This document shows, piece by piece, positions 1-64,000 of a DNA stretch of 64,000 nt. The notes beneath the pieces are model-generated. The model ran no database searches, was not told where the DNA came from, and worked only from the letters and a program-made list of their open reading frames with translations. The stretch comes from Candidatus Bathyarchaeota archaeon (GTDB taxonomy: Archaea > Thermoproteota > Bathyarchaeia > Bathyarchaeales > Bathycorpusculaceae). The position numbers were made by a program, and so were the translations under genes. Every line of letters begins with the position of its first letter. Position 1 is the first letter of the stretch. Where the stretch lies: NCBI GenBank assembly GCA_026014725.1, contig JAOZHV010000026.1, forward strand, positions 1 to 64,000, in the 5' to 3' direction.

Positions 1-132
1 AAACACAAACACCAAAACTCACAATTAAACATAACCAGCCCAAACCACAAAAAAACCCAAAAGCAACGAAAACAAAAATAAGGACAAACCAAACAACACT
101 AACACACCCAAGCAAAAAACCGCGAACAAAGC

Positions 133-209
133 GGCCGGGGTGATGTAGCTTGGCAGCATAGAGGCCTGTGGAGCCTTTCGCTAGGGTTCAAATCCCTACC
201 CCGGCCCCA
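133..209 (+). tRNA. tRNA-His (GUG anticodon)
   Basis: The sequence folds as a cloverleaf: acceptor strand GCCGGGG (134-140) pairs with CCCCGGC (199-205), the T arm is TAGGG/CCCTA around TTCAAAT, and the anticodon stem GAGGC/GCCTT encloses loop CTGTGGA with anticodon GTG. The discriminator base is C73 and the base at 133 is an encoded G that can pair with it. The extra G(-1):C73 pair is the known identity element of tRNA-His. CCA is encoded at 207-209. No intron is seen. Confidence 0.95.
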
Positions 210-219
210 CCTAACGGTT

Positions 220-1203
220 CTATTTTTTAGTGGCAACGTAAATGTCTGCTTCAACCATCTGTGAGGTACTGTTGTAGAAGTGGTGGGTGAAATACAGGTT
301 GCCCGCATTGTCCAATGACGGTTCACCTGCGAATTGTGAAACAATAAGTTGCGGCTCAGACCACGCCCCATCAACTTTTACGGAACGGTAAATCGCTGGA
401 GTTCCCATGTATGTTCTTGTAAACCATAACTCATTTTCATCTTGCGTAATGAAAGGCCAGCCTTCCTGTTCAGCCGTATTAACAGCAGCTATGTTTTTTG
501 GTTCTTGCCACTCCCCATTCAGTAGCTCTGTAACCCAAATATCATACTGCCCTTTTCCGCCTGCTCTTGCCGAGTGAAAGTACAGCTGTTTGCCGTCGGC
601 GGTTATATGCATCTCGCCGACTTGGTATTGCTTGTTTAGTTTGTCGCCTGCGTACTGCCAGTTTGTCCATTTCCCATCTTTAAACTCAGCAGTAAAAAGA
701 TTCATGCCGTCAAAGCCTTCGCGGGCAGAAGCAAACCACATTATGTTTCCTTGTACAAATTCGGCGCCGTCAAGAGCCAGCTTTCCAGAATCTTGCAGGA
801 TGATTCTTTCAGCGTTAAGCCAAACTCCATCTTGCTTTTTTGCCACATAAATACCTGTTACTCCATCGAGCAACTGTTTTTCAGGAGGAATGTTTGGGTT
901 TGGAGTGAAGAAGAAATATATTGTTTTGCCATCAGGCATTATGAAGGCTGAATCTTCGGCGCCTGCAGTGTTGATTGCTTCTGATAAGGGTACTGGCTGG
1001 TTCCAATCTGTAGAATGCAGAATAGGTGGGTGCAAATCGTTTTCCACGGTGACTTTGATGGCTCCAACAGGAATGGCGCTTTCTCTTGTTGGCGGTGCCT
1101 GAGGATTTTGGGGAACAGAGTTTAAGCTTGCAAAAACTGCTAAGACAATAACGAATATGGCGATAACAACTACAAGCTTCGCGGGTCTTTTGAGCGTTGT
1201 CAT
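220..1203 (-). CDS. Membrane-anchored WD40-like (PD40) beta-propeller protein
   Basis: The 327-residue protein starts with a short basic segment and one hydrophobic helix (about residues 10-26), giving an uncleaved anchor or signal peptide, so the rest should lie outside the membrane. The body has repeated blades with the pattern D-G-K-x-[IL]-[YW]-F, for example MPDGKTIYFF, TADGKQLYFHSAR and NAGNLYFTHH, typical of TolB/PD40 propellers. No catalytic motif is visible. It lies 26 bases downstream of the YdeI-like gene on the same strand and may be co-transcribed. A binding or scaffold role is inferred; the ligand is unknown. Confidence 0.75.
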   Translation of the reverse strand: MTTLKRPAKLVVVIAIFVIVLAVFASLNSVPQNPQAPPTRESAIPVGAIKVTVENDLHPPILHSTDWNQPVPLSEAINTAGAEDSAFIMPDGKTIYFFFTPNPNIPPEKQLLDGVTGIYVAKKQDGVWLNAERIILQDSGKLALDGAEFVQGNIMWFASAREGFDGMNLFTAEFKDGKWTNWQYAGDKLNKQYQVGEMHITADGKQLYFHSARAGGKGQYDIWVTELLNGEWQEPKNIAAVNTAEQEGWPFITQDENELWFTRTYMGTPAIYRSVKVDGAWSEPQLIVSQFAGEPSLDNAGNLYFTHHFYNSTSQMVEADIYVATKK

Positions 1204-1229
1204 TATTTCTTATTATTGCTTGTATGTTG

Positions 1230-1793
1230 TTAATAGTGTTTTTCTATGCCTCCAAAGCCAAACTGTTTGTTTTTCGCTGTCATCCTGATGAAATTGTTTA
1301 AGCGTTTCTTGAATTCGTCTGGCCGATTTCTTGCTTCTTCAATGTAGCCTATGCGGATTCTTTTGTATTCAAGGGAGTATTTTTGGAAATTAGTCCATGC
1401 ATTCTTGTCGCTTTTTATTGCTTCTAAAATATCAACTGGGAGGATAAACTGCTCGTTGAGGATGCCTTTTACGGATGTTGCTATTGAGGGCATAACTTTG
1501 CCTTCGCCGACGAGTTTTCGCAAACGCTGCTTATTAGCTTCAGAATAGGGGGTTTTTGGGTTTCTGGGAGAAAACCTTTGAGCGTAACTGCTATCGTCAA
1601 TCCGTTTAGCCGTGCTGTCTATCCATCCAAAACATAACGCTTCTTCAACTGCGTCGTTGTATAGGATGCGGGGTTTGCCACTTGCTTTTTTGGGAAAAAC
1701 TAACCAAATCTCTTTCTCCTTGTTGTAATTTTCTGCCAACCACCTTCGCCAGCCTTCTCTTTCAGCGAAGTAAACGGTTCTGCTAACATCCAT
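1230..1793 (-). CDS. YdeI/OmpD-associated family protein
   Basis: The 187-residue soluble protein matches the YdeI/OmpD-associated family by the N-terminal pattern (W-R-x-W-L-x-x-N, WLVFPKKASGKP), the block YNDAVEEALCFGWIDSTAKRIDD, and a C-terminal half rich in Lys, Arg and Asn. Length and domain order are normal. Bacterial members are linked to bacteriocin or peptide tolerance, but the biochemical activity is not established, so no function is assigned here. It is the first gene of a probable two-gene unit with the propeller protein. Confidence 0.8.
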   Translation of the reverse strand: MDVSRTVYFAEREGWRRWLAENYNKEKEIWLVFPKKASGKPRILYNDAVEEALCFGWIDSTAKRIDDSSYAQRFSPRNPKTPYSEANKQRLRKLVGEGKVMPSIATSVKGILNEQFILPVDILEAIKSDKNAWTNFQKYSLEYKRIRIGYIEEARNRPDEFKKRLNNFIRMTAKNKQFGFGGIEKHY

Positions 1794-1889
1794 GACACAA
1801 AGTGTACGGAATTGCCTTATTAAGTAGCTTGGAGGGGAATGCTTAATTTTGCTGTTTCATCATATACTCTTATCCCACTGGATAAATCC

Positions 1890-2075
1890 ATGACGACGGA
1901 CCCAACGGATGCTGCAAGTCTGAAAACTTGCTTAGCTGTGATGGCGGGTTCACCCAAACATGGGACACGGTGGGCACGGGCGCAACTTCCCACGCCGAGA
2001 GAGCTTAACCAAGCTTAAAGCGACGCTTAGCTGTGAGGTTAAGTGTTAGGTTACGTTGGGAGACAACAGCCCGCG
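1890..2075. ncRNA. Candidate structured non-coding RNA (uncharacterised)
   Basis: This 300-base gap without a gene (1794-2093) is unusually GC-rich from about 1890 on and contains nested complementary segments. CCCAACG (1901-1907) pairs with CGTTGGG (2054-2060) as an enclosing stem; GCAAGT/ACTTGC forms a hairpin near 1913-1930; GCTTAACC (about 2003) can pair with GGTTAAGT (about 2037). The 12-mer GCTTAGCTGTGA occurs twice (1930-1941 and 2025-2036). I could not match it to RNase P, SRP, 5S or a known riboswitch, and the strand is undetermined. Confidence 0.3.
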
Positions 2076-2093
2076 AAAAACGTTTCCGCTTCT

Positions 2094-3080
2094 TTAGTTG
2101 ATACCTTCCAGTGATGATTGGAGTAGCAACTTGAAAGCATCAACATTAATTTTAATAGGCTCCAAATTTTTCTCTTCAGCTAGAGCCATATTACGCATTT
2201 CTTTTTTTAGTTTCTGAACCTGCTCTGTTCTCATAACAAGTTCTGTTACTTTCATGGCTTTTTGCTCTGTCAATTTCCCTTGCAGTAAAGCCATAATCCG
2301 CTTCATTGCTGGTGCATCTTCAAACGCATACAATAGGGGCAAAGGCAAAATCTCGTTTTTTAGCCTGTTTTCTAATTCGTTGTGGTCCTGCAAGTCAATG
2401 AATTCATTTTTCAGCGACATAAGAACCCCCAAAGTTTTCCCATAGTGCCTTAAAATATTCAGTTCTTGCGGATTTGCGCCGCCTATTATGGCACCGATTT
2501 CAGCACAGGCTTGAGCTACTCCACCTTTAGATTCAATAACCTTACGGTAGGCGACTATATCTACAGGCGGTTTTTCCCTTAGAGATCTTTCACTGGAAAT
2601 AGCGTTACCTATCTTGAAGAAGGATTGCTCCACACAATCAAATACTGCTTTCTGTTTTTTTGGCGAAAACTCCTCACATGCCTGATGGAGAAGAAGCATT
2701 CCTCTGAAGAGTAACGCGTCTCCTGCCAGTAGAACCAAATCTTTGTTGTATCTGCCGAGAGCTGTTTGTTTTTGGCTTTTGTACTTTGACCCGTCTATTA
2801 TGTCGTCATGCATGTCTGCGGCTCCAGTAAGCAAAACTATTGTAGCGCTTAAATTATGGGTTAGTTCGGGGTTTCCGTTTACTGCTTGACAACATAAGGC
2901 AATTAACGCTGGGTGATGCGTGTTTGGCCAAGTTTCTTCTATGAAGTAGGATAGTATTTCCTGAATTGGCGGGGGAAATTTTGTGTCATTTAGGGTTTTT
3001 TTCGCAGTTTCGAGCCCTTTTTTGCCATATTTTAAGAGGATTCCTTGAACTTTTTGGTTTATATTGGATGGCGGCGTCAT
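2094..3080 (-). CDS. Polyprenyl synthetase family protein with degenerate second Asp motif
   Basis: This all-helical isoprenyl diphosphate synthase homologue (328 residues from the ATG at 3080) has the first aspartate-rich motif in DMHDDIIDGS. The usual second motif (DDxxD) is replaced by EFIDLQDHNE, so chain elongation from IPP to GGPP or longer products is uncertain. Archaea use such enzymes for ether-lipid precursors. A TTG at 3107 would extend the protein by nine residues, but a TATA-like element at 3124-3131 would place the minus-strand transcript start near 3100, favouring 3080. It is divergent from the protease gene. It could be a catalytically altered or regulatory subunit. Confidence 0.8.
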   Translation of the reverse strand: MTPPSNINQKVQGILLKYGKKGLETAKKTLNDTKFPPPIQEILSYFIEETWPNTHHPALIALCCQAVNGNPELTHNLSATIVLLTGAADMHDDIIDGSKYKSQKQTALGRYNKDLVLLAGDALLFRGMLLLHQACEEFSPKKQKAVFDCVEQSFFKIGNAISSERSLREKPPVDIVAYRKVIESKGGVAQACAEIGAIIGGANPQELNILRHYGKTLGVLMSLKNEFIDLQDHNELENRLKNEILPLPLLYAFEDAPAMKRIMALLQGKLTEQKAMKVTELVMRTEQVQKLKKEMRNMALAEEKNLEPIKINVDAFKLLLQSSLEGIN

Positions 3081-3121
3081 TTTTGTCACGTAGAATATGT
3101 AGTTCAAATATGTATTCGCAA

Positions 3122-3134
3122 TACTTATATCTTG
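3122..3134. promoter_or_regulatory. Shared divergent TATA element
   Basis: The sequence TACTTATATCTTG reads as a TATA-like box on both strands. It lies about 40 bases before the protease ATG (3170) and about 45 bases before the prenyl synthase ATG (3080), so one AT-rich core may serve both divergent genes. Confidence 0.45.
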
Positions 3135-3169
3135 CGAGATTGATTACGTTAAGATACAGGGGTAGCACC

Positions 3170-3991
3170 ATGCAAGCAAAAACAAAGATTATGGTGATTC
3201 TTTTCCTCACAGCATCAATAACACTTTCAACTACTCCAGTCTACGCATTATCAGGAAACATCCACCCAGACAACACACATTCATTCGTCGGCTTAGTCGT
3301 CTTCTATAACATAGACGCAAACGGCAACAAAATCCCTGTATCAATCAGCAGCGGCATTCTTCTATCCCCCACAATCGTACTAACAACCGCACACAGTTGC
3401 ATAACGAATTCAGCCATAGTCTGCTTTGACCAAGGTCCAATAACTTGGAGTATAAATGACGGTCAACTCCAAATCGAAGGCGTAACATCATCATACGAGG
3501 GAACCGCTTACGTTAACCCTGATTTCTCAATAGCAGAAAAAGGAAGCCTTTCAGGATTTATTCACCGTGACGTAGCGTTAATCGTTCTTGATAAACCTGT
3601 ACCTTCCAGTGTCGTTAGCACTTATGCTCAACTGCCAACTGCAGGACTCGTGGATACTTTGCCAAAGAAGAGTGATGTAACTCTTGTAGGCTACGGCTTG
3701 CAAAGCGCTTCTGCAACATCAATCACGCGCAATTATGCTTATGCACAAATAATCTCAGGCAACTTTGCATGGAGTGATGAATTCGTCAGATGCTCAGCAA
3801 ACCCAGGCAAAGCCAGAGGAGGAATAACCTACGGAGACTCAGGCGGGCCTGTCCTAGTAGGCGACACAAACATTGTTATTGCAATACATTCATACGCGAC
3901 CAATCAGAACTGCGGCGGAGTAACATATCACGCTCGGCTTGATGTAACCGAAGTTTTAGATTGGATAGCGGAGGTGAGCCTAATTGAGTAA
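3170..3991 (+). CDS. Secreted trypsin-like serine protease (S1 family)
   Basis: The 273-residue protein begins with a clear signal peptide (MQAKTKIMVILFLTASITLS, ending near VYA-LSG). The chymotrypsin-fold catalytic triad is visible: His in VLTTAHSC, Asp in HRDVALIVLD, and Ser in YGDSGGPVLVG. The protein should be exported and act as an extracellular endopeptidase; the substrate is unknown. The reading frame extends upstream to 2966, but the ATG at 3170 is preferred because it starts the signal peptide and follows a TATA element at about 3124. The His motif is TAHS rather than the common TAAHC. Confidence 0.88.
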   Translation: MQAKTKIMVILFLTASITLSTTPVYALSGNIHPDNTHSFVGLVVFYNIDANGNKIPVSISSGILLSPTIVLTTAHSCITNSAIVCFDQGPITWSINDGQLQIEGVTSSYEGTAYVNPDFSIAEKGSLSGFIHRDVALIVLDKPVPSSVVSTYAQLPTAGLVDTLPKKSDVTLVGYGLQSASATSITRNYAYAQIISGNFAWSDEFVRCSANPGKARGGITYGDSGGPVLVGDTNIVIAIHSYATNQNCGGVTYHARLDVTEVLDWIAEVSLIE

Positions 3992-4143
3992 TAAACGCAA
4001 TATTAGAGCCAAGCCTGTTCCAACTTCAGTTGGCATGTGGTGGTAAAGTCATACGTCTCACCACTCTCTTTGAGTGAAGAGCTTAGAAAGGAGCTCCCTT
4101 TTTGACCTTAGTTTTCATTATAGCTAAGTAGCAAGGAAGCTGA

Positions 4144-5391
4144 ATGCAACCAAAATTAAGCAAGACCTATTCAGTTACAGTAAAAGAATTCAAAGGTATC
4201 TTTTTAGGTGTTATTCTTGTAGCTAACAGTTTCATCTGGTATCTCTATAGTGGCCGTCTTTTATCTAAAATAACTCTTAATTCAGGTTTCTCAGACTATC
4301 AGGCACTTCTAGTTTGGGGCATGTACATTCTTGGAACGGTAACTGCGGCTATTTTCGGCTTTCTGGTGTCAAGTAAGTTTAAGAATCGCATTTCTTTTCT
4401 GCGTATTTGGCTACTACTGGGCATACCGTTATCGCTGGTACCTCTAGTTATAGATATCACAGGGCTATACTGCATGTTGTTTTTCTTTACTCTTGGGGGC
4501 GTCTATTTTGGCTTAGGCATGCCTGTTACATTAGCATACTTTGCCATGGTTACAAATGAAACAAACCGAGCACGTTTGGGAGGGGTAACTTTTCTGACAA
4601 TTTTTGCCAGCGTGATTCTCCTCGGCGCCTTCGGCGTAACCGATATTGCCCTTAACGCTGTTGTTTTAGCAGTATGCAAACTTTTTGGGTTAATAGTTTG
4701 TTGTGTGGTCAAACCCGTTGAAAAGGGCATACCGCAGAAGGAGAATATCACTTACAGGGGCATCTTTGGAAACGTTACATTTATTTTATATTTTGTGCCT
4801 TGGATGATGTTTTCTATAGTAAACTACTTGACTCTCCCAATAGTGAAAGATATTTCTCCAAACCTGTTCGACTATTCTATGCTTGTTGAAAATATTCTAG
4901 CGGGCGCATTTGCTGTTATTAGCGGTTTTTTCGGCGACTATATCGGTCGAAAACGTCTTGTTGTCGCAGGGTTTATTCTTTTAGGTCTTGGTTACGCAAG
5001 TCTTGGGTTGTTTCCTCAAAACATTATCGGCTGGTGGTTCTATACTGCAGTTGATGGAGTCGCTTGGGGTATTTTTTACACTATTTTTCTCATGACAATT
5101 TGGGGCGACCTTGCAGGTGGAAAAAACAGTGAGAAATATTATGCCATTGGTTATTTGCCTTTTCTTTTGTCAATTTTCACGGAGCTGTCTTTGGGTAATG
5201 CAATTTCTTTCACTGTAAATACCTTGGCGATTTTTTCTTTCACCAGTTTGTTCCTTTTTTTGGCTGTTTTGCCACTGGCTTATGCGCCTGAAACTTTACC
5301 TTTGTCAGTGCTTAAAAATCGTGAGCTGAAGAGTTATATAGAGACCGCAGAGCGCCTGAAAAGGCAAGCGCACTCAAGTGTAAAAACTTAA
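4144..5391 (+). CDS. Major facilitator superfamily transporter
   Basis: The 415-residue polytopic protein has about 12 predicted membrane helices in two halves, with an MFS-like cytoplasmic loop GDYIGRKRLVVAG after a helix of the second half. The start has an AAGGAAG ribosome-binding sequence 6 bases upstream. The substrate cannot be read from the sequence. It is followed after 90 bases by tyrS, which has its own TATA-like element, so the two are probably separate units. Confidence 0.8.
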   Translation: MQPKLSKTYSVTVKEFKGIFLGVILVANSFIWYLYSGRLLSKITLNSGFSDYQALLVWGMYILGTVTAAIFGFLVSSKFKNRISFLRIWLLLGIPLSLVPLVIDITGLYCMLFFFTLGGVYFGLGMPVTLAYFAMVTNETNRARLGGVTFLTIFASVILLGAFGVTDIALNAVVLAVCKLFGLIVCCVVKPVEKGIPQKENITYRGIFGNVTFILYFVPWMMFSIVNYLTLPIVKDISPNLFDYSMLVENILAGAFAVISGFFGDYIGRKRLVVAGFILLGLGYASLGLFPQNIIGWWFYTAVDGVAWGIFYTIFLMTIWGDLAGGKNSEKYYAIGYLPFLLSIFTELSLGNAISFTVNTLAIFSFTSLFLFLAVLPLAYAPETLPLSVLKNRELKSYIETAERLKRQAHSSVKT

Positions 5392-5427
5392 TTCAGTGAA
5401 GCTGACAAGCGTTGGGGAATACTTTAA

Positions 5428-5444
5428 CCTATTTATTTTTAAGT
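5428..5444 (+). promoter_or_regulatory. TATA-like promoter of tyrS
   Basis: The AT-rich element CTATTTATTTTTAAG lies about 40 bases upstream of the tyrS ATG, as expected for an archaeal TBP site with a short leader. Confidence 0.45.
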
Positions 5445-5481
5445 TCATTACACATTAAAGAGAATCACAAGCTGAGTTAAC

Positions 5482-6570
5482 ATGGATTTAGAAAAAAGAA
5501 TCGAACTCATCTGTAGACCGCCGACCGAAGAAGTCGTTACACTAGAGGACTTAAGAAGCCTCTTAGAAAAGGAAGAACACCCAATCGCCTACAACGGCTG
5601 GGAACCCTCTGGTCTTGCACATTTGGGAACAGGCGTTATCTGCGCTTACAAAATGAAAGACTTCGCCGAGGCAGGCATACACTTCAAAGCTTTTTTGGCA
5701 ACTTGGCACGCTTGGCTCAACAATAAGCTGGGCGGAGATTTAGCGCTCATACGCAAAGCCGCAGACCTATTTCGGCACTCTTGGCTTGCGCTCGGCGTTC
5801 CAGGGGATAAGGTGGAATTCATTTACTCAGATGAACTCTACAAGGACATTGATTACTGGGCAAAAACAGTGATAATTGCCAAAAACCTAACCTTAGCACG
5901 AACCACACGCACCTTGGAAATTGCGGGAAGAAAAGAAGGCGAAGCACACTACGTCTCAGATTACCTATACACACCAATGCAAGTAGCGGACATTTTCCAC
6001 ATGAAAGTGAAAATTTGCCAGTTAGGCATGGACCAGCGCAAAGCCAACATGGTTGCCCGAGAAATCGGCGAAAAAATCGGCTGCTGGAAACCAATTTGTG
6101 TTCATCACCACCTGTTGCAGGGTTTAGAAAAACCAAAAGTTTGGCCGATTCCTGAGGGGCAGGAGAAAGAAGCTGTTGCCTCTGCGAAGATGTCTAAGAG
6201 TAAGCCGCAGACTTGCATTTTCATTTATGATTCACCAGAGGAAATCAAGCAGAAGATGGGAAAAGCTTTCTGCCCAGAAAAAACCGTCAAATTCAACCCA
6301 GTGCTCGACACTTGCAAGTACATAATTTTCCGAGAGAAAAACGCTTTCAGAATCGAGCGTCCAGCGAAATTCGGCGGCAATGTGGAATTTGGCAGTTTCC
6401 AAGAGCTTGAATCAACCTACGCTGAGGGTAAACTGCACCCAATGGACCTCAAAAACGGCGTTGCGGTTGGGCTGGCGGAGATTTTGGAGCCTGTTAGGCG
6501 CTACTTTGCCAACAACAAGGAAGCCAAGGACTGCTTGGAGACTGTGCGTGAGGCAAAGATTACAAGGTAG
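5482..6570 (+). CDS. tyrS: Tyrosine--tRNA ligase
   Basis: This class I aminoacyl-tRNA synthetase charges tRNA-Tyr in the cytoplasm. The 362-residue protein has the archaeal/eukaryal-type layout: the YNGWEPSG strand followed by a HIGH-like motif HLGTG (residues 47-51), the tyrosine-binding core, and the KMSKS loop at residues 236-240, with a short C-terminal domain. Length fits archaeal TyrRS (about 310-370). The stop codon is TAG, and the Toprim gene begins 5 bases later, suggesting one operon. Confidence 0.95.
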   Translation: MDLEKRIELICRPPTEEVVTLEDLRSLLEKEEHPIAYNGWEPSGLAHLGTGVICAYKMKDFAEAGIHFKAFLATWHAWLNNKLGGDLALIRKAADLFRHSWLALGVPGDKVEFIYSDELYKDIDYWAKTVIIAKNLTLARTTRTLEIAGRKEGEAHYVSDYLYTPMQVADIFHMKVKICQLGMDQRKANMVAREIGEKIGCWKPICVHHHLLQGLEKPKVWPIPEGQEKEAVASAKMSKSKPQTCIFIYDSPEEIKQKMGKAFCPEKTVKFNPVLDTCKYIIFREKNAFRIERPAKFGGNVEFGSFQELESTYAEGKLHPMDLKNGVAVGLAEILEPVRRYFANNKEAKDCLETVREAKITR

Positions 6571-6575
6571 CTAAC

Positions 6576-6986
6576 GTGTCAACTCACCAAAAAGAGAAGC
6601 AAGAGAGAATCCAAAAAATCATAGACAAGTTAATTGAAGCCTCAGAGAAAGGCAAACCCGTTATTGTTGAGGGCAAAAAAGACAATCAAGCCCTAAAAGA
6701 ACTAGGCGTTAACGGCGTAATCTTGACGGTGAAGAGCGGCGGAAAATCCTTTTTGGAAGCAACACGGGAGATAGAGATGCTTGGAGCAAAAGAAGTTATT
6801 CTTCTTTTGGACTTTGACAGGCGAGGCAGAGAAGGCACGAAACGCTTGCAACAGAATTTGGAAAGGGCGAAAGTTAAGGTGAATCTTAGGTTTTGGAGTG
6901 AATTGAAGGGTTTAATTAGCAGAGACATTCAGTGCATCGAAAGCTTGCCTTCCTACCTGAGTTCGGCTCAGCGCAAGGTTACTTAA
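6576..6986 (+). CDS. Toprim domain protein (small primase-like)
   Basis: The 136-residue protein is a stand-alone Toprim domain. The N-terminal glutamate motif is in PVIVEGKKD (residues 28-36) and the acidic motif is in ILLLDFDRRGREG, the signature of metal-dependent primase/topoisomerase/RNase M5 catalytic domains. Small archaeal Toprim proteins of this kind (COG1658-like) are thought to act on RNA or DNA, but the substrate is not established. The start is a GTG 5 bases after the tyrS stop, so translation is probably coupled. Confidence 0.8.
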   Translation: MSTHQKEKQERIQKIIDKLIEASEKGKPVIVEGKKDNQALKELGVNGVILTVKSGGKSFLEATREIEMLGAKEVILLLDFDRRGREGTKRLQQNLERAKVKVNLRFWSELKGLISRDIQCIESLPSYLSSAQRKVT

Positions 6987-7051
6987 TAGTGCGCGGTTGA
7001 GTGGCATCTACGTTTTTATTTGTGAAGTGCTTCTAGTTATCTTGGGGATTT

Positions 7052-7813
7052 TTGGTGAAGGCTAATTTGCTTCGATTCGGAAACATCATTGCGTATGTAA
7101 TTACTATTATAGTTAATAGTTTGGCAGGCAGCACAGCGCTGCTTAACGGCAGAACAACTGCTGTGGTCTCAGACGCTTATCCGACGCTAGTTACGCCTGC
7201 AGGGTATGTTTTCTCAATTTGGGGAGTCATTTACCTGCTGCTCGGAGCTTTTGTTATCTACCAAGTTTTGCCAAGCCAAAAATACCAGCCGTACCAAAAA
7301 CAAATCGGTGCTCTTTTCATCTTAAGCAGTCTGTTTAATGTTGTTTGGCTCTTCCTCTGGCAGTATGACTACATTACTCTGTCAGTTATTGTGATGTTTG
7401 CGCTTCTGGCAACCTTGATTACGATTTACATGCGTTTGGGTATTGGAAAAACAAAGGCTTCCTTAAAAGAGAATTTACTTGTTCGTTTGCCGTTTAGTGT
7501 ATATCTCGGATGGATAACCATAGCAACCATCGCCAACGTTTCAGCGGCGCTGGTGTCCGTGAGCTGGGATGGTTTTGGCTTGGGTCCTCAAACGTGGGCA
7601 ATACTTGTTTTGGCAGTGGCAGCCGTAATCGCGGTGGCTGTTATCGTAACGCGGAAGGATGTTGCTTACAGTTTAGTGTTGATTTGGGCGCTTGCAGGGA
7701 TAGCAGTAAAACAAAGCCTCTATCCAGATATTGTTCTTACCGCACAGATAGTCATTGTAGTTATTGTGGTGGTTTTAGCGGTTAGGCTGTTTATGTATAA
7801 ATTAAGACGTTAG
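7052..7813 (+). CDS. TspO-like tryptophan-rich sensory membrane protein
   Basis: The 253-residue membrane protein has about 7-8 hydrophobic helices. The N-terminal block with TLVTPAGYVFSIWGVIYLLL is characteristic of the longer tryptophan-rich TspO/MBR-related family. TspO proteins bind tetrapyrroles or sterol-like ligands, but the longer relatives are uncharacterised. The start is TTG (7052) or the adjacent GTG (7055). A second membrane gene follows 12 bases downstream. Confidence 0.75.
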   Translation: MVKANLLRFGNIIAYVITIIVNSLAGSTALLNGRTTAVVSDAYPTLVTPAGYVFSIWGVIYLLLGAFVIYQVLPSQKYQPYQKQIGALFILSSLFNVVWLFLWQYDYITLSVIVMFALLATLITIYMRLGIGKTKASLKENLLVRLPFSVYLGWITIATIANVSAALVSVSWDGFGLGPQTWAILVLAVAAVIAVAVIVTRKDVAYSLVLIWALAGIAVKQSLYPDIVLTAQIVIVVIVVVLAVRLFMYKLRR

Positions 7814-7825
7814 GCTGGCAAACAG

Positions 7826-8371
7826 GTGAGCGGCGACCTGAAGGGCAAAGTGCTTACTTACGAGTTAATCGGAATAGTTTTTATTCTAATCCTTGGAAGT
7901 CTTTTTCATTTCACCTTTGAGTTGTCAGGAAACAATCCAGTCGTTGGAGCATTTTCAGCGGTAAATGAAAGCGTGTGGGAGCATCTTAAGCTGGCATTTT
8001 GGCCAACAGTGCTGTTTGCGCTAATAGAGTTCGTGCTTTTGAAGCGGGTGGTGAACAATTTTGTTCTTGCCAAAACGGTGGGGGTTTATCTTATGGTTGC
8101 GATTATTCCTGCGATATTTTACTCTTACACAGCGTTTACTGGCGAGAGCCTTTTTGCAATTGACATAGCTTCCTTTGTGATTGCTGTTATTGTAGGGCAA
8201 CTGGTGAGCTACAAACTCTTAACATACAGAAAAATGCAGCGCTGGTCAGGCTGGATTGCCCTTGCGTTTCTGTTAGCTTTAGCTGGAGCATTTGTTGCCT
8301 TCACTTTCTTCCCACCGCAGTTAACGATTTTCCGCGATACGCTCACAGGGCAGTATGGAATTAGCGGATAA
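7826..8371 (+). CDS. DUF6512-like integral membrane protein
   Basis: The 181-residue protein has about five membrane segments, starting with KVLTYELIGIVFILILGSLFHF, and a conserved-looking loop NPVVGAFSAVNESVWEHLKL that resembles DUF6512 proteins. Function is unknown. The start is GTG, 12 bases after the TspO-like gene, so the two are likely co-expressed. Confidence 0.65.
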   Translation: MSGDLKGKVLTYELIGIVFILILGSLFHFTFELSGNNPVVGAFSAVNESVWEHLKLAFWPTVLFALIEFVLLKRVVNNFVLAKTVGVYLMVAIIPAIFYSYTAFTGESLFAIDIASFVIAVIVGQLVSYKLLTYRKMQRWSGWIALAFLLALAGAFVAFTFFPPQLTIFRDTLTGQYGISG

Positions 8372-8377
8372 AACTGC

Positions 8378-8391
8378 ACATTTAAATAAAA
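8378..8391 (+). promoter_or_regulatory. TATA-like promoter of the 115-residue gene
   Basis: ATTTAAATAAAA lies about 35 bases before the TTG start at 8425 and after the stop of the preceding gene, so the small gene probably has its own promoter. Confidence 0.4.
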
Positions 8392-8424
8392 ATTGAAACA
8401 TACTTTAGCAATAAGGTAAGAACG

Positions 8425-8772
8425 TTGGCTTATCTGCGTAGCGAAAAAGAAGACCTCGAAATATCCTATTCACTGGACAGCATTTGGGAGGCAATCCCCA
8501 AAGCAGTCAAAACCCTACAGTGGACAATAGAAGAAAAAGATGACGAGGCGCACAGAGCTAAACTGAAAACCAAAGCAGGCTTCATGTCTTATAGCTCTAT
8601 TCTCTATGTTGAGGCTAAAGCGGTGGATGAGAAAACAACGCGCATGACTATAAACGCTGAAACGCCTGTGACAACAATTACGTCGATGGCTGATTTTGGC
8701 AGAACAAAAGACCGCGTTGAAGCCTTCGTTATCATGTTAGCTAAAGAAATGGAAAAGAGAAAACGTTCTTGA
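8425..8772 (+). CDS. Small conserved-type hypothetical protein (115 aa)
   Basis: The protein is soluble and mixed alpha/beta, with an N-terminal strand (LEISYSLDSIWEAIPKAVKTL), a central lysine-rich segment and a C-terminal helix ending in basic residues. The pattern of a short beta-domain that responds to 'SIWEAIPKAV' is reminiscent of DUF3568/START-like small proteins, but I do not recognise a family securely. The start is TTG. It is convergent with the ABC exporter genes, leaving only 3 bases between the two stop codons. Confidence 0.6.
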   Translation: MAYLRSEKEDLEISYSLDSIWEAIPKAVKTLQWTIEEKDDEAHRAKLKTKAGFMSYSSILYVEAKAVDEKTTRMTINAETPVTTITSMADFGRTKDRVEAFVIMLAKEMEKRKRS

Positions 8773-8775
8773 GGG

Positions 8776-9732
8776 CTACTCAAGTACCTGCGAGCGCTTA
8801 AACGCAAACCACGCGATGAACAGAAAGACTGCGATGTAAACAAAAGCAACTCCAATCGAGCGCAGAGCAATCAGCGAAATCGGTTCCGTATAAAGCAGTT
8901 GCGGCACCGAGGTCAAGTTAAAGACATCTCTGGAATAGAAGCTTACGTTTGCATCAGGATACAAAACTGATTTTATCATGTTTGTGCCGATGCTGTCGGT
9001 TCCCGTTGAAACAGACGCCAAGGTGTTAACGGTGACGTTTTGGATTGTGACATTCTGTCCGCCTGAAATATTCATGGTTCCTGAAGCGCCAGTTCCCGGG
9101 AAGTAATTTAATGCTGGAGGATTGCCTGCGAATTGGGAGACAAGTCCTCCACCGATTGCCAAGGCAACAAACAAGCCGAAAGACATTAAGAAAGCGAGCA
9201 AAGAGTTCTTTGAAATGGCACCAGCAGCTAGAACTATTGAAACCCAGATGAATGTGGCTATCAGGTCGCCTATCAACGCTAAGGGCACAAGGTGCAGATT
9301 GTTTTGTGGTCCATAAACGATTAAGCCGCCTATTATCGAGTAGACGTAAATGACGACGTAAGCAGAGATAATGATTACGAAGATGGCGAATAGTTTGCCA
9401 AGAAAAACCATTGTTCTTGACACGGGCTTTGTTAGCAGGGGAACTATTGTTCCGCTTTCGTATTCGCCTGAAATGCTGTTCATGGCAGTTACGACAGCAA
9501 AGAGAACGAAGGTTAAATTGCCAGCGCTGAAGGTAATGGCGAAGTATGGATTTTCGGAAATATCAAAGAACGATGGGATTGCGAATCCTAACGTTGCAAA
9601 AATAAACGCAAATATCAATGCGCCTATGAAACGTTTTTTACGGATGTTCCAGAGCATTTCATACCGCACTATTGCCCAGAAACGGCTAAACCAACTTGGG
9701 CGCGCCCTGTTGGATTGAGACTTAGTCGTCAT
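8776..9732 (-). CDS. ABC-2 type exporter, permease subunit
   Basis: The 318-residue membrane protein has six main hydrophobic segments and the layout of ABC-2/NatB-like permeases: an N-terminal amphipathic stretch (FWAIVRYEMLWNIRKKRF), a first TM helix, a cytoplasmic coupling loop with the typical GEYESGTIVPLLTKPVSR, then four helices, a large extracellular loop rich in Gly, Thr and Asn (about residues 205-275), and a last helix. It overlaps the upstream ATPase gene by 4 bases. The exported substrate is unknown. Confidence 0.85.
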   Translation of the reverse strand: MTTKSQSNRARPSWFSRFWAIVRYEMLWNIRKKRFIGALIFAFIFATLGFAIPSFFDISENPYFAITFSAGNLTFVLFAVVTAMNSISGEYESGTIVPLLTKPVSRTMVFLGKLFAIFVIIISAYVVIYVYSIIGGLIVYGPQNNLHLVPLALIGDLIATFIWVSIVLAAGAISKNSLLAFLMSFGLFVALAIGGGLVSQFAGNPPALNYFPGTGASGTMNISGGQNVTIQNVTVNTLASVSTGTDSIGTNMIKSVLYPDANVSFYSRDVFNLTSVPQLLYTEPISLIALRSIGVAFVYIAVFLFIAWFAFKRSQVLE

Positions 9733-10676
9733 TGGGTTTGTCCTCCTTTGTCTTTAGTTACAAGCTGAATAAACACATCTTCTAAGTTAGAGATTTTCTG
9801 ACTCATCCCAACGATTACTCCGCCAGCACCTGTGACTTCCTTGGAAACCTCAGCCCGAACATCGTTATGCGATGTTATCTGAATGTAAAGTGTGTTTCCA
9901 GTTTTCCACACGCCAGAAACAAAGGGCAACTTCTTTACAGCCGCGATAACCTCGTTGGTCACATCCGCCAATTCGATATGAATCATGGCAGGTTCAGAAA
10001 TGGCGCTTGAAATGTTTTGAATCGTATCAGAGGCAAGCATTGAACCTTTGTTGATTATGGTTACGTGGTCGCAGATTTGTTCAACCTCAAAGAGCAAATG
10101 CGAGGAAAGAAAAACGGTCATGCCTTCTTTTGAAATCGATTTAACGAGCTCTCGAACTTCAACCATGCCCACGGGGTCTAAACCAATGCTTGGCTCATCC
10201 AAAATGACCAGTTCAGGATTGTTAAGGAGTGCTTGGGCGATGCCGATGCGTTGCTGCATGCCTTTGCTGTATTTGCCGATGAGGTCGTTTTCTCTGCCTT
10301 TTAACCCAACAATGTCGATTAGCTTGGGAATTTGCTCTTTGCGCTCCTGCTGGCTCATCCCGTACATGCGCCCATAAACATCAAGCAGTTCAGCGCCTTT
10401 GAGGTGTTTTGGAAATTTTGGCAGTTCCGGCATGTAGCCTATTGATAACTTTGTATCTGCTTGGTCTACATGTACTTCTTGCCCCAGAACCTTCGCTGTG
10501 CCTTCAGTAGCGTTAAGCAAGCCCACCAAAATTTTTATGGTGGTGGTTTTTCCTGCTCCGTTTGGGCCTAAAAAGCCATGGATTGTGTTGCGCTTAACTT
10601 TTAGGTTGAGGTTGTTAACGGCTGTTAAGGAATTGTACCGTTTTGTTAGGTTGCTGGTTTCGATGGCGTACTCCAT
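9729..10676 (-). CDS. ABC transporter ATP-binding protein
   Basis: This 315-residue nucleotide-binding subunit powers the adjacent ABC-2 permease. Visible motifs are Walker A GPNGAGKTT (residues 37-45), signature YSKGMQQRIG, Walker B LVILDEPSIGLDP and the switch His in SSHLLFE. The roughly 90-residue C-terminal extension resembles the regulatory domain of NatA/CcmA-like ATPases. A TATA element (CTTTATATTAAAA on the minus strand, about 10711-10723) lies 40 bases upstream of the ATG. Confidence 0.9.
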   Translation of the reverse strand: MEYAIETSNLTKRYNSLTAVNNLNLKVKRNTIHGFLGPNGAGKTTTIKILVGLLNATEGTAKVLGQEVHVDQADTKLSIGYMPELPKFPKHLKGAELLDVYGRMYGMSQQERKEQIPKLIDIVGLKGRENDLIGKYSKGMQQRIGIAQALLNNPELVILDEPSIGLDPVGMVEVRELVKSISKEGMTVFLSSHLLFEVEQICDHVTIINKGSMLASDTIQNISSAISEPAMIHIELADVTNEVIAAVKKLPFVSGVWKTGNTLYIQITSHNDVRAEVSKEVTGAGGVIVGMSQKISNLEDVFIQLVTKDKGGQTQ

Positions 10677-10778
10677 GGCAATCGCGCTCTCAAATGCTGT
10701 TGGTGATTTTTTAATATAAAGTTAATCGATTGATAAGAAAAGCAATTGCTCACACAAAAAAGAAGAGCATTTTATAGT

Positions 10779-11447
10779 TTATCGGAGTGTTGCGTTGTTG
10801 GGGTATCCTCTGCTTTCCCAGTAACCAAGATAGTCTGAGTTGTCGGTTAGTTCGATTTGTGTTATCCATTTTATCCATTTGTAGCCATACTGGCTCTCCG
10901 CAACAAGCTGGAAGGGAAACCCGCGTTCTGGCGGCAGTGTTATGCCGTTCATTTTGTAGGCTATGATGATGTTTTTGTTTGTTATGTAATCAAGCGGCAG
11001 CGCGGTTGTGTAGCCGTCGTAAGCGTGAAAGATTACTGCCACCGCGTCAGGGTCGACTCCTGCATCCTGCAGCAAGTCTTTTACTAGAAAGCCTTCCCAG
11101 AGGATTTTAACTGACCAGCCTTCCACGCAATGCAGGGTTACTACTTTTTGGTATCTCTGGAATTTGCCCAAAACCTCGCTGTAGGTGTATTCAACTGTTT
11201 TGTTCACTAAGCCCGTTATGGTTAAACGGTACGTTGTTTTGCTAACATTTTGTGGTCCTTTTATGGAGTTTTCTCGGAAACCGCTGATTGAGGAGAGGTT
11301 TTCGCCTTGGTACTCTCGGATTTCTTCGGGGTACAAGACTTTGGGCTGGAAGTTCTGCAGAAAGCTCGCTAAAGACATGATTCCTATGAGCATGGCGATG
11401 AAGAAAACAAAGATGATTTGAGGAGTGTACCTTTTTGCTCTTTCCAT
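10779..11447 (-). CDS. Membrane-anchored molybdopterin-dependent oxidoreductase (sulfite oxidase fold)
   Basis: The 222-residue protein has an N-terminal membrane helix (about residues 10-30) and a single SUOX-fold domain. The likely molybdenum-ligating cysteine is C107 in TLHCVEGWSV, followed by the family pattern WEGFLVKDLLQ and GGFPFQ-like PPERGFPFQLV. The domain should face outside. No heme or quinone partner gene is adjacent. The substrate is not predictable; relatives include MsrP and sulfite oxidases. Confidence 0.85.
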   Translation of the reverse strand: MERAKRYTPQIIFVFFIAMLIGIMSLASFLQNFQPKVLYPEEIREYQGENLSSISGFRENSIKGPQNVSKTTYRLTITGLVNKTVEYTYSEVLGKFQRYQKVVTLHCVEGWSVKILWEGFLVKDLLQDAGVDPDAVAVIFHAYDGYTTALPLDYITNKNIIIAYKMNGITLPPERGFPFQLVAESQYGYKWIKWITQIELTDNSDYLGYWESRGYPNNATLR

Positions 11448-11550
11448 ACACTATCTATAATTAACGGAAAACACCATGGTTTAAACATAGCGGGGCTTAA
11501 AACGCTAATTCTATTTAAAGAATGGTAATTCTAACTAATGCTATTTTTTT

Positions 11551-11566
11551 CTATAGCCCCCCTTAT
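11551..11566. repeat. 16-base repeat shared with 21143-21158
   Basis: CTATAGCCCCCCTTAT occurs here and again, identically, at 21143-21158. Both copies are intergenic. The 6-G run beside CTATAG resembles the G-rich motifs of the other intergenic repeats in the window. Confidence 0.6.
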
Positions 11567-11587
11567 TTAAAGGAGAAATAAGAGCGG

Positions 11588-11968
11588 TTATTTTAGGGCT
11601 TCTTTTAGCGCTGAAAAGTACGCCAGCACCTGTTCTATCTGGGGCTTAGCCATTGATAGGATTGCTTGTACGGCGGCTTTCTTTGGCGTCGTTGTCAGGG
11701 TGGCTAGTGCGTAGTCTAAGCTGGTGAAGAGTGCTTCCCACGGAATATTAACTCGCTTGCCCTTGAGGTTGTAGAGTGCCAAGACAAAAGCGCTTGCACG
11801 GCTGAGGCTGTCTTTGAATGATTGCACACTGTTGCCGACAGCCGCCACATCATAATCTTTTCCTGCGATAAATCCTTGGATGACTTGGTAATTTTGCTCT
11901 AAATTTTGAATTTCCACAAGCAAGTCTTGCTTGATTTTTTCTTCTGTGCTGTTTTGCATGTTAATCAC
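11588..11968 (-). CDS. Helical hypothetical protein (126 aa)
   Basis: The protein is predicted to be mostly alpha-helical, with an N-terminal coiled-coil-like stretch (STEEKIKQDLLVEIQNLEQNYQVIQ) and a C-terminal helix pair. There is no signal peptide and no cysteine. I do not recognise a family. It stands alone between the molybdopterin enzyme and the glycosyltransferase, on the same strand. Confidence 0.6.
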   Translation of the reverse strand: MINMQNSTEEKIKQDLLVEIQNLEQNYQVIQGFIAGKDYDVAAVGNSVQSFKDSLSRASAFVLALYNLKGKRVNIPWEALFTSLDYALATLTTTPKKAAVQAILSMAKPQIEQVLAYFSALKEALK

Positions 11969-12004
11969 GTTGTTGTATGTCTAAACCAAGTACATAAGAG
12001 TTTT

Positions 12005-13426
12005 TTAATTAATCGCTGACGGGTTTCCTGAAAAGCGTTTTAGAGCCCGTGTAATCTTGTGTCTGCTTGCCCAAGCAAGCCCAGATAGGGCAATCGTAAA
12101 TCCAGCATATTGAATGCCAATCAAAAAGTTATCTTGAATAGGTAAAGTATATGTGAAGAGGGAGTAGCCTACGTCAACGGTTGGTTCAACCCTGAAAATC
12201 AAGTAATCCCATGTGGAAAACAGGTTGACAAAACGCATGTTGTAGAGGAGCGCCGCCGCCACTAACACAAGTCCCGCCGCGGCAACAAAAGATATGACCA
12301 GTTTTCTCTTTGGGTTAGTTAGTTTGAGCAGGGAGAGGCTCTTGGTCACCAGTGAGGCTGCCAAGAAGCTAAAAAAGGATAACGTGTGATAATTGTATTT
12401 TATAGCGTTAAGAAATGGCGCTTTCAGGTTCAATACAGCACCCAAATAGAGGTCAATACTTAAAACAAGTACGATGACTGCTACGCATGTTAAGTCAAAA
12501 GCAAGAAACCTGTGAAATAAGCGTCTCTGCAATAAACAAACAAGCACTGATACAATCGCGGCGTCTACGAAAAACCAGCCCAACGCATAAGCCGTCAGAA
12601 AATTGCCGATAAACCAAAAACTCGGAACCACTGTGCTTACGTTATGCACCATAAAGTCTGTGTGACCAAAGATAGATGTTACGCCCAGCCCTGAGATTGT
12701 TTGGTACCACAAATAATAAAATAACAAGACAGGCGCAGAGAACACTGCCAGCCAACTTAGGGTGCGCTTTAGGCTTGGTCGATTATACAAAAACAGTACG
12801 ATTAACGGGATAAGTGTGAAGACTGCGTAGAGTTTTGTGTTGAAGGCTACCGTGAAGAGTATTCCTGAAACAAAAAATAGCCCAAGTGAACTTCTGCGAA
12901 TAGCAAGTATCCCAACAAATAGGGAAAATAGGCTGAAGAATAGGCACTGCACATCGATTAGGAAGCTTCTGGAGAGGATAATGTGCCATGGGCTGAAAGC
13001 GAACAATGCAGCCGCAAAAAGCCCTGTTGTTTTATTGTACATGACTTTGCCGATGCCGTACACTAAGGCGACGCATCCAAGCCCAAACAACGTTACCAAG
13101 AATACGCCATTGCTGATTGATACTCCGAAAGCTTTCATGAAGGCGGCTTGCGTGTAAAAGCCCAACGGCGGCTGGTCCATTAAGTAAAAACCGTTCGTGT
13201 AGGGCAAGCCGTAGTTGATTACGCCCAGCACAGCGTCGTATTCCCATGCGGTGTCCCCGTTGTAGTAAGGTCCAATGGAGAGGGCAACCAGCATAAACCC
13301 GATTAGGATGCTCAAAAGCGGATAGTTCTCGCTGAGCAATCTTTTGAGGCTGTCTTTACCAAAAGAGAATTGACTGCTAATTTGTGTTTGCAGAATGCGG
13401 TCAATTGGCGCTTTGACTATTTTCAA
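12005..13426 (-). CDS. GT-C glycosyltransferase, PMT/ArnT (GT39-like)
   Basis: The 473-residue protein has about 11-12 membrane helices and the GT-C layout: an acidic residue in the first external loop (GDTAWEYDAVL) and the DQPPLGFYTQ motif followed by VYGIGKVMYN and LFAAALFAFSPWHI, typical of dolichyl-phosphate-sugar glycosyltransferases that act on the outer face. The last gene of a same-strand cluster with two SGNH hydrolases and two acyltransferases, it probably acts in surface glycan or glycoprotein modification. Acceptor and sugar are unknown. Confidence 0.8.
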   Translation of the reverse strand: MKIVKAPIDRILQTQISSQFSFGKDSLKRLLSENYPLLSILIGFMLVALSIGPYYNGDTAWEYDAVLGVINYGLPYTNGFYLMDQPPLGFYTQAAFMKAFGVSISNGVFLVTLFGLGCVALVYGIGKVMYNKTTGLFAAALFAFSPWHIILSRSFLIDVQCLFFSLFSLFVGILAIRRSSLGLFFVSGILFTVAFNTKLYAVFTLIPLIVLFLYNRPSLKRTLSWLAVFSAPVLLFYYLWYQTISGLGVTSIFGHTDFMVHNVSTVVPSFWFIGNFLTAYALGWFFVDAAIVSVLVCLLQRRLFHRFLAFDLTCVAVIVLVLSIDLYLGAVLNLKAPFLNAIKYNYHTLSFFSFLAASLVTKSLSLLKLTNPKRKLVISFVAAAGLVLVAAALLYNMRFVNLFSTWDYLIFRVEPTVDVGYSLFTYTLPIQDNFLIGIQYAGFTIALSGLAWASRHKITRALKRFSGNPSAIN

Positions 13427-13516
13427 AGCTGACTTCCTGCCCGTGAAATCAGTTCAACTCTATTTTGTCTTTTTTATGTAATATAATTTTACACTATCAG
13501 CACCTAAAGGCTGTCT

Positions 13517-14596
13517 TTAACCGATTATTTTCTTTACGTAAGGAATCCTTTTTAGGGGAGCAATAATTGCCAGACAAATCAGAAGCGTGACGCCTGTGAT
13601 TAGTGGAATTGCTATAAATGGGTTTATGGTGGTTACGCTTAGTCTAAAGCCAAGCAAGCCCTTTTGAAGAGTTTCAAGGACTATAACGTGGAACAGGTAA
13701 ATCGGGAGGGTGTTTTGGCTAATTAGTTCCAGCACTCTGCTGGCGTGAGGATGCTTGGTTTGGATTGTTTGGTTGGGCACAGCGGCTAAAAGGAGAAACA
13801 AGGCGACTGAAGCGATGATGACGCTAAAGCTTGAGGCGTCATAGAAGAATTGGCTGTACTGCTCACCCATGGTGCCGACCAAAAGGTAAGTGCCAATCAT
13901 TGTCCAAATGAGGCTTAAAGCCAAAGCTACCGTTAATATTGAAGAACGCAACCGCAACTTCGTAACGTAAGCCCCTAAAACAAAATAGCCAACCATTCCA
14001 GTTAAGACGAAAACCGTTTGTTTAAACCACACTACTTGGGGGCTAATCTGCACATACAAAGCAAGTAGGGGAACTATGGCGGTGCCTAAAAACCAGATGA
14101 GCAGAAAGTACCTGATTAGTTTCCACTCTGCACAGGCTACTACTATTCGTATCAGCGGAGTGAGAAGGTACAAGCCTAATAAAAGATAGATAAACCAAAA
14201 GTGGTAATATGGACCTGCGAACACGCCCCGCAGAACCGAGTTTGCTGTCAGTGTTTCGCCGTTAACGAAGTGCCGCCATGCAAAATATATTATGCCCCAA
14301 AATATCACCGGCAACCCAATTCGGTTTAGTCTTTTTTTGAAAAAGACTCTGAGTGGTTCATCAAATTTACTTGGTTGCAACAGTAGCGCTCCAGTTAGAA
14401 TAACGAATAACGATACAGCTGAGCATGCTATTGTGTTGTAAATGTTGGAGGCCCACCAAATCTGGACGCCTTGAGGAGACATTATGTCAATAGTTGGAGT
14501 CGCTTCGATTGAGGCATGAAACAAAACAACCAAAACTATGGCTACTGTTCGGATCAGATCAACGGGAAGGTTTACATCCCCACTTTTCGGGTGCAA
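13517..14596 (-). CDS. Acyltransferase family 3 membrane protein, copy 1
   Basis: The 359-residue protein has about ten membrane helices. The N-terminal motif NLPVDLIRTVAIVLVVLFHAS carries the Arg and His (FHA) conserved in AT3 enzymes that move acetyl or other acyl groups across the membrane onto glycans. The length and start (ATG, MHPKSGDVN) align residue for residue with copy 2 at 15488-16576. It lies downstream of SGNH copy 1, consistent with a split version of the AT3-SGNH fusion known from OatA-type O-acetyltransferases. Confidence 0.88.
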   Translation of the reverse strand: MHPKSGDVNLPVDLIRTVAIVLVVLFHASIEATPTIDIMSPQGVQIWWASNIYNTIACSAVSLFVILTGALLLQPSKFDEPLRVFFKKRLNRIGLPVIFWGIIYFAWRHFVNGETLTANSVLRGVFAGPYYHFWFIYLLLGLYLLTPLIRIVVACAEWKLIRYFLLIWFLGTAIVPLLALYVQISPQVVWFKQTVFVLTGMVGYFVLGAYVTKLRLRSSILTVALALSLIWTMIGTYLLVGTMGEQYSQFFYDASSFSVIIASVALFLLLAAVPNQTIQTKHPHASRVLELISQNTLPIYLFHVIVLETLQKGLLGFRLSVTTINPFIAIPLITGVTLLICLAIIAPLKRIPYVKKIIG

Positions 14597-14722
14597 CTTT
14601 TGGTCCCTTTAACCTTTACCTTGTAGTTGTTTATCGGCTTGATTTTCTAATAAAATTTACGATATAAGCTAGAAAAGCACTTGTTCTAGTTGAACAGTGG
14701 CAGAATGAGCTTGAATAGCAAG

Positions 14723-15403
14723 TTAATGGCTAATGGTGGAAGATAAGCCTTTAAAAATTGCTTCAGCGATTAGTCTTCCGCCTTCTTCGTCAGGATGCAC
14801 GCCGTCGCCGAAACGTTCTGGGTGATTTAACAAAGCGGAGTACACATCGATGAGGGGCAATTTTGTTTTGGTTGCAACTTCCTCGATACGGGGAAGCACC
14901 TGCGAGGTGAAGTATGGGGTGCTCAAGCCTGTGCCGTTGTCAAAGATTGGCGGCGGTTTCACAAGAAATATTTTTGGTTTGCTTGCCAGTGCCTCAAATG
15001 CGCTTATGAGGTGAATGTAGTCGTTTACGAAGCTTGAGTTGAACTGCTGAACGTATGGGTTAGCGTCGTTGGTTCCAAGCATTATGATTACCATGTGGGG
15101 CTGGAACTTTTTTGCCTCTTGAAAAGCAGTTTGGTACATGTATGGAAAATCGTTATCAAGCGAAACTGTTGTTCCGCCAACTCCAAAGTTGCTGACTGTG
15201 TAGTTTGCGCCAAGCATTCTCCAAAGCTCGTTTGAGTAGCCGCTGCTTTCGGTGATGCTGTCACCTATGCAGGCAACGCGGATAGGCAAGTCTGGGAGTT
15301 TTTCTCCAATACCGACTGCTTGAATAAAGAGGGCACCTGCAATTATCATGAGAGTAATTCCGAGTGCTAATAGCACAGTCTTGGTATTCATGTTTTCCGT
15401 CAC
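14723..15403 (-). CDS. SGNH/GDSL hydrolase with N-terminal membrane anchor, copy 1
   Basis: The 226-residue protein has one N-terminal membrane helix (about residues 8-30) and an SGNH domain. Block I is ACIGDSITESSG with nucleophile S49, block III has the GTND motif in IMLGTNDANPY, and block V has the Asp-His pair in FGDGVHPDEEGG. SGNH proteins act as esterases or as acyl acceptors or donors; the tethering and the neighbouring AT3 gene suggest surface glycan O-acylation. The upstream gene is AT3 copy 2. Confidence 0.88.
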   Translation of the reverse strand: MTENMNTKTVLLALGITLMIIAGALFIQAVGIGEKLPDLPIRVACIGDSITESSGYSNELWRMLGANYTVSNFGVGGTTVSLDNDFPYMYQTAFQEAKKFQPHMVIIMLGTNDANPYVQQFNSSFVNDYIHLISAFEALASKPKIFLVKPPPIFDNGTGLSTPYFTSQVLPRIEEVATKTKLPLIDVYSALLNHPERFGDGVHPDEEGGRLIAEAIFKGLSSTISH

Positions 15404-15487
15404 ATAAATAATGGTTTACATGATTAAACCTTTGGGCATTATTCGACAGAAATAATCAACATATGAGTGCAGGTTACGATTACCCTT

Positions 15488-16576
15488 TTAACCGATTAAG
15501 TCCTTTAAGATGGGTATTTTTTTGAGCGGAACAATAACGGCAAGGGAGAGGAAAAGCACAATCACAGTCATCAATGGAACACCGACGATGGAGTTGATTG
15601 TGTTTCCGTTTATGGTTATGCCTAAGTAGCCTTTTTGGAGCGATTCAAGAATAATTACGTGAAAGAGAAAGATGGGCAGAGTGTTTTGGCTGATTAGGCA
15701 AAGTAGCCCTCTGAGTTTTGGGTGGCCGCTCTTTGCTGGCTCTGCCGCGCCTGTTTTCTCTTGAGTCTGGGGCGTTTGAGTTGTATTCAACCAGAGAAAC
15801 AGCATTGATGCAGCTAGAATTAGCGTTGGGCTGAAGTATTCTTGGAAGAAAAACATTGTTACGCCGCCTATAGTGGCTGCTATCACGTACGTGCCAATAG
15901 CGGTTAAGGCAACGCCAAGAGCCATGAAAAACAAGATAGTTGAGCGCTTCAGTTTTACATTTACAAGGTATGCGCCAAGTAAAAGGTACCCAGCGTAACC
16001 CGTGAAGGTAAAAACATTATTGGCCAGATAGAACGATGTGAATAAACGGCTAACTGGAAGGATAGATGCGCCCACTAGCCACAGTATTATTAGGTATTTT
16101 ATCAGGTTGGCACTTGCATGAGCCATCAGCACTCGCAAAGCAGGCGTTACGAGATAAAGCCCAAGAAGCAGATACAAGTACCAAAAATGGTAGTAAGGAC
16201 CAGTAAGCACTCCATTGATGACAGCAGTTGAAGTAAACGCTTGCCCCTCAACAAGAAAATCCCAAGCAAAGAAAACAGCGCCCCAAAAAATGAAAGGCAA
16301 ACCGATTCGAGCCAACCGCTTCTTAAAGAACACGCTAAGAGGCTCATTTACTTTGCTTGGTTGAAGCAGAAGCGCACCAGTTAACATTAAAAACAGGGGA
16401 ACCCCAAGACGCCCCACGCTTTGATAAACGTCAACTGTGCACCAGCGGAAAATTTCCAGCAGATTTAGTTGCTGAATCGTTAAGTCATTGGCAGCGTGGA
16501 GCAGAAGTACTAGGATGATGGCTGTTGTTCGTATAGCATCAACAGGAACATTGCACCCTCTCTCCTGATTCAACAC
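15488..16576 (-). CDS. Acyltransferase family 3 membrane protein, copy 2
   Basis: This paralogue of the 13517-14596 protein has the same ten-helix layout and conserved motif NVPVDAIRTTAIILVLLLHAA. The reading frame is open to a TTG at 16639, but the GTG at 16576 (MLNQERGCNVPVD) makes the N-terminus exactly co-linear with copy 1 and follows an AAGGGGAAA ribosome-binding sequence, so 16576 is chosen. A 25-residue insertion rich in Thr, Gln and Ala (about residues 265-290) separates the last helices. It lies just downstream of SGNH copy 2. Confidence 0.85.
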   Translation of the reverse strand: MLNQERGCNVPVDAIRTTAIILVLLLHAANDLTIQQLNLLEIFRWCTVDVYQSVGRLGVPLFLMLTGALLLQPSKVNEPLSVFFKKRLARIGLPFIFWGAVFFAWDFLVEGQAFTSTAVINGVLTGPYYHFWYLYLLLGLYLVTPALRVLMAHASANLIKYLIILWLVGASILPVSRLFTSFYLANNVFTFTGYAGYLLLGAYLVNVKLKRSTILFFMALGVALTAIGTYVIAATIGGVTMFFFQEYFSPTLILAASMLFLWLNTTQTPQTQEKTGAAEPAKSGHPKLRGLLCLISQNTLPIFLFHVIILESLQKGYLGITINGNTINSIVGVPLMTVIVLFLSLAVIVPLKKIPILKDLIG

Positions 16577-16653
16577 TTTCCCCTTGCTAGCAACTGCATA
16601 CCGTAAAAAGGGTACACTTACACTAATAAGATTTAACAAAAAACACGCGCCAA

Positions 16654-17316
16654 TTACGAAGACAACGCGTTGAAGATTATGTTCGCGATAGCCTGCGCAC
16701 CCTCCACGTTCGGATGAACCCCATCCTCCAAAAAATACTCCTGATGGCTACTTAGAGGAGTGTAAACATCAATAAGCCGCAAGTTCATCTGGTTCGCAAC
16801 TTGACTAATGCTTGGAATGATGTTTTGTCGGAAAGATTCTGGGTCAAGGTCAGAATCGTTTGGGAACACAGGTGGCGGCTTTACAATCCACACTTCAGGT
16901 TTGCTTGTAAACGATTTAATTTCTGCGACTAGCGTGGTATAGTCGGAAATGAATGTTTGATTTGTTTGGTTTAGGTTTAGTTGGGCATCGTTTGTTCCTA
17001 ACATTACGATTACGATGTGGGGCTGGAAATCCTTAGCGACTTGAAATGCCGTGCTATCCAAATATGAGTTGCCTGAGTTGAGAGCAACCGTGGCACCGCC
17101 AACCCCAAAGTCGCCTACAACATAATTTGAACCAAGCAACCCCCATAACTCAACAGGGTATCCTGTGCCCTGAGTTATGCTGTCCCCGACGCATGCAACC
17201 CGTACAGGACTCCTTTCTTGTGTAGCAAGCATAAAGGTTTCCAAACTGATTACAATCAACAAGACAACTATTGCGAGCGCTAACAGTTTCATTTTAAGAG
17301 CCAACTTTCTACCCAA
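16654..17316 (-). CDS. SGNH/GDSL hydrolase with N-terminal membrane anchor, copy 2
   Basis: The 220-residue paralogue of copy 1 has one N-terminal helix (about residues 8-28), block I ACVGDSITQGTGYPVELW, block III MLGTNDAQLN and block V EDGVHPNVEGAQ. Both copies share the unusual YPVELWGLLGSNYVVGDFGVGG-type segment after block I, so they derive from one duplication. It opens the SGNH-AT3-SGNH-AT3-GT39 series on the minus strand. Confidence 0.88.
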   Translation of the reverse strand: MGRKLALKMKLLALAIVVLLIVISLETFMLATQERSPVRVACVGDSITQGTGYPVELWGLLGSNYVVGDFGVGGATVALNSGNSYLDSTAFQVAKDFQPHIVIVMLGTNDAQLNLNQTNQTFISDYTTLVAEIKSFTSKPEVWIVKPPPVFPNDSDLDPESFRQNIIPSISQVANQMNLRLIDVYTPLSSHQEYFLEDGVHPNVEGAQAIANIIFNALSS

Positions 17317-17394
17317 TCAACCTTATGGGGTTTACTGGGCTATTTAACTGTCGATTGCTAAACAAAAAAGGGGAATTGTGAATGCCAACAGCGT

Positions 17395-18684
17395 CTAATC
17401 TAGCTGATAGGCTTCTTCACCATGTTCACTTAGGTCTAAACCTGCATCTTCGTCTTTCTCGCAAACTCTGAGCGGAGAGAACAAGTTCACCGCCTTAAGC
17501 AACACATACGAGCCCGCAAACGAAAACGGTGCCACCACTGCAACTGCCAGCAACTGAGCGACGAACTGGTCTACGTTTCCAAAGATTAGCCCTGTTGCGC
17601 CGCCTACTGCTGCTGATGCGAATATGCCTGTAGCGATTGACCCCCATATTCCTCCAACGCCGTGGCATGCGAAGACGTCTAGTGAGTCGTCGATTCTCGA
17701 TCTTCCTGCTCTCCAGTTGGCAACTAAGTTTGAGATTACACCTGCGGCGAGACCGATGATTATCGCGGCGGGTATGCTAACGAAACCTGACCCAGGCGTA
17801 ATGGCAACTAAGCCTACTACTGCACCGACTGCGACACCGACTGCTGATGGTTTGCCTTTTATTATCCAGTCTGATATCATCCAGCTTACTGCTGCTGCGG
17901 CTGCTGACAAGTTCGTTGTGACCAGTGCTGAAACTGCCAGGTCGCTTGCTTCTAGTGCACTGCCAGCGTTGAATCCAAACCAGCCAAACCACAATAGCGC
18001 TGCGCCTAACAGGACGTAAGGAATGTTTGTTGGCTTGAAAGAGGGGGGCGGTGCGTCTAGTTTTTTCATGTGGTCTTTCCATGGAACCGAGCCGTCCTGT
18101 GTGGTTGCGCATGTTGCATCTTTGCGTCTGCCGACTACGAGTGCTGCGGCGAGGGCAGATATGCCTGCCGATATGTGGACAACGATGCCTCCTGCGAAGT
18201 CGATGGAGCCTAAGCCTTTGAGCCAGCCATCAGGGTTCCATACCCAGTGAGCAATTGGCACATAGATTAGCGTAGACCACAAGACCATGAAAATGAGTAG
18301 CGATTTGAAGCGGATTCTTTCTGCGCACGCACCGATAATTAGTGCTGGCGTAATTGCGGCGAACTTTAGCTGGAAGGCAAAGAACAGCAGTTCAGGGATT
18401 GCTGGCGCAAGAGCAGAGTTTACATCGTGTATTCCCAGCGTTCCCATGCCTAGTAAGCTTGGGCTGAAGCCTATGAAACCGCCTATGCTGTTTCCAAAGA
18501 CTAGGCTGTAGCCCCAGAGCGTCCAAACGAGGCTTATTACTGCGAAGATTACGAAGCACTGTACGATTGTTGATACCAAGTTTTTCTTTCTGACTAGACC
18601 GCCGTAGAAGAAGCCTAATGCGGGGGTCATCAGCATGACTAGTGCTGTTGACGTGATTAACCAAGCTATGTCTCCTGAAGCCAT
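17395..18684 (-). CDS. amt: Ammonium transporter (Amt/MEP/Rh family)
   Basis: The protein (429 residues from the ATG at 18684) has 11 membrane helices, the typical start GDIAWLITSTALVMLMTPALGFFYGGLVRKKN, the pore residues in AHWVWNPDGWL, the family stretch DFAGGIVVHISAG and a second pore His in DVFACHGVGGIWG. It conducts ammonia/ammonium across the membrane. A GTG at 18705 gives a longer frame, but MASGDIAW is the usual start and AGAGG lies about 13 bases upstream. No GlnK gene is adjacent, which is unusual for archaeal amt. Inverted repeats and a TATA box lie upstream. Confidence 0.95.
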   Translation of the reverse strand: MASGDIAWLITSTALVMLMTPALGFFYGGLVRKKNLVSTIVQCFVIFAVISLVWTLWGYSLVFGNSIGGFIGFSPSLLGMGTLGIHDVNSALAPAIPELLFFAFQLKFAAITPALIIGACAERIRFKSLLIFMVLWSTLIYVPIAHWVWNPDGWLKGLGSIDFAGGIVVHISAGISALAAALVVGRRKDATCATTQDGSVPWKDHMKKLDAPPPSFKPTNIPYVLLGAALLWFGWFGFNAGSALEASDLAVSALVTTNLSAAAAAVSWMISDWIIKGKPSAVGVAVGAVVGLVAITPGSGFVSIPAAIIIGLAAGVISNLVANWRAGRSRIDDSLDVFACHGVGGIWGSIATGIFASAAVGGATGLIFGNVDQFVAQLLAVAVVAPFSFAGSYVLLKAVNLFSPLRVCEKDEDAGLDLSEHGEEAYQLD

Positions 18685-18746
18685 TTCTTTTTTCCTCTTT
18701 GACACTTGTTTACTTATTATATTTTTGTCTGCACATTATTACAGCC

Positions 18747-18822
18747 TTATATATAAAATGTACTCATGTGAATCATATATTTGTAATAAATTGGATAAAA
18801 ATCCAATAATGAATTATTGGCC
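18747..18822 (-). promoter_or_regulatory. amt promoter with two inverted repeats
   Basis: A strong TATA element (TTTATATATAAG on the minus strand, about 18748-18760) lies some 65 bases before the amt ATG. Farther upstream are two perfect inverted repeats side by side: TTGGAT-AAAA-ATCCAA (18791-18806) and CCAATAAT-GA-ATTATTGG (18803-18820). They share the ATCCAA segment, so binding at one would affect the other. This is a plausible operator for nitrogen control; the regulator is unknown. Confidence 0.5.
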
Positions 18823-18961
18823 CTAACAATCATCCAAAAAAGCCCCGAAAAGATGCCAACAAATAAAAAATCGTCCAAAAAACAACACTTGCCAAGAGAC
18901 CAGTAAACTATGAAAAAACACTTTTTCGCCAAATACACAAATTTAAAGCAACAATTCAAAA

Positions 18962-19014
18962 ACAACTGCTTGTAGCAACCCCACAACCAACAAACAACAA
19001 AAAACAAGCCTGAC
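18962..19014 (+). repeat. Dispersed intergenic repeat, module 2, copy A
   Basis: This segment, beginning ACAACTGCTTGTAGCAACCC, aligns with 38437-38482 on the same strand and with the complement of 61563-61619 over about 45 bases. The shared core is CTGCTTGTRGCAACC followed by ACAACCARCAARCAAC. All three copies are intergenic. Confidence 0.6.
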
Positions 19015-19182
19015 CCAAAAAAAGATTCAGACAACCCACCGATTGATGTTGTACTAAGGACTCACTTTCAACAACAATAAACAAAAAAAACAGGTCCAAA
19101 CAACCAAACAAGTGCATTCAACCGCTTCGCACAAAACCTTATAACCCAACATCAACTTCTTTGCCCTAAAAGGCGCACAACC

Positions 19183-20091
19183 ATGAAGTTCGGCTCATAC
19201 ACATACCAACCACAAAAACCAAAAGGCTTCGACTTCCACGTCCTACGAGTCAAACCCGAAATAGGAGAAAGAATCCCCCCGAGACCAGACATGCACAGCA
19301 ACATCGCCGTCTTCGCAGACAAACAAACAGTAAAAGACCACCCCGACTGGATCTCCCAATCCCCACTGGGACCAGCGCAATTTGGAAACAACAATTTTAA
19401 CATTTACTGGGACGTCGTATGTGCCACACAACCGCAACACCGCGAAGAACAGCTAGAATACATACAAGAAGTGAGCAGGCAATCACAAGGAATATGGCTA
19501 AACAGCCAATACTTCGCGGACCACGACCACTGCACATGCCCAAGATGCCAAGAACTCTGGAAAAAAAGCGGCTTAGGCTGGCTGGAGTGGCGCAAAAAAG
19601 AAGTCAACGATTACATAGCCCAAATTCGAGATGTCGTCAAAAAAGAGTTATTTTTATGTCTCCAACCTGACCCCGTAAGCTCCTATGAGCGTTACGGCGT
19701 GGACTTTGACGACTTAGCAAAGTATGCTGACGCGTTTAATGTTGTGATGTTCAGCAAGAACTATGCGACACCTTGGTATTGGGAAATGCTGGCACGTGCG
19801 TTCAAAAAACTGCTCAAAAAGCCTTTCTACATTAGCTTCTATGTTTACGGTCCAGGCGATAACCCTGAAGATGTCCCCACACCTGCAGAGTTGCTAACCG
19901 TCAGTACGCGTTGTGCAAGAGTCGGCGTGGACGGCTTTCTGTATTTGACTGATGGAGAGAAACAAATGCTAAATTTCCAAAAGGCAGCCCTTGCAAATGC
20001 AGAGCTGCGGCAAAGACTTCGCACTTACGGTGGGCAACCAGTTGGGGAATTTCTTGGCTGGGTTGCTAGCTGGCGAAAAAGCCTTGAATAA
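19183..20091 (+). CDS. Hypothetical protein, probable TIM-barrel glycoside-hydrolase-like fold
   Basis: The 302-residue soluble protein has no signal peptide. It contains alternating strand/helix segments typical of a (beta/alpha)8 barrel, for example FGNNNFNIYWDVVCA, WLNSQYFADHDHCTCPRCQELW, LFLCLQPDPVSSY, FNVVMFSKNY, KPFYISFYVYGPG and GVDGFLYLTDGE. The HDHCTCPRCQ segment, with a Cys-x-Cys-x2-Cys, may bind metal and resembles a pattern found in carbohydrate-active barrel proteins. The catalytic residues cannot be fixed from sequence alone. It stands alone with its own TATA element. Confidence 0.6.
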   Translation: MKFGSYTYQPQKPKGFDFHVLRVKPEIGERIPPRPDMHSNIAVFADKQTVKDHPDWISQSPLGPAQFGNNNFNIYWDVVCATQPQHREEQLEYIQEVSRQSQGIWLNSQYFADHDHCTCPRCQELWKKSGLGWLEWRKKEVNDYIAQIRDVVKKELFLCLQPDPVSSYERYGVDFDDLAKYADAFNVVMFSKNYATPWYWEMLARAFKKLLKKPFYISFYVYGPGDNPEDVPTPAELLTVSTRCARVGVDGFLYLTDGEKQMLNFQKAALANAELRQRLRTYGGQPVGEFLGWVASWRKSLE

Positions 20092-20114
20092 TTAAATTTC
20101 AATTTTTTGTTTGC

Positions 20115-20128
20115 CGTTATATTTTTAT
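20115..20128 (+). promoter_or_regulatory. TATA-like promoter of marC-family gene
   Basis: GTTATATTTTTATG lies about 40 bases before the ATG at 20165 and after the stop of the preceding gene. Confidence 0.45.
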
Positions 20129-20164
20129 GTCATTCAACCCTGAGTAGTTGGGGTGGGATAGCGC

Positions 20165-20749
20165 ATGGATTTTGCCGAGTTAGCCAAAGCTGCTATAGCT
20201 CTTTTCATAATCGTAGACCCGTTTGGTAATATCCCAATTTTTGTTGGGTTAACTGAAAAAATTGATGTTGACCAGAAAAAGAAAGTTTTCAACACTGCCA
20301 CGCTTATCGGTTTTGTTTTGCTTTTGGTTTTTGCATTTACTGGACAGGAGATTTTGACGCTTTTCGGTTTGTCAATTTTTAGTTTTGAGGTTGCTGGTGG
20401 CATTTTGTTACTCATTATTGCAATTAGAATTCTGATTTCAGGGACTAAACAGGAGGAGGTTGAGTCCCCTGAGAGTTTAGGCGCGGTTCCTATTGCCATA
20501 CCATTGCTTGTTGGTCCAGGCGCTATTACGACGACGATTTTTAACCTTCAGGCTTACGGTTCAATAATTGCTATTCTCTCAGTTCTGATTGTCTTATCGA
20601 TTACATGGGTTATTCTTCGTTTCATAAACAAGATTTACCGCTTTTTAGGTAAAACTGGTTCATTGGTTATTGCGCGTGTTATGGCGTTATTTATTGCGGC
20701 TATTGCGATTCAGTACATTCTTGATGGTGTTACGCATTTTATTGGTTAG
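20165..20749 (+). CDS. MarC family (UPF0056) membrane protein
   Basis: The 194-residue protein has six membrane helices. The family motif is visible in FIIVDPFGNIPIFVGLT near the N-terminus and in AVPIAIPLLVGPGAITTTI in the middle, two inverted half-repeats typical of MarC/SnatA proteins. Some members transport amino acids, but most are uncharacterised, so the substrate is left open. Length is normal. The stop is TAG. Confidence 0.88.
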   Translation: MDFAELAKAAIALFIIVDPFGNIPIFVGLTEKIDVDQKKKVFNTATLIGFVLLLVFAFTGQEILTLFGLSIFSFEVAGGILLLIIAIRILISGTKQEEVESPESLGAVPIAIPLLVGPGAITTTIFNLQAYGSIIAILSVLIVLSITWVILRFINKIYRFLGKTGSLVIARVMALFIAAIAIQYILDGVTHFIG

Positions 20750-20770
20750 CTTGTCTTTCACGCAAACAAA

Positions 20771-20784
20771 GTCATATATTAAAA
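20771..20784 (+). promoter_or_regulatory. TATA-like promoter of cytochrome-b5-like gene
   Basis: CATATATTAAAAGC lies about 40 bases before the ATG at 20824; an AGGAGCG ribosome-binding sequence lies 8 bases before the start. Confidence 0.45.
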
Positions 20785-20823
20785 GCAACAAGCTAAACAA
20801 TACTATTAGGAGCGTTTGAAAAA

Positions 20824-21063
20824 ATGGAGAATAAGACATTCACCAAAAAAGAGTTGGAGAATTTTAACGGAAAAGATGGCAAACCAGCATACGTTGCCTA
20901 TAAAGGAAAAGTGTACGATGTGACGGATTCTTATCAATGGATTGACGGTGACCACTTGGGGCATGTGGCTGGGCAGGACCTGACCGAGCAGATGGAAATT
21001 GCTCCTCACAGCGAAGAAGTCATGGAAAGGATGAAGGTTGTTGGCTTTTTAACTGAGGCATAG
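20824..21063 (+). CDS. Small cytochrome b5-like heme/steroid-binding domain protein
   Basis: The 79-residue single-domain protein begins TFTKKELENFNGKDGKPAYVAYKGKVYDVT, the family hallmark. Two His residues in the expected loops (GDHLGHVAG and APHSEEV) could bind a heme, but the canonical HPGG is replaced by DHLGH, as in the small archaeal and clostridial members. There is no membrane anchor. It is an own unit with a TATA box and SD sequence. The electron partner is not evident. Confidence 0.85.
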   Translation: MENKTFTKKELENFNGKDGKPAYVAYKGKVYDVTDSYQWIDGDHLGHVAGQDLTEQMEIAPHSEEVMERMKVVGFLTEA

Positions 21064-21142
21064 TTTCACTATTAGTTCATTGACTATTGAATGGTTGCCG
21101 CAGGTAGTACAGGACTTTGAGAATAAGGATAATCGCAGGAAA

Positions 21143-21158
21143 CTATAGCCCCCCTTAT
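21143..21158. repeat. 16-base repeat shared with 11551-11566
   Basis: CTATAGCCCCCCTTAT is identical to the copy at 11551-11566. Both lie outside genes. Confidence 0.6.
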
Positions 21159-21190
21159 AAAGACTACAAATAGGCGCTATGTTGCGAAAG

Positions 21191-21234
21191 TTCTGTTGCT
21201 TTGCCGTGACCCCCCTATCCACTATATAGGGGAC
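21191..21234 (-). repeat. Dispersed intergenic repeat, module 1, copy A
   Basis: Read on the minus strand it runs TATATAGTGGATAGGGGGG, then TCACGGCAAAGCAACAGAAC. It aligns with 38381-38416 (plus) and 61639-61672 (plus), which share TATAGGG, GATAGG and GGCAAAGCAA in the same order and spacing. Confidence 0.6.
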
Positions 21235-21290
21235 CGATTTCGACCCCGCTTTCAACATGCTTTTGGCTTGAGAAACCGCCACTAGCACCT

Positions 21291-21404
21291 CCCCCTATAG
21301 ATTCCAACATAGAACCACTAATAGGCTCCAAATATGCCCGCCCAAACCCCCTCCTCCTATAGGTTTGTGCATAAATATCCTAATGGGATACAAATATGCC
21401 TGTG
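21291..21404 (-). repeat. Tandem repeat, period about 62 bases, two units
   Basis: On the minus strand each unit has GGCATATTTG (plus positions 21391-21400 and 21329-21338), then ATTAG, then CTATAGG followed by GGAGG (plus positions 21356-21363 and 21294-21300). The spacing between matching parts of the two units is 62 bases. The units differ at many other positions, so the duplication is not recent. Confidence 0.5.
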
Positions 21405-21449
21405 TGTGCATAGCAACGAGTAGAAAACGTCTCAGTTAAGCGAAAAATG

Positions 21450-21536
21450 TGGCGCGGGATGGGGGATTTGAACCCCCGCGGCCTTTCGACCACAGACTTA
21501 GCAGGCCTGCCCCATACCAGGCTTGGGGAATCCCGC
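21450..21536 (-). tRNA. tRNA-Ser (GCU anticodon)
   Basis: The minus strand folds as a class II tRNA: acceptor GCGGGAT/ATCCCGC, anticodon stem CAGGC/GTCTG around loop CTGCTAA with anticodon GCT, a long variable arm (GTGGTCGAAAGGCCGC region) and T arm GGGGG/CCCCC around TTCAAAT. The discriminator is G and CCA is encoded (plus 21450-21452). The long variable arm and anticodon identify serine AGY. Confidence 0.95.
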
Positions 21537-21555
21537 AGGACAATGTTTCGTTGGG

Positions 21556-21574
21556 GGTGTTCAATTTGAACACC
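21556..21574. promoter_or_regulatory. 19-base perfect inverted repeat upstream of tRNA-Ser
   Basis: GGTGTTCAATTTGAACACC is a perfect palindrome with 9-base arms and one central base. It lies 20 bases upstream of the 5' end of tRNA-Ser. It could be an operator or the loop of an RNA hairpin; no tRNA gene usually carries such an element. Confidence 0.45.
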
Positions 21575-21721
21575 AAAGGGGGCAGTCTCAGCAATTGGAG
21601 TGTGAGGTAATTTAATTAAAGTTTTCTGAGGGTCTTTTTGGTTTGAGCCACGGCTGGTCAACTTGGAAACCCCATAAAACTAAATTAGAAAGTTTAAATA
21701 AAGAAAATTGGGGAAGCACCG

Positions 21722-22078
21722 TTGAAACGAGACTATAAAACAATAGATGAATACATAGCCACTTTTCCCATGAATATTCAAGCAATTTTAGAAGATTTGA
21801 GGGAAGCAATAAGAGAAGTTGCGCCTCAAGCTAAAGAGGCAATTAGCTATCAGATGCCTACTTACAAATTAAATGGTAACTTGGTACATTTCGCAGCGCA
21901 TGCAAATCATATTGGATTTTATCCCGCTCCTTCCGCCATTATAGCCTTTAAGGATAAACTAGGCTCTTTTAAAACAAGTAAGGGCGCGGTTCAATTTCCG
22001 ATAGATAAGCCTCTTCCGATTGATTTGATTAAGGAAATGGTAAGTTTTAGGGTCAAAGAGAACTTGAATAAAAAATGA
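21722..22078 (+). CDS. DUF1801 / YdhG-like protein
   Basis: The 118-residue protein matches the DUF1801 (YdhG, 'iron chaperone'-like) fold: DYKTIDEYIATFP at the start, the central block AKEAISYQMPTYKLNGNLVHFAAHANHIGFYP and the C-terminal GAVQFPIDKPLPIDLIKEMV. Some relatives are linked to frataxin-like functions, but the role is unproven. The start is TTG, 20 bases downstream of the TATA-like GTTTAAATAAAG, so the transcript may be nearly leaderless. Confidence 0.85.
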   Translation: MKRDYKTIDEYIATFPMNIQAILEDLREAIREVAPQAKEAISYQMPTYKLNGNLVHFAAHANHIGFYPAPSAIIAFKDKLGSFKTSKGAVQFPIDKPLPIDLIKEMVSFRVKENLNKK

Positions 22079-22111
22079 GTATGCACTAAATATGCAGTGC
22101 AACTAACAGTT

Positions 22112-22255
22112 TTAGTCATCTATGATTTCTAGCATGGGTTGACCGCAGCACTCTGGATTTTTCACTGTGTGGCAGCCATGGGAATGCTCGCAGTCACAGG
22201 TTTCGTACTCAGCTTCTATTTTTTTCTTACATATTTTGCATTGAAAAGTCGGCAT
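22112..22255 (-). CDS. Small cysteine-rich zinc-ribbon-like protein (47 aa)
   Basis: A 47-residue frame from ATG to TAA reads MPTFQCKICKKKIEAEYETC and continues with CDCEHSHGCHTV and ECCGQPM. It has CxxC, CxC, two His and a CC pair, eight Cys in total, as in small rubredoxin-like or zinc-ribbon proteins. The cysteine density and full-length start/stop argue that it is real. It is convergent with the DUF1801 gene. Metal binding is inferred; a role in electron transfer or transcription is not shown. Confidence 0.7.
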   Translation of the reverse strand: MPTFQCKICKKKIEAEYETCDCEHSHGCHTVKNPECCGQPMLEIIDD

Positions 22256-22404
22256 ATCAATCAAACATTAAGATTGAATAGGGGTTGAAAAACTTTATTA
22301 AAAAATCGAGATATTGTAGTAAAGAAACTTTTACTTTCTCTGGTCAAGAAACCTTTACGAAAAAGCTTTTATCAATTAAATTTTTTATCAATTAACGGTA
22401 AGCT

Positions 22405-23196
22405 ATGAGCTTAATGAAAATATTACTTGCTTTTTGTTTCGCAATTTTAACTGCATATCCCCTTCTACTGATTGAACAAGCAGAAGGCAATCCTTGGACT
22501 GCTTCTCCCGAATGGAGAGTCAGTTCCCCGCAAAATAATGCAACATACAACCGAACGTATGTAAACCTTGATTTGAGAGTAATATCTGAAAACAACAATA
22601 ATTACTATTACAGCATTGACGGCAGCCCCGAGATTCCCATTCGAGTACGCGACGGTGATTTAAAGCCAGATCCTAATTTGTTCGAATTCAAAAAAGTATT
22701 AAATGGCCTAGCTGAAGGCAAACATACCCTAATTCTTTACCATGACATCTGGTTTTATCACGAATATATTCTTAATAGTGGTCAAACAATCACTTTCTAC
22801 ATAGACACTACAGCTCCAAAGATTAGCAACCTCTCAATTAACAGCACGGGCACAGGTGATTGGCTACTCAATTTTACGATTGATGAAAACGCAAGCTGGG
22901 TTGGTTACAGTTTAGACAACCAAGCAAACATCACAATCAATGGCGATGCTGTCCTAAGAGACTTATCTTTTGGTGTCCACAACGTAACGGTGTATGCTAA
23001 CGATACTGTGGGAAACCTTGGAGCTTCAGATACACTAACTTTCACGGTAGATGAACCTGAAGTAATCCAGCATGATACTGTCGATAGTGCTGATTTGTTT
23101 CCCATAGTTGCAATTGTTTCCATAGCCACTGTTGCCACAGTAAGCATCGGTTTGCGTGTCTATTTTACTAAAATAAGGAGGAAATTAGAGCTATAA
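22405..23196 (+). CDS. Surface protein with Ig-like domains and C-terminal membrane anchor, copy 1
   Basis: The 263-residue protein has a signal peptide (about residues 1-28), an N-glycosylation-rich ectodomain with many N-x-S/T sequons, beta-strand blocks such as YYYSIDGSPEIPIRV and FYIDTTAPKISNLSI (a bacterial Ig-like pattern), and a C-terminal helix (about residues 236-254) followed by basic residues (TKIRRKLEL). It should be anchored outside the cell. The next gene encodes a protein of the same layout, 5 bases downstream. Function is unknown. Confidence 0.7.
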   Translation: MSLMKILLAFCFAILTAYPLLLIEQAEGNPWTASPEWRVSSPQNNATYNRTYVNLDLRVISENNNNYYYSIDGSPEIPIRVRDGDLKPDPNLFEFKKVLNGLAEGKHTLILYHDIWFYHEYILNSGQTITFYIDTTAPKISNLSINSTGTGDWLLNFTIDENASWVGYSLDNQANITINGDAVLRDLSFGVHNVTVYANDTVGNLGASDTLTFTVDEPEVIQHDTVDSADLFPIVAIVSIATVATVSIGLRVYFTKIRRKLEL

Positions 23197-23201
23197 CGGC
23201 T

Positions 23202-24164
23202 TTGAAAAAGATAACCGTGTTTCTGGCAGTGTTCTTCTTACTGATGCAATATTTAGCTCCAATCAAGTTTGTACAAGCAAATTTCTTTATCGAAAGAGAC
23301 TACCCGCATATTGTTGGAAGCCCCGTTCATGCTGCGCCCTATGTCTATGTGAACCCAACAGTTACCCTTGAATTTGACTATAATGTGCCAAGAAACCTCA
23401 CGCAAGTTAACAATTTCTCCTATAGCCTTGACGGCAAAACCAATGCCACACTAAATAGCTCAAAGAAGTACAGCACTTATTACTGCACTTACTCATTTTT
23501 CAAAACTTTGGACAACTTGACAAACGACAACCACACCTTAACAATATTTGCATATTACCTTAACGGTACAACAACGCAAATCTATAACGCTGATTTTATA
23601 GTAGATACAAACTTTATCCCTCCAATACCGATTCTCATTTCCCCTCTAAACCACACAACCTACAACAGCAAACAAGTGCCACTAATCTACACAATAAACT
23701 CACAAGTCCTCTGGAGCTACTACTCCCTAGACGCCTCCGAATACTCTTCTAAGCCTTTTGAAAGTGAATGGAAAGGTTTTACGGGCAATATAACGCTGCC
23801 AGAACTCTCCGAAGGCACTCACCGCCTAAAAATACAAGTAACAACCAGTTCTCAAGAACTCACTACATACGCTGACTCCCTACAAATAATCTATTTCACG
23901 ATAAACACCAAATCTGGCAACGGCATTACCCCTCCTAGTCTCCCACCAAACATTACGCCGGCACCTGATAATTCACCAAGCACACCCTCAGCAACACCAA
24001 CCCAAACCGCAAGCATAAACCCAAAAGAATCCAACTTCAGATTGGACTCGTTCACACAATCAATCATATTTGTCACCATAATGACTGTTGCATCATTACT
24101 TATCGTCCTATACTTTAGACTTATCAAAAAAAGCTATTCTCAAACAAAACAAAGCCTGCTCTAG
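23202..24164 (+). CDS. Surface protein with Ig-like domain and C-terminal membrane anchor, copy 2
   Basis: The 320-residue protein has a signal peptide (about residues 1-26), repeated beta blocks of the same type as its upstream neighbour (FSYSLDGKTNATL, LIYTINSQVLWSYYSLDASEYSS), many N-x-S/T sequons, a Pro/Ser/Thr-rich linker (about residues 245-275) and a C-terminal helix with a basic tail. Same order and orientation as copy 1 suggests a tandem pair. The start is TTG. Confidence 0.7.
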   Translation: MKKITVFLAVFFLLMQYLAPIKFVQANFFIERDYPHIVGSPVHAAPYVYVNPTVTLEFDYNVPRNLTQVNNFSYSLDGKTNATLNSSKKYSTYYCTYSFFKTLDNLTNDNHTLTIFAYYLNGTTTQIYNADFIVDTNFIPPIPILISPLNHTTYNSKQVPLIYTINSQVLWSYYSLDASEYSSKPFESEWKGFTGNITLPELSEGTHRLKIQVTTSSQELTTYADSLQIIYFTINTKSGNGITPPSLPPNITPAPDNSPSTPSATPTQTASINPKESNFRLDSFTQSIIFVTIMTVASLLIVLYFRLIKKSYSQTKQSLL

Positions 24165-24254
24165 CTCAAAAACAAAAAACAAGCGCTATGGAGTTGAGAT
24201 ACAGAAGTCTTAAATTCCATAACAAGTCAGCTATTGATTGATTGCTGATGCAAA

Positions 24255-24473
24255 ATGCATGAAATCACTGTTCCCTTTGATAAGGCAGTTGAATTGTGCA
24301 AGTTGTTTAGAGAAAAGCACAAGGTACGCATGTTTAGTCAATGCTGGGGCTGCCTCAGGTTCTCCAACGGTGATTCAAAGAAGATGTGCTTCTACCAACC
24401 GCCGAATAATAGGGGCTGTAAGTTTGTTAACCAACTCTACGACCACGCAGTATGGGAAACAATAGTGCGATAA
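24255..24473 (+). CDS. Small protein with four conserved-type cysteines (72 aa)
   Basis: The protein has Cys residues at CKLF, CWGC, KMCFY and RGCKF, in a pattern (C-x-n-CxxC-x-n-C-x-n-C) that may bind an iron-sulfur cluster or zinc. A second overlapping frame at 24238-24465 reads differently and is judged a shadow. The gene sits 89 bases before nurA on the same strand. I do not recognise a family. Confidence 0.6.
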   Translation: MHEITVPFDKAVELCKLFREKHKVRMFSQCWGCLRFSNGDSKKMCFYQPPNNRGCKFVNQLYDHAVWETIVR

Positions 24474-24562
24474 CCAAAAGTTTTACTTGTATTTTTAGTG
24501 CTTAATGTCAACAATGCTTTTAACGCCAAGCGCAATCATTTGCCTTTGTGGGAGAGATAACC

Positions 24563-26476
24563 GTGGCTTCTGCGCCGACACTTAGCGATGCAATGAAACG
24601 CACATGCGACAACCTAAGGCAAGGTGCAACCAGACAGGTCTCGGATTATGAGGCGCGCTTCTCAGTTCTAAAAGGCGCTTGCGACGACCTACTCGCGTCG
24701 CTCATCAGAACGGGGTTTGACCCGAAAGAAGCCTGCGAAACAGCCAAGGAATTCTTCGGCAAAGACACGGTGCGCTTTGCAGGCATCGACGGCACAATGT
24801 ACTCACGCCCACTGTTTGATATGGTTGTGTTCTTCGGGGGGGCTTACGCTGCAACTGGCACCGTAAAATTCTGCAACTCGGCTAAACCGCAGGTTGAATA
24901 TGACGCTAAGACGCTTGAGCAGAACGTAGGCATGTCCAGCGTTATCCCGATTTACGTTAACGAAATCTTGGATGTGGACCACTCGTTTTCGGCTCCTGAG
25001 CAGCCTAGCGAGAACAACCCTGCAAAACCCGCAACGGATGAAGAAATTGCAAATAATTCTTTGATTGCGAATGTAGTTATGACTTTTGCAGAATTCTACT
25101 TAGCCTACAAACTTGCCGTTGACCCAACGCAAAACTTTCAGGTACTCCTGCTGGATAGGAGTTTGTCAACGGAGCGCGCCAGCCTTCTTTACGAGAGCAG
25201 AAAAACAAGTTTTTGGGTGGAGAAAAGCGCGCTAGTGGGCTACTGCGTCAACGACCAGAAGGTTGATGCGAACGATTTAGCCATGGCAAGACACCACGTT
25301 TACAACAAGGCTCTGGGTTTACCTGCTCCACGCGCGGATTTTCTATTTCACGCTATCACATTTCTAGCTGAGCAACATCAGACTTTGACGGAAGCACAAA
25401 TCTGCCAAGCACTGGCAATAACTGAAGAGAAACGTATTAAACGGGTCCAAAAAACCCTGACTAACTTGGTCAAAAAAGGCATTCTCACATGTGCTGACGG
25501 CAATTACACGTTAAACCCCTTGTATGCTGACAGCTGGAACCGAACCAAACAGTTAACAGTCGAAATCGGCGACCAACTCTTCGCCTTAAGAGACACAGCA
25601 CAAAACGCTGGCTCCATGAAGATAGTCAAAGATGGAAAAGAGCATTGGTTAACAACCATCGACATCACATTTCTAACATTGTTCACCATGCATATGCTAA
25701 TGGAAGAATGCTGGAAAAAACACATACTCTTAGTCGGCATCACAAAGGACACGTCCGCAAGAGACTTCAAACGCCAACTTGTTCCCATCATGCAGAACGA
25801 AGGCTTACTTAAAACGTCAGCAACGAAAGAGGCTCTCTCAGCGCTTCCGAACACTGACCGCATGATTCTCCAGTCAGCAAGCGTCTTCAACCCTCAAGAG
25901 ATGGTGCCGCCGTGGAGCATGATAGAGTACGATTCAGCTTTTCGAACAATGAAGCCCGACGGGGACAGGGGGCAAGGTTACGTTTTGGGTGTTATCAAGA
26001 ACAAGATTGGTTTAGAGAAGGCTTTCTTGAAAACCTACGTGCAACTCAGCCAAGCCAAGTCTGACCTGTTACTGCGAAGCAACGTCCTGTTGATTGACCG
26101 CCTAGCCTACGCAGAGTTTGACCAAAAACAAGCATGTTGCCTGTCGCTTCTAAACGAAAAGAGCGATGGCGTCAAAGAACCTGTGGAGGTTTTGCTCTAC
26201 AAAGACAAGTCCGTGTCCAACAAGATACAGAACCTTGTCATGACCCTGCTCGTTGCTATGGCGCCAACTAATATTCCTGAGGCTTTCGGGCACAATAAAC
26301 CCTTGTTTGCGGCTGACAAGATTGCCAAGTGGAACTATAGCCAGTTCAAAGCCATCGCAGATTCGACGGCTGGCTGGATTTTGAATAATCATAAATTGCG
26401 TAAGTTCATATTTTACATGAGTACTTTCAGAGAGAGGCGAGCAAACATTGAACAAACCAGAAGACAAACCAGTTAA
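24563..26476 (+). CDS. nurA: NurA-family 5'-3' nuclease with internal winged-helix region
   Basis: The catalytic NurA domain is shown by FAGIDGTMYSRPLFDMVVFFGG (about residues 76-97) with the metal-binding Asp, and by later blocks such as LDRSLS and WSMIEYDSAF. At about 640 residues it is much longer than the usual 350-450-residue NurA: a winged-helix-like segment (LTEAQICQALAITEEKRIKRVQKTL, around residues 275-310) is inserted in the middle. NurA resects DNA ends with HerA. The GTG at 24563 follows GGGAGAGAT by 4 bases and is preferred over 24548. It overlaps herA. Confidence 0.85.
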   Translation: MASAPTLSDAMKRTCDNLRQGATRQVSDYEARFSVLKGACDDLLASLIRTGFDPKEACETAKEFFGKDTVRFAGIDGTMYSRPLFDMVVFFGGAYAATGTVKFCNSAKPQVEYDAKTLEQNVGMSSVIPIYVNEILDVDHSFSAPEQPSENNPAKPATDEEIANNSLIANVVMTFAEFYLAYKLAVDPTQNFQVLLLDRSLSTERASLLYESRKTSFWVEKSALVGYCVNDQKVDANDLAMARHHVYNKALGLPAPRADFLFHAITFLAEQHQTLTEAQICQALAITEEKRIKRVQKTLTNLVKKGILTCADGNYTLNPLYADSWNRTKQLTVEIGDQLFALRDTAQNAGSMKIVKDGKEHWLTTIDITFLTLFTMHMLMEECWKKHILLVGITKDTSARDFKRQLVPIMQNEGLLKTSATKEALSALPNTDRMILQSASVFNPQEMVPPWSMIEYDSAFRTMKPDGDRGQGYVLGVIKNKIGLEKAFLKTYVQLSQAKSDLLLRSNVLLIDRLAYAEFDQKQACCLSLLNEKSDGVKEPVEVLLYKDKSVSNKIQNLVMTLLVAMAPTNIPEAFGHNKPLFAADKIAKWNYSQFKAIADSTAGWILNNHKLRKFIFYMSTFRERRANIEQTRRQTS

Positions 26477-28331
26477 CCCCCAATGCTTCACAGATTTTGA
26501 AGGAAAATTTCACGCACGCTTAGCTGCGGTTATGCCCCGTTACGCTGGCGGCGACGGCGGAGACTCAAAAGTCACGGGCACCAGCGCACGCTACCAGTGC
26601 CGAGTCAAAATCGAATACCAAAAAGACCTCATGGGGCTCCTCGAAGAGGGCATGTTGCTTGCGGTTAAGAACTTTAAGCCTTCCTGCGAGGGCGCTGAAC
26701 GCTACACGCTCATGGAAATCAGCCGCGTCTGGCCTGAACACTTCGGTTTGAGCGGTTTGAGCAACCATGGCTACTATCCGATGCAGTTTGAAATCATCGA
26801 GCAGTCTGCGGAGGATTGGCAAACCGACGACAAGTCTACGATGATGATTCAAATCGACGCCATCCCCATAAACTACGACCTCATCATCAAGAACGGCTGC
26901 ACGTTCGAGTTCGTCAAAGGCTTCTCTTATCCAGTGGTCGGCAGTCCCATCTTTGTCTTAAACAGTGAAATGATTAACCGCATGTACAACCAAAAAATCG
27001 CCGCACAACTCGGTGTAGACACAGCAAAATCCTGCGAAGACGCACGGTTAGACCCACGGCTGGGCACGATAAAGATGTTTGAGGCAAGCCAAACCAAAAT
27101 TCCCATTTACGTTGACTTTGAAAAGTTGATTCGCTACCACTTTGGCGTGTTCGCTTTTACAGGCGGCGGAAAAAGCAACCTCATGTCCAACGTGTTGCGC
27201 CGAATTATGCTTCACACTGATAATACTAAAACAGTTATTTTTGATATAAGCTGTGAATATGCGTTTCTATTACTTGATGTTCTTGCTGATTCTAACGTGA
27301 ATGCCAAACTAATTATGGAGCATCGCATTGATTCGATTGAACAGTTTTACAACTCTGTCGTCAAACCACGGGAATATGAGACAGACGAACGTACTAGAGA
27401 CGGCTTGCAGGCGATTATGGCTCAGCGTAAACTGTCTTACTATGCTAAGCCCAAGCAGGTGATCCCGACCTATTCCCAAGTAATGGAGGAGCTTGAGAAT
27501 ATACGCAAAGAATCCACTGCTAAGCCCGTCTACATAAACGCTATTGACGCCATTCACGACGATATTCGCCAGTTCGTTGAGGCTAACGGTCTCAGCGAGA
27601 ACCAAGAGGTCACAGAGGAATTTGTCACCCACTTGGATGTTCTTGCTCGAGAAGCCATGGAAAGCTACAAAATCAATGAAAAAGCAGGTTTGTATGCGTG
27701 GGCAACAACAAGAAACAAAATTTTGGACTTATTTAAAAAACGAGAAAACGCTTCAGATAAAACCAGTGAGGGATTAACCGTTGAAGGCATCCGCGAGTTA
27801 CTTGAAGACAAAACCACAAATCTAGTGGTTATTTCCATCTCAGACCCTTATACAATCAAAGAACTCGCAATTGACCTAACCCGAGACTTACTTGTAAGGC
27901 GAAAAAGACGTTTTACAGTGAAACCCTACATCTTAGTCGTTTTTGATGAGGCGCAGGAATTCATCAGCAACAAAGAAGGCGGCATAGAGGGCAAATGCTC
28001 AAGTCACGTGGAGACACTGCTCCGCCAAGGACGCAAGTATGGGCTCGGCGTCTGCATAGCCACCCAGCGAATCGCTTACTTAAACACTAACGCGCTCCAG
28101 CAGTTGCACACGTATTTTGTGGGCACGCTACCACGACCATACGACAGGATGCTGGTCAGCGACACCTTCATGATTGACAAAGGCATTCTGGAAAAAACGT
28201 TAGAGTTCGCGCCCGGTGAATGGTTACTGAGTAGCTACATTGCAACAGGCATGGAGAACGTGCCGATATTCATAAAAGCCGACAACGCTGAAAAAGAAAT
28301 AGAAAAGTACCTATCAAAAAACCGCGGGTAA
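26448..28331 (+). CDS. herA: HerA-like bipolar DNA helicase/translocase
   Basis: The 627-residue protein is an FtsK/HerA-type ATPase hexamer subunit that works with NurA in DNA end resection. The Walker A motif is FTGGGKSN (about residues 238-245; G-G in place of the more common G-S-G) and the Walker B is ILVVFDEAQEF (about residues 494-504). An N-terminal HAS-barrel-like region is present, and the conserved arginine-finger-like stretch is LLRQGRKYGLGVCIATQR. The TTG start overlaps the nurA end by 29 bases, so translation is coupled. Mre11 and Rad50 genes are not adjacent. Confidence 0.9.
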   Translation: MNKPEDKPVNPQCFTDFEGKFHARLAAVMPRYAGGDGGDSKVTGTSARYQCRVKIEYQKDLMGLLEEGMLLAVKNFKPSCEGAERYTLMEISRVWPEHFGLSGLSNHGYYPMQFEIIEQSAEDWQTDDKSTMMIQIDAIPINYDLIIKNGCTFEFVKGFSYPVVGSPIFVLNSEMINRMYNQKIAAQLGVDTAKSCEDARLDPRLGTIKMFEASQTKIPIYVDFEKLIRYHFGVFAFTGGGKSNLMSNVLRRIMLHTDNTKTVIFDISCEYAFLLLDVLADSNVNAKLIMEHRIDSIEQFYNSVVKPREYETDERTRDGLQAIMAQRKLSYYAKPKQVIPTYSQVMEELENIRKESTAKPVYINAIDAIHDDIRQFVEANGLSENQEVTEEFVTHLDVLAREAMESYKINEKAGLYAWATTRNKILDLFKKRENASDKTSEGLTVEGIRELLEDKTTNLVVISISDPYTIKELAIDLTRDLLVRRKRRFTVKPYILVVFDEAQEFISNKEGGIEGKCSSHVETLLRQGRKYGLGVCIATQRIAYLNTNALQQLHTYFVGTLPRPYDRMLVSDTFMIDKGILEKTLEFAPGEWLLSSYIATGMENVPIFIKADNAEKEIEKYLSKNRG

Positions 28332-28336
28332 AAGCC

Positions 28337-29170
28337 GTGAGCATTGAGCTCCCAGAAGCCCACATTCTTTCTGGGCAGATGAGTAAAGAGCTATTAGGTA
28401 AGGAAGTGGCGGACTGCAAGCTACGGAATGTTTTGAAGTTTCAGGATTTAGGCTTCATAAACATTTACGCATCAGACTTTAACCGATTGCGCGGGGGCAA
28501 AATCGAATCGGTAGTTTCAAGGGGCAACGTCATAAGGGTAAAGCTTGATAACGGCACTAACCTGCTTTTGGCTCCTGAATACGGTGGAGTAATACTCTAT
28601 CACCCAAACAGCAACAGCGCGCCCTCAAAGTTTCACCTAAAAGTCTCCTTCAAAGACGACTGAGCATTAACGGTCACGTTGACTGGTATGGGCATGATCA
28701 AAGCGCTCACCGATGAGGAACTCAAAGACAGCTACGTCTACAAACGCGACTTCTCAGCCACCGCCTCGCCGCTGGATGCTGAATTCACTTTTGAACGCTT
28801 CACAAAAGACCTTGCAGGCAGAAACGTGAACATCAAAACAGTGCTTGTTGGCAAAGATGCCATCGTAGTGGGTTTGGGTAACAGTGCATTCCAAGATATA
28901 ATTTACAGAGCCAAAATTCACCCTAAACGAAAAGCTTCCGACTTAAACGAAAAGGAAAAACGTGCGCTCTACGATGCGGTGTAGCTGGTGGTTGAGCAGA
29001 GAATCAAGCTGGGCGGAAAAAACCAGTTCATCGGCCTCTACGGAAAACAAGGCACCTATGCGCCAGCAATGGGACCAAACATGAAAGGGAGAGCCTGCAC
29101 GGTATGCGGTACAATGGTTGAAAAGCTAAGTTTAGGCGGCGGGCAAGTTTACTTCTGTTCACGCTGTTAA
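28337..29170 (+). pseudogene. Fpg/Nei-like DNA glycosylase interrupted by two in-frame stop codons
   Basis: Three fragments lie in one frame: 28337-28663, 28679-28984 and 28988-29170. Together they give the family layout: N-terminal ELPEAHILSGQMSKELLGK, middle block with NVNIKTVLVGKDAIVVGLGNS and IIYRAKIHPKRK, and the C-terminal zinc finger CTVCGTM...YFCSRC ending at TAA. A TGA (28661-28663) and a TAG (28982-28984) interrupt it. No indel is needed to join the parts. The first catalytic Pro of MPELPE is missing (SIELPE), as in a known Fpg/Nei-like group. It follows herA by 5 bases. Confidence 0.75.
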
Positions 29171-29280
29171 AAATAACGTTGTAGAGAGCGCCTAAAAAGT
29201 TGCTTTCATCACTTGTAAAGGCTTGAATAGAAATACTTTAAAGGCAAAAAGAACAAAGGCATTTTAGTTGGGCTGTTAGC

Positions 29281-29709
29281 ATGGTAGAAAAACTGTCAAA
29301 ATCCGACATAGCATTCATAAAACAATTACCCGTGGGTCGCCTTGCCACAGCAACCGAAGACTGCGAGCCAGTAGTGCGTCCAGTCTGGCCTGTTTTCGAC
29401 GGCGTGTACGTTTACATAGCTTCTGACCCTGACACACCTAAAATAGAACAGATAGAGGCAAACCCGCAAGTCTCCTTAGTTTTTGACGATTACGACCGAA
29501 AGAACTGGTCAAACTTTAAAGGCATCCGCATCCAAGGCGAAGCAGAAATTCTCTGGAATGGTGAAGAATACCGATATGCACATGACCTTCTCAAGGAAAA
29601 GTATCCAGAGTATCAAACTGAGGAAGGCGGCTGGAAAGAAGGCGAGATACCCATAATCAAAATTACACCCACCGCTTTTAATAAATGGGCTTCAGGCTCA
29701 AAATTCTAA
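29281..29709 (+). CDS. PPOX-class FMN/F420-binding split-barrel protein
   Basis: The 142-residue protein has the pyridoxamine 5'-phosphate oxidase-like split barrel: IKQLPVGRLATATEDCEPVVRPVWPVFDGVYVYIASD is the typical first half, followed by VSLVFDDYDRKNW and IRIQGEAEILW. Members are flavin- or F420-dependent reductases or heme-binding proteins, and the substrate cannot be read here. Archaeal versions of this length often use F420. A TATA-like element (ATACTTTAAAGG, about 29235) lies 45 bases upstream. Confidence 0.85.
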   Translation: MVEKLSKSDIAFIKQLPVGRLATATEDCEPVVRPVWPVFDGVYVYIASDPDTPKIEQIEANPQVSLVFDDYDRKNWSNFKGIRIQGEAEILWNGEEYRYAHDLLKEKYPEYQTEEGGWKEGEIPIIKITPTAFNKWASGSKF

Positions 29710-29734
29710 AATCAGGAAATAGAAAAATGGGCGT

Positions 29735-29977
29735 CTATTTTGACCATTGATAATTAGAAAATTCTATAGCATCTATGATGTACTGGGAGAAGTCTTTGCT
29801 TTCACACTGGTCGGAGTACATAACAAAGCCATCGAAGGCAAAGAAGTACATGTTTTTCCGTCGATAGATAATTTTCGGCTTAGCGATGCGCACAAGCTCC
29901 AGAAAGTTTTTTCTATCAAACTTTACTCGATAAGAACTTGATTCACTTGTCGTTGATGCCGTAGTCGCAGCTATCAT
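29735..29977 (-). CDS. Small hypothetical protein (80 aa)
   Basis: The frame is open to a TTG at 30010, but the ATG at 29977 gives a clean start (MIAATTASTTSESSSYRVKF). The core has alternating charged and aromatic strands (FDRKNFLELVRIAKPKIIYRRKNMYFFAFDGFVMYSDQC) and could be a small beta-rich domain. I do not recognise a family. It is convergent with the PPOX gene and divergent from the ferritin-like gene. Confidence 0.5.
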   Translation of the reverse strand: MIAATTASTTSESSSYRVKFDRKNFLELVRIAKPKIIYRRKNMYFFAFDGFVMYSDQCESKDFSQYIIDAIEFSNYQWSK

Positions 29978-30097
29978 TGCTGTTTCACCCACTTTATCAC
30001 CTAATTGCAATATAGACTATTTTAATATTAACAGTTGCCTAACAAAACTATATAGACTATAATGCCTCCAAACTCAAGCTATTTTTTTCAATAAAAA

Positions 30098-30110
30098 ACT
30101 TTTATATCTT
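30098..30110 (+). promoter_or_regulatory. TATA-like promoter of the ferritin-like gene
   Basis: ACTTTTATATCTTAG lies about 40 bases before the ATG at 30144, and GAAGGT is a ribosome-binding sequence 8 bases before the start. Confidence 0.45.
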
Positions 30111-30143
30111 AGGGATTGCTCCTTTCTGTAGAAGGTAACTTTT

Positions 30144-31124
30144 ATGGCTGTAAAAATAACACCAGAATATATTGACCTCTTAAACCAAGCGGTTGAACGC
30201 GAGTTCAAAGTTTCAATCCAATACTTCCTCCAACACGCAAAAATGGAAAAACTCATACGGCGAACCCTCCCAGAAAACATCCTATTAGACAAAACAACCT
30301 ATGACGCAATCGGCAAGTTATTGCACGATATTTCGATAACAGAAATGAAGCATGCCGCAGCCATCATGGAACGCATATACTATCTCGGCGGAGAAGCAAC
30401 CACAAAGTCCAGTAAACCCGAAATCGGCAACAGCATAAGCGAATTCGCAAAACTCGACATGAAAGCTGAAGAAGAAGCACTAAACCTGTACAGAAAAATA
30501 ATAGAAACATCGGGGCAAATGGGCGATTGGCAAACCCGAGAAATGTTTGAGAAAATCTACCGCGAAGAAGAAGAACATCTCTTCAAATTCCAAGAATACA
30601 CCGCTTTCCAAGACGAAGTAGAAGAACCAAGCAAGGTTCCCTTGCCTGAGTGGCGCAAAATCTTCACCGACGACTATTATACGTTGCTAAACAAGGCTGT
30701 AGCGGCAGAAATCACAGGAATCATCCAGTACACTAACCAGCATGAAAAAGCTGCCCTGCTAGCACTAAGAATGAAAAAAACCCCGCTGGAAGCCATCGCT
30801 GACACCAACAAAGCCGACGTTGTAAGCAAACTCCTCAAAGAAATTTTTCTAGTAGAAATGCAGCACCTCGAAAAAATCAGCGAACGCATATACCTAGTTG
30901 ACGGCGAAGCCACAGTAAACCCAGACCCACTTCCAGTAGTCGGCGAAACAGTAAACGACATGTTACTCCTTGACCACGCACTTGAAAGCAAGGCAATCTC
31001 ACTTTACCGAGAGATTATCGCTGAAGCTCTAAAGCGGGGCGACACGACCACAAGACGCATGTTTGAAGAGATTGTGCAGCAAGAGGAAGGGCACTTCTGG
31101 GACTTCGACGACTTCGTAAGATAA
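30144..31124 (+). CDS. Tandem double ferritin-like (bacterioferritin/rubrerythrin-type) protein
   Basis: The 326-residue protein consists of two four-helix ferritin-like domains in tandem (about residues 1-155 and 170-326). Each has the order NxAVxxEFxxSIQYF / NKAVAAEITGIIQYT, then EMKHAAAIMERIYYLGGEAT / EMQHLEKISERIYLVDGEAT, and EEEEHLFKF / QQEEGHFWDF, giving the paired Glu and Glu-x2-His di-iron ligands. Such proteins store or oxidise iron or protect from oxygen. Family members usually have one domain, so this is a fused duplication. It has a TATA box and SD sequence of its own. Confidence 0.85.
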   Translation: MAVKITPEYIDLLNQAVEREFKVSIQYFLQHAKMEKLIRRTLPENILLDKTTYDAIGKLLHDISITEMKHAAAIMERIYYLGGEATTKSSKPEIGNSISEFAKLDMKAEEEALNLYRKIIETSGQMGDWQTREMFEKIYREEEEHLFKFQEYTAFQDEVEEPSKVPLPEWRKIFTDDYYTLLNKAVAAEITGIIQYTNQHEKAALLALRMKKTPLEAIADTNKADVVSKLLKEIFLVEMQHLEKISERIYLVDGEATVNPDPLPVVGETVNDMLLLDHALESKAISLYREIIAEALKRGDTTTRRMFEEIVQQEEGHFWDFDDFVR

Positions 31125-31225
31125 CCGCTTCCTTTCAATCTCTTTTTAATTTCTTTAAAGTTTGGTTTTCCCGAAAACTTAAATCTCCAAAGCAACAAGA
31201 AGTACATGTGGCAGAGGCGAAGAGG

Positions 31226-31366
31226 ATGAGCGAAGAAGACTATCAGCCTCGTTGCATAAACTGCGGAAACTTTATCGACGATTGTGAATGTGTTTGCCCT
31301 TACTGCGGCGAAACAGCGAAATGCACGTGTTGCATAGGCACCGATAAAGCAACTGGCGGCGGATAG
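31226..31366 (+). CDS. Small zinc-ribbon-like protein (46 aa)
   Basis: A short frame (ATG to TAG) reads MSEEDYQPRCINCGNFIDDC and continues with ECVCPYCGETAKCTCCIG. It has eight cysteines in CxxC, CxC and CxxC pairs and fits a two-site zinc ribbon or small ferredoxin-like fold. An in-frame GTG at 31208 would add six residues. It lies 37 bases before korA on the same strand and may be part of the same transcript, suggesting a role as accessory subunit or electron carrier (inference). Confidence 0.65.
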   Translation: MSEEDYQPRCINCGNFIDDCECVCPYCGETAKCTCCIGTDKATGGG

Positions 31367-31403
31367 CCACTCAAACAAAAAATTTTCGCGATGGGAAGGC
31401 AAA

Positions 31404-34284
<2,881 letters not shown>

Positions 34285-34402
34285 AATTTGAAAAAAGTAA
34301 TTGTGAAGAAGCCTTCTCCTTTCTTCTCACAAGTACTATTATGTTAATTCAGCTTATAAATCACTATTTCCACTATCGATATATCACGAAAAAAAGCTCT
34401 CT

Positions 34403-34771
34403 TCACAGCTTCTCTGCTTCCTCATCACAATAGCAGTCTTCAGTAAAACGCGGAGTGCAAATACAATAAAACACCAAGTCTGTCCTGCCCGTGTTAGTTA
34501 TCTTTTGAGAAGTGCCTGCAGGAATAACAATAACATCGCCAGCCTCAACATCGGCTGATGGCAAGTTCCCAACGATCACTTTGCCCTTTCCGCTAGTAAC
34601 AAGATAGATTTCGTCAACATCTCTTAGATGGTGCGCTACGGTTGTGACACCTGCCTTGACTCTTGCTCGTGCAACTGACACTTTTTTGGTGCTGTAGTTT
34701 TCAGCTATGAAACAGCGTTCGGGCGTGAAGTGCTCATTTAAGGACTTGGCTTTTACAATTTTCGGCTCCAT
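34403..34771 (-). CDS. Cupin domain protein
   Basis: The protein (122 residues from ATG 34771) has the double-stranded beta-helix motifs of cupins: GVTTVAHHLRDVDEIYLVTSGKGKVIVG (first motif with two His and Glu) and VEAGDVIVIPAGTSQKITNTGRTDLVFYCICTPRF (second motif). It should bind a metal or small ligand and may be a sugar isomerase-like or regulatory cupin. The C-terminal CYCDEEAEKL is unusual. A GTG at 34780 is an alternative start. A TATA-like ATATAATTAAAATT at 34832-34845 lies about 60 bases upstream. Confidence 0.85.
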   Translation of the reverse strand: MEPKIVKAKSLNEHFTPERCFIAENYSTKKVSVARARVKAGVTTVAHHLRDVDEIYLVTSGKGKVIVGNLPSADVEAGDVIVIPAGTSQKITNTGRTDLVFYCICTPRFTEDCYCDEEAEKL

Positions 34772-34780
34772 TTTCTTCAC

Positions 34781-35083
34781 TTTGGTGCTTGGTGCGTGAT
34801 ATTAGAAGGTAACTAAGGATGTATGCTCAATTTTAATTATATCGTTTACGCAAACTTTAACATGAGTGGTATTTGCGTTAAATTGGTTTCTTTTTACGAA
34901 ACAAGCGCTGTTTTGCATTTTTTTATTTTTGTTTTTTTGTTTATTTTTCATGGTGTTGGTTTTAAGTTAATGGGTTATATTGCAGGTTTGATGTGAAAAT
35001 AGCTTATATAGTACACTAACTGTAGTGTTTGGATTAAGCTTGTTGACACTACAGTTATATCGCGGCATGAGTATGTATAAAGT
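34781..35083. other. 303-base divergent intergenic region (cupin / nrdR)
   Basis: No gene is supported. The left part has the cupin TATA-like site (about 34832-34845), the middle (34910-34950) is a low-complexity T-rich tract, and the right part has the nrdR promoter with TATA box and two NrdR-box-like sites. A 49-residue frame on the minus strand (34802-34951) is lysine- and asparagine-rich low complexity and is not annotated. Confidence 0.6.
35003..35061 (+). promoter_or_regulatory. nrdR-nrdD-nrdG promoter with paired NrdR boxes
   Basis: The TATA element TTATATAG (35004-35011) is followed by ACACTAACTGTAGTGT (35013-35028), a perfect 6-base inverted repeat matching the NrdR-box pattern ACAC-N8-GTGT, and a second site ACACTACAGTTATATC (35046-35061) with half the pattern. 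The start-to-start distance is 33 bases, near three helical turns, as for tandem NrdR boxes in bacteria. The boxes lie at the expected transcript start, so self-repression of the operon is likely. Confidence 0.6.
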
Positions 35084-35533
35084 ATGAGATGTCCCTACTG
35101 CAACTCGGAAAATTCCAAAACATTAGAAACACGCGAGTCTCCAGAGAACACCACACGCCGACGAAAAGAATGCATCAACTGCGGCAAACGCTACACAACC
35201 TACGAATATCTAGAAACAGTTGAACTCATGGTTAGAAAGAAAGACGGCGAACTAGAACGCTTTGATGTTAACAAGATAATCCGCGGCTTGCAGAAAGCAT
35301 GCGAGAAACGTCCAGTAACTATGAGCCAAATCAACGAATTAGCAGAACAAGTACGCCAAGACCTCATGCTCAAAGGCACCGAGGAAATCGCATCCAGAGA
35401 GATCGGCGATTTAATAATGCAACACCTAAAGAAAGTTGACCGCATCGCGTACATTCGGTTTGCTTCAGTTTACAAGCAGTTTGAAGAGCCTGAAGATTTC
35501 AGGCGAGTAATTTCGGAAGTGAAAAAATCATGA
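35084..35533 (+). CDS. nrdR: Transcriptional repressor NrdR
   Basis: The 149-residue regulator has an N-terminal zinc ribbon (Cys 3, 6, 30 and 33: MRCPYC and CINCGKRYTTYEYLE) and an ATP-cone (MVRKKDGELERFDVNKIIRGLQKACEKRPV through DRIAYIRFASVYKQF). Length and domain order are typical. NrdR senses dATP/ATP and represses ribonucleotide reductase genes; it is mostly known from bacteria, less from archaea. The stop overlaps nrdD by 4 bases, with matched box sites upstream. Confidence 0.93.
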   Translation: MRCPYCNSENSKTLETRESPENTTRRRKECINCGKRYTTYEYLETVELMVRKKDGELERFDVNKIIRGLQKACEKRPVTMSQINELAEQVRQDLMLKGTEEIASREIGDLIMQHLKKVDRIAYIRFASVYKQFEEPEDFRRVISEVKKS

Positions 35534-37656
35534 AGTTTGTATTAAAACGTGACTCTAAATTAGAACCCTTCGATCAAGAAAGAATAACAACCGCAATCTG
35601 GAAAGCCGCAAAAGCAGTGGGCGGAAAAGATAAGGAACAAGCCAAACGCATCAGCGATGAAGTCGTCGCTGAGTTACAGAGGTTATATGGCGACGATGGC
35701 GTGCCCACGGTTGAGGAAATCCAAGACATAGTAGAAAAACGCTTAATCGAAAACGGTCATGCCCAAACTGCTAAAGCATACATCCTCTACCGTAAACAGC
35801 ACAATGACATGCGCGAGTTAGCTGCGCTGTTGAGTTCTTCAGACATGGTAGACCAGTACCTTGAGGTTGAGGACTGGAGAGTAAAAGAAAATAGTAACAT
35901 GAGTTACTCATTGCAAGGCTTAAACAATTACCTCTCATCCACAGTTATAGCGAAATACTGGATATCACGGATTTACCCACAAAACATTGCTGAAGCACAC
36001 TTCTCAGGCGACATGCACATCCACGATTTAGGCGTGCTCGGACCTTACTGTGTCGGCTGGGACGTCAGTGACCTGTTGCTTTCAGGATTCGGCGGTGTAG
36101 CTGGCAAAATTGAGAGCAAGCCAGCAAAACATTTCCGCACAGCACTTGGGCAAGTGGTAAACTTCTTCTACACTCTGCAAGGTGAGGCAGCTGGCGCTCA
36201 AGCGTTCAGCAATTTTGACACTTATCTAGCACCGTTCATACGCTACGACAACTTGTCACAGAAAGATGTCGAACAGGCGCTACAGGAATTCTTTTTCAAC
36301 ATGAACGTACCCACTCGTGTAGGCTTCCAAACACCCTTCACAAATCTTACCCTTGACTTAACCGTGCCAGAATTCATGAAAGACGAAGCTGTACTATACA
36401 ACGGCAAAGTCACAGGAGACACCTACGGCAGCATGACTAAGGAGATGGAGATGTTCAACTTGGCCTTCGCTGAAGTCATGCAACAAGGCGACTCAAAGGG
36501 CAGAGTCTTCACTTTCCCAATACCCACATACAACATAACCAAAGACTTCAACTGGGATTCCCCTGTTTCGCAAGCAATATTCGAAGTTACCGCAAAGTAT
36601 GGTGTACCATACTTCTCAAACTTTGTCAACAGCGACATGAAACCCGAAGATGTACGCAGTATGTGTTGCCGTCTCCGAATAGACAACCGTGAACTACGCA
36701 AACGCGGAGGCGGTTTCTTCGGTGCCAACCCACTGACAGGCAGCATAGGCGTGGTAACACTCAACATTCCAAGAATCGGCTACTTATCCAAGAACGAGGA
36801 TGAATTCTTTGAACGCTTAGGCACGTTAATGGATATTGCAAAATCCAGCTTAGAGATCAAGCGCAAAGTGCTCGAAACATTCACTGAAAACGGCCTATAC
36901 CCGTATTCCAGACGTTACCTACGGCACGTTAAAGAAGGTTATGGCAAGTATTGGAAGAACCACTTCTCAACCATAGGCATAGTCGGAGTTAACGAAGCCA
37001 TCTTAAACCTTCTTGGCCAAAACATCGCGTCACGTGACGGTCAAGCTTTCGCAGTCAAAATCCTAACTTTCATGCGTAACCGCCTAGCCGATTATCAAGA
37101 GGAGACAGGTAGCATCTACAACCTTGAAGCCACTCCAGCCGAAGGCACATCTTACCGTCTTGCGCGCATAGATAAAAAACGCTACAGAGATATCATATTC
37201 GCCAACCAAAAACGCGTTGTTTCCGAGCACGCTGAACCATTCTACACTAACTCTTCACAGTTGCCGGTGGATTTTGCAGGTGATTTATTCGAAGCGTTAG
37301 AGCATCAGGAAACCTTGCAGTCACTCTACACTGGAGGCACAGTGTTTCATATTTTCCTAGGCGAACGCTTACACTCTTGGAAATCCGCTGCTGAACTGAT
37401 AAAGAAAGTTTCCTGGAACTCGCGCTTGCCCTACTTTACTTTGACGCCGACTTTCAGTATTTGCCCAAATCATGGCTACACTAGCGGTGAACACAAAACT
37501 TGCCCAGTTTGCGGAGCCAACTGTGAAGTCTACTCTCGCGTAGTCGGTTATCTGCGTCCCGTGGACCAATGGAATGATGGAAAGCAAGCAGAGTTTGCCA
37601 TGCGTAAAACCTTTGACAAATCAGCCGTAGTCGCCTCAGCCCCCATTATAGTTTAG
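35530..37656 (+). CDS. nrdD: Anaerobic (class III) ribonucleoside-triphosphate reductase
   Basis: The 708-residue enzyme reduces ribonucleotides to deoxyribonucleotides under anoxia by a glycyl radical. It has an N-terminal ATP-cone (about residues 1-95), the catalytic barrel, C-terminal zinc-site cysteines at residues 645, 658, 661 and 665, and the glycyl radical site in RVVGYL (G673). The radical is installed by the NrdG protein, encoded 16 bases downstream. It overlaps nrdR by 4 bases. Confidence 0.95.
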   Translation: MKFVLKRDSKLEPFDQERITTAIWKAAKAVGGKDKEQAKRISDEVVAELQRLYGDDGVPTVEEIQDIVEKRLIENGHAQTAKAYILYRKQHNDMRELAALLSSSDMVDQYLEVEDWRVKENSNMSYSLQGLNNYLSSTVIAKYWISRIYPQNIAEAHFSGDMHIHDLGVLGPYCVGWDVSDLLLSGFGGVAGKIESKPAKHFRTALGQVVNFFYTLQGEAAGAQAFSNFDTYLAPFIRYDNLSQKDVEQALQEFFFNMNVPTRVGFQTPFTNLTLDLTVPEFMKDEAVLYNGKVTGDTYGSMTKEMEMFNLAFAEVMQQGDSKGRVFTFPIPTYNITKDFNWDSPVSQAIFEVTAKYGVPYFSNFVNSDMKPEDVRSMCCRLRIDNRELRKRGGGFFGANPLTGSIGVVTLNIPRIGYLSKNEDEFFERLGTLMDIAKSSLEIKRKVLETFTENGLYPYSRRYLRHVKEGYGKYWKNHFSTIGIVGVNEAILNLLGQNIASRDGQAFAVKILTFMRNRLADYQEETGSIYNLEATPAEGTSYRLARIDKKRYRDIIFANQKRVVSEHAEPFYTNSSQLPVDFAGDLFEALEHQETLQSLYTGGTVFHIFLGERLHSWKSAAELIKKVSWNSRLPYFTLTPTFSICPNHGYTSGEHKTCPVCGANCEVYSRVVGYLRPVDQWNDGKQAEFAMRKTFDKSAVVASAPIIV

Positions 37657-37671
37657 GGTGAAAACGAAAAG

Positions 37672-38349
37672 ATGAAGTTTAGTGGACTACAAAAAACAAG
37701 TCTCGTGGATTACCCCGATAAAGTAGCCTCCGTGCTATTCACGCCAGGCTGTAACCTGCGTTGCCCATTCTGCCACAACTGGCGCATCGCAGTTGACCCC
37801 CAACCCCCATTTCTCCAAGAAGCTGCCGCATTGAAAATTCTTGAGGAACGCAAAAAATACGTTGATGCCGTGGTTGTAACAGGCGGCGAACCATGCATGC
37901 ACAAAGAACTGCCCAAATTCTTAGCAAAGCTCAAGGAACGAGGTTTCATGGTCAAGTTGGACACAAACGGCTTCTTCCCCGACATACTCGAAGAATGCCT
38001 AGCAAACGTGGATTACGTGGCAATGGACGTTAAGACCTGCCGAGAAAAATACAAGCTCTTAGGAGCAAGTGACACAACGGGGCTTATGCGCTCTATGGAA
38101 ATTTTGAAAATGGGAAAAGTGCCTTACGAATTCCGCACAACTGTCGTTCCAACCCTTGTTACTGCACAAGACGCTAACTCCATAGGCGAAATGGTGAAAG
38201 GCTCAAAAATACATGCACTTCAACAATTCGTTCCCCAAGACACACTCGACAAAGGGTTTGAAACACTCAAGCCCTACGCGCCAGAAACAATCACCCAATT
38301 CGCACAAATAATAGGCAAATACACAGAACACACCATCCTAAGAATCTAA
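37672..38349 (+). CDS. nrdG: Anaerobic ribonucleoside-triphosphate reductase activating protein (radical SAM)
   Basis: The 225-residue radical SAM enzyme has the cluster motif CNLRCPFC (Cys 27, 31 and 34) and the following TGGEPCMHKELPKFL. It generates the glycyl radical on NrdD. Length is longer than the E. coli NrdG (154) and fits the archaeal/clostridial NrdG2-like type. It ends the nrdR-nrdD-nrdG operon, 15 bases after nrdD. Confidence 0.93.
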   Translation: MKFSGLQKTSLVDYPDKVASVLFTPGCNLRCPFCHNWRIAVDPQPPFLQEAAALKILEERKKYVDAVVVTGGEPCMHKELPKFLAKLKERGFMVKLDTNGFFPDILEECLANVDYVAMDVKTCREKYKLLGASDTTGLMRSMEILKMGKVPYEFRTTVVPTLVTAQDANSIGEMVKGSKIHALQQFVPQDTLDKGFETLKPYAPETITQFAQIIGKYTEHTILRI

Positions 38350-38375
38350 CCCTTCTTCATCAGCACTCGCAACCT

Positions 38376-38395
38376 ACCCCTATAGGGATAGGGGT
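38376..38395. promoter_or_regulatory. Inverted repeat downstream of nrdG
   Basis: ACCCCTATAGGGATAGGGGT has 8-base perfect arms around a 4-base centre, 26 bases after the nrdG stop. It overlaps the left edge of repeat module 1 (38381-38416). It may be a transcript-end hairpin or a protein site. Confidence 0.45.
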
Positions 38396-38416
38396 CTGCG
38401 GCAAAGCAAGCAAACC
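38381..38416 (+). repeat. Dispersed intergenic repeat, module 1, copy B
   Basis: The segment TATAGGGATAGGGGTCTGCG then GCAAAGCAAGCAAACC aligns with the minus-strand copy at 21191-21234 and the plus-strand copy at 61639-61672. It is followed 20 bases later by module 2 on the same strand. Confidence 0.65.
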
Positions 38417-38436
38417 TTGCGTACAATCACATAGCT

Positions 38437-38482
38437 GCAACTGCTCGCAACAACCCCAACAACCAACAAGCAACCAAAACAA
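38437..38482 (+). repeat. Dispersed intergenic repeat, module 2, copy B
   Basis: It begins GCAACTGCTCGCAACAACCC and continues as a CAACCAACAAGCAACC tract. It aligns over about 45 bases with 18962-19014 (plus) and the minus strand of 61563-61619. Confidence 0.6.
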
Positions 38483-38495
38483 ACAAGACAAACAA

Positions 38496-40130
38496 TCAGT
38501 GCCTAAACTTAAGGTAGTAAACCGCTCCACCAGCCGCCAACGCACCAACCAACCCAATAATAATATAGAGTTGATACTTCACGTAAATCGGCGGCTCCTC
38601 CACCATCACCAGTAATTGTTCACTATCAGACCCCCAAAACGTTTGGGTCTCAACAAAACTTGCGACAACACTCCAAGGACCTGCAGAATCAGGACAAAAA
38701 CTCCCCGTAAACGTCCCGTTCCGACTAACAGGACAATCTACTTTTTGAGTACTATTACTGGCAAAAAACTGTATTGCAACTGATGACTTGTTATCGTTAG
38801 GCAATAGAGTTCCTGCAACCGTTATGTTTTCTCCCAAAAATATCTTCTCTTTCTCTAAAGCAATTTTCAAAATAGGCTGTTCCTTCACGGAATACTTACC
38901 TGATGCTGTAAGATTATTCATCAACACGTCATTTGCAACTATCTGATACTGCACCAGCGTACCCGCAAGTTGACCTGGAATCGTGGCGTTACAAGTTTGA
39001 TTGCTGATTGTCATTTCAAGGACATCAGTTTTGTTCGACTTGTTTGTGGTGTACGATAGTTGCGCTTTCTCTAATGAAACGTTAGCGCCATAAACGTAGG
39101 CAATATTGGTTGGTTTACCAGTGGTGACTCTAGACTGAAAACCAAGCGGTGACAAGGTTGCGTCATCAAAACTGGTTTTAAACATAAACTCTACTTCACC
39201 TGCACCTTCTTCCCCGATAAGCACCAACTGATAGAGCTTTGCCCCAGCGACATTAGACGTATAATTTAGAAACATTGACTGCCCCATGTATTCACAGCTG
39301 GCATAGACGACGCCACGGTAGCCTTCAGTCTCAAAGTTATAGCCGCCCATGCGACCGCTAACGTTTCCATATAATCCTGGCTCCCACGGCAACGGATAGG
39401 AGTTCACGCGTAACGATTTAGCGTCATTCATCAGGTAGAGCCTAGCCTCATACATATCTAATGTTTGGGGAACCTTGATGTATACTTCTACTTTTGAACT
39501 GTTAGTTAGAAACTCGTAAGCCCAAGCAGTACGAAGTCTAGGTAAACTATTGGAATCCTTGCCTTCAATAGACGTAGTGAACCACTGGTTGCACTCCAAG
39601 TTTTCAATTATCATAAAAGTGGCTTGCTGAGAACCTTGACTTTCCCGTGGATCATTTTTTATAACAAACGAGTAGTTGCCCGACTGCTTAGGTATGAAAA
39701 ATAAATCATCGTTTGCTGTACGTAAATGCTCTGGAAAGCCTGCCGCTTCGGTGTGAGAGCTCTCTAACGTTCCCTGCGGATTAAAAACGTAGATATCATA
39801 ATCCGTTTTCGCCGTCGCAGAGGTATCTACCCATGCTCCATAACAGTAAATATGGTAAGTGTGCCCTTCCTGCAAGGGACAAGTGACTGTTAGATTTTGA
39901 CCGATTGGTATCGAGTTTTCATTTATTAGCACTGGAAAAATTGGTTTATCAACCATTACATACTTTGCCAAGGTTTCAGGATCAACATAGGTATGTACAT
40001 GATTAATGTATTCTGAAGTATTGGTTAATTGTAGGCTATAACCTTGCGCCAAAAAGAGGGGGCTAATGACGACTACTAAAAGTATTATTGATAGTTTTTT
40101 AGGGGGGAGATTCTTCTTTTTTAGGCGCAA
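38496..40130 (-). CDS. Large exported surface protein with C-terminal membrane anchor
   Basis: The 544-residue protein has a signal peptide (about residues 11-33), a long beta-rich ectodomain with many N-x-S/T sequons and repeat-like blocks (VHTYVDPETLAKYVMVDKPIFPVL, NPQGTLESSHTEAAGFPEHL, GRMGGYNFETEGYRGVVYASCEYMGQ), and a C-terminal helix with basic tail (IIGLVGALAAGGAVYYLKFRH). It should be tethered outside the cell. No family is recognised. It is divergent from the pilin gene at 40525, so it may be part of the surface appendage region. Confidence 0.65.
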   Translation of the reverse strand: MRLKKKNLPPKKLSIILLVVVISPLFLAQGYSLQLTNTSEYINHVHTYVDPETLAKYVMVDKPIFPVLINENSIPIGQNLTVTCPLQEGHTYHIYCYGAWVDTSATAKTDYDIYVFNPQGTLESSHTEAAGFPEHLRTANDDLFFIPKQSGNYSFVIKNDPRESQGSQQATFMIIENLECNQWFTTSIEGKDSNSLPRLRTAWAYEFLTNSSKVEVYIKVPQTLDMYEARLYLMNDAKSLRVNSYPLPWEPGLYGNVSGRMGGYNFETEGYRGVVYASCEYMGQSMFLNYTSNVAGAKLYQLVLIGEEGAGEVEFMFKTSFDDATLSPLGFQSRVTTGKPTNIAYVYGANVSLEKAQLSYTTNKSNKTDVLEMTISNQTCNATIPGQLAGTLVQYQIVANDVLMNNLTASGKYSVKEQPILKIALEKEKIFLGENITVAGTLLPNDNKSSVAIQFFASNSTQKVDCPVSRNGTFTGSFCPDSAGPWSVVASFVETQTFWGSDSEQLLVMVEEPPIYVKYQLYIIIGLVGALAAGGAVYYLKFRH

Positions 40131-40524
40131 GGCTACCAGCCTACAATCACTCTGTATAGTGCGCCATGGTTAACAATAATAGTTATGAAGAGTAAATCTT
40201 TATTTTCTAAACTGATTCAAAATAAATGGTTCTTGTTTTTTGAGTTTATTATAACTTGAAAATTGGTTTTAGTCGCGCTTCATAGAATCATGGTTCTTAC
40301 AATACAGTTACAGGCATGTTTAACTTTAGTGGTTTATTGTTGATTCAGATTTTTGAGCTTACTTTATTGTAAATAGTTAAAAGAAGTATATCGTGTATTA
40401 AATCTCGCTACAGAAGACATTTATAAGTAAAACACCAATGGCTATTTCAAAGATGAGGTCACATGACAAACAAAAAACCTCAAACTAAAAAAAGAGCCTT
40501 AAAAAGGGGAGGTGAACGGAAACA
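40131..40524. other. 394-base divergent intergenic region (surface protein / pilin)
   Basis: The region is AT-rich. The right end has the pilin promoter: TATA element TTTATAAG (about 40419-40427), a likely transcript start near 40450, a 21-codon leader frame (40463-40528) and the ribosome-binding sequence GGGGAGGTGA (40506-40515) before the pilin ATG. Nothing else is seen in the left 250 bases apart from promoter-like AT tracts for the surface protein. Confidence 0.6.
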
Positions 40525-40528
40525 ATGA
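40463..40528 (+). CDS. Short leader frame coupled to pilin 1 (21 codons)
   Basis: An ATG-started frame inside the pilin leader reads MTNKKPQTKKRALKRGGERK and ends one codon later at a TGA that overlaps the pilin start as ATGA. The product would be strongly basic. The pilin ribosome-binding sequence GGGGAGGTGA lies within it. Overlapping stop and start make translational coupling or an attenuator-like role possible. It may also be chance in a low-complexity leader. Confidence 0.35.
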   Translation: MTNKKPQTKKRALKRGGERKQ

Positions 40529-41163
40529 ACTATAATTCTTACCGCAGATTGATGAAAAACAAGTATGCCCTCAGCACAGTCGTAACCACTCTCATCATCC
40601 TCGTCATCTCAGTTTTGCTGGCTAGCGTAGTCACATACTTCGCAATAAACGTCGTCAGCACTCGTGTCCAAGAAGAAAGTCTGCACTTAACAAAGCAACA
40701 CATATGGCACAACCCTACAGCAACTGCAGGATCTGCAGATTACACTATAGGATCACTCATGGTCATTAACACTGGTGGCAGAGACATCGTAATAGACAAG
40801 TTAGCTGTTAGAGGACAGGAAGCTCCATGGAACGACGCAGTTACTGGCAAATTCGTCCTATACAAGATTACTACAGACCCGATATCATCTGACTTCCAAT
40901 TCATAAGCACATTTACAAGAACCCCAATAAATCCAGACGACAACGTGATAACAATGGGTGGTGACTCTTACAAGCTAGAAGTTGCTGAAAACGATCTGGT
41001 GCTTCCATCAGGATGTACCATGCTAATATACATCGTTAACCCAGACAGCATTACCATTAACGACATTGGTCTAACTGTTAGCATTACACTATATACAGCA
41101 CAGGCAATGTACTACAGAGAAGCTAACGTGCAAGCATACGCTACGGGCACTGGTTCCAGTTAA
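40525..41163 (+). CDS. Type IV pilin-like protein with class III signal peptide, copy 1
   Basis: The 212-residue protein starts MNYNSYRRLMKNKYALSTVV, a basic leader followed by a hydrophobic N-terminal helix (TTLIILVISVLLASVVTYFAI), as for prepilin-peptidase substrates. The mature head has a conserved block NTGGRDIVIDKLAVRGQE and C-terminal PDSITINDIGLTV...AQAMYYREANVQAYA. It should be a major or minor pilus subunit. Copy 2 is at 51653. It has a good TATA box and SD. A T-rich terminator follows. Confidence 0.85.
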   Translation: MNYNSYRRLMKNKYALSTVVTTLIILVISVLLASVVTYFAINVVSTRVQEESLHLTKQHIWHNPTATAGSADYTIGSLMVINTGGRDIVIDKLAVRGQEAPWNDAVTGKFVLYKITTDPISSDFQFISTFTRTPINPDDNVITMGGDSYKLEVAENDLVLPSGCTMLIYIVNPDSITINDIGLTVSITLYTAQAMYYREANVQAYATGTGSS

Positions 41164-41179
41164 ACCAGTCAAATACCCT

Positions 41180-41211
41180 TCTTTATTCTAATTTATTTTT
41201 TAATTAACTTT
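41180..41211 (+). terminator. T-rich terminator after pilin 1
   Basis: CTTTATTCTAATTTATTTTT continues as TAATTAACTTT about 20 bases after the pilin stop. Archaeal transcripts often end in such T-rich tracts. A similar tract follows pilin 2. Confidence 0.5.
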
Positions 41212-41324
41212 CGATATGCTAGCGCAAGTGTTAATCAGTAAACTTAGTTTGGCAATCTTCATGGTAGACTTGATGCGAAGAAGTAAGGAGTGCGCCTCTT
41301 CACAACTCTGTTATTTCTTTATTG

Positions 41325-44300
41325 TTACTTTTTGAAGCTCAATGACACATTCGATGCAAGTAAATACGCTGCAAATAGTCCAAAAGACAATTGGAACAGA
41401 CCACTTATATTCAAGAACTGACTCTCCATGAAACTACCAAAAGAATTCCACAAATATGTAGGCATCAAAACATTTGATGCAGTTATCATATAGCCAGTAA
41501 TTATCTGTGCATTGTATACCATAATCAATCCAAAAAGGATTGCGAAAAATCCAAAACAGCACCCAATTATTCCCCTTAGTTTTCTGTTGCCAATAGTCAT
41601 TCCGCCAAACCCTAATCCCCCCAGAGCCCCACAGAATATGAGAGCCAAGCCGAAGTAGTTCTGTGCTACTGTTGTTATTGCCCACATCATTAGGCCAGCG
41701 ATGAAGATTCCAATTATGCCGCCCAAGAACCCTGAATGTATATGTTTTATTCCTTCTTGTTTTGAGTCACAGAAGTTTTGCAGTTGTGTGGTCTCTGTAG
41801 AGATATCGAGTTTTTTACCACTCGTTATTGAAAAAACAGTAATGGTGTAAAGCGACAATGTAATCAACAATATGCCGGCAATATTATCATTTAACCAAAC
41901 TTCACCATTCAAAAACGAAGTTAAATTGAATAAAATAATCAATGTTAAAGAAACAATCAACAAAGCCTTCATAAATAAACTAGCAACTTTCTCGGCTGTG
42001 ATAAGCTTGCCACGAATGACATAAACTGGTGCTAGAACTACTGGACCGAACAAAACAAGCAAATTTACAATAATCAATAACGAAAACATCAATGACATAA
42101 ACCAGAGAAACTGGTTATTCATCAATGCTAACGCACAGAACAAGCCTCCACTATAGATAGCATAAATCAAAATCAAGGAAAGCCCACTTAATCCAAGTAG
42201 TTCAATTAATGTGGTGGTCAACATCCCATTTTTTAGTTCAGAGTAGAATTGTTTACCAACGAATATTCCAAGCGCTATAAACGAGCATAGTACAAATAAT
42301 AGTAATATTGTACTGTTATAGTTAAGCGAGAACTGGGTGCCAGTTAATACTTGATTTTCCATGTAATTCCCATCGTCAGTAAAGATTGGTTGGTGCTGAA
42401 AAACGGTTGTCTGGGAGGCAGAGAAGAAAAATGCAAAAATAACTATGGTTAACAGTCCACATGCGATTAATAAAAATAGTATTTTTCGGCTCTTTGGTGG
42501 CAGTGAGTTTAGGTTACCGACAATTTTAGTAAACAAGAATCCAATGAATCCGAGAATTTTTCCCCAGAGCAAACAAGTAAGTGATGCTATAGTGATGCTT
42601 ACTCCAAATAGAAGTATCGCCGTGTTAAATATTCCTGAAAATACACCGTAAGGACTCAAACTCTTCGGAACCACGTTAATCCCTATTAATGCCAATACTG
42701 TGATTATTACTCCAAAAACGGTCAATGAACATAATGTATAGCTGACCAAGTTTTTCTTGCCTTTAGAACCAGCATACACTGCCATACACAAAAGGATAAG
42801 TGCCACAAAAAAAACGATGTATAAATTCAATGTTTGAGTAGCAACTGAGAAAACAGCGTTTACATTAAATGGGCCACGCTCTACACGAAAAGCTGTCACG
42901 TTTAAAAACTTCATAAACGCGGTTGAACTATCATCTGAGCGAACCCAGAATGGACTATAAGATTGACTAAAGACGACATATGCAGGTTCTGAAAAGTTGC
43001 CGGATACGGATATGCTGTTAAAGTCTTGTTTGTAATCGATTCTTTCTTCAAGGAGCAGGTCAGAAAAATTTTCTAACGTAAGGTTTGCTATGCTCAGGTT
43101 TTGGTTATTATCTTTAAGTGCGAAAACGTTGCCTTTGAAATAGAGGTTTTCATATACTATTGAATGTTCATCTTCATGAACTGTGGCAAAAAATTGGGAT
43201 GCATTATCAAAATAGCTGATATATTCGGAAGATTTGGTGAAATTAGTTTCAATCAGAATATATTTGACGCCGCAAATTGTTGCGAGCAAAGTGAAATTGC
43301 CAGGATCTTGTTCTGCCTTTAATGTATCAAACTTTTTGTTTAATGTCGAATAAAGCTCGCTTGCTGGTGGATAAGACCTTAATGCAATTACTGATTCTCC
43401 TACTATTTCATGGTTGATTAGGGAAGATTCATAATTTGTGTACCCCCAGACCACAGGGTATTTCAGGATACGAAAATCGTCCGACTGGTTTTGAATAAAC
43501 TGATGGCCACCTGTTAATTCTGGTAGAGGAGATATACCCGGGGAAACTCCAACGGTAATGTCAGCAAAGACGATGGTGGCTACCGCGATGATTAATAAAG
43601 TATTGAAAAATTTTGTTTTTTTCCCTGTTGACTTAAACCAATAGAATTTATTTTGCAGAAACTCAGATAGACAGAGCAATCCGTACCCTGCGCACATGCA
43701 GATTGAAAAAATTACAATAATTTGAGTTCTAGAAGGGACTCTGACAAATAATGTTGTTACTAATTCTGCTAATGGTGTTCCTATGGCTATAAAAAAGAAA
43801 AAAACTAGAACAAGCAGGTGGAAAAAATAGTTTTGGAGATTCGTCTTTAACTGGGTTTTCCTGAAGGTTTTGTGTAAGAATAAGGGAACAAGCGCGATTG
43901 CAAAGAGGGATACCCCAAGGTAGAGTGATGTTATTTGTGATATGAATCCATCAGGTATAGAACCGGAATTTCTAATAAAAAAAAGGAACGGCGGTGAATT
44001 GTACTTTTCTGGGATGCTCATAACGGAAAGTGCGTTAGTATTTTGAATTAAGGTGAAACTAATCAAGAAGGGTGCGCAGAATAGAGAAAAAAGAATAGCG
44101 CATTCCACTATACGTTTTAAAATAGCGTTCCTTTGTACCCAAGAAGGGTTAATAATTAATTGGTATACAATTCTCAGCAGAATATAGAAAATGGCAAAGA
44201 TTGTAACCTGCAAGTCACCGAGGAATAATGAAATTAAGGAAATTGTTGCGTAACTCATATTTTTTCTGTTGGGAAAAGAGAACATTTTCTCAAAAAGAAG

Positions 44301-44942
44301 AAAAACCCCTGGCATTAAGGCTGCAGCCAATATAAAACCAATGTGCCCATTGTTTATATGTGAAAAATAGAACGTGCAAAACGAGTAACCTACCGAGAAT
44401 ATCCAAGCGATTGCTGTTTTTTTGAAATAATAGGCTGCTAATTTGAATGATAAAACCTGAGAAACGACTAAAGTAGCTAAAACAAAAACTTTCAGCCAAA
44501 AAATCGGGTCGTTTAAAATGAGGTTTAAAATGAGAAATGAGGTGTGCGGAATATTTGGGATATTACTAACGTTGTAAAAAGTGGCTACTGATCCACCATA
44601 AAAATTAAACAACCAAAAGGTACCAAAAGGTAAATGACCTGAATTAATAATCCCAAGGTTATTAACAACAATCGACAGAGATTGAAACCCATCGCTGGTT
44701 CCAACACCTATCATGAAGGTGCTTGGAGAAAAAATAAACCGCCCAGCATACCATAAAGTAAACACCAAAGACAAAAAAGCAAAAAGTAAAACCTGCTTGT
44801 TTTCCCAAAGTTTTTTCGAAGCAGACATTCTCTTGCTGGAAGCTACTGTAAGTTCAACTTTCGAACTTAGTGAATTGCATTCTCGCTGATTATTGGTGAA
44901 TGCAGATTCTTCCATCATAGCTTCTCCTTGAATGGAGTTCAT
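41325..44942 (-). CDS. Very large polytopic membrane protein, YfhO/GT-C-like (1205 aa)
   Basis: The protein has over 20 predicted membrane helices. It starts with a soluble N-terminus of about 45 residues, then helices of GT-C style, a central soluble section (about residues 500-680; LPELTGGHQFIQNQSDDFRILKYPVVWGYTN and SQSYSPFWVRSDDSSTAFMKF, the latter typical of the YfhO C-terminal part), and then a second helical half. YfhO-like proteins are glycosyltransferase-like; no clear DXD is certain here. It is the first gene of the glycan-type region and divergent from the epimerase. Function is unknown. Confidence 0.7.
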   Translation of the reverse strand: MNSIQGEAMMEESAFTNNQRECNSLSSKVELTVASSKRMSASKKLWENKQVLLFAFLSLVFTLWYAGRFIFSPSTFMIGVGTSDGFQSLSIVVNNLGIINSGHLPFGTFWLFNFYGGSVATFYNVSNIPNIPHTSFLILNLILNDPIFWLKVFVLATLVVSQVLSFKLAAYYFKKTAIAWIFSVGYSFCTFYFSHINNGHIGFILAAALMPGVFLLFEKMFSFPNRKNMSYATISLISLFLGDLQVTIFAIFYILLRIVYQLIINPSWVQRNAILKRIVECAILFSLFCAPFLISFTLIQNTNALSVMSIPEKYNSPPFLFFIRNSGSIPDGFISQITSLYLGVSLFAIALVPLFLHKTFRKTQLKTNLQNYFFHLLVLVFFFFIAIGTPLAELVTTLFVRVPSRTQIIVIFSICMCAGYGLLCLSEFLQNKFYWFKSTGKKTKFFNTLLIIAVATIVFADITVGVSPGISPLPELTGGHQFIQNQSDDFRILKYPVVWGYTNYESSLINHEIVGESVIALRSYPPASELYSTLNKKFDTLKAEQDPGNFTLLATICGVKYILIETNFTKSSEYISYFDNASQFFATVHEDEHSIVYENLYFKGNVFALKDNNQNLSIANLTLENFSDLLLEERIDYKQDFNSISVSGNFSEPAYVVFSQSYSPFWVRSDDSSTAFMKFLNVTAFRVERGPFNVNAVFSVATQTLNLYIVFFVALILLCMAVYAGSKGKKNLVSYTLCSLTVFGVIITVLALIGINVVPKSLSPYGVFSGIFNTAILLFGVSITIASLTCLLWGKILGFIGFLFTKIVGNLNSLPPKSRKILFLLIACGLLTIVIFAFFFSASQTTVFQHQPIFTDDGNYMENQVLTGTQFSLNYNSTILLLFVLCSFIALGIFVGKQFYSELKNGMLTTTLIELLGLSGLSLILIYAIYSGGLFCALALMNNQFLWFMSLMFSLLIIVNLLVLFGPVVLAPVYVIRGKLITAEKVASLFMKALLIVSLTLIILFNLTSFLNGEVWLNDNIAGILLITLSLYTITVFSITSGKKLDISTETTQLQNFCDSKQEGIKHIHSGFLGGIIGIFIAGLMMWAITTVAQNYFGLALIFCGALGGLGFGGMTIGNRKLRGIIGCCFGFFAILFGLIMVYNAQIITGYMITASNVLMPTYLWNSFGSFMESQFLNISGLFQLSFGLFAAYLLASNVSLSFKK

Positions 44943-45125
44943 TCTTGCTTTTTAATTAATATAGAGATTATGAAGTACAAATCAGTATTAGCGGTTCAAT
45001 AGCTGGTCAAGTGGGGGGATTCGATGCTGTAGATAAATGTCCAACTTAGACCTTGGAAGTCCAGCCTTTTTCTGTATGATACCACCATGACACCGTATGG
45101 CTTTGTCTGTGTACCGTATTACACA

Positions 45126-45140
45126 CTTATTTAAAATAAA
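45126..45140 (+). promoter_or_regulatory. TATA-like promoter of the glycan gene cluster
   Basis: CTTATTTAAAATAAAC lies about 55 bases before the GTG start at 45186. The remaining 240 bases up to the YfhO-like gene show nothing else clear. Confidence 0.4.
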
Positions 45141-45185
45141 CATCCTGATTCATTACCTTGAATATACAAAGTCGAGGTAGTTGCA

Positions 45186-46193
45186 GTGCATAGGCTGGAT
45201 AATCAAAATATTCTCGTTACTGGTGGCACAGGCTTTGCTGGTAGTTATGCAATAAAAAAATTGATTGCTGAAGGATACAATGTTTTTGCTTTTGTGCGAA
45301 GTAGTGAAAAACTCGCAAACGTTTTAGGTCAAGATTTTGTTGGACAAAGTCGCTTAAACGTTGTGGAAAATGGATATCCAGAGAAATCCAGCGTTAGCGA
45401 TTTAACAAAGTTAATTGAAGAACGCCGGATTACGACAATAGTGCATGTTGGCGCTCTTGCGAGAGAGTACTCTAGCATTCCTTGGAATGACTACTTTGAA
45501 ACCAACGTTAGATGGACTAAAAACTTGGCGTCTGCTTTTCTGAAAGCGAATGTAAACCATAACAAATTCGTCTTCACAAGCACAGTTGGAGTTTATGGAA
45601 CAATACCGCTGAATACTCCGGCCAATGAGGAAACACCTTACAACCCCGATGGAAAATATCATAAATCTAAAATGTTAGCCGAACAAGAACTGCTGAAACT
45701 GAAATCTGAAGCAAATTTGCCTCTTGTGATAGTTCGTCCTTCAATAATGTATGGCGTCAACGATTTTGGTTTTCTATACAAAATATTTAATCTTTCAAAG
45801 AAAAAAATATATCCACTTTCAAGCAACAATCCTCAATTCCACATGCTTGATGTTGAAACCCTTGCCGAAGTTTATGCTAGACTTGTGGAACAGGAAAACC
45901 TTGCCTACTGGGTTCTTAACGTATGCGATAAGGAACCAATAGCGGCAAAAACTTTACTAAACTTCATAAAAACCTCGACGCAGTCTAGCTATTTGACTAT
46001 TCCCTCATCTTTTTTCTCTTTTTTAAAAGCGATGTCTAAACTGAACGCCCAGCGGTCAATAACCTTTAAACTAATCAACGAGAGTTGGTTCTACAATGTT
46101 AACCGCCTATACCAAACTCTCCGTTTTGAGCCAAAAAATACAATCAGCAATTTAGAAAGCAAATATCTAACTTGGTACAACGGATATGCATAA
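45186..46193 (+). CDS. NAD(P)-dependent nucleotide-sugar epimerase/dehydratase-like protein
   Basis: The 335-residue extended short-chain dehydrogenase begins with the nucleotide-binding motif NILVTGGTGFAGSYAIKKL and has the YHKSK catalytic pair (Tyr-x3-Lys) near residue 159, with Ser/Thr in FTSTVGVYG. Family members epimerise or dehydrate nucleotide-activated sugars. The start is GTG. It begins a co-directional series with the methyltransferase, pyruvyl transferase, two GT2 enzymes and a radical SAM protein. Confidence 0.85.
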   Translation: MHRLDNQNILVTGGTGFAGSYAIKKLIAEGYNVFAFVRSSEKLANVLGQDFVGQSRLNVVENGYPEKSSVSDLTKLIEERRITTIVHVGALAREYSSIPWNDYFETNVRWTKNLASAFLKANVNHNKFVFTSTVGVYGTIPLNTPANEETPYNPDGKYHKSKMLAEQELLKLKSEANLPLVIVRPSIMYGVNDFGFLYKIFNLSKKKIYPLSSNNPQFHMLDVETLAEVYARLVEQENLAYWVLNVCDKEPIAAKTLLNFIKTSTQSSYLTIPSSFFSFLKAMSKLNAQRSITFKLINESWFYNVNRLYQTLRFEPKNTISNLESKYLTWYNGYA

Positions 46194-46195
46194 TC

Positions 46196-47047
46196 ATGGG
46201 AATCACCTCAGAAAATTGGAAACAATTTTTTTTTAATAGCAATGAAGGGCAAGGTACGCTTTACGACCGTTTAATTCTTCATTCTTTTTTTGATAGATTC
46301 ATTGAAAATAACAAGATACAAAGCGCCTTGGATTGCCCATCTTTTGGAATGACAGGCTTTTCAGGTATAAACAGTGTTTACCTTGCAAAAAAAGGCATAA
46401 ACGTAACCGTAGCTGATGATGATGCAGAAAGATTACTTTGGACAAGAAAACTTTGGGAAAAAATTGGCATGGGCAAGGCAGCCACTTTTGTACAAATAGA
46501 TGATTGGTCAAACCTGCCATTTAAAGACAACAGCTTTGACTTGGTTTGGAATCTTTCTTCGTTATGGCATATAAGAGAAGATCAGGTCCCTGGACTAGTG
46601 AGTGAACTTGGGCGGGTCTACAGTAATGTTTTGTTTATAAGTATTCACAATGCCAAACAATTAGTATACCCAGTATACAAGAAAATAGACTCAGGTTTCT
46701 TTGAAATAATAAATGAGCAATTTTGCAAAGAGGAATATCTGACTAACTTATTTAAAAGAAAACTCAAAGGTGCCGAGTTTTCTGAGAAAGGCTATTTTGT
46801 AACGACACCTTGGCCAGGTCTAATAATCAAAAAAGAACAAATTTTCGGCGGCTCCAACTCTGAAAACCACCGCCGAATTATTAACATAAAAAGAATGGAT
46901 GAAATGAAAATACCTGAGTATATTAAATATCTGGATACGAATGCTAAAAACAAAATGAAAAATCTAATGCTTTTAGAAATGTTGCCAAATTTTGTAAAAA
47001 AGTATTGGGCCCATCTTACCTATTATGTTTTTCAAAAGAACACTTAG
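46196..47047 (+). CDS. SAM-dependent methyltransferase
   Basis: The protein (283 residues from the ATG at 46196) has the class I methyltransferase motif I in LDCPSFGMTGFSGINSVYLAKKG (a less canonical Gly-rich loop) and motifs II/III in VTVADDDAERLLWTRKLW and PFKDNSFDLVWNLSSLWHI. The substrate is unknown, perhaps a sugar or small molecule of the glycan pathway. A TTG at 46172 is possible but overlaps the epimerase stop; the ATG 3 bases after that stop is preferred. Confidence 0.8.
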   Translation: MGITSENWKQFFFNSNEGQGTLYDRLILHSFFDRFIENNKIQSALDCPSFGMTGFSGINSVYLAKKGINVTVADDDAERLLWTRKLWEKIGMGKAATFVQIDDWSNLPFKDNSFDLVWNLSSLWHIREDQVPGLVSELGRVYSNVLFISIHNAKQLVYPVYKKIDSGFFEIINEQFCKEEYLTNLFKRKLKGAEFSEKGYFVTTPWPGLIIKKEQIFGGSNSENHRRIINIKRMDEMKIPEYIKYLDTNAKNKMKNLMLLEMLPNFVKKYWAHLTYYVFQKNT

Positions 47048-47144
47048 TCAACAGTTGGTGGTTTGAACGGGGTCGGTTACACGTTTAGTAATTACCGGTG
47101 CTGGATATGGGCTGAAAAACCTTGGCGACGAAGCATTTCTTTCC

Positions 47145-48113
47145 GTGATGTTGCACCGATTCAGACAGGAAACCCCAAATGCCCACATAACTGTTCTCTC
47201 CTTTAATCCAGCTGAAACAAAAAAATTGCACCGCGTAGAAGCATTAAACGCTTTAGGACTCAAAGCCTTCATATCATTAATAATGTCAAATAAAATCGTG
47301 CTGGGAGGAGGCGGAATTTTCGATACTTACGTTGGTGGATCAATAAACCTGACTAGTTATTACTCGCTAGCCGTGTCTGCAATAGGTATCTTAATGAAGA
47401 AAAATATCCAATTCTACGCAATTGGGGCTAACTCACTTTTTAATCGCTTTGTAAAACTAGCACTGTTTTTTGTAATGAACAGACCAAATGTTACCATATC
47501 TGTTAGAGACAGCGATTCCAAAGGACAACTAAAATCAGTTGGTGTTAATAAAAACATCAAAGTTGTAATGGACCCTGCCGCAGATTTGCCGATTGAATCA
47601 CGCGATATCTCAAATGTAATTCTGCAAGAACATAACGTTAACCTTGACAAGAAACTTGTTGGGTTTACGCTAAGATATATCGGTGGACCAAATGAAAAAA
47701 TCGTTCTTAGCTCAATTTCAAAGTTTATTGATTGGTTAATAGAACAGAATATGGAGGTTGTTTTTATCCCCATGGCTAAAGCTAGCCATAAGAAAGAAGA
47801 AAATGACCTTTTATTTGCACAAGAAATCATCGCCAGAATTAAACATAAAAAGGACTTGAAAGTAATCACGAACGATTTAACCCCTAGCCAAGTAAAAAGC
47901 ATAATTAATCGCTTGGACCTTTTGGTCGGAATGCGCTTTCACTCTTTTATTTTCGCCCATTCCACTAATACACCTTTTATTGGAATCTCGTATTCTCAAA
48001 AAGTTTCAGCCTTCCTAAACTCTATAAGCGAACAAGAGCTCAAAATCGAACATGTATCTTTTGAGACCCTAAAAAAAATAGCCAGTGAGAAACTGCGACT
48101 CGAAACAACATGA
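47145..48113 (+). CDS. Polysaccharide pyruvyl transferase family protein with displaced N-terminus
   Basis: The 322-residue frame from GTG 47145 has the CsaB/PssM-like pattern NKIVLGGGGIFDTYVGG, MDPAADL, RYIGGPNEKIV and the C-terminal GMRFHSFIFAHSTNTPFIGISYSQKV. It would add a ketal pyruvate to glycan sugars. The first residues typical of the family (TGAGYGLKNLGDEAFLSV) are read in the same frame from 47097, but no ATG, GTG or TTG precedes them before an in-frame TGA at 47064. A TTG at 47063 sits in another frame, with a GGGG run between. A one-base indel or a non-standard start must be assumed. Confidence 0.75.
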   Translation: MMLHRFRQETPNAHITVLSFNPAETKKLHRVEALNALGLKAFISLIMSNKIVLGGGGIFDTYVGGSINLTSYYSLAVSAIGILMKKNIQFYAIGANSLFNRFVKLALFFVMNRPNVTISVRDSDSKGQLKSVGVNKNIKVVMDPAADLPIESRDISNVILQEHNVNLDKKLVGFTLRYIGGPNEKIVLSSISKFIDWLIEQNMEVVFIPMAKASHKKEENDLLFAQEIIARIKHKKDLKVITNDLTPSQVKSIINRLDLLVGMRFHSFIFAHSTNTPFIGISYSQKVSAFLNSISEQELKIEHVSFETLKKIASEKLRLETT

Positions 48114-48210
48114 TGAAATCTGACAGAACGGCGTACTTTGTATGTCATAGTAATAACACGCAATTTCATTTATTGGCTTTTAATAATAATTCAGACTGTA
48201 GTTGACATCA

Positions 48211-49164
48211 ATGACGCAAAGCAGTCTTACGAACTCTGATTGTTCAGTTGGTAATGTTGAGTGTTCGGCAATGAAAGTAGGAGTTGCAATTCCAACTTTT
48301 AACGAAAAAGAAACTCTTGCGCATCTAGTTGAAAGGTTATTTAGTGTTTTTGATAGCGCTAGGGTTCCTTTCAGGCTTGTAATTGTTGACGATAACAGCA
48401 CCGATGGTACAGGCAAATTAGCTGATAATCTAGCAGAAAAGAATCGGAATATTTCAGTTATACATAGATCTAGAAAACTTGGCTTAGGAAGTGCCTACAA
48501 AGACGCCTTCAAGTTTCTGCTTGACGACTCAGCAATAGGTGTAATAATGGAAATGGACGCTGATCTCTCCCATAAGCCTGAGTACATACCGAGTCTCCTC
48601 TCTAAAATCGAAGAAGGCTATGATGTAGCAATTGGGTCGCGGTACATAAACGGCGGCGGAATTGATAAAGAATGGACCGCCATGAGACGCCTCATAAGCA
48701 AATCGGCAAACTTCCTAACAGTCATGTTCTTGGGCTTAAACGTCAAAGATGCGACGAGCGGATTTCGTGCTTACGAGTCGTATGCGTTGAGAACTATCGA
48801 TTTGTCAAAGGTTCGAACCAATGGTTATGCTTTTCAAATAGATATGCTCGCGCAGTGCAGAAAAGTTGGTTGCGAAATAGCAGAAGCTCCCATCATTTTT
48901 TACGAGCGAAAACATGGAAAATCAAAGCTTGCGAGGCAATCGATACTTGAATTCATACGAACTTTAGAGAATGCTTTCTTTGTAAGAATATTTTCAACAT
49001 TTCAAACTGCTTTTCTGTCTTCCTCAATCGCAATTGCCAACGCACTTTGGATCGGTATAAAACCTCTGCGTGTAGCAATAAAACAGGCTAATGCGAGACC
49101 TTCATCTAATGAACAGAATCTTGCAGTTCTAAAAAGGGATGGGCATTTTCTCAAGGTGAAGTAA
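48211..49164 (+). CDS. Family 2 glycosyltransferase (dolichyl-phosphate mannose synthase-like)
   Basis: The enzyme (317 residues from ATG 48211) has the GT2 core: VGVAIPTFNEKETLAHLVERLF, VIVDDNSTDGTGKLAD, the DXD-type MEMDADLSHKPEYIP, IGSRYINGGGIDKEW and GFRAYESYALR. This is the DPM1-like subfamily that links a sugar to a lipid phosphate carrier. It lacks the C-terminal membrane region of some members. Other starts are TTG 48202 and ATG 48271. It lies in the surface glycan cluster. Confidence 0.85.
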   Translation: MTQSSLTNSDCSVGNVECSAMKVGVAIPTFNEKETLAHLVERLFSVFDSARVPFRLVIVDDNSTDGTGKLADNLAEKNRNISVIHRSRKLGLGSAYKDAFKFLLDDSAIGVIMEMDADLSHKPEYIPSLLSKIEEGYDVAIGSRYINGGGIDKEWTAMRRLISKSANFLTVMFLGLNVKDATSGFRAYESYALRTIDLSKVRTNGYAFQIDMLAQCRKVGCEIAEAPIIFYERKHGKSKLARQSILEFIRTLENAFFVRIFSTFQTAFLSSSIAIANALWIGIKPLRVAIKQANARPSSNEQNLAVLKRDGHFLKVK

Positions 49165-50175
49165 ATGGCAACTATACTAGCTAATTCTGAAGAGGAGCTT
49201 CCTTTTCTGCAAATAAAGGCACCTAAGCGCGCTTTTTCTACTTCTAGCATGATGGTCGGAATAGCTGCTTCTAATGAGGAGCAGAACATAGGCTTCTTAC
49301 TAGATAACTTGGTTAATTGTTCACAGCCAGAAATTGAATCCATATGCATAATTTCTTCTGGCTCAATTGATAAGACCAACGAAATAATTGAGCACTATGC
49401 TCAGAAAGACGCAAGAATCCAACTAATCACTGAAAAAGAAAGAAACGGAAAAGCATCAGCGCTAAACTTACTCCTTGAACAATCAGAGAAATACGACTAC
49501 ATGATCTATACTGGTGGCGATAACCTGCCGTGCTCTGGAGCTTTAGAACGTTTACTATCTACTCTAAGATCTCAAAATGCCGATATCGTGGGCGCCAGAC
49601 CTATTCCTGTTGATGATCCGAATACTTTCATGGGCTTTTGCACTCACCTACTCTGGAATCTTCATCATAAAAGTTCCTTGGAAACGCCAAAGATAAGTGG
49701 AGAATTGATGGTTTTCAGGAGTAAAATCGTTCGTGAGCTTCCTCCAGCAATAATAAATGATGACGCCTATATTCAGTCTCTTGCCGAATTGAAGAAATGC
49801 AAAGTTGCCTATTGCCCCGAAGCGGGAGTGCTTTTAAAAGGTCCTTCTACGGTGCACGATTTCATATGCCAGCGGAAACGGGTTTTCATTGGTCATAAAC
49901 AACTCGAGTTCTTGATTGGTAGGAAAATTTCAACTATGAAAATACCAAAATGGAAAGATATCTTAGAGGCATGCCCCTTTAGAGGTTTAAAAGGCAGAGC
50001 ATATGCAGTAAGTTTCATATTGCTTCAGGGAATAGCTTTCATCTCAGCTAAATGGGATTTTGCAAGACACAAATTACCGTTTAAATGGCAGATGGTTAAA
50101 TCAACCAAGAATCTTCAAAATATGCCAGAAGTCATGTTGATACCTGAAATTGAACCAATTAAAGTAAGACAGTGA
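49165..50175 (+). CDS. Family 2 glycosyltransferase
   Basis: The 336-residue enzyme has the GT2 pattern MVGIAASNEEQNIGFLLDNLV, CIISSGSIDKTNEII, ERNGKASALNLLLE, MIYTGGDNLPCSGALE and the later block SGELMVFRSKIVRELPPAIINDDAY with a QRKRVFIGHKQLEFL (QxxRW-like) C-terminal motif. The last resembles processive GT2 enzymes. The start ATG directly follows the upstream stop, so the genes are coupled. Sugar and acceptor are unknown. Confidence 0.8.
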   Translation: MATILANSEEELPFLQIKAPKRAFSTSSMMVGIAASNEEQNIGFLLDNLVNCSQPEIESICIISSGSIDKTNEIIEHYAQKDARIQLITEKERNGKASALNLLLEQSEKYDYMIYTGGDNLPCSGALERLLSTLRSQNADIVGARPIPVDDPNTFMGFCTHLLWNLHHKSSLETPKISGELMVFRSKIVRELPPAIINDDAYIQSLAELKKCKVAYCPEAGVLLKGPSTVHDFICQRKRVFIGHKQLEFLIGRKISTMKIPKWKDILEACPFRGLKGRAYAVSFILLQGIAFISAKWDFARHKLPFKWQMVKSTKNLQNMPEVMLIPEIEPIKVRQ

Positions 50176-50200
50176 AAGGAGTGTCAGGAAAGGAGAATTA

Positions 50201-51328
50201 ATGATTCAAAGTGCTCTTGCGCTTGCCCCAAGGATTATCAATTACAAGTCATCGAGACTTTTTGGCACTAAACCACCACTGCCGATCAACTTAACAATCA
50301 GCGTTACAAACCAATGCAACTCAAAATGCAAGACATGCGCAATCTGGAGACAGTATAGTGACCACCAACAATTAAGGGCTACAGAATTTAAAGCTGAAGA
50401 ATTCAAGAAAGCCTTCGAAAAATTTGAAGGAAAAATTTTTTGGGCTACGCTTAGCGGTGGCGAGCCATTTATGCGGCGTGATATTGTCGAAATATTCGCG
50501 TTCCTATGCGAAAACTGTCATCCAGCTGTCGTAAATATTCCGTCAAATGGTCTGCTCTCATCGGTTATTGAAAGTAATGTTAGAAAAATGCTTGAAAAAA
50601 ACTATGATACAAATCTAACCCTTAACCTATCGCTTGATGGAGTGGGTGAGAAGCATGAGAAAATTCGTGGAATCCCTGGAAACTTTGAAAAAGTTTTAGA
50701 TACGTATGAGCGAGTAAGGCGTCTCAAAGAAGAGTTTCCACGTTTCCAGATAGGCATACATACAGTTATTTCTAAACATAACATCGCTGACGCGGTTGAT
50801 GTATACGAGTTTGCCAAGGGGCTTGCTCCTGACTCTTACATAACCGAAGTCGCTGAACACAGAACCGAACTTTTTAACATAGAAGATGACATAACACCAG
50901 ACGCCAAGACCTATGCGAGATTTGCAAATGCATTGTCAAAAAGTATTCGAACCGATTATTTGAATTCTAAAAAAAACGTTTCTAAGTTAACGCAAAGCTT
51001 CCGGCTTGAATATTATCAATTTGCTGCTCAAATGCTAAAGGAAAACAGGCAAGTTATACCTTGCTATGCAGGATATGCATCTTGTCAGATCACGCCATTT
51101 GGTGATGTCTGGCCTTGCTGTATCTTGGGATACGCCCAACCAATGGGGAACCTTCGTGAAACTCAATATGACTTCAAGAAGATTTGGTACTCACAAAGAG
51201 CTAATGAAATTAGAAAGCACATTAAAGACAGAAACTGTGCTTGTCCTTTAGCAAATGCTTACTATACCAATGCCTTGTGCAATTTTTCTAGTCTCATTGG
51301 TGTATCTAAGAACTTGATAACCAATTAG
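50201..51328 (+). CDS. Radical SAM/SPASM domain protein
   Basis: The 375-residue protein has the radical SAM motif CNSKCKTC (Cys 39, 43 and 46) and a C-terminal SPASM region with Cys in CYAGYASCQITPFGDVWPCC and NCACPLAN for auxiliary iron-sulfur clusters. SPASM enzymes modify peptides, sugars or nucleosides. In this setting a modification of a glycan precursor or of a surface peptide is possible but inferred. It ends the glycan cluster. Confidence 0.8.
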   Translation: MIQSALALAPRIINYKSSRLFGTKPPLPINLTISVTNQCNSKCKTCAIWRQYSDHQQLRATEFKAEEFKKAFEKFEGKIFWATLSGGEPFMRRDIVEIFAFLCENCHPAVVNIPSNGLLSSVIESNVRKMLEKNYDTNLTLNLSLDGVGEKHEKIRGIPGNFEKVLDTYERVRRLKEEFPRFQIGIHTVISKHNIADAVDVYEFAKGLAPDSYITEVAEHRTELFNIEDDITPDAKTYARFANALSKSIRTDYLNSKKNVSKLTQSFRLEYYQFAAQMLKENRQVIPCYAGYASCQITPFGDVWPCCILGYAQPMGNLRETQYDFKKIWYSQRANEIRKHIKDRNCACPLANAYYTNALCNFSSLIGVSKNLITN

Positions 51329-51652
51329 ACTATACTGTCCCATTTTTGACTTTACTATACAGAATGTTGTGAATATTTGCTATTTAGCTACTTTGGTTGA
51401 ATTTATCTGGATTTACGTTATCTCCTTAAACGTTTTTGATGCCTTTCTCAAACCTGAAGTTACCTATGGGGCGATTTTTGACTGGAACTGTACATTTTTA
51501 TCTCCTGCGGCACCTTTAGATGTGCGGTAAATTAGTTATTTTAAGCGTATGTTCTGTGACTGAGATGGTTCTTGGTTGATTGTCGGATTTTTTTTTGACA
51601 CACACATTTACATATCCACAAAAGTGGTAACTTGCTTTTCAGTGAAAATAAA
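51329..51652. other. 324-base intergenic region before pilin 2
   Basis: No gene is supported. The right end contains an AT-rich element (ACATTTACATATCC, about 51603-51617) about 40 bases before the pilin ATG, which resembles the pilin 1 promoter region, and another T-rich element near 51498-51507. Nothing else clear is seen. Confidence 0.5.
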
Positions 51653-52213
51653 ATGAGAAACATACTAAGAAATCGTTTGGCTCTAAGCACAGTCGTTACC
51701 ACGCTGATTATTCTCGTTGTTTCAGTGCTACTCGCAGGAGTCGTCACATACTTTGCCATCAACGTCACCAGCACTCGCGTTCAAGAAGAAAGCCTACACC
51801 TAACCAAACAACACGTATGGTATGATGCAACAGGCGCAACATCTCAAGCAGCTATAATGATAATCAACACTGGCGGTAGAGATGTTGTTCTTGACAAGAT
51901 CACATGCCGAGGTCAAGAAAAAACTTGGACTGACGGAGTCTATTTCGCTACAACCACTTCTTCAGTCTCACAAGACCTATCCTATCTTACAGGCACTATC
52001 AGTGGTCAAACTGTTGCCGGAAAAACACTCGCAGCTGCCACAACTGACTTGACACTCAAATCAGGTGAGACTATGATCATCTACATAGATGAACCAGACA
52101 GCATAACCATCAACGACATCGGACTGACCGTTGCCCTAACAATCTTCACATCGCAAGCAATGTACTACAAAGAGACAAACGTACAAGCAGTCAGCCCCTC
52201 AGGTAGCTCTTAA
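51653..52213 (+). CDS. Type IV pilin-like protein with class III signal peptide, copy 2
   Basis: The protein (186 residues from ATG 51653) is a close paralogue of the pilin at 40525: MRNILRNRLALSTVV with the helix TTLIILVVSVLLAGVVTYFA, then STRVQEESLHLTKQHVWYDA and NTGGRDVVLDKITCRGQE, and C-terminal SITINDIGLTV...SQAMYYKETNVQAV. The head is slightly shorter. A TTG at 51632 would add seven residues. A T-rich terminator follows. It leads a co-directional pilus operon. Confidence 0.85.
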   Translation: MRNILRNRLALSTVVTTLIILVVSVLLAGVVTYFAINVTSTRVQEESLHLTKQHVWYDATGATSQAAIMIINTGGRDVVLDKITCRGQEKTWTDGVYFATTTSSVSQDLSYLTGTISGQTVAGKTLAAATTDLTLKSGETMIIYIDEPDSITINDIGLTVALTIFTSQAMYYKETNVQAVSPSGSS

Positions 52214-52247
52214 ATTAAAAAGAAATCCCCCAAAACTACCCCCCCAC

Positions 52248-52277
52248 TTCTTTTCTTTAATTCTTTTTTTCTTTAGT
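52248..52277 (+). terminator. T-rich terminator after pilin 2
   Basis: CTTCTTTTCTTTAATTCTTT continues as TTTTCTTTAG about 35 bases after the pilin stop, so the abundant pilin transcript may end before the rest of the operon. Confidence 0.5.
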
Positions 52278-52414
52278 ATTTAGTACTTACGAATTTGGCA
52301 TTGAATTTTTCCTTTATTCGGATTCGAGGTATCTGTAAATTGTTTTACGCACAAACGGCTTAATCCATTTTTCAGTCTTCTATATTGTTTAAGCTTACCT
52401 GTGAGCGGATGTAA

Positions 52415-53254
52415 TTGAAACTAAAATCTCATAGTTTCCACTTTAGAAAACTTGCTCGTTCTAGGGCTGCCTTAGCTCTGCCGCTCACGTTTTTAATACT
52501 GTTTGTTTCTACATTAGGCATCGTTGGGTTCACATACTACTTTTCAGTTGAGAAAATAAGTTCACAAGGACAAACCCTTAAAGTTTCTACCGCCAAACAA
52601 AACCTAATATCACTCAACGAGGCTGTTATCTCAACTTTATGGCAACCTGGTTCCTCAGCCACTTTTGACTTGGAAGATTCAGGTGGCTTATTAAACATTC
52701 AATCCGCCAGTAACATTCTAACCCTTACCGTCAATGACGGTTCTGGAATAGCGGAAACAATCTTTAACACGACAATAGGAAAAGTCACCTATGAATTTCC
52801 ATATTCTGATTCAGCAGCAACAGGGTTATACCTGAAAGGCGATAGCCGAACCATAACCAACCAAAGCGGCTCATCGATAAGTCAGATGTGCATAGTAAAC
52901 GGCGCTGAGCACCCTGAAATCCAACTGCGTTTCCGTCCAACAGTGACGTATGCAACGATGGGATTAGAAGAAGGCAGACCCATCAATAACATCCGCGTAT
53001 ACATCGTTAATCTGAATTCTTCGTCCCCTATTGCTTTGCACGGTCGACTTCCACTAAAAATTTCGTGCACAAACACTCTGTTAACAACAAAATCCTATCA
53101 AGTTGACTATCAGCCTGAAAACTTGGTGATAACTTCAACGCTGGATGTTGACAGCGGAAGCGTTTCAATCCCTATTTCCAGTAATACAGAAGGCGCAATA
53201 ATTAACATAGAGATGGTCATCTCCAACATTTCAATCACGAGGTGGATTCGCTAG
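52415..53254 (+). CDS. Minor pilin-like exported protein
   Basis: The 279-residue protein has a basic leader and one N-terminal hydrophobic helix (AALALPLTFLILFVSTLGIVGFTYYFS), in the style of class III signal peptides. The ectodomain has beta-rich repeats and many N-x-S/T sequons. It is the first gene of a series with no gaps (the next starts 2 bases later) including the pilus ATPase and platform protein, so a role as minor subunit of the same appendage is inferred. The start is TTG. Confidence 0.65.
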   Translation: MKLKSHSFHFRKLARSRAALALPLTFLILFVSTLGIVGFTYYFSVEKISSQGQTLKVSTAKQNLISLNEAVISTLWQPGSSATFDLEDSGGLLNIQSASNILTLTVNDGSGIAETIFNTTIGKVTYEFPYSDSAATGLYLKGDSRTITNQSGSSISQMCIVNGAEHPEIQLRFRPTVTYATMGLEEGRPINNIRVYIVNLNSSSPIALHGRLPLKISCTNTLLTTKSYQVDYQPENLVITSTLDVDSGSVSIPISSNTEGAIINIEMVISNISITRWIR

Positions 53255-53255
53255 C

Positions 53256-53699
53256 TTGCCATCGATAATTCCAGGTTATGTTTATTCGTTGTTTGCTGCA
53301 CTTGTTGTTGGTACAATTATTGTAGCTGCGTGTAGTGCTCAAACGTTGGGCATTAAAAATGATGCGCTAAATCAACAGTTAACTAATATCGATGAGTATG
53401 TAGCAGTTCAAAGCTTAACTCTGCTCTCGCAGACGAGCGGAAACAACTACAGCGCTAAACAATACCTTGAAATCCCTTCGCATATTGGCAACCAGATATT
53501 CTGGATAAGAATAGCAAACGATTCGTCTAGGGCATGGGTTGAATCAGGCTTTGGAACAAATGCTACAACAAGCCAGCTATGTGTTTACATACCTGCCAGC
53601 GTTGTAGCGTCAGGCACATTTATCAGTAATTCTGGTCGTGCATTGCTTAGTTGCCATTTTGAGAATCAAATTGCAATTTTAACTTTAAGTAGTGAATGA
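53256..53699 (+). CDS. Pilin-like exported protein (147 aa)
   Basis: The protein has an N-terminal hydrophobic helix (YVYSLFAALVVGTIIVAACSA) and a small beta-rich domain with N-x-S/T sites. The TTG start lies 2 bases after the previous stop, and its end overlaps the ATPase gene by 4 bases (ATGA), so it belongs to the operon. No family is recognised beyond the pilin-like topology. Confidence 0.65.
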   Translation: MPSIIPGYVYSLFAALVVGTIIVAACSAQTLGIKNDALNQQLTNIDEYVAVQSLTLLSQTSGNNYSAKQYLEIPSHIGNQIFWIRIANDSSRAWVESGFGTNATTSQLCVYIPASVVASGTFISNSGRALLSCHFENQIAILTLSSE

Positions 53700-55288
53700 A
53701 TATGGTGAAACTTGGAAAGAAGAAACAGGAAGAAATTCAAGAAAAAGAGCAAACTTCAGATGAAGAATTGGTAGCGTACTTGGGCATTCAGGGCTATCAG
53801 GTTCCTGAAGGTTACACGCAAATTGAAAGTTATCCGCTCAATCCTCCTTTCTCTTACGCTTGGATTTTTCAAGATGACGCGGAAGGAAGCTACTTCTATG
53901 TTGTCGATGAGTTGCCTATGTCACGGGACGAAAGAGATGCTTACAAGCGCCTCAAGAGCATTCTTGAGTACGAGCTCAAAGCTCCAAGGCTCGATGAAAC
54001 ACTTGTTGCCTCATTTCACAGGCAACTTCCAGCCATACTAGACGAGCATAAAGAAGCCCTTCAAGGAACAAGCCAAGTGGGTTTGCGGAAAATCATGTAC
54101 TATCTTGAGAAGGACTTAATCGGGTATGGGCGAATCGATGGTTTGATATGCGACCCTTTGATTGAAGACGTTAGTTGTTTGGGGATAAACAAGCCAGTCT
54201 ACATTTATCATAGAAAATATGCTAACGCACGAACCAATATTATATTCTCAGATGAAGAGGAATTAGACGATTTCATAACAAGGATTGTTCACAGACAAGG
54301 TAAGCACGTAAGCATAGCGCACCCCATTGTTGACTTGACTCTTCCGGCAAAACACAGGCTTGCAGTATCCTTCGGAAAAGAAACAACTCCCGCAGGCACA
54401 AGCTTTACGATTAGAAAATTCAAAGAAGACCCCTTAACCATCGTCGACCTGATAATGAATGAAACAATCGACGAATCCATCGCAGCTTACCTTTGGATGC
54501 TTATGGAAAACAAGATGTCCGTAATGGTTGTAGGTCCTACAGGTGCAGGGAAAACTACTGCCCTCAACGCGATTGCTTGTCTTGTTCGCCCTGACTTTAA
54601 GATGATTTCCGTTGAAGAAGTTCAAGAAATAAATCTGCCCCAAGAAAACTGGGTTTCAACCATTGCGCGGACAGGTTTTGGAGGTGACAGTGAAGGAGAA
54701 GTTACACTCTATGACCTAATCAAGTCTGCAGTGAGGCATAGACCCGCGTTGATTCTTGTAGGCGAAATTAGGGGTGAAGAAGCGTACGTTCTGTTCCAAG
54801 CCTTAGCTACAGGTCACGGTGGATTATGCACTATGCACGCAGACGACGTGGAAACAGTAGTAAAAAGGCTCACTCAGCCTCCGATGAACATTCCGCAAAC
54901 CATTTTGTCCTTGATGAACTGCGTTATAGTCGTTAAACAAGTAAGAAATATGAGCTTTAATCCACTGGACAAGAAAGTTTCAAGCCGAAAATTCGTTAAA
55001 ATTGCAGAGATTGATAGTTCTGGTGCAGCGCATGAAGTGTTCACTTGGAATTTATCCTCAGACACTTTTCAAGCAAACCTAGATCAAAGTTATTTGTTTT
55101 CTAAAATAGCACAAAACCTTGATGTTCCGATAAGTGTTGTCCATCAAGAGTTTGAAAGAAGAAAACAAATCTTGATGAGTATGGTGGCAAAAAACCTGCG
55201 CGATTTCAGAAGTGTTCACAAAGCGTTGAATGCTTCTCTAAACATAGCAAACGAAATAACTAATCAGGAATTAAACGAGGCGCATTAA
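53696..55288 (+). CDS. Type II/IV secretion (pilus/archaellum-type) ATPase
   Basis: The 530-residue hexameric ATPase drives subunit assembly at the inner face of the membrane. The Walker A is GPTGAGKT (residues 280-287), preceded by FTIRKFKEDPLTIVDL and followed by the Asp box FKMISVEEVQEINLPQENWV, Walker B LILVGEIRGEEAYVLFQA and the His box ATGHGGLCTMHADD. The sequence is of the GspE/FlaI/TadA superfamily. Archaellum partners (FlaH, FlaF/G) are not adjacent, so an adhesion-type pilus is favoured. It is coupled to both neighbours. Confidence 0.92.
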   Translation: MNMVKLGKKKQEEIQEKEQTSDEELVAYLGIQGYQVPEGYTQIESYPLNPPFSYAWIFQDDAEGSYFYVVDELPMSRDERDAYKRLKSILEYELKAPRLDETLVASFHRQLPAILDEHKEALQGTSQVGLRKIMYYLEKDLIGYGRIDGLICDPLIEDVSCLGINKPVYIYHRKYANARTNIIFSDEEELDDFITRIVHRQGKHVSIAHPIVDLTLPAKHRLAVSFGKETTPAGTSFTIRKFKEDPLTIVDLIMNETIDESIAAYLWMLMENKMSVMVVGPTGAGKTTALNAIACLVRPDFKMISVEEVQEINLPQENWVSTIARTGFGGDSEGEVTLYDLIKSAVRHRPALILVGEIRGEEAYVLFQALATGHGGLCTMHADDVETVVKRLTQPPMNIPQTILSLMNCVIVVKQVRNMSFNPLDKKVSSRKFVKIAEIDSSGAAHEVFTWNLSSDTFQANLDQSYLFSKIAQNLDVPISVVHQEFERRKQILMSMVAKNLRDFRSVHKALNASLNIANEITNQELNEAH

Positions 55289-55291
55289 CAA

Positions 55292-56812
55292 GTGAAGCAG
55301 CAGCCTAGTGGGTTCCTTGGGAAAATATTCGGTTTACTCCATAGAGCATCAAGCGAAGAGAAAGAGAAAACTGAACGCGAATTACCCTTTGCTGTAATGA
55401 TTTTTACGCTTATGGCAGCCAGCGGGATTTCACCTTATGATAGCTGGAAAAAAATGCGCAAACTCAGTTTCCTTCCGATGTTCAAAAAAGAAGCAGATGA
55501 GATTGTGCGGCAAGTTGAGGTCTTGGGGAAAGATCCCTTAACAGTTATGCATCAGCGTTCGGAAAAAACTCCCTCTAAGCTTTATCGAAATTTTCTAGGC
55601 GGTTTCGTTTCTTCAGTAAGAAGCGGTGGAAAACTGGTTGATTACATGAGAAGCCAGCTTAAATCTATTTTTGAATTGAGATACATTACTTTGAACCGTT
55701 CGATAGAGAGAATTGCTGCTTTGGTTGAAGCTTACTCCGTTATGCTTATCGTTGTTTTGTGCACCTACATACTTTTCGTGGTTTTCTCCTCGTCTAGCGT
55801 TATGGATTTGCTGTCGAGCACATCCATATCTATCTCGCCAGTTATGTCTTACATAATTGCCTTTGTTTTTATGCCAGTACTGTCGGGTTTCTTTATTTTA
55901 ATAGCTCATAACATGCAGTCAAGCCCTTTTCCTGACCTAAAAGATCTGTACAAGAAAGCATTAGTGTTCATAGTTCCCGTATTTGTAGTAATTGGTGTTT
56001 TTGCGATGGTTGCTCCATTACAGGAGGCGATTAAACCGATAGGACTGGCAGAAATCACAACGATATGCTTAGTGATTGGCTCGCTTCCACTCGCTATTCA
56101 ATATTACCGTATTTCAAAAATTAACTACAATGCAGAGGAATCTATACCCAGCTTCATCAGAGAAATTACTGAGTCACAGAAAAGTGGGCTTTCACCCGAA
56201 AAAAGTATAGTGCAGGCGACAAAACGCAAAGATTACGGGCCTTTCTCTAAATATTTGGATTTAATCCGTAGCCAAATCGAGTGGGGTGTACCCTTAAGGA
56301 AAACTTTTGAAAATATTCGTCGGGAAATTCGAAGCTGGTTTGTGGTAGTGAACTTTGCTATGATGGTTGAAACTCTTGAGATTGGTGGCAACTCAATTCA
56401 ATCATTAGAAATTCTTTCAGAATATAGTGAAAAAGAAAGGGAATTGCAGGTTAATCGGAGGGCACTCTTGAAACCATATATTATTTTGGCTTTCATGTGG
56501 AGTGCATTGATTGCCGTTACGACCACGATTGTTGCTTTGACCACTACTATGATGACTGGTGTTGTCAGTACTGACCTTTCTTCTGTTGCCACAATAGCAA
56601 TGCAAGACCAGTTAAGAGTATTTTCAGTAGGCATCATCATACAATGCTGGATTTCAGGGTTTTTCATAGGAAAAATTAGCGAAGGCAACTTCGGCGCTGG
56701 GTTCAAACACTCAGCCATGCTTGCGACAACAGCTTATCTATCGCTGGTTATCTCGCAAAGTCTTCTAACGGGTGCATTCACAATAGTCCCGCCTTCTGGA
56801 GGGACGTTATAG
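55292..56812 (+). CDS. Pilus platform protein, TadC/FlaJ-like, two T2SSF domains
   Basis: The 506-residue membrane protein has two cytoplasmic T2SSF domains (about residues 30-140, LPFAVMIFTLMAASGISPYDSWKKM; and residues 285-395, PSFIREITESQKSGLSPEKSI) and about eight membrane helices, the layout of archaeal pilus and archaellum platform proteins. It should be the membrane partner of the adjacent ATPase. The start is GTG, 3 bases after the ATPase stop. Confidence 0.9.
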   Translation: MKQQPSGFLGKIFGLLHRASSEEKEKTERELPFAVMIFTLMAASGISPYDSWKKMRKLSFLPMFKKEADEIVRQVEVLGKDPLTVMHQRSEKTPSKLYRNFLGGFVSSVRSGGKLVDYMRSQLKSIFELRYITLNRSIERIAALVEAYSVMLIVVLCTYILFVVFSSSSVMDLLSSTSISISPVMSYIIAFVFMPVLSGFFILIAHNMQSSPFPDLKDLYKKALVFIVPVFVVIGVFAMVAPLQEAIKPIGLAEITTICLVIGSLPLAIQYYRISKINYNAEESIPSFIREITESQKSGLSPEKSIVQATKRKDYGPFSKYLDLIRSQIEWGVPLRKTFENIRREIRSWFVVVNFAMMVETLEIGGNSIQSLEILSEYSEKERELQVNRRALLKPYIILAFMWSALIAVTTTIVALTTTMMTGVVSTDLSSVATIAMQDQLRVFSVGIIIQCWISGFFIGKISEGNFGAGFKHSAMLATTAYLSLVISQSLLTGAFTIVPPSGGTL

Positions 56813-57850
56813 ATGCCCTCTGATTCTTTTGACACCTTTTTCGCCTGCACTATCATAGTAGCTGCGGCACTGATTGCAACGGCTTTCCTTGGCTCAACCT
56901 TGCACGCTCGTATAACGAGTACACAAGACATCAACAAAGATAGCTATCTAAGAGCCATAGCCGACCGCATTGCAACAAATCCTGGCACGCCAGTCGATTG
57001 GGGAACGGGGACTTCCGTTCCTCAAGATTTCGGCTTAGCCCAGAGTCAATCCTCAATTCCCTATGAATTGGATATCGATAAAATAAGTCGCTTAAACTCT
57101 CAAAACAATGCCTCTTTTAATTATGCTGAAATGGTGAACTCTGCAAAACTAAACAGTATCGCCTTCGGTTTGGGGGTTACACAAATCATCTCAATAGGTA
57201 TTGAGCAGATAGAGAACCATACCGTAGGCAGCGATATTACGTTCACTTTTCAAATAACAACAAATATTAACTCAAAACCCACAGATGCTAGTCTTCAATA
57301 CTACGTAGTTGCAAACAACTATTTGACTAGTGCCACTGGTGTAGCTTCAAATGGGTATGGAGAGATTACGGTTCAGGCTCCCATTGCATCTATTGATCAC
57401 GCTCTTTTGGTGCTGTTTGCGAGAAATCCTTTAGATGATAGGATAACAGCTTATTCAATCTATAACTTTGCTACGGGAACTAAACAATCAACGCCAAACA
57501 ACACGTCTGTGACTTTAAGCATGAGCGATTATACGGTTACTTGTTTGCTGAAATCTCCCAACGTGACTGTTCAAAATGGCTATGTCTTGTCTTACAATAC
57601 CGAATCAAACTTGGCTCCCATATCTAGCACTCAGTTTACAGTGCCAAAACTTATCGAAAAAAGCCCTCTAATAATTTTAGTATACGGCGTTGACGACGAA
57701 TATTTCCAAGAATGGACTGCTTATCCGCAAATTCCTCTTACCACTGGCTCTAACTTTGAAGGTTCAGAACAAAACATCTTCAGTTATGTCGTAACCATCA
57801 ACGGCGTCCTCTATAGACTTAACATCAGTTTAGGAGATGTAATCCATTGA
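56813..57850 (+). CDS. Pilin-like exported protein (345 aa)
   Basis: The protein has an N-terminal hydrophobic helix (FFACTIIVAAALIATAFLGST) and a large ectodomain of beta strands with many N-x-S/T sequons (NHTVGSDITF, NVTVQNGYVLS). No C-terminal anchor is seen. It starts at the base after the platform gene and overlaps the next gene by 4, so it is part of the operon. A role as pilus component or tip subunit is inferred from context. Confidence 0.65.
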   Translation: MPSDSFDTFFACTIIVAAALIATAFLGSTLHARITSTQDINKDSYLRAIADRIATNPGTPVDWGTGTSVPQDFGLAQSQSSIPYELDIDKISRLNSQNNASFNYAEMVNSAKLNSIAFGLGVTQIISIGIEQIENHTVGSDITFTFQITTNINSKPTDASLQYYVVANNYLTSATGVASNGYGEITVQAPIASIDHALLVLFARNPLDDRITAYSIYNFATGTKQSTPNNTSVTLSMSDYTVTCLLKSPNVTVQNGYVLSYNTESNLAPISSTQFTVPKLIEKSPLIILVYGVDDEYFQEWTAYPQIPLTTGSNFEGSEQNIFSYVVTINGVLYRLNISLGDVIH

Positions 57851-58269
57851 GGCTGATTAACGATAAGAAGGGACAAGTGCGAGTAATAGAAGCCTTCTTC
57901 GCATCGATTTTGTTATTGTCCTGTTTAACGTTGGTTCCTGCTCAAGTAAACCCGAAAGGGTCAAGCGATAATTTATCGTCAACGGCGGAAAATGTTCTGC
58001 TCAGTTTGGACAGTAACGGAAAATTGGGATTGATGGTTGACAGCACAGATTGGAGTGGACTTAAGAACTACGTTGAATCGGCTCTTCCACTTACAGTATG
58101 GTTTAACCTTACCGTGTTTGACAAAGACATGACTGTTTTGAACGAATTTCCTATTTGTAACGGCGGCGCAGTTAGCGAACAAATCGTTTCAGTCCAATAT
58201 GTTTGCGCAAGTCAAAACAGCAACTACAAAATCTACATCTTACAGTTGCAGTTAGCGGTAGTGGATTAG
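57847..58269 (+). CDS. Pilin-like exported protein (140 aa)
   Basis: The protein begins MRLINDKKGQVRVIEAFFAS, with KKGQ before a hydrophobic helix (ILLLSCLTLVPAQV), as in class III prepilin leaders. The ectodomain is short. The TTG start overlaps the previous stop by 4 bases. It probably belongs to the pilus as a minor subunit. Confidence 0.65.
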   Translation: MRLINDKKGQVRVIEAFFASILLLSCLTLVPAQVNPKGSSDNLSSTAENVLLSLDSNGKLGLMVDSTDWSGLKNYVESALPLTVWFNLTVFDKDMTVLNEFPICNGGAVSEQIVSVQYVCASQNSNYKIYILQLQLAVVD

Positions 58270-58271
58270 GC

Positions 58272-59048
58272 ATGGGGAAACGTAGTTTTAGACATAACAA
58301 TTTTGGTCAGGTGCTAGTTGTTACTGCTTTGTTGGTAGCGTTGCTCTTGCTATCTACTGCACTCTATGTTATAGAAACGGAAAAGAACACGCCTGTCGTG
58401 CAAGCAGAAGAGAACCAATTTTCTGCCTACAAACAAAGCATAATAAATACTTTAATTAGTGCTTTGGCAAACGCTACTAACGGCGGAGACTCAAGCGTTT
58501 TATCTATGGACTTAGCTGAGTTGAAATCAGTTGTAACTTCCCACTCTCATAAAACCATGTTAACAATGGATTATGAAGTTAGAACCACCTCACCATACCA
58601 GAATGGTATATGGATTTCTTGGGGAACAAACGGTCAAGGTGTCTCAAGTGCGTATTCAACTTTTCTTTTCAACTCTTCTAACCCCTTAGCGACTTCAAGT
58701 TCAGCGTATGCTGTGAATATAACCTCAGAGATTAACTTCAGCGGAACATATATGCAACTAACGGGTAATTCAAAACAAGTCAACCTTACAGTCAAGGTAC
58801 TCAACGAAGCCAAACCTGCGCTCGCTCAAAACTTTACCTTTTTTTATGATTACGACGGGTCACTATCAACCGTGGATTGGATTGAGGTTGCTTCGCCTGC
58901 AATTAATAATTTTGGTAATGGAACATATGCTGTATCTTTTGTTTGTGACACCGCTCAAGAAAATGACGATGTGTTTGTTTCTACATACTGTCACGACCAA
59001 CGGGGAATTTTGGTCAGCGCTAATGTCACCTGTGTGAGGATAGGATAA
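58272..59048 (+). CDS. Pilin-like exported protein (258 aa)
   Basis: The ATG at 58272 (MGKRSFRHNNFGQVLVVTAL) follows the previous stop by 2 bases and gives a basic leader and one hydrophobic helix (VLVVTALLVALLLLSTALYVI). The frame is open upstream to 58203 but the extra part overlaps the preceding gene. The ectodomain is beta-rich with several N-x-S/T sites. It overlaps the next gene by one base. Confidence 0.7.
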   Translation: MGKRSFRHNNFGQVLVVTALLVALLLLSTALYVIETEKNTPVVQAEENQFSAYKQSIINTLISALANATNGGDSSVLSMDLAELKSVVTSHSHKTMLTMDYEVRTTSPYQNGIWISWGTNGQGVSSAYSTFLFNSSNPLATSSSAYAVNITSEINFSGTYMQLTGNSKQVNLTVKVLNEAKPALAQNFTFFYDYDGSLSTVDWIEVASPAINNFGNGTYAVSFVCDTAQENDDVFVSTYCHDQRGILVSANVTCVRIG

Positions 59049-60409
59049 TGTTGTTTAAACAAATATCGAGGTTTGGTGCATTGAAACAAAGAAGGATGAT
59101 GAAAATATCCATTGCTTTGCTGGCGATTCTAATTATATCGGCTGTAGGTATAAGCTTTGCACAAACATCTGGTACAATACATCTGGATGATGCTTCGAAC
59201 GTCTCGTCTACAAATGTTATTTGGGCAAAAACTTACGGAGGACCAGCTGATGACCGGGCTTTTTATGCCTTACCAGTTCAGGATGGCTCTTTAGTCGTGG
59301 GTTCTTCTATGTCTGTTATGGCGAACAGTACAGTAGGTTGGATTTTGAGGCTCAATGGCGAGGGCAACGTTCTGTGGAACCAAACGTTCCTTAATGGTGA
59401 CGGAACTGAAGTTAGATGTGCTATCAACTTGACGAATGGTTTTCTGCTGGTGGGCAACCAGTTCCTATCAGGAGACGTTAATGGGTATGTTGCAAGAATC
59501 GATGATGAAGGCAATCTGTTGTGGGAGAAAACCCTTGGTGGAAAAAAAATCGATAAACTCTTTTCAGGTGTAGCTGGTGAGAACGGTTTTGCATTATTCG
59601 GGTTAACATACTCGTATGGGGGTAGTGGATCAGCTGCTTGGATTGTACAACTTGATTTTGATGGAGATGTTGTTTGGAATAAAACTTTTGGGCAATCTAC
59701 AGATAGCTCTTTGAGAGCGGGTGTTTTAGCGCATGACGGAGGTTATGTTGCAACGGGGTACATAGATACTGAGGGGTCAGGGGATTATGATTTTTACCTA
59801 TTAAAAGTTAATTCCGACGGTGATGAGGTTTGGAATAAAACTTATGGTGGTGTAGATAGCGAAAAAGGCTATTCAATGGCAAAAGTATTTGATGGTTATG
59901 TGGTGGTCGGTGAAAAGCAGTGCTTGATAACCAGTAGTGATGCATGGTTGATCAAAGTTGATGTGGACGGCAATCTTCTATGGGATAAAACGATAAGTGG
60001 TGCGGACGCTGATTCACCAGCTTATATTACACCCGCACGGGATGGTAACTATTTGGTGGCAGGTTTCACTTTTTCTTTCGGTGAAGGCCAGAGGGATTTT
60101 TGGCTCTTCAAAATCACTGATGATGGGCAGCTTATTTTTAGTTGCACTCATGGTAACGCGGCATTTCAAGAAGCGTATTGCGTCATTGAGGCAGACGATA
60201 ACAAGTACATTATGGTCGGATGGGCTAATCCAGAGAACCAACCTGAACTAGTTGGTAAGGCAACTTATGACTTCTATATTGTGTGTTTGAGTGTTACTCA
60301 AAGTAGTGATGCCTTGGCGCTTTCGCCTCACGTTTACGTAGGTGCGGTGTTTTTGCTTTTAGTTGCAGCAATAGTGATTGGTTTCAATTTACGTCAAAAA
60401 GGCAATTAA
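59048..60409 (+). CDS. Exported seven-repeat propeller protein with C-terminal anchor
   Basis: The 453-residue protein has an N-terminal signal or anchor helix (about residues 18-37), then seven repeats of about 50 residues each with the marker W-x-[KQ]-[TS]-[YFL]-G-G-like (WAKTYGG, WNQTFLN, WEKTLGG, WNKTFGQ, WNKTYGG, WDKTISG, FSCTHGN) and a DG-rich end, followed by a C-terminal helix (VYVGAVFLLLVAAIVIGF) with basic tail. Seven repeats suggest a seven-bladed beta-propeller displayed outside. As last gene of the pilus operon it may be a partner or receptor-binding protein (inferred). Confidence 0.75.
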   Translation: MLFKQISRFGALKQRRMMKISIALLAILIISAVGISFAQTSGTIHLDDASNVSSTNVIWAKTYGGPADDRAFYALPVQDGSLVVGSSMSVMANSTVGWILRLNGEGNVLWNQTFLNGDGTEVRCAINLTNGFLLVGNQFLSGDVNGYVARIDDEGNLLWEKTLGGKKIDKLFSGVAGENGFALFGLTYSYGGSGSAAWIVQLDFDGDVVWNKTFGQSTDSSLRAGVLAHDGGYVATGYIDTEGSGDYDFYLLKVNSDGDEVWNKTYGGVDSEKGYSMAKVFDGYVVVGEKQCLITSSDAWLIKVDVDGNLLWDKTISGADADSPAYITPARDGNYLVAGFTFSFGEGQRDFWLFKITDDGQLIFSCTHGNAAFQEAYCVIEADDNKYIMVGWANPENQPELVGKATYDFYIVCLSVTQSSDALALSPHVYVGAVFLLLVAAIVIGFNLRQKGN

Positions 60410-60463
60410 GCTAAAAGAAAAGGAAAGAGGCAGTTGCCAAGGCGCTACAAAATGTTCGCTGAC

Positions 60464-61345
60464 TTATTTTTGCGTCAGTTTAGAGAACAACATTTTTAGC
60501 GTATTTACTAGGGCGCTGTAGTTTGTCCATATGGCGGCGGTTCTAACCTTCTTCTTTACGTCATCATTTGATGCATCTTTTTCGTGGAAAGTAATCAGTA
60601 CTTCTTTGTTGTCTGAAATCATAAAGCACGGCAAGTTTTGGTTGTCGATTATTTTGTTGGATTCGCTCAGCCATGGCAGTTGACCCAAGAAATAGGTACT
60701 TTTAAGTGAGTTGTCGGTAATTAGGGCCACGTGGATTTTATTGCCTCGCCTTTTCAGGTTATCAGAAAAATCACTGTAATATAGCTGTGATAGGTAATCA
60801 GCTGAAGCGAATATTTGGAACTCTTCTTGCGTTCTTTCTAACAGTTCGTTGGCTTTCATGAGAACTTGCTGTTCGCCCTCAAGCATCTGAAAGAGTTCTT
60901 TCTTTGCGCTTGCAATTTTGGGCTGTGGCATGGACATCCATAGTTCTACTAAGCTTGCTTTTTCTTGTTCTAAGAGCTTGATCTTTATTTTTTGTGCATC
61001 AACAAGCAAATCAATTGCCTTATCTAATGGGACAGCGGTGAATTTGAGTGGTTTCTCAAAAATTGAGAATACTATGCCTCTTTTCTCTAGGTCTCTCAGG
61101 ATGCGGTAGGTTTCTGTGCGGTGTAGGGAAATTGCTTCCGCGATTTCTCCCGCTTTCTTTTCGCCTGCGCGTGCTAGGTAGACGTAGACTTTTATTTCGT
61201 TTTTGAGTAGTCCGAACTTTGACAGTGTTTCTTCGATGGTTGTGAGTTGCTTGTTATATGATTGGTCTTTTTTTACAAGCTTCCATGCTTCTGTGTGTTC
61301 GTCATATACTTTGAATATTTCACGTTTTTCAAGTGCGAGTTCCAT
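60464..61345 (-). CDS. TrmB family transcriptional regulator
   Basis: The 293-residue protein has the TrmB N-terminal winged helix-turn-helix (LSKFGLLKNEIKVYVYLARAGEKKAGEIAEAISLHRTETYRILRDLEKRGIV), preceded by about 40 residues, and a coiled-coil and C-terminal sensory part (residues 140-290) that resembles TrmB effector domains. TrmB proteins are sugar- or metabolite-responsive regulators in archaea. The gene converges with the pilus operon, and its own promoter has a perfect inverted repeat. Its targets are unknown. Confidence 0.88.
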   Translation of the reverse strand: MELALEKREIFKVYDEHTEAWKLVKKDQSYNKQLTTIEETLSKFGLLKNEIKVYVYLARAGEKKAGEIAEAISLHRTETYRILRDLEKRGIVFSIFEKPLKFTAVPLDKAIDLLVDAQKIKIKLLEQEKASLVELWMSMPQPKIASAKKELFQMLEGEQQVLMKANELLERTQEEFQIFASADYLSQLYYSDFSDNLKRRGNKIHVALITDNSLKSTYFLGQLPWLSESNKIIDNQNLPCFMISDNKEVLITFHEKDASNDDVKKKVRTAAIWTNYSALVNTLKMLFSKLTQK

Positions 61346-61396
61346 TTGGGGGTTTCAACCTTTTCCTTTAGTTTTGGTATTGTTAGCCAATTCTTA

Positions 61397-61446
61397 CGAT
61401 TTATATATAATATGATTACGACTTGAAAATCTGAATTCAGAATTCA
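61397..61446 (-). promoter_or_regulatory. trmB promoter with perfect inverted repeat
   Basis: On the minus strand the TATA element ATTATATATAAATCG (about 61397-61412) lies some 55 bases before the start at 61345. Directly upstream is TGAATTC-A-GAATTCA (61432-61446), a perfect 15-base inverted repeat. The position near the core promoter suggests autoregulation by the encoded TrmB-type protein (inferred). Confidence 0.5.
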
Positions 61447-61562
61447 CATTTTGAAATGTTCATGTTTCTTGTAGCGGCAGATCAATTTTGTTTTTTTAGT
61501 TGTGTAAACACCCCTCCCCTCTTACAACAACAAGCAGTGCTTGGTGCAGAGGGTTGTGTTTT

Positions 61563-61619
61563 GGTTTTTGCTTTTGTTTTCTGTTGCTTGCTGGTTGTGC
61601 AGGTTGCCACAAGCAGTGC
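61563..61619 (-). repeat. Dispersed intergenic repeat, module 2, copy C
   Basis: The minus strand begins GCACTGCTTGTGGCAACCTG and continues CACAACCAGCAAGCAACAG. It aligns with 18962-19014 and 38437-38482 (both plus). The best-conserved part to copy A is CTGCTTGT-R-GCAACC. Confidence 0.6.
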
Positions 61620-61638
61620 GGCTAGATTTTTAGCTTTT

Positions 61639-61672
61639 TATAGGGGGATAGGTCTATGGCAGAGCAACAACC
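61639..61672 (+). repeat. Dispersed intergenic repeat, module 1, copy C
   Basis: TATAGGGGGATAGGTCTATG then GCAGAGCAACAACC aligns with 38381-38416 (plus) and the minus strand of 21191-21234. Here module 1 is on the strand opposite to the adjoining module 2, unlike at 38.4 kb. Confidence 0.65.
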
Positions 61673-61758
61673 TTTTTTGACCTTAATGTAAGGCTACTCT
61701 CTAGTGGAGACTTAAAAAAAGAGGTGAAATTCCAAATTCGCCTCATTTGCAGTAGCTT

Positions 61759-63789
61759 TTACTTGTTTCTTGTAAATTTGAAGAATTGCCCCACATCCAA
61801 AACAAGAACCACTTGGCCGTCTCCGAGTATTGTGGCTCCGCTTATGCCTTTGATTCCAGCTAATGATTCATTTAACGTTTTAACTAGTATATCTTGTTGC
61901 CGCAAGACTGAATCAACCACAAGCCCCATCTTCGTATTCTCGTCCCCAAGGTATGTTATGAGTAGTTCAAGTTCCTCTTCGTTTGAGCCTGGAAGACCGA
62001 GAAGCTCGTGCAGATGCACCATCGGGATAACGTGATCTCTGACAAGAATGGCTTTGCTTTTTCCAAGCGACCTAACATCTGCATTTTTAACTCGAACAAT
62101 CTCTGAAACCTGACTTGTGGGAATAGCAAACGTTTGTGATGTATCTTTAACTAGTATGGCTTGGATAATCGCCAGCGTTATAGGCAGCTTAATTGTGGTT
62201 TTTGTTCCCTTGCCAATTTGGCTATCAATGTGAACATTGCCTCCTAACGCAGAAATCTTCGTTTTGACAACATCCATGCCAACGCCTCTGCCGCTAGTTT
62301 CAGTTACTTCTTTTGCCGTGGAGAAGCCAGGTAAAAATATGAGATTAATCAATTGTTCTCTGGTCATCTTATCTAGTTCGGCTTGAGTCGCAAAGCCCTT
62401 TTTCACCGCCGAAGCTTTTATTTTTTCAGGATCTATACCTGCGCCATCATCTTCAACACTAATTATCACTTGGTTACCATTTCTCTGCGCTGAGAGTAAG
62501 ATTTTACCTGTTTCAACTTTACCCGCGCTTTTTCGCTCTTCAGGTGTTTCTATGCCATGATCAACGCTGTTTCTTAACAAATGGATTAGGGGCTCACCAA
62601 TTTCATCGAGCACTGTTCTGTCAATCTCAATTTCCCTGCCCTCAAGAGCTATGTCGATTTTCTTACCCTTTTTCAAAGACAAATCCCTGACTAAACGTGG
62701 GAATCTATCAAAAACTTGGCTGACTGGAACCATGCGAACTTGCATCACAAGGTCCTGCAAATCAGCGGTCAAGCGGTCAATGTTCTCAGTGACACGTTTC
62801 AAGCCTTCGCCATGAGCATCGCTGGTTACCTGAAGTAAGGCTATTTTGTTTATAACCAACTCGCCGACCAAATTCATGAGCTTATCAAGCTGGTCAAACT
62901 TGACACGAACGGTCTGAGCGGAATGTGTATCAGCGACTACTCGGCTTATGCTCTTGTTTTCAATTGTTACCATATAATTGTTTTCAGGCGGCAAAGTGAC
63001 AGCCGCTTCTTTTATTGGCGGAGCGGAACCATTAAAGGGAGTAACGATTACCTGCTCAACTTCAAGAACCTGCTTAGCACAATCTTTGAGCGACTTCTCA
63101 TCACACTTGCCTGTTACAACTATCTGGAAACCATCACTAAGCTTTTGCTCATCCAATTCTCCGCTGGCAGGAATAGATTTCACTACCTGCGCAACCTCGG
63201 CAATCTTGTCTAGAACCATACCTGCCCTAACAGTCTTAAAGACACAATCATCGCTAAAACGTAAATCAACTACAAAAGACTGCTCACCTGGCAGGTCGGT
63301 TGTTTTTAGTTGCTCTTTCTCTTTGTCGCTTGCATTCAACACGGGGGTCTGCTTCTCAATTGCTGGAGGCATAACAGCTTTTTCATTATTGGATTCGCTG
63401 GTGCATAATTGAGATTTTATCGATTGCAGTTTCGCTTTGAATTCCTTAGCGTTAATCTCGCCATCAACTTGGTTTTGTATTTTATCTAGCCTGTCAGAAA
63501 GTGCATCTACACACTCCAATAGTGCACTGATGAGTTCACTTGATGGGCGGTTGCCCTTTCTCATGTCATCGAAGATATCTTCCATGGCATGGGTAAGTTC
63601 TTGAAAATCTTTAAAGCCCATCATGCCTGACGAGCCCTTGAGCGTATGCGCTGACCTGAAAAGCATGTTAAGAACATCTTGATTTTCAGGCTCTTTTTCC
63701 AGAATTAACAATGACTTTGTGAGCGTTTCAATATGCTCTTTTGCTTCATCGATGAATAGTTGCCTGTATTGTTCGTTATCAAACGACAA
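61759..63789 (-). CDS. cheA: Chemotaxis histidine kinase CheA
   Basis: The 676-residue kinase has the CheA domain order: HPt (phospho-acceptor H48 in SAHTLKGSSGMMGF), a CheY-binding linker region (about residues 170-260), a P3 dimerisation helix pair (LDKLMNLVGELVINKIALLQ), the HATPase with N-box LLRNSVDHGIETPEER and G-boxes DDGAGIDPEKI and GRGVGMDVVKTKI, and the CheW-like P5 domain. It controls motor switching with CheY. No cheW, cheY or receptor gene is within the window. The start is TTG (63789). Confidence 0.95.
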   Translation of the reverse strand: MSFDNEQYRQLFIDEAKEHIETLTKSLLILEKEPENQDVLNMLFRSAHTLKGSSGMMGFKDFQELTHAMEDIFDDMRKGNRPSSELISALLECVDALSDRLDKIQNQVDGEINAKEFKAKLQSIKSQLCTSESNNEKAVMPPAIEKQTPVLNASDKEKEQLKTTDLPGEQSFVVDLRFSDDCVFKTVRAGMVLDKIAEVAQVVKSIPASGELDEQKLSDGFQIVVTGKCDEKSLKDCAKQVLEVEQVIVTPFNGSAPPIKEAAVTLPPENNYMVTIENKSISRVVADTHSAQTVRVKFDQLDKLMNLVGELVINKIALLQVTSDAHGEGLKRVTENIDRLTADLQDLVMQVRMVPVSQVFDRFPRLVRDLSLKKGKKIDIALEGREIEIDRTVLDEIGEPLIHLLRNSVDHGIETPEERKSAGKVETGKILLSAQRNGNQVIISVEDDGAGIDPEKIKASAVKKGFATQAELDKMTREQLINLIFLPGFSTAKEVTETSGRGVGMDVVKTKISALGGNVHIDSQIGKGTKTTIKLPITLAIIQAILVKDTSQTFAIPTSQVSEIVRVKNADVRSLGKSKAILVRDHVIPMVHLHELLGLPGSNEEELELLITYLGDENTKMGLVVDSVLRQQDILVKTLNESLAGIKGISGATILGDGQVVLVLDVGQFFKFTRNK

Positions 63790-64000
63790 TGGTTTTCACT
63801 TCAGCGTCTGCTATATCTCAGTTTAAGTCCTGATGGTTAGTTATTGATGAGAAAAAGAGTTATTTGTCATCGTGTGTCTTTCGGCATACTCACACGCTGG
63901 CTTCGCTATACCAACAGAATATTACTTTTATTCTTTAATTCAGACCCCTTTTGATAAACGCGCGCCAAATTATCAACGGATATAAATTTAGTCGCTGGTT
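63790..64000. other. 211-base intergenic segment at the window end
   Basis: No gene is supported. A TATA-like GGATATAAATTTAG (63979-63992) on the plus strand suggests a gene starting beyond the window. Confidence 0.4.

Follow-up and report, generated by a model that had tools for sequence, protein, structure and literature searches.

Fused AT3-SGNH systems and separate MBOAT/SGNH systems are already known. The locus described here raises the question of what an archaeon would do with two genes for acyltransferase-3 (AT3) membrane proteins, each preceded by an SGNH gene, lined up beside the gene for a membrane glycosyltransferase. The locus lies in a 64,000-nucleotide stretch of DNA, called the window below (positions 1 to 64,000 of contig JAOZHV010000026.1, assembly GCA_026014725.1). 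Named matches, at about 40-68% identity, are to Candidatus Bathyarchaeota, including Bathycorpusculum and Bathyarchaeum tardum, which supports the earlier supposition of an archaeal host that lacks peptidoglycan.

Organization of the gene array

Five codirectional genes on the minus strand are transcribed in the order SGNH1 (16654..17316; 220 aa), AT3-1 (15488..16639; 383 aa), SGNH2 (14723..15403; 226 aa), AT3-2 (13517..14596; 359 aa) and GT-C (12005..13426; 473 aa). The coordinates and Pfam matches bear out the SGNH-AT3-SGNH-AT3-GT-C order that the initial annotation had read from the DNA. The two predicted membrane-anchored SGNH proteins belong to the SGNH/GDSL_2 family (PF13472, E 8e-24 and 1e-21), and both AT3 proteins match PF01757 (E 6e-35 and 2e-41; 121 and 143 bits against a cut-off of 31). 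The GT-C protein is a PMT_2/GT39-like membrane glycosyltransferase (PMT_2, E 9e-19; 68.6 bits against a cut-off of 26.1). The gaps between the five genes, in transcription order, are 14, 84, 119-126 and 90 bp, and an ammonium transporter gene lies on the same strand 78 bp upstream of the array. Because AT-rich, promoter-like stretches precede both AT3-2 and the GT-C gene, a single transcript for the whole cassette is not assured.

A gene for a conserved 126-aa protein (11588..11968, minus strand) starts 36 bp past the GT-C gene. A Pfam search placed the protein in no family above the cut-off; its own family is found at 11 loci (61-83% identity), in every case near AT3/SGNH cassettes, of which it is the commonest neighbour. 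It is counted as a cassette member on the basis of this conservation, and the cassette thus runs past position 12005. A 302-aa protein without a Pfam match, encoded at 19183-20091 of the window, also recurs near AT3 or SGNH genes, at 7 loci.

The AT3 proteins

The two AT3 proteins of the window are co-linear, as first noticed, and 46% identical, and the R-x10-H and RxxR motifs and His303 are intact. In AT3-2 the motifs are R16-x10-H27 and R89xxR92, and those of AT3-1 fall in the same alignment columns. Conservation is high among homologues (R16 in 62/66, H27 in 64/66, R89 in 65/66 and R92 in 66/66), the later histidine is nearly or fully invariant, and PF01757 scores above its cut-off in 59/59 relatives. 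An AlphaFold model of AT3-2 (pLDDT 92.4) is all-helical, with long helices that by inspection fit 10 transmembrane segments. The best solved fold for this model is human HGSNAT, with a probability of 0.93 but an E value of 0.31; the match agrees with the TmAT superfamily as set out in passages of PMC12423673. Neither the AT3 profile nor the GT-C protein found a match when solved structures were searched by sequence.

Two other identities were considered for the membrane protein and rejected. An OatA-type fusion does not fit, since all 66 of 66 AT3 open reading frames are unfused (311-408 aa), and the original proposal that the SGNH and AT3 activities are split between separate genes is borne out. 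An MBOAT protein of the PatA kind does not fit either, the match being to PF01757, with no MBOAT match.

The SGNH proteins

Both SGNH proteins of the window carry an N-terminal hydrophobic segment and all of blocks I, II, III and V (GDSIT, FGVGG, GTNDA, DGVHP), with the Ser, Gly, Asn and Asp-x-x-His residues in place, just as had been claimed for them. Catalytic residues are conserved across the family as well: Ser49, Asn112, Asp200 and His203 (numbered as in SGNH2) show no variation among 66/66 aligned homologues. The AlphaFold model of SGNH2 (pLDDT 93.7) shows an SGNH fold preceded by an N-terminal helix (residues 5-29).

Judged by their sequences, the SGNHs that accompany AT3 are a distinct subfamily. 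An N-terminal hydrophobic segment of membrane-spanning length is present in 56/66 AT3-companion homologues, versus 0/12 SGNHs from Thermoproteota genomes without AT3 (p 1.5e-8). Positive charge is greater on the N side of this anchor in 46/56 cases, a bias that would place the catalytic domain outside the cell. A secondary match to DUF459 (PF04311), the acetyltransferase family of PatB, is found at E<0.001 in 37/39 companion SGNHs versus 1/10 controls. In the window, SGNH2 scores 32.0 bits and SGNH1 26.4 against the DUF459 cut-off of 27.2, so that SGNH2 alone of the two lies above it; these matches are partial (profile positions 1-75 or 1-88 of 197) and are outscored by those to GDSL_2. The PF19040 SGNH domain matches neither window protein and 1/39 relatives.

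The block II glycine, assigned by alignment rather than from coordinates, is replaced in 20/66 homologues (Ser in 11, Arg in 5, Ala in 3 and Glu in 1) and present in 12/12 control SGNHs from AT3-lacking genomes (difference p 0.03). Both window SGNHs retain it. Passages of PMC12148441 and PMC9487903 give Ser at this position in the known transferases SpOatA and NgPatB, Asn in CjPatB and Arg in PatB1; according to a passage of PMC9487903, S. aureus OatA is a transferase despite retaining the glycine. As a marker of paired versus unpaired SGNHs within the family, replacement of the glycine was discarded, with 13/38 versus 7/28 and no clear difference. The serine form (GVGSTTV), as in SpOatA and NgPatB, occurs in SGNHs downstream of AT3 at L086/L088 (B. 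tardum type), L074, L090, L097, L080, L082, L104 and other loci.

Some cassettes have the order SGNH-SGNH-AT3. The upstream SGNHs of these (L075:6977-7534, L079:8883-9443, L083:2932-3507, L096:5214-5837 and L106:3240-3848) have no N-terminal anchor and form a clade of their own (96/97), which would put a cytosolic or differently exported SGNH beside an anchored one.

Pairing of AT3 and SGNH genes across relatives

Adjacency in related genomes, on which the first reading of the locus depended, was checked in the window's own genome and 60 Bathyarchaeia relatives. These 61 genomes hold 92 AT3 genes, and a pair was defined as an SGNH gene within 800 bp. By this measure 39/92 AT3s are paired, in 25 genomes, versus 0.49 expected under random placement. 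The remaining 53/92 AT3s have no SGNH gene within 800 bp, some of them lying near contig ends. At the level of whole genomes, SGNH is present in 30/31 that bear AT3 versus 5/30 that lack it; because the genomes are related to one another, the p-value of this contrast serves only for guidance. The window's genome has 5 AT3 and 3 SGNH genes; the B. tardum-type genome G048, a single 2.15 Mb contig, has 3 of each, all paired. A 200-genome sample of the phylum contains AT3 above the cut-off in 15 genomes, 13/15 of them in the window's order and 13/13 of these also with SGNH, and it yielded further AT3-SGNH pairs in 3 more genomes of the same family. Among bacterial relatives of these AT3s, 0/22 have SGNH as an immediate neighbour.

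The 36 resolved pairs fall into three arrangements, with the SGNH gene upstream (19), downstream (12) or convergent (5), arguing that closeness outlasts rearrangement. Distances in the SGNH and AT3 trees agree (Mantel r 0.745; 0/2000 shuffles reach r), and when partners were shuffled within genomes only, the observed value was reached in 2/5000. Native partners score best in 8/9 multi-pair genomes. In this window, the one genome that departs from the rule, tree agreement is about equal for native (0.734) and swapped (0.737) partners; assignment of an SGNH partner to each window AT3 by trees was therefore left undecided.

The AT3s that stand apart from SGNH genes have neighbours of other kinds. 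Unpaired AT3s of another clade lie beside genes for P-type cation ATPases (about 870 aa), or beside a small PhageMetallopep-type gene and one for a 560-590 aa protein (L126, L127, L131, L111, L130 and similar). In Bathycorpusculum (L068, L115, L119), AT3s are adjoined by a radical SAM/SPASM gene and a DUF362 gene, and L068 has two tandem AT3s near CobS.

History of the two pairs

The like order and orientation of the two pairs, together with the co-linearity of the AT3s and their level of identity, would be expected if a recent tandem duplication in this lineage had produced both, and the initial annotation described the pair as duplicated. Phylogeny overturned this reading. AT3-2 belongs to a 10-row clade (100/99) with GT-C-linked AT3s of G006, G011, G013, G015, G018 and others, and AT3-1 to a separate 26-row clade (98/96), where its nearest relative is L067:8174-9295 of G003 (63% identity). 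An AU test rejects the two AT3s as sisters (177 log units, p 1e-5). SGNH1 groups with SGNHs of G024, G015, G018 and others in a clade of 7 rows (99/94); the placement of SGNH2 in the tree is weak, and forced sisterhood of SGNH1 and SGNH2 costs 39 log units (p 0.02). Since the AT3s fall in separate old clades and the SGNHs are not sisters, the locus holds two ancient paralogous pairs side by side. Parts of the array also occur elsewhere, as SGNH-AT3-1-type-AT3-2-type in G003 and SGNH1-type-SGNH2-type in G015, which again tells against a recent duplication and leaves that history scarcely credible. From these partial arrays, the four-gene array may be old, with partial loss in other genomes.

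The GT-C neighbour and the probable acceptor

The GT39-type neighbour pointed out in the initial annotation recurs in one orthologue group: a GT-C gene adjoins 7/10 AT3s of the AT3-2 clade and none of the other AT3s examined. If AT3-2 and its SGNH work together with the adjacent GT-C protein, the likely acceptor would be a glycan assembled on a lipid carrier at the cell exterior, an S-layer glycoprotein or the outer sheath. In cultivated Bathyarchaeum tardum, both an S-layer and an outer sheath of unknown make-up have been described (PMC10477458). The old split between the AT3-1 and AT3-2 subfamilies makes it plausible that the two pairs differ in acceptor or acyl donor, as was originally suggested. 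At one relative locus, a gene for a Pvc16_N (contractile injection system) protein (L071:4369-4902) lies two genes downstream of the GT-C gene.

A model for SGNH-AT3 pairs, and its alternatives

We consider it probable, by analogy with OatA and with PatA/PatB, that each SGNH-AT3 pair is a two-protein extracytoplasmic O-acyltransferase. The AT3 protein (about 10 helices) would draw its acyl group from acyl-CoA in the cytosol (probably acetyl-CoA) by means of Arg16/His27 and Arg89/Arg92, and present it at the outer face of the membrane. The SGNH protein, fixed in the membrane by a single N-terminal helix and with its catalytic domain exposed to the exterior, would accept the group on Ser49 and hand it on to a surface-glycan hydroxyl. 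The AT3-2 set would work with the adjoining GT-C glycosyltransferase, and AT3-1, of the other old subfamily, would probably serve a different acceptor or acyl group. Passages of PMC12148441 describe the OatA route as acyl-CoA to a Tyr on AT3, to the SGNH Ser and on to the glycan. According to parts of PMC9558356, OatA requires both domains and the AT3-only protein WecH functions with a separate SGNH, PatB. The route from acyl-CoA to surface glycan is drawn from these two precedents, as are the AT3-to-SGNH handover, the direction (transferase rather than esterase), the type of acyl group and the acceptor, all of which are proposed by analogy.

One might instead expect AT3 alone to acylate the glycan, with the anchored SGNH an editing esterase, as Ape1 is beside PatA/PatB. 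The solved folds closest to the window SGNHs are carbohydrate and sialate acetylesterases, the best NCBIfam similarity is to the SGNH domain of the acetylxylan esterase AxeA1, and the block II glycine is retained in both window proteins. Several cassettes have two SGNHs per AT3, one of them unanchored, and passages of PMC9558356 indicate that AT3-only proteins are able to function alone. This alternative nevertheless seems unlikely, though it deserves serious attention: SGNH and AT3 co-evolve tightly, the companion SGNHs lean toward DUF459/PatB where the controls do not, and a transferase-like Ser or Arg stands in block II of 16/66 homologues, including the B. tardum pair L086/L088.

A non-glycan acceptor (for instance the headgroup of a membrane lipid, a polyprenyl carrier or a small molecule destined for export) is distinctly unlikely. 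AT3 substrates are diverse, as parts of PMC9558356 relate, and the neighbours of the AT3-2-type gene in G003 and G017 are polyprenyl synthetase, MFS-type transporter and radical SAM genes instead of a GT-C gene. Against this stand the prevalence of GT-C neighbours in the rest of the AT3-2 group and the resemblance of the SGNH folds to carbohydrate-acting enzymes. That adjacency reflects chance, or shared inheritance without functional coupling, is very improbable. Linked genes that are passed on together do yield matching trees, but closeness is kept in all three orientations, the within-genome swap control still favours the native partners, nearly every AT3-bearing genome has an SGNH gene, and the bacterial AT3 relatives lack an adjoining one.

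Significance for stand-alone AT3 proteins

The AT3 literature, in the relevant passages of PMC9558356 and PMC9833829, asks how the many AT3s that lack a fused SGNH function and whether they have a partner yet to be identified, and PMC9833829 in part raises a separate partner as a possibility. The passages searched on archaea, SGNH domains and partners in papers on AT3, TmAT and SGNH proteins make no mention of an archaeal AT3-SGNH gene pair, and the literature searched yielded no report of such pairs or of surface-glycan acylation in Bathyarchaeia. The evidence suggests that a system which in bacteria is known as a single fused protein exists here in the form of separate genes. We also favour, with somewhat more reserve, a broader view: the AT3 plus anchored SGNH would be a split glycan acyltransferase, equivalent to the MBOAT/SGNH pairs but built on AT3. 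It would be widespread among those Bathyarchaeia that have AT3 and would comprise several co-evolving pair types, one of them tied to GT-C. It would offer a separate SGNH partner for stand-alone AT3s, and O-acylation of archaeal surface glycans would have a first predicted system. Because the AT3 and SGNH genes are conserved, co-evolve and are split by nature, the handover can be tested with parts made separately. Whether stand-alone AT3s need a separate SGNH likewise becomes testable, including in cultivated Bathyarchaeum tardum, and O-acylated surface glycans are predicted for a group that ranks among the most abundant uncultured archaea.

Comparison with known systems

Among known systems, the bacterial fusions OatA, OafA and OafB share with the Bathyarchaeia proteins an AT3 module with R-x10-H and RxxR and an extracytoplasmic Ser-His-Asp SGNH. 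The Bathyarchaeia differ in having two genes, with an anchor on the SGNH itself; in their type of SGNH, which belongs to GDSL_2, leaning toward DUF459/PatB, and not to PF19040; and in their host, an archaeon without peptidoglycan or LPS. Stand-alone AT3s such as Oac, WecH and IcaC likewise have no fused SGNH domain (the proteins here are 353-408 aa as a rule), but many Bathyarchaeia AT3s are adjoined by a dedicated SGNH gene, whereas for the bacterial proteins a partner is unknown or thought unnecessary, as passages of PMC9558356 and PMC9833829 have it. The TmAT superfamily, through HGSNAT, provides the best solved fold for AT3-2; HGSNAT has no sequence match to AT3-2 and works without an SGNH. 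Its reaction is the N-acetylation of heparan sulphate. The two-gene systems PatA/PatB, DltB/DltD and AlgI/AlgX resemble the Bathyarchaeia pairs in combining a membrane acyl exporter with a separate extracytoplasmic SGNH transferase, and the partial, secondary match of the companion SGNHs to DUF459 points toward PatB. Their membrane partner is an MBOAT protein, whereas that of the Bathyarchaeia is an AT3 protein of the TmAT fold.
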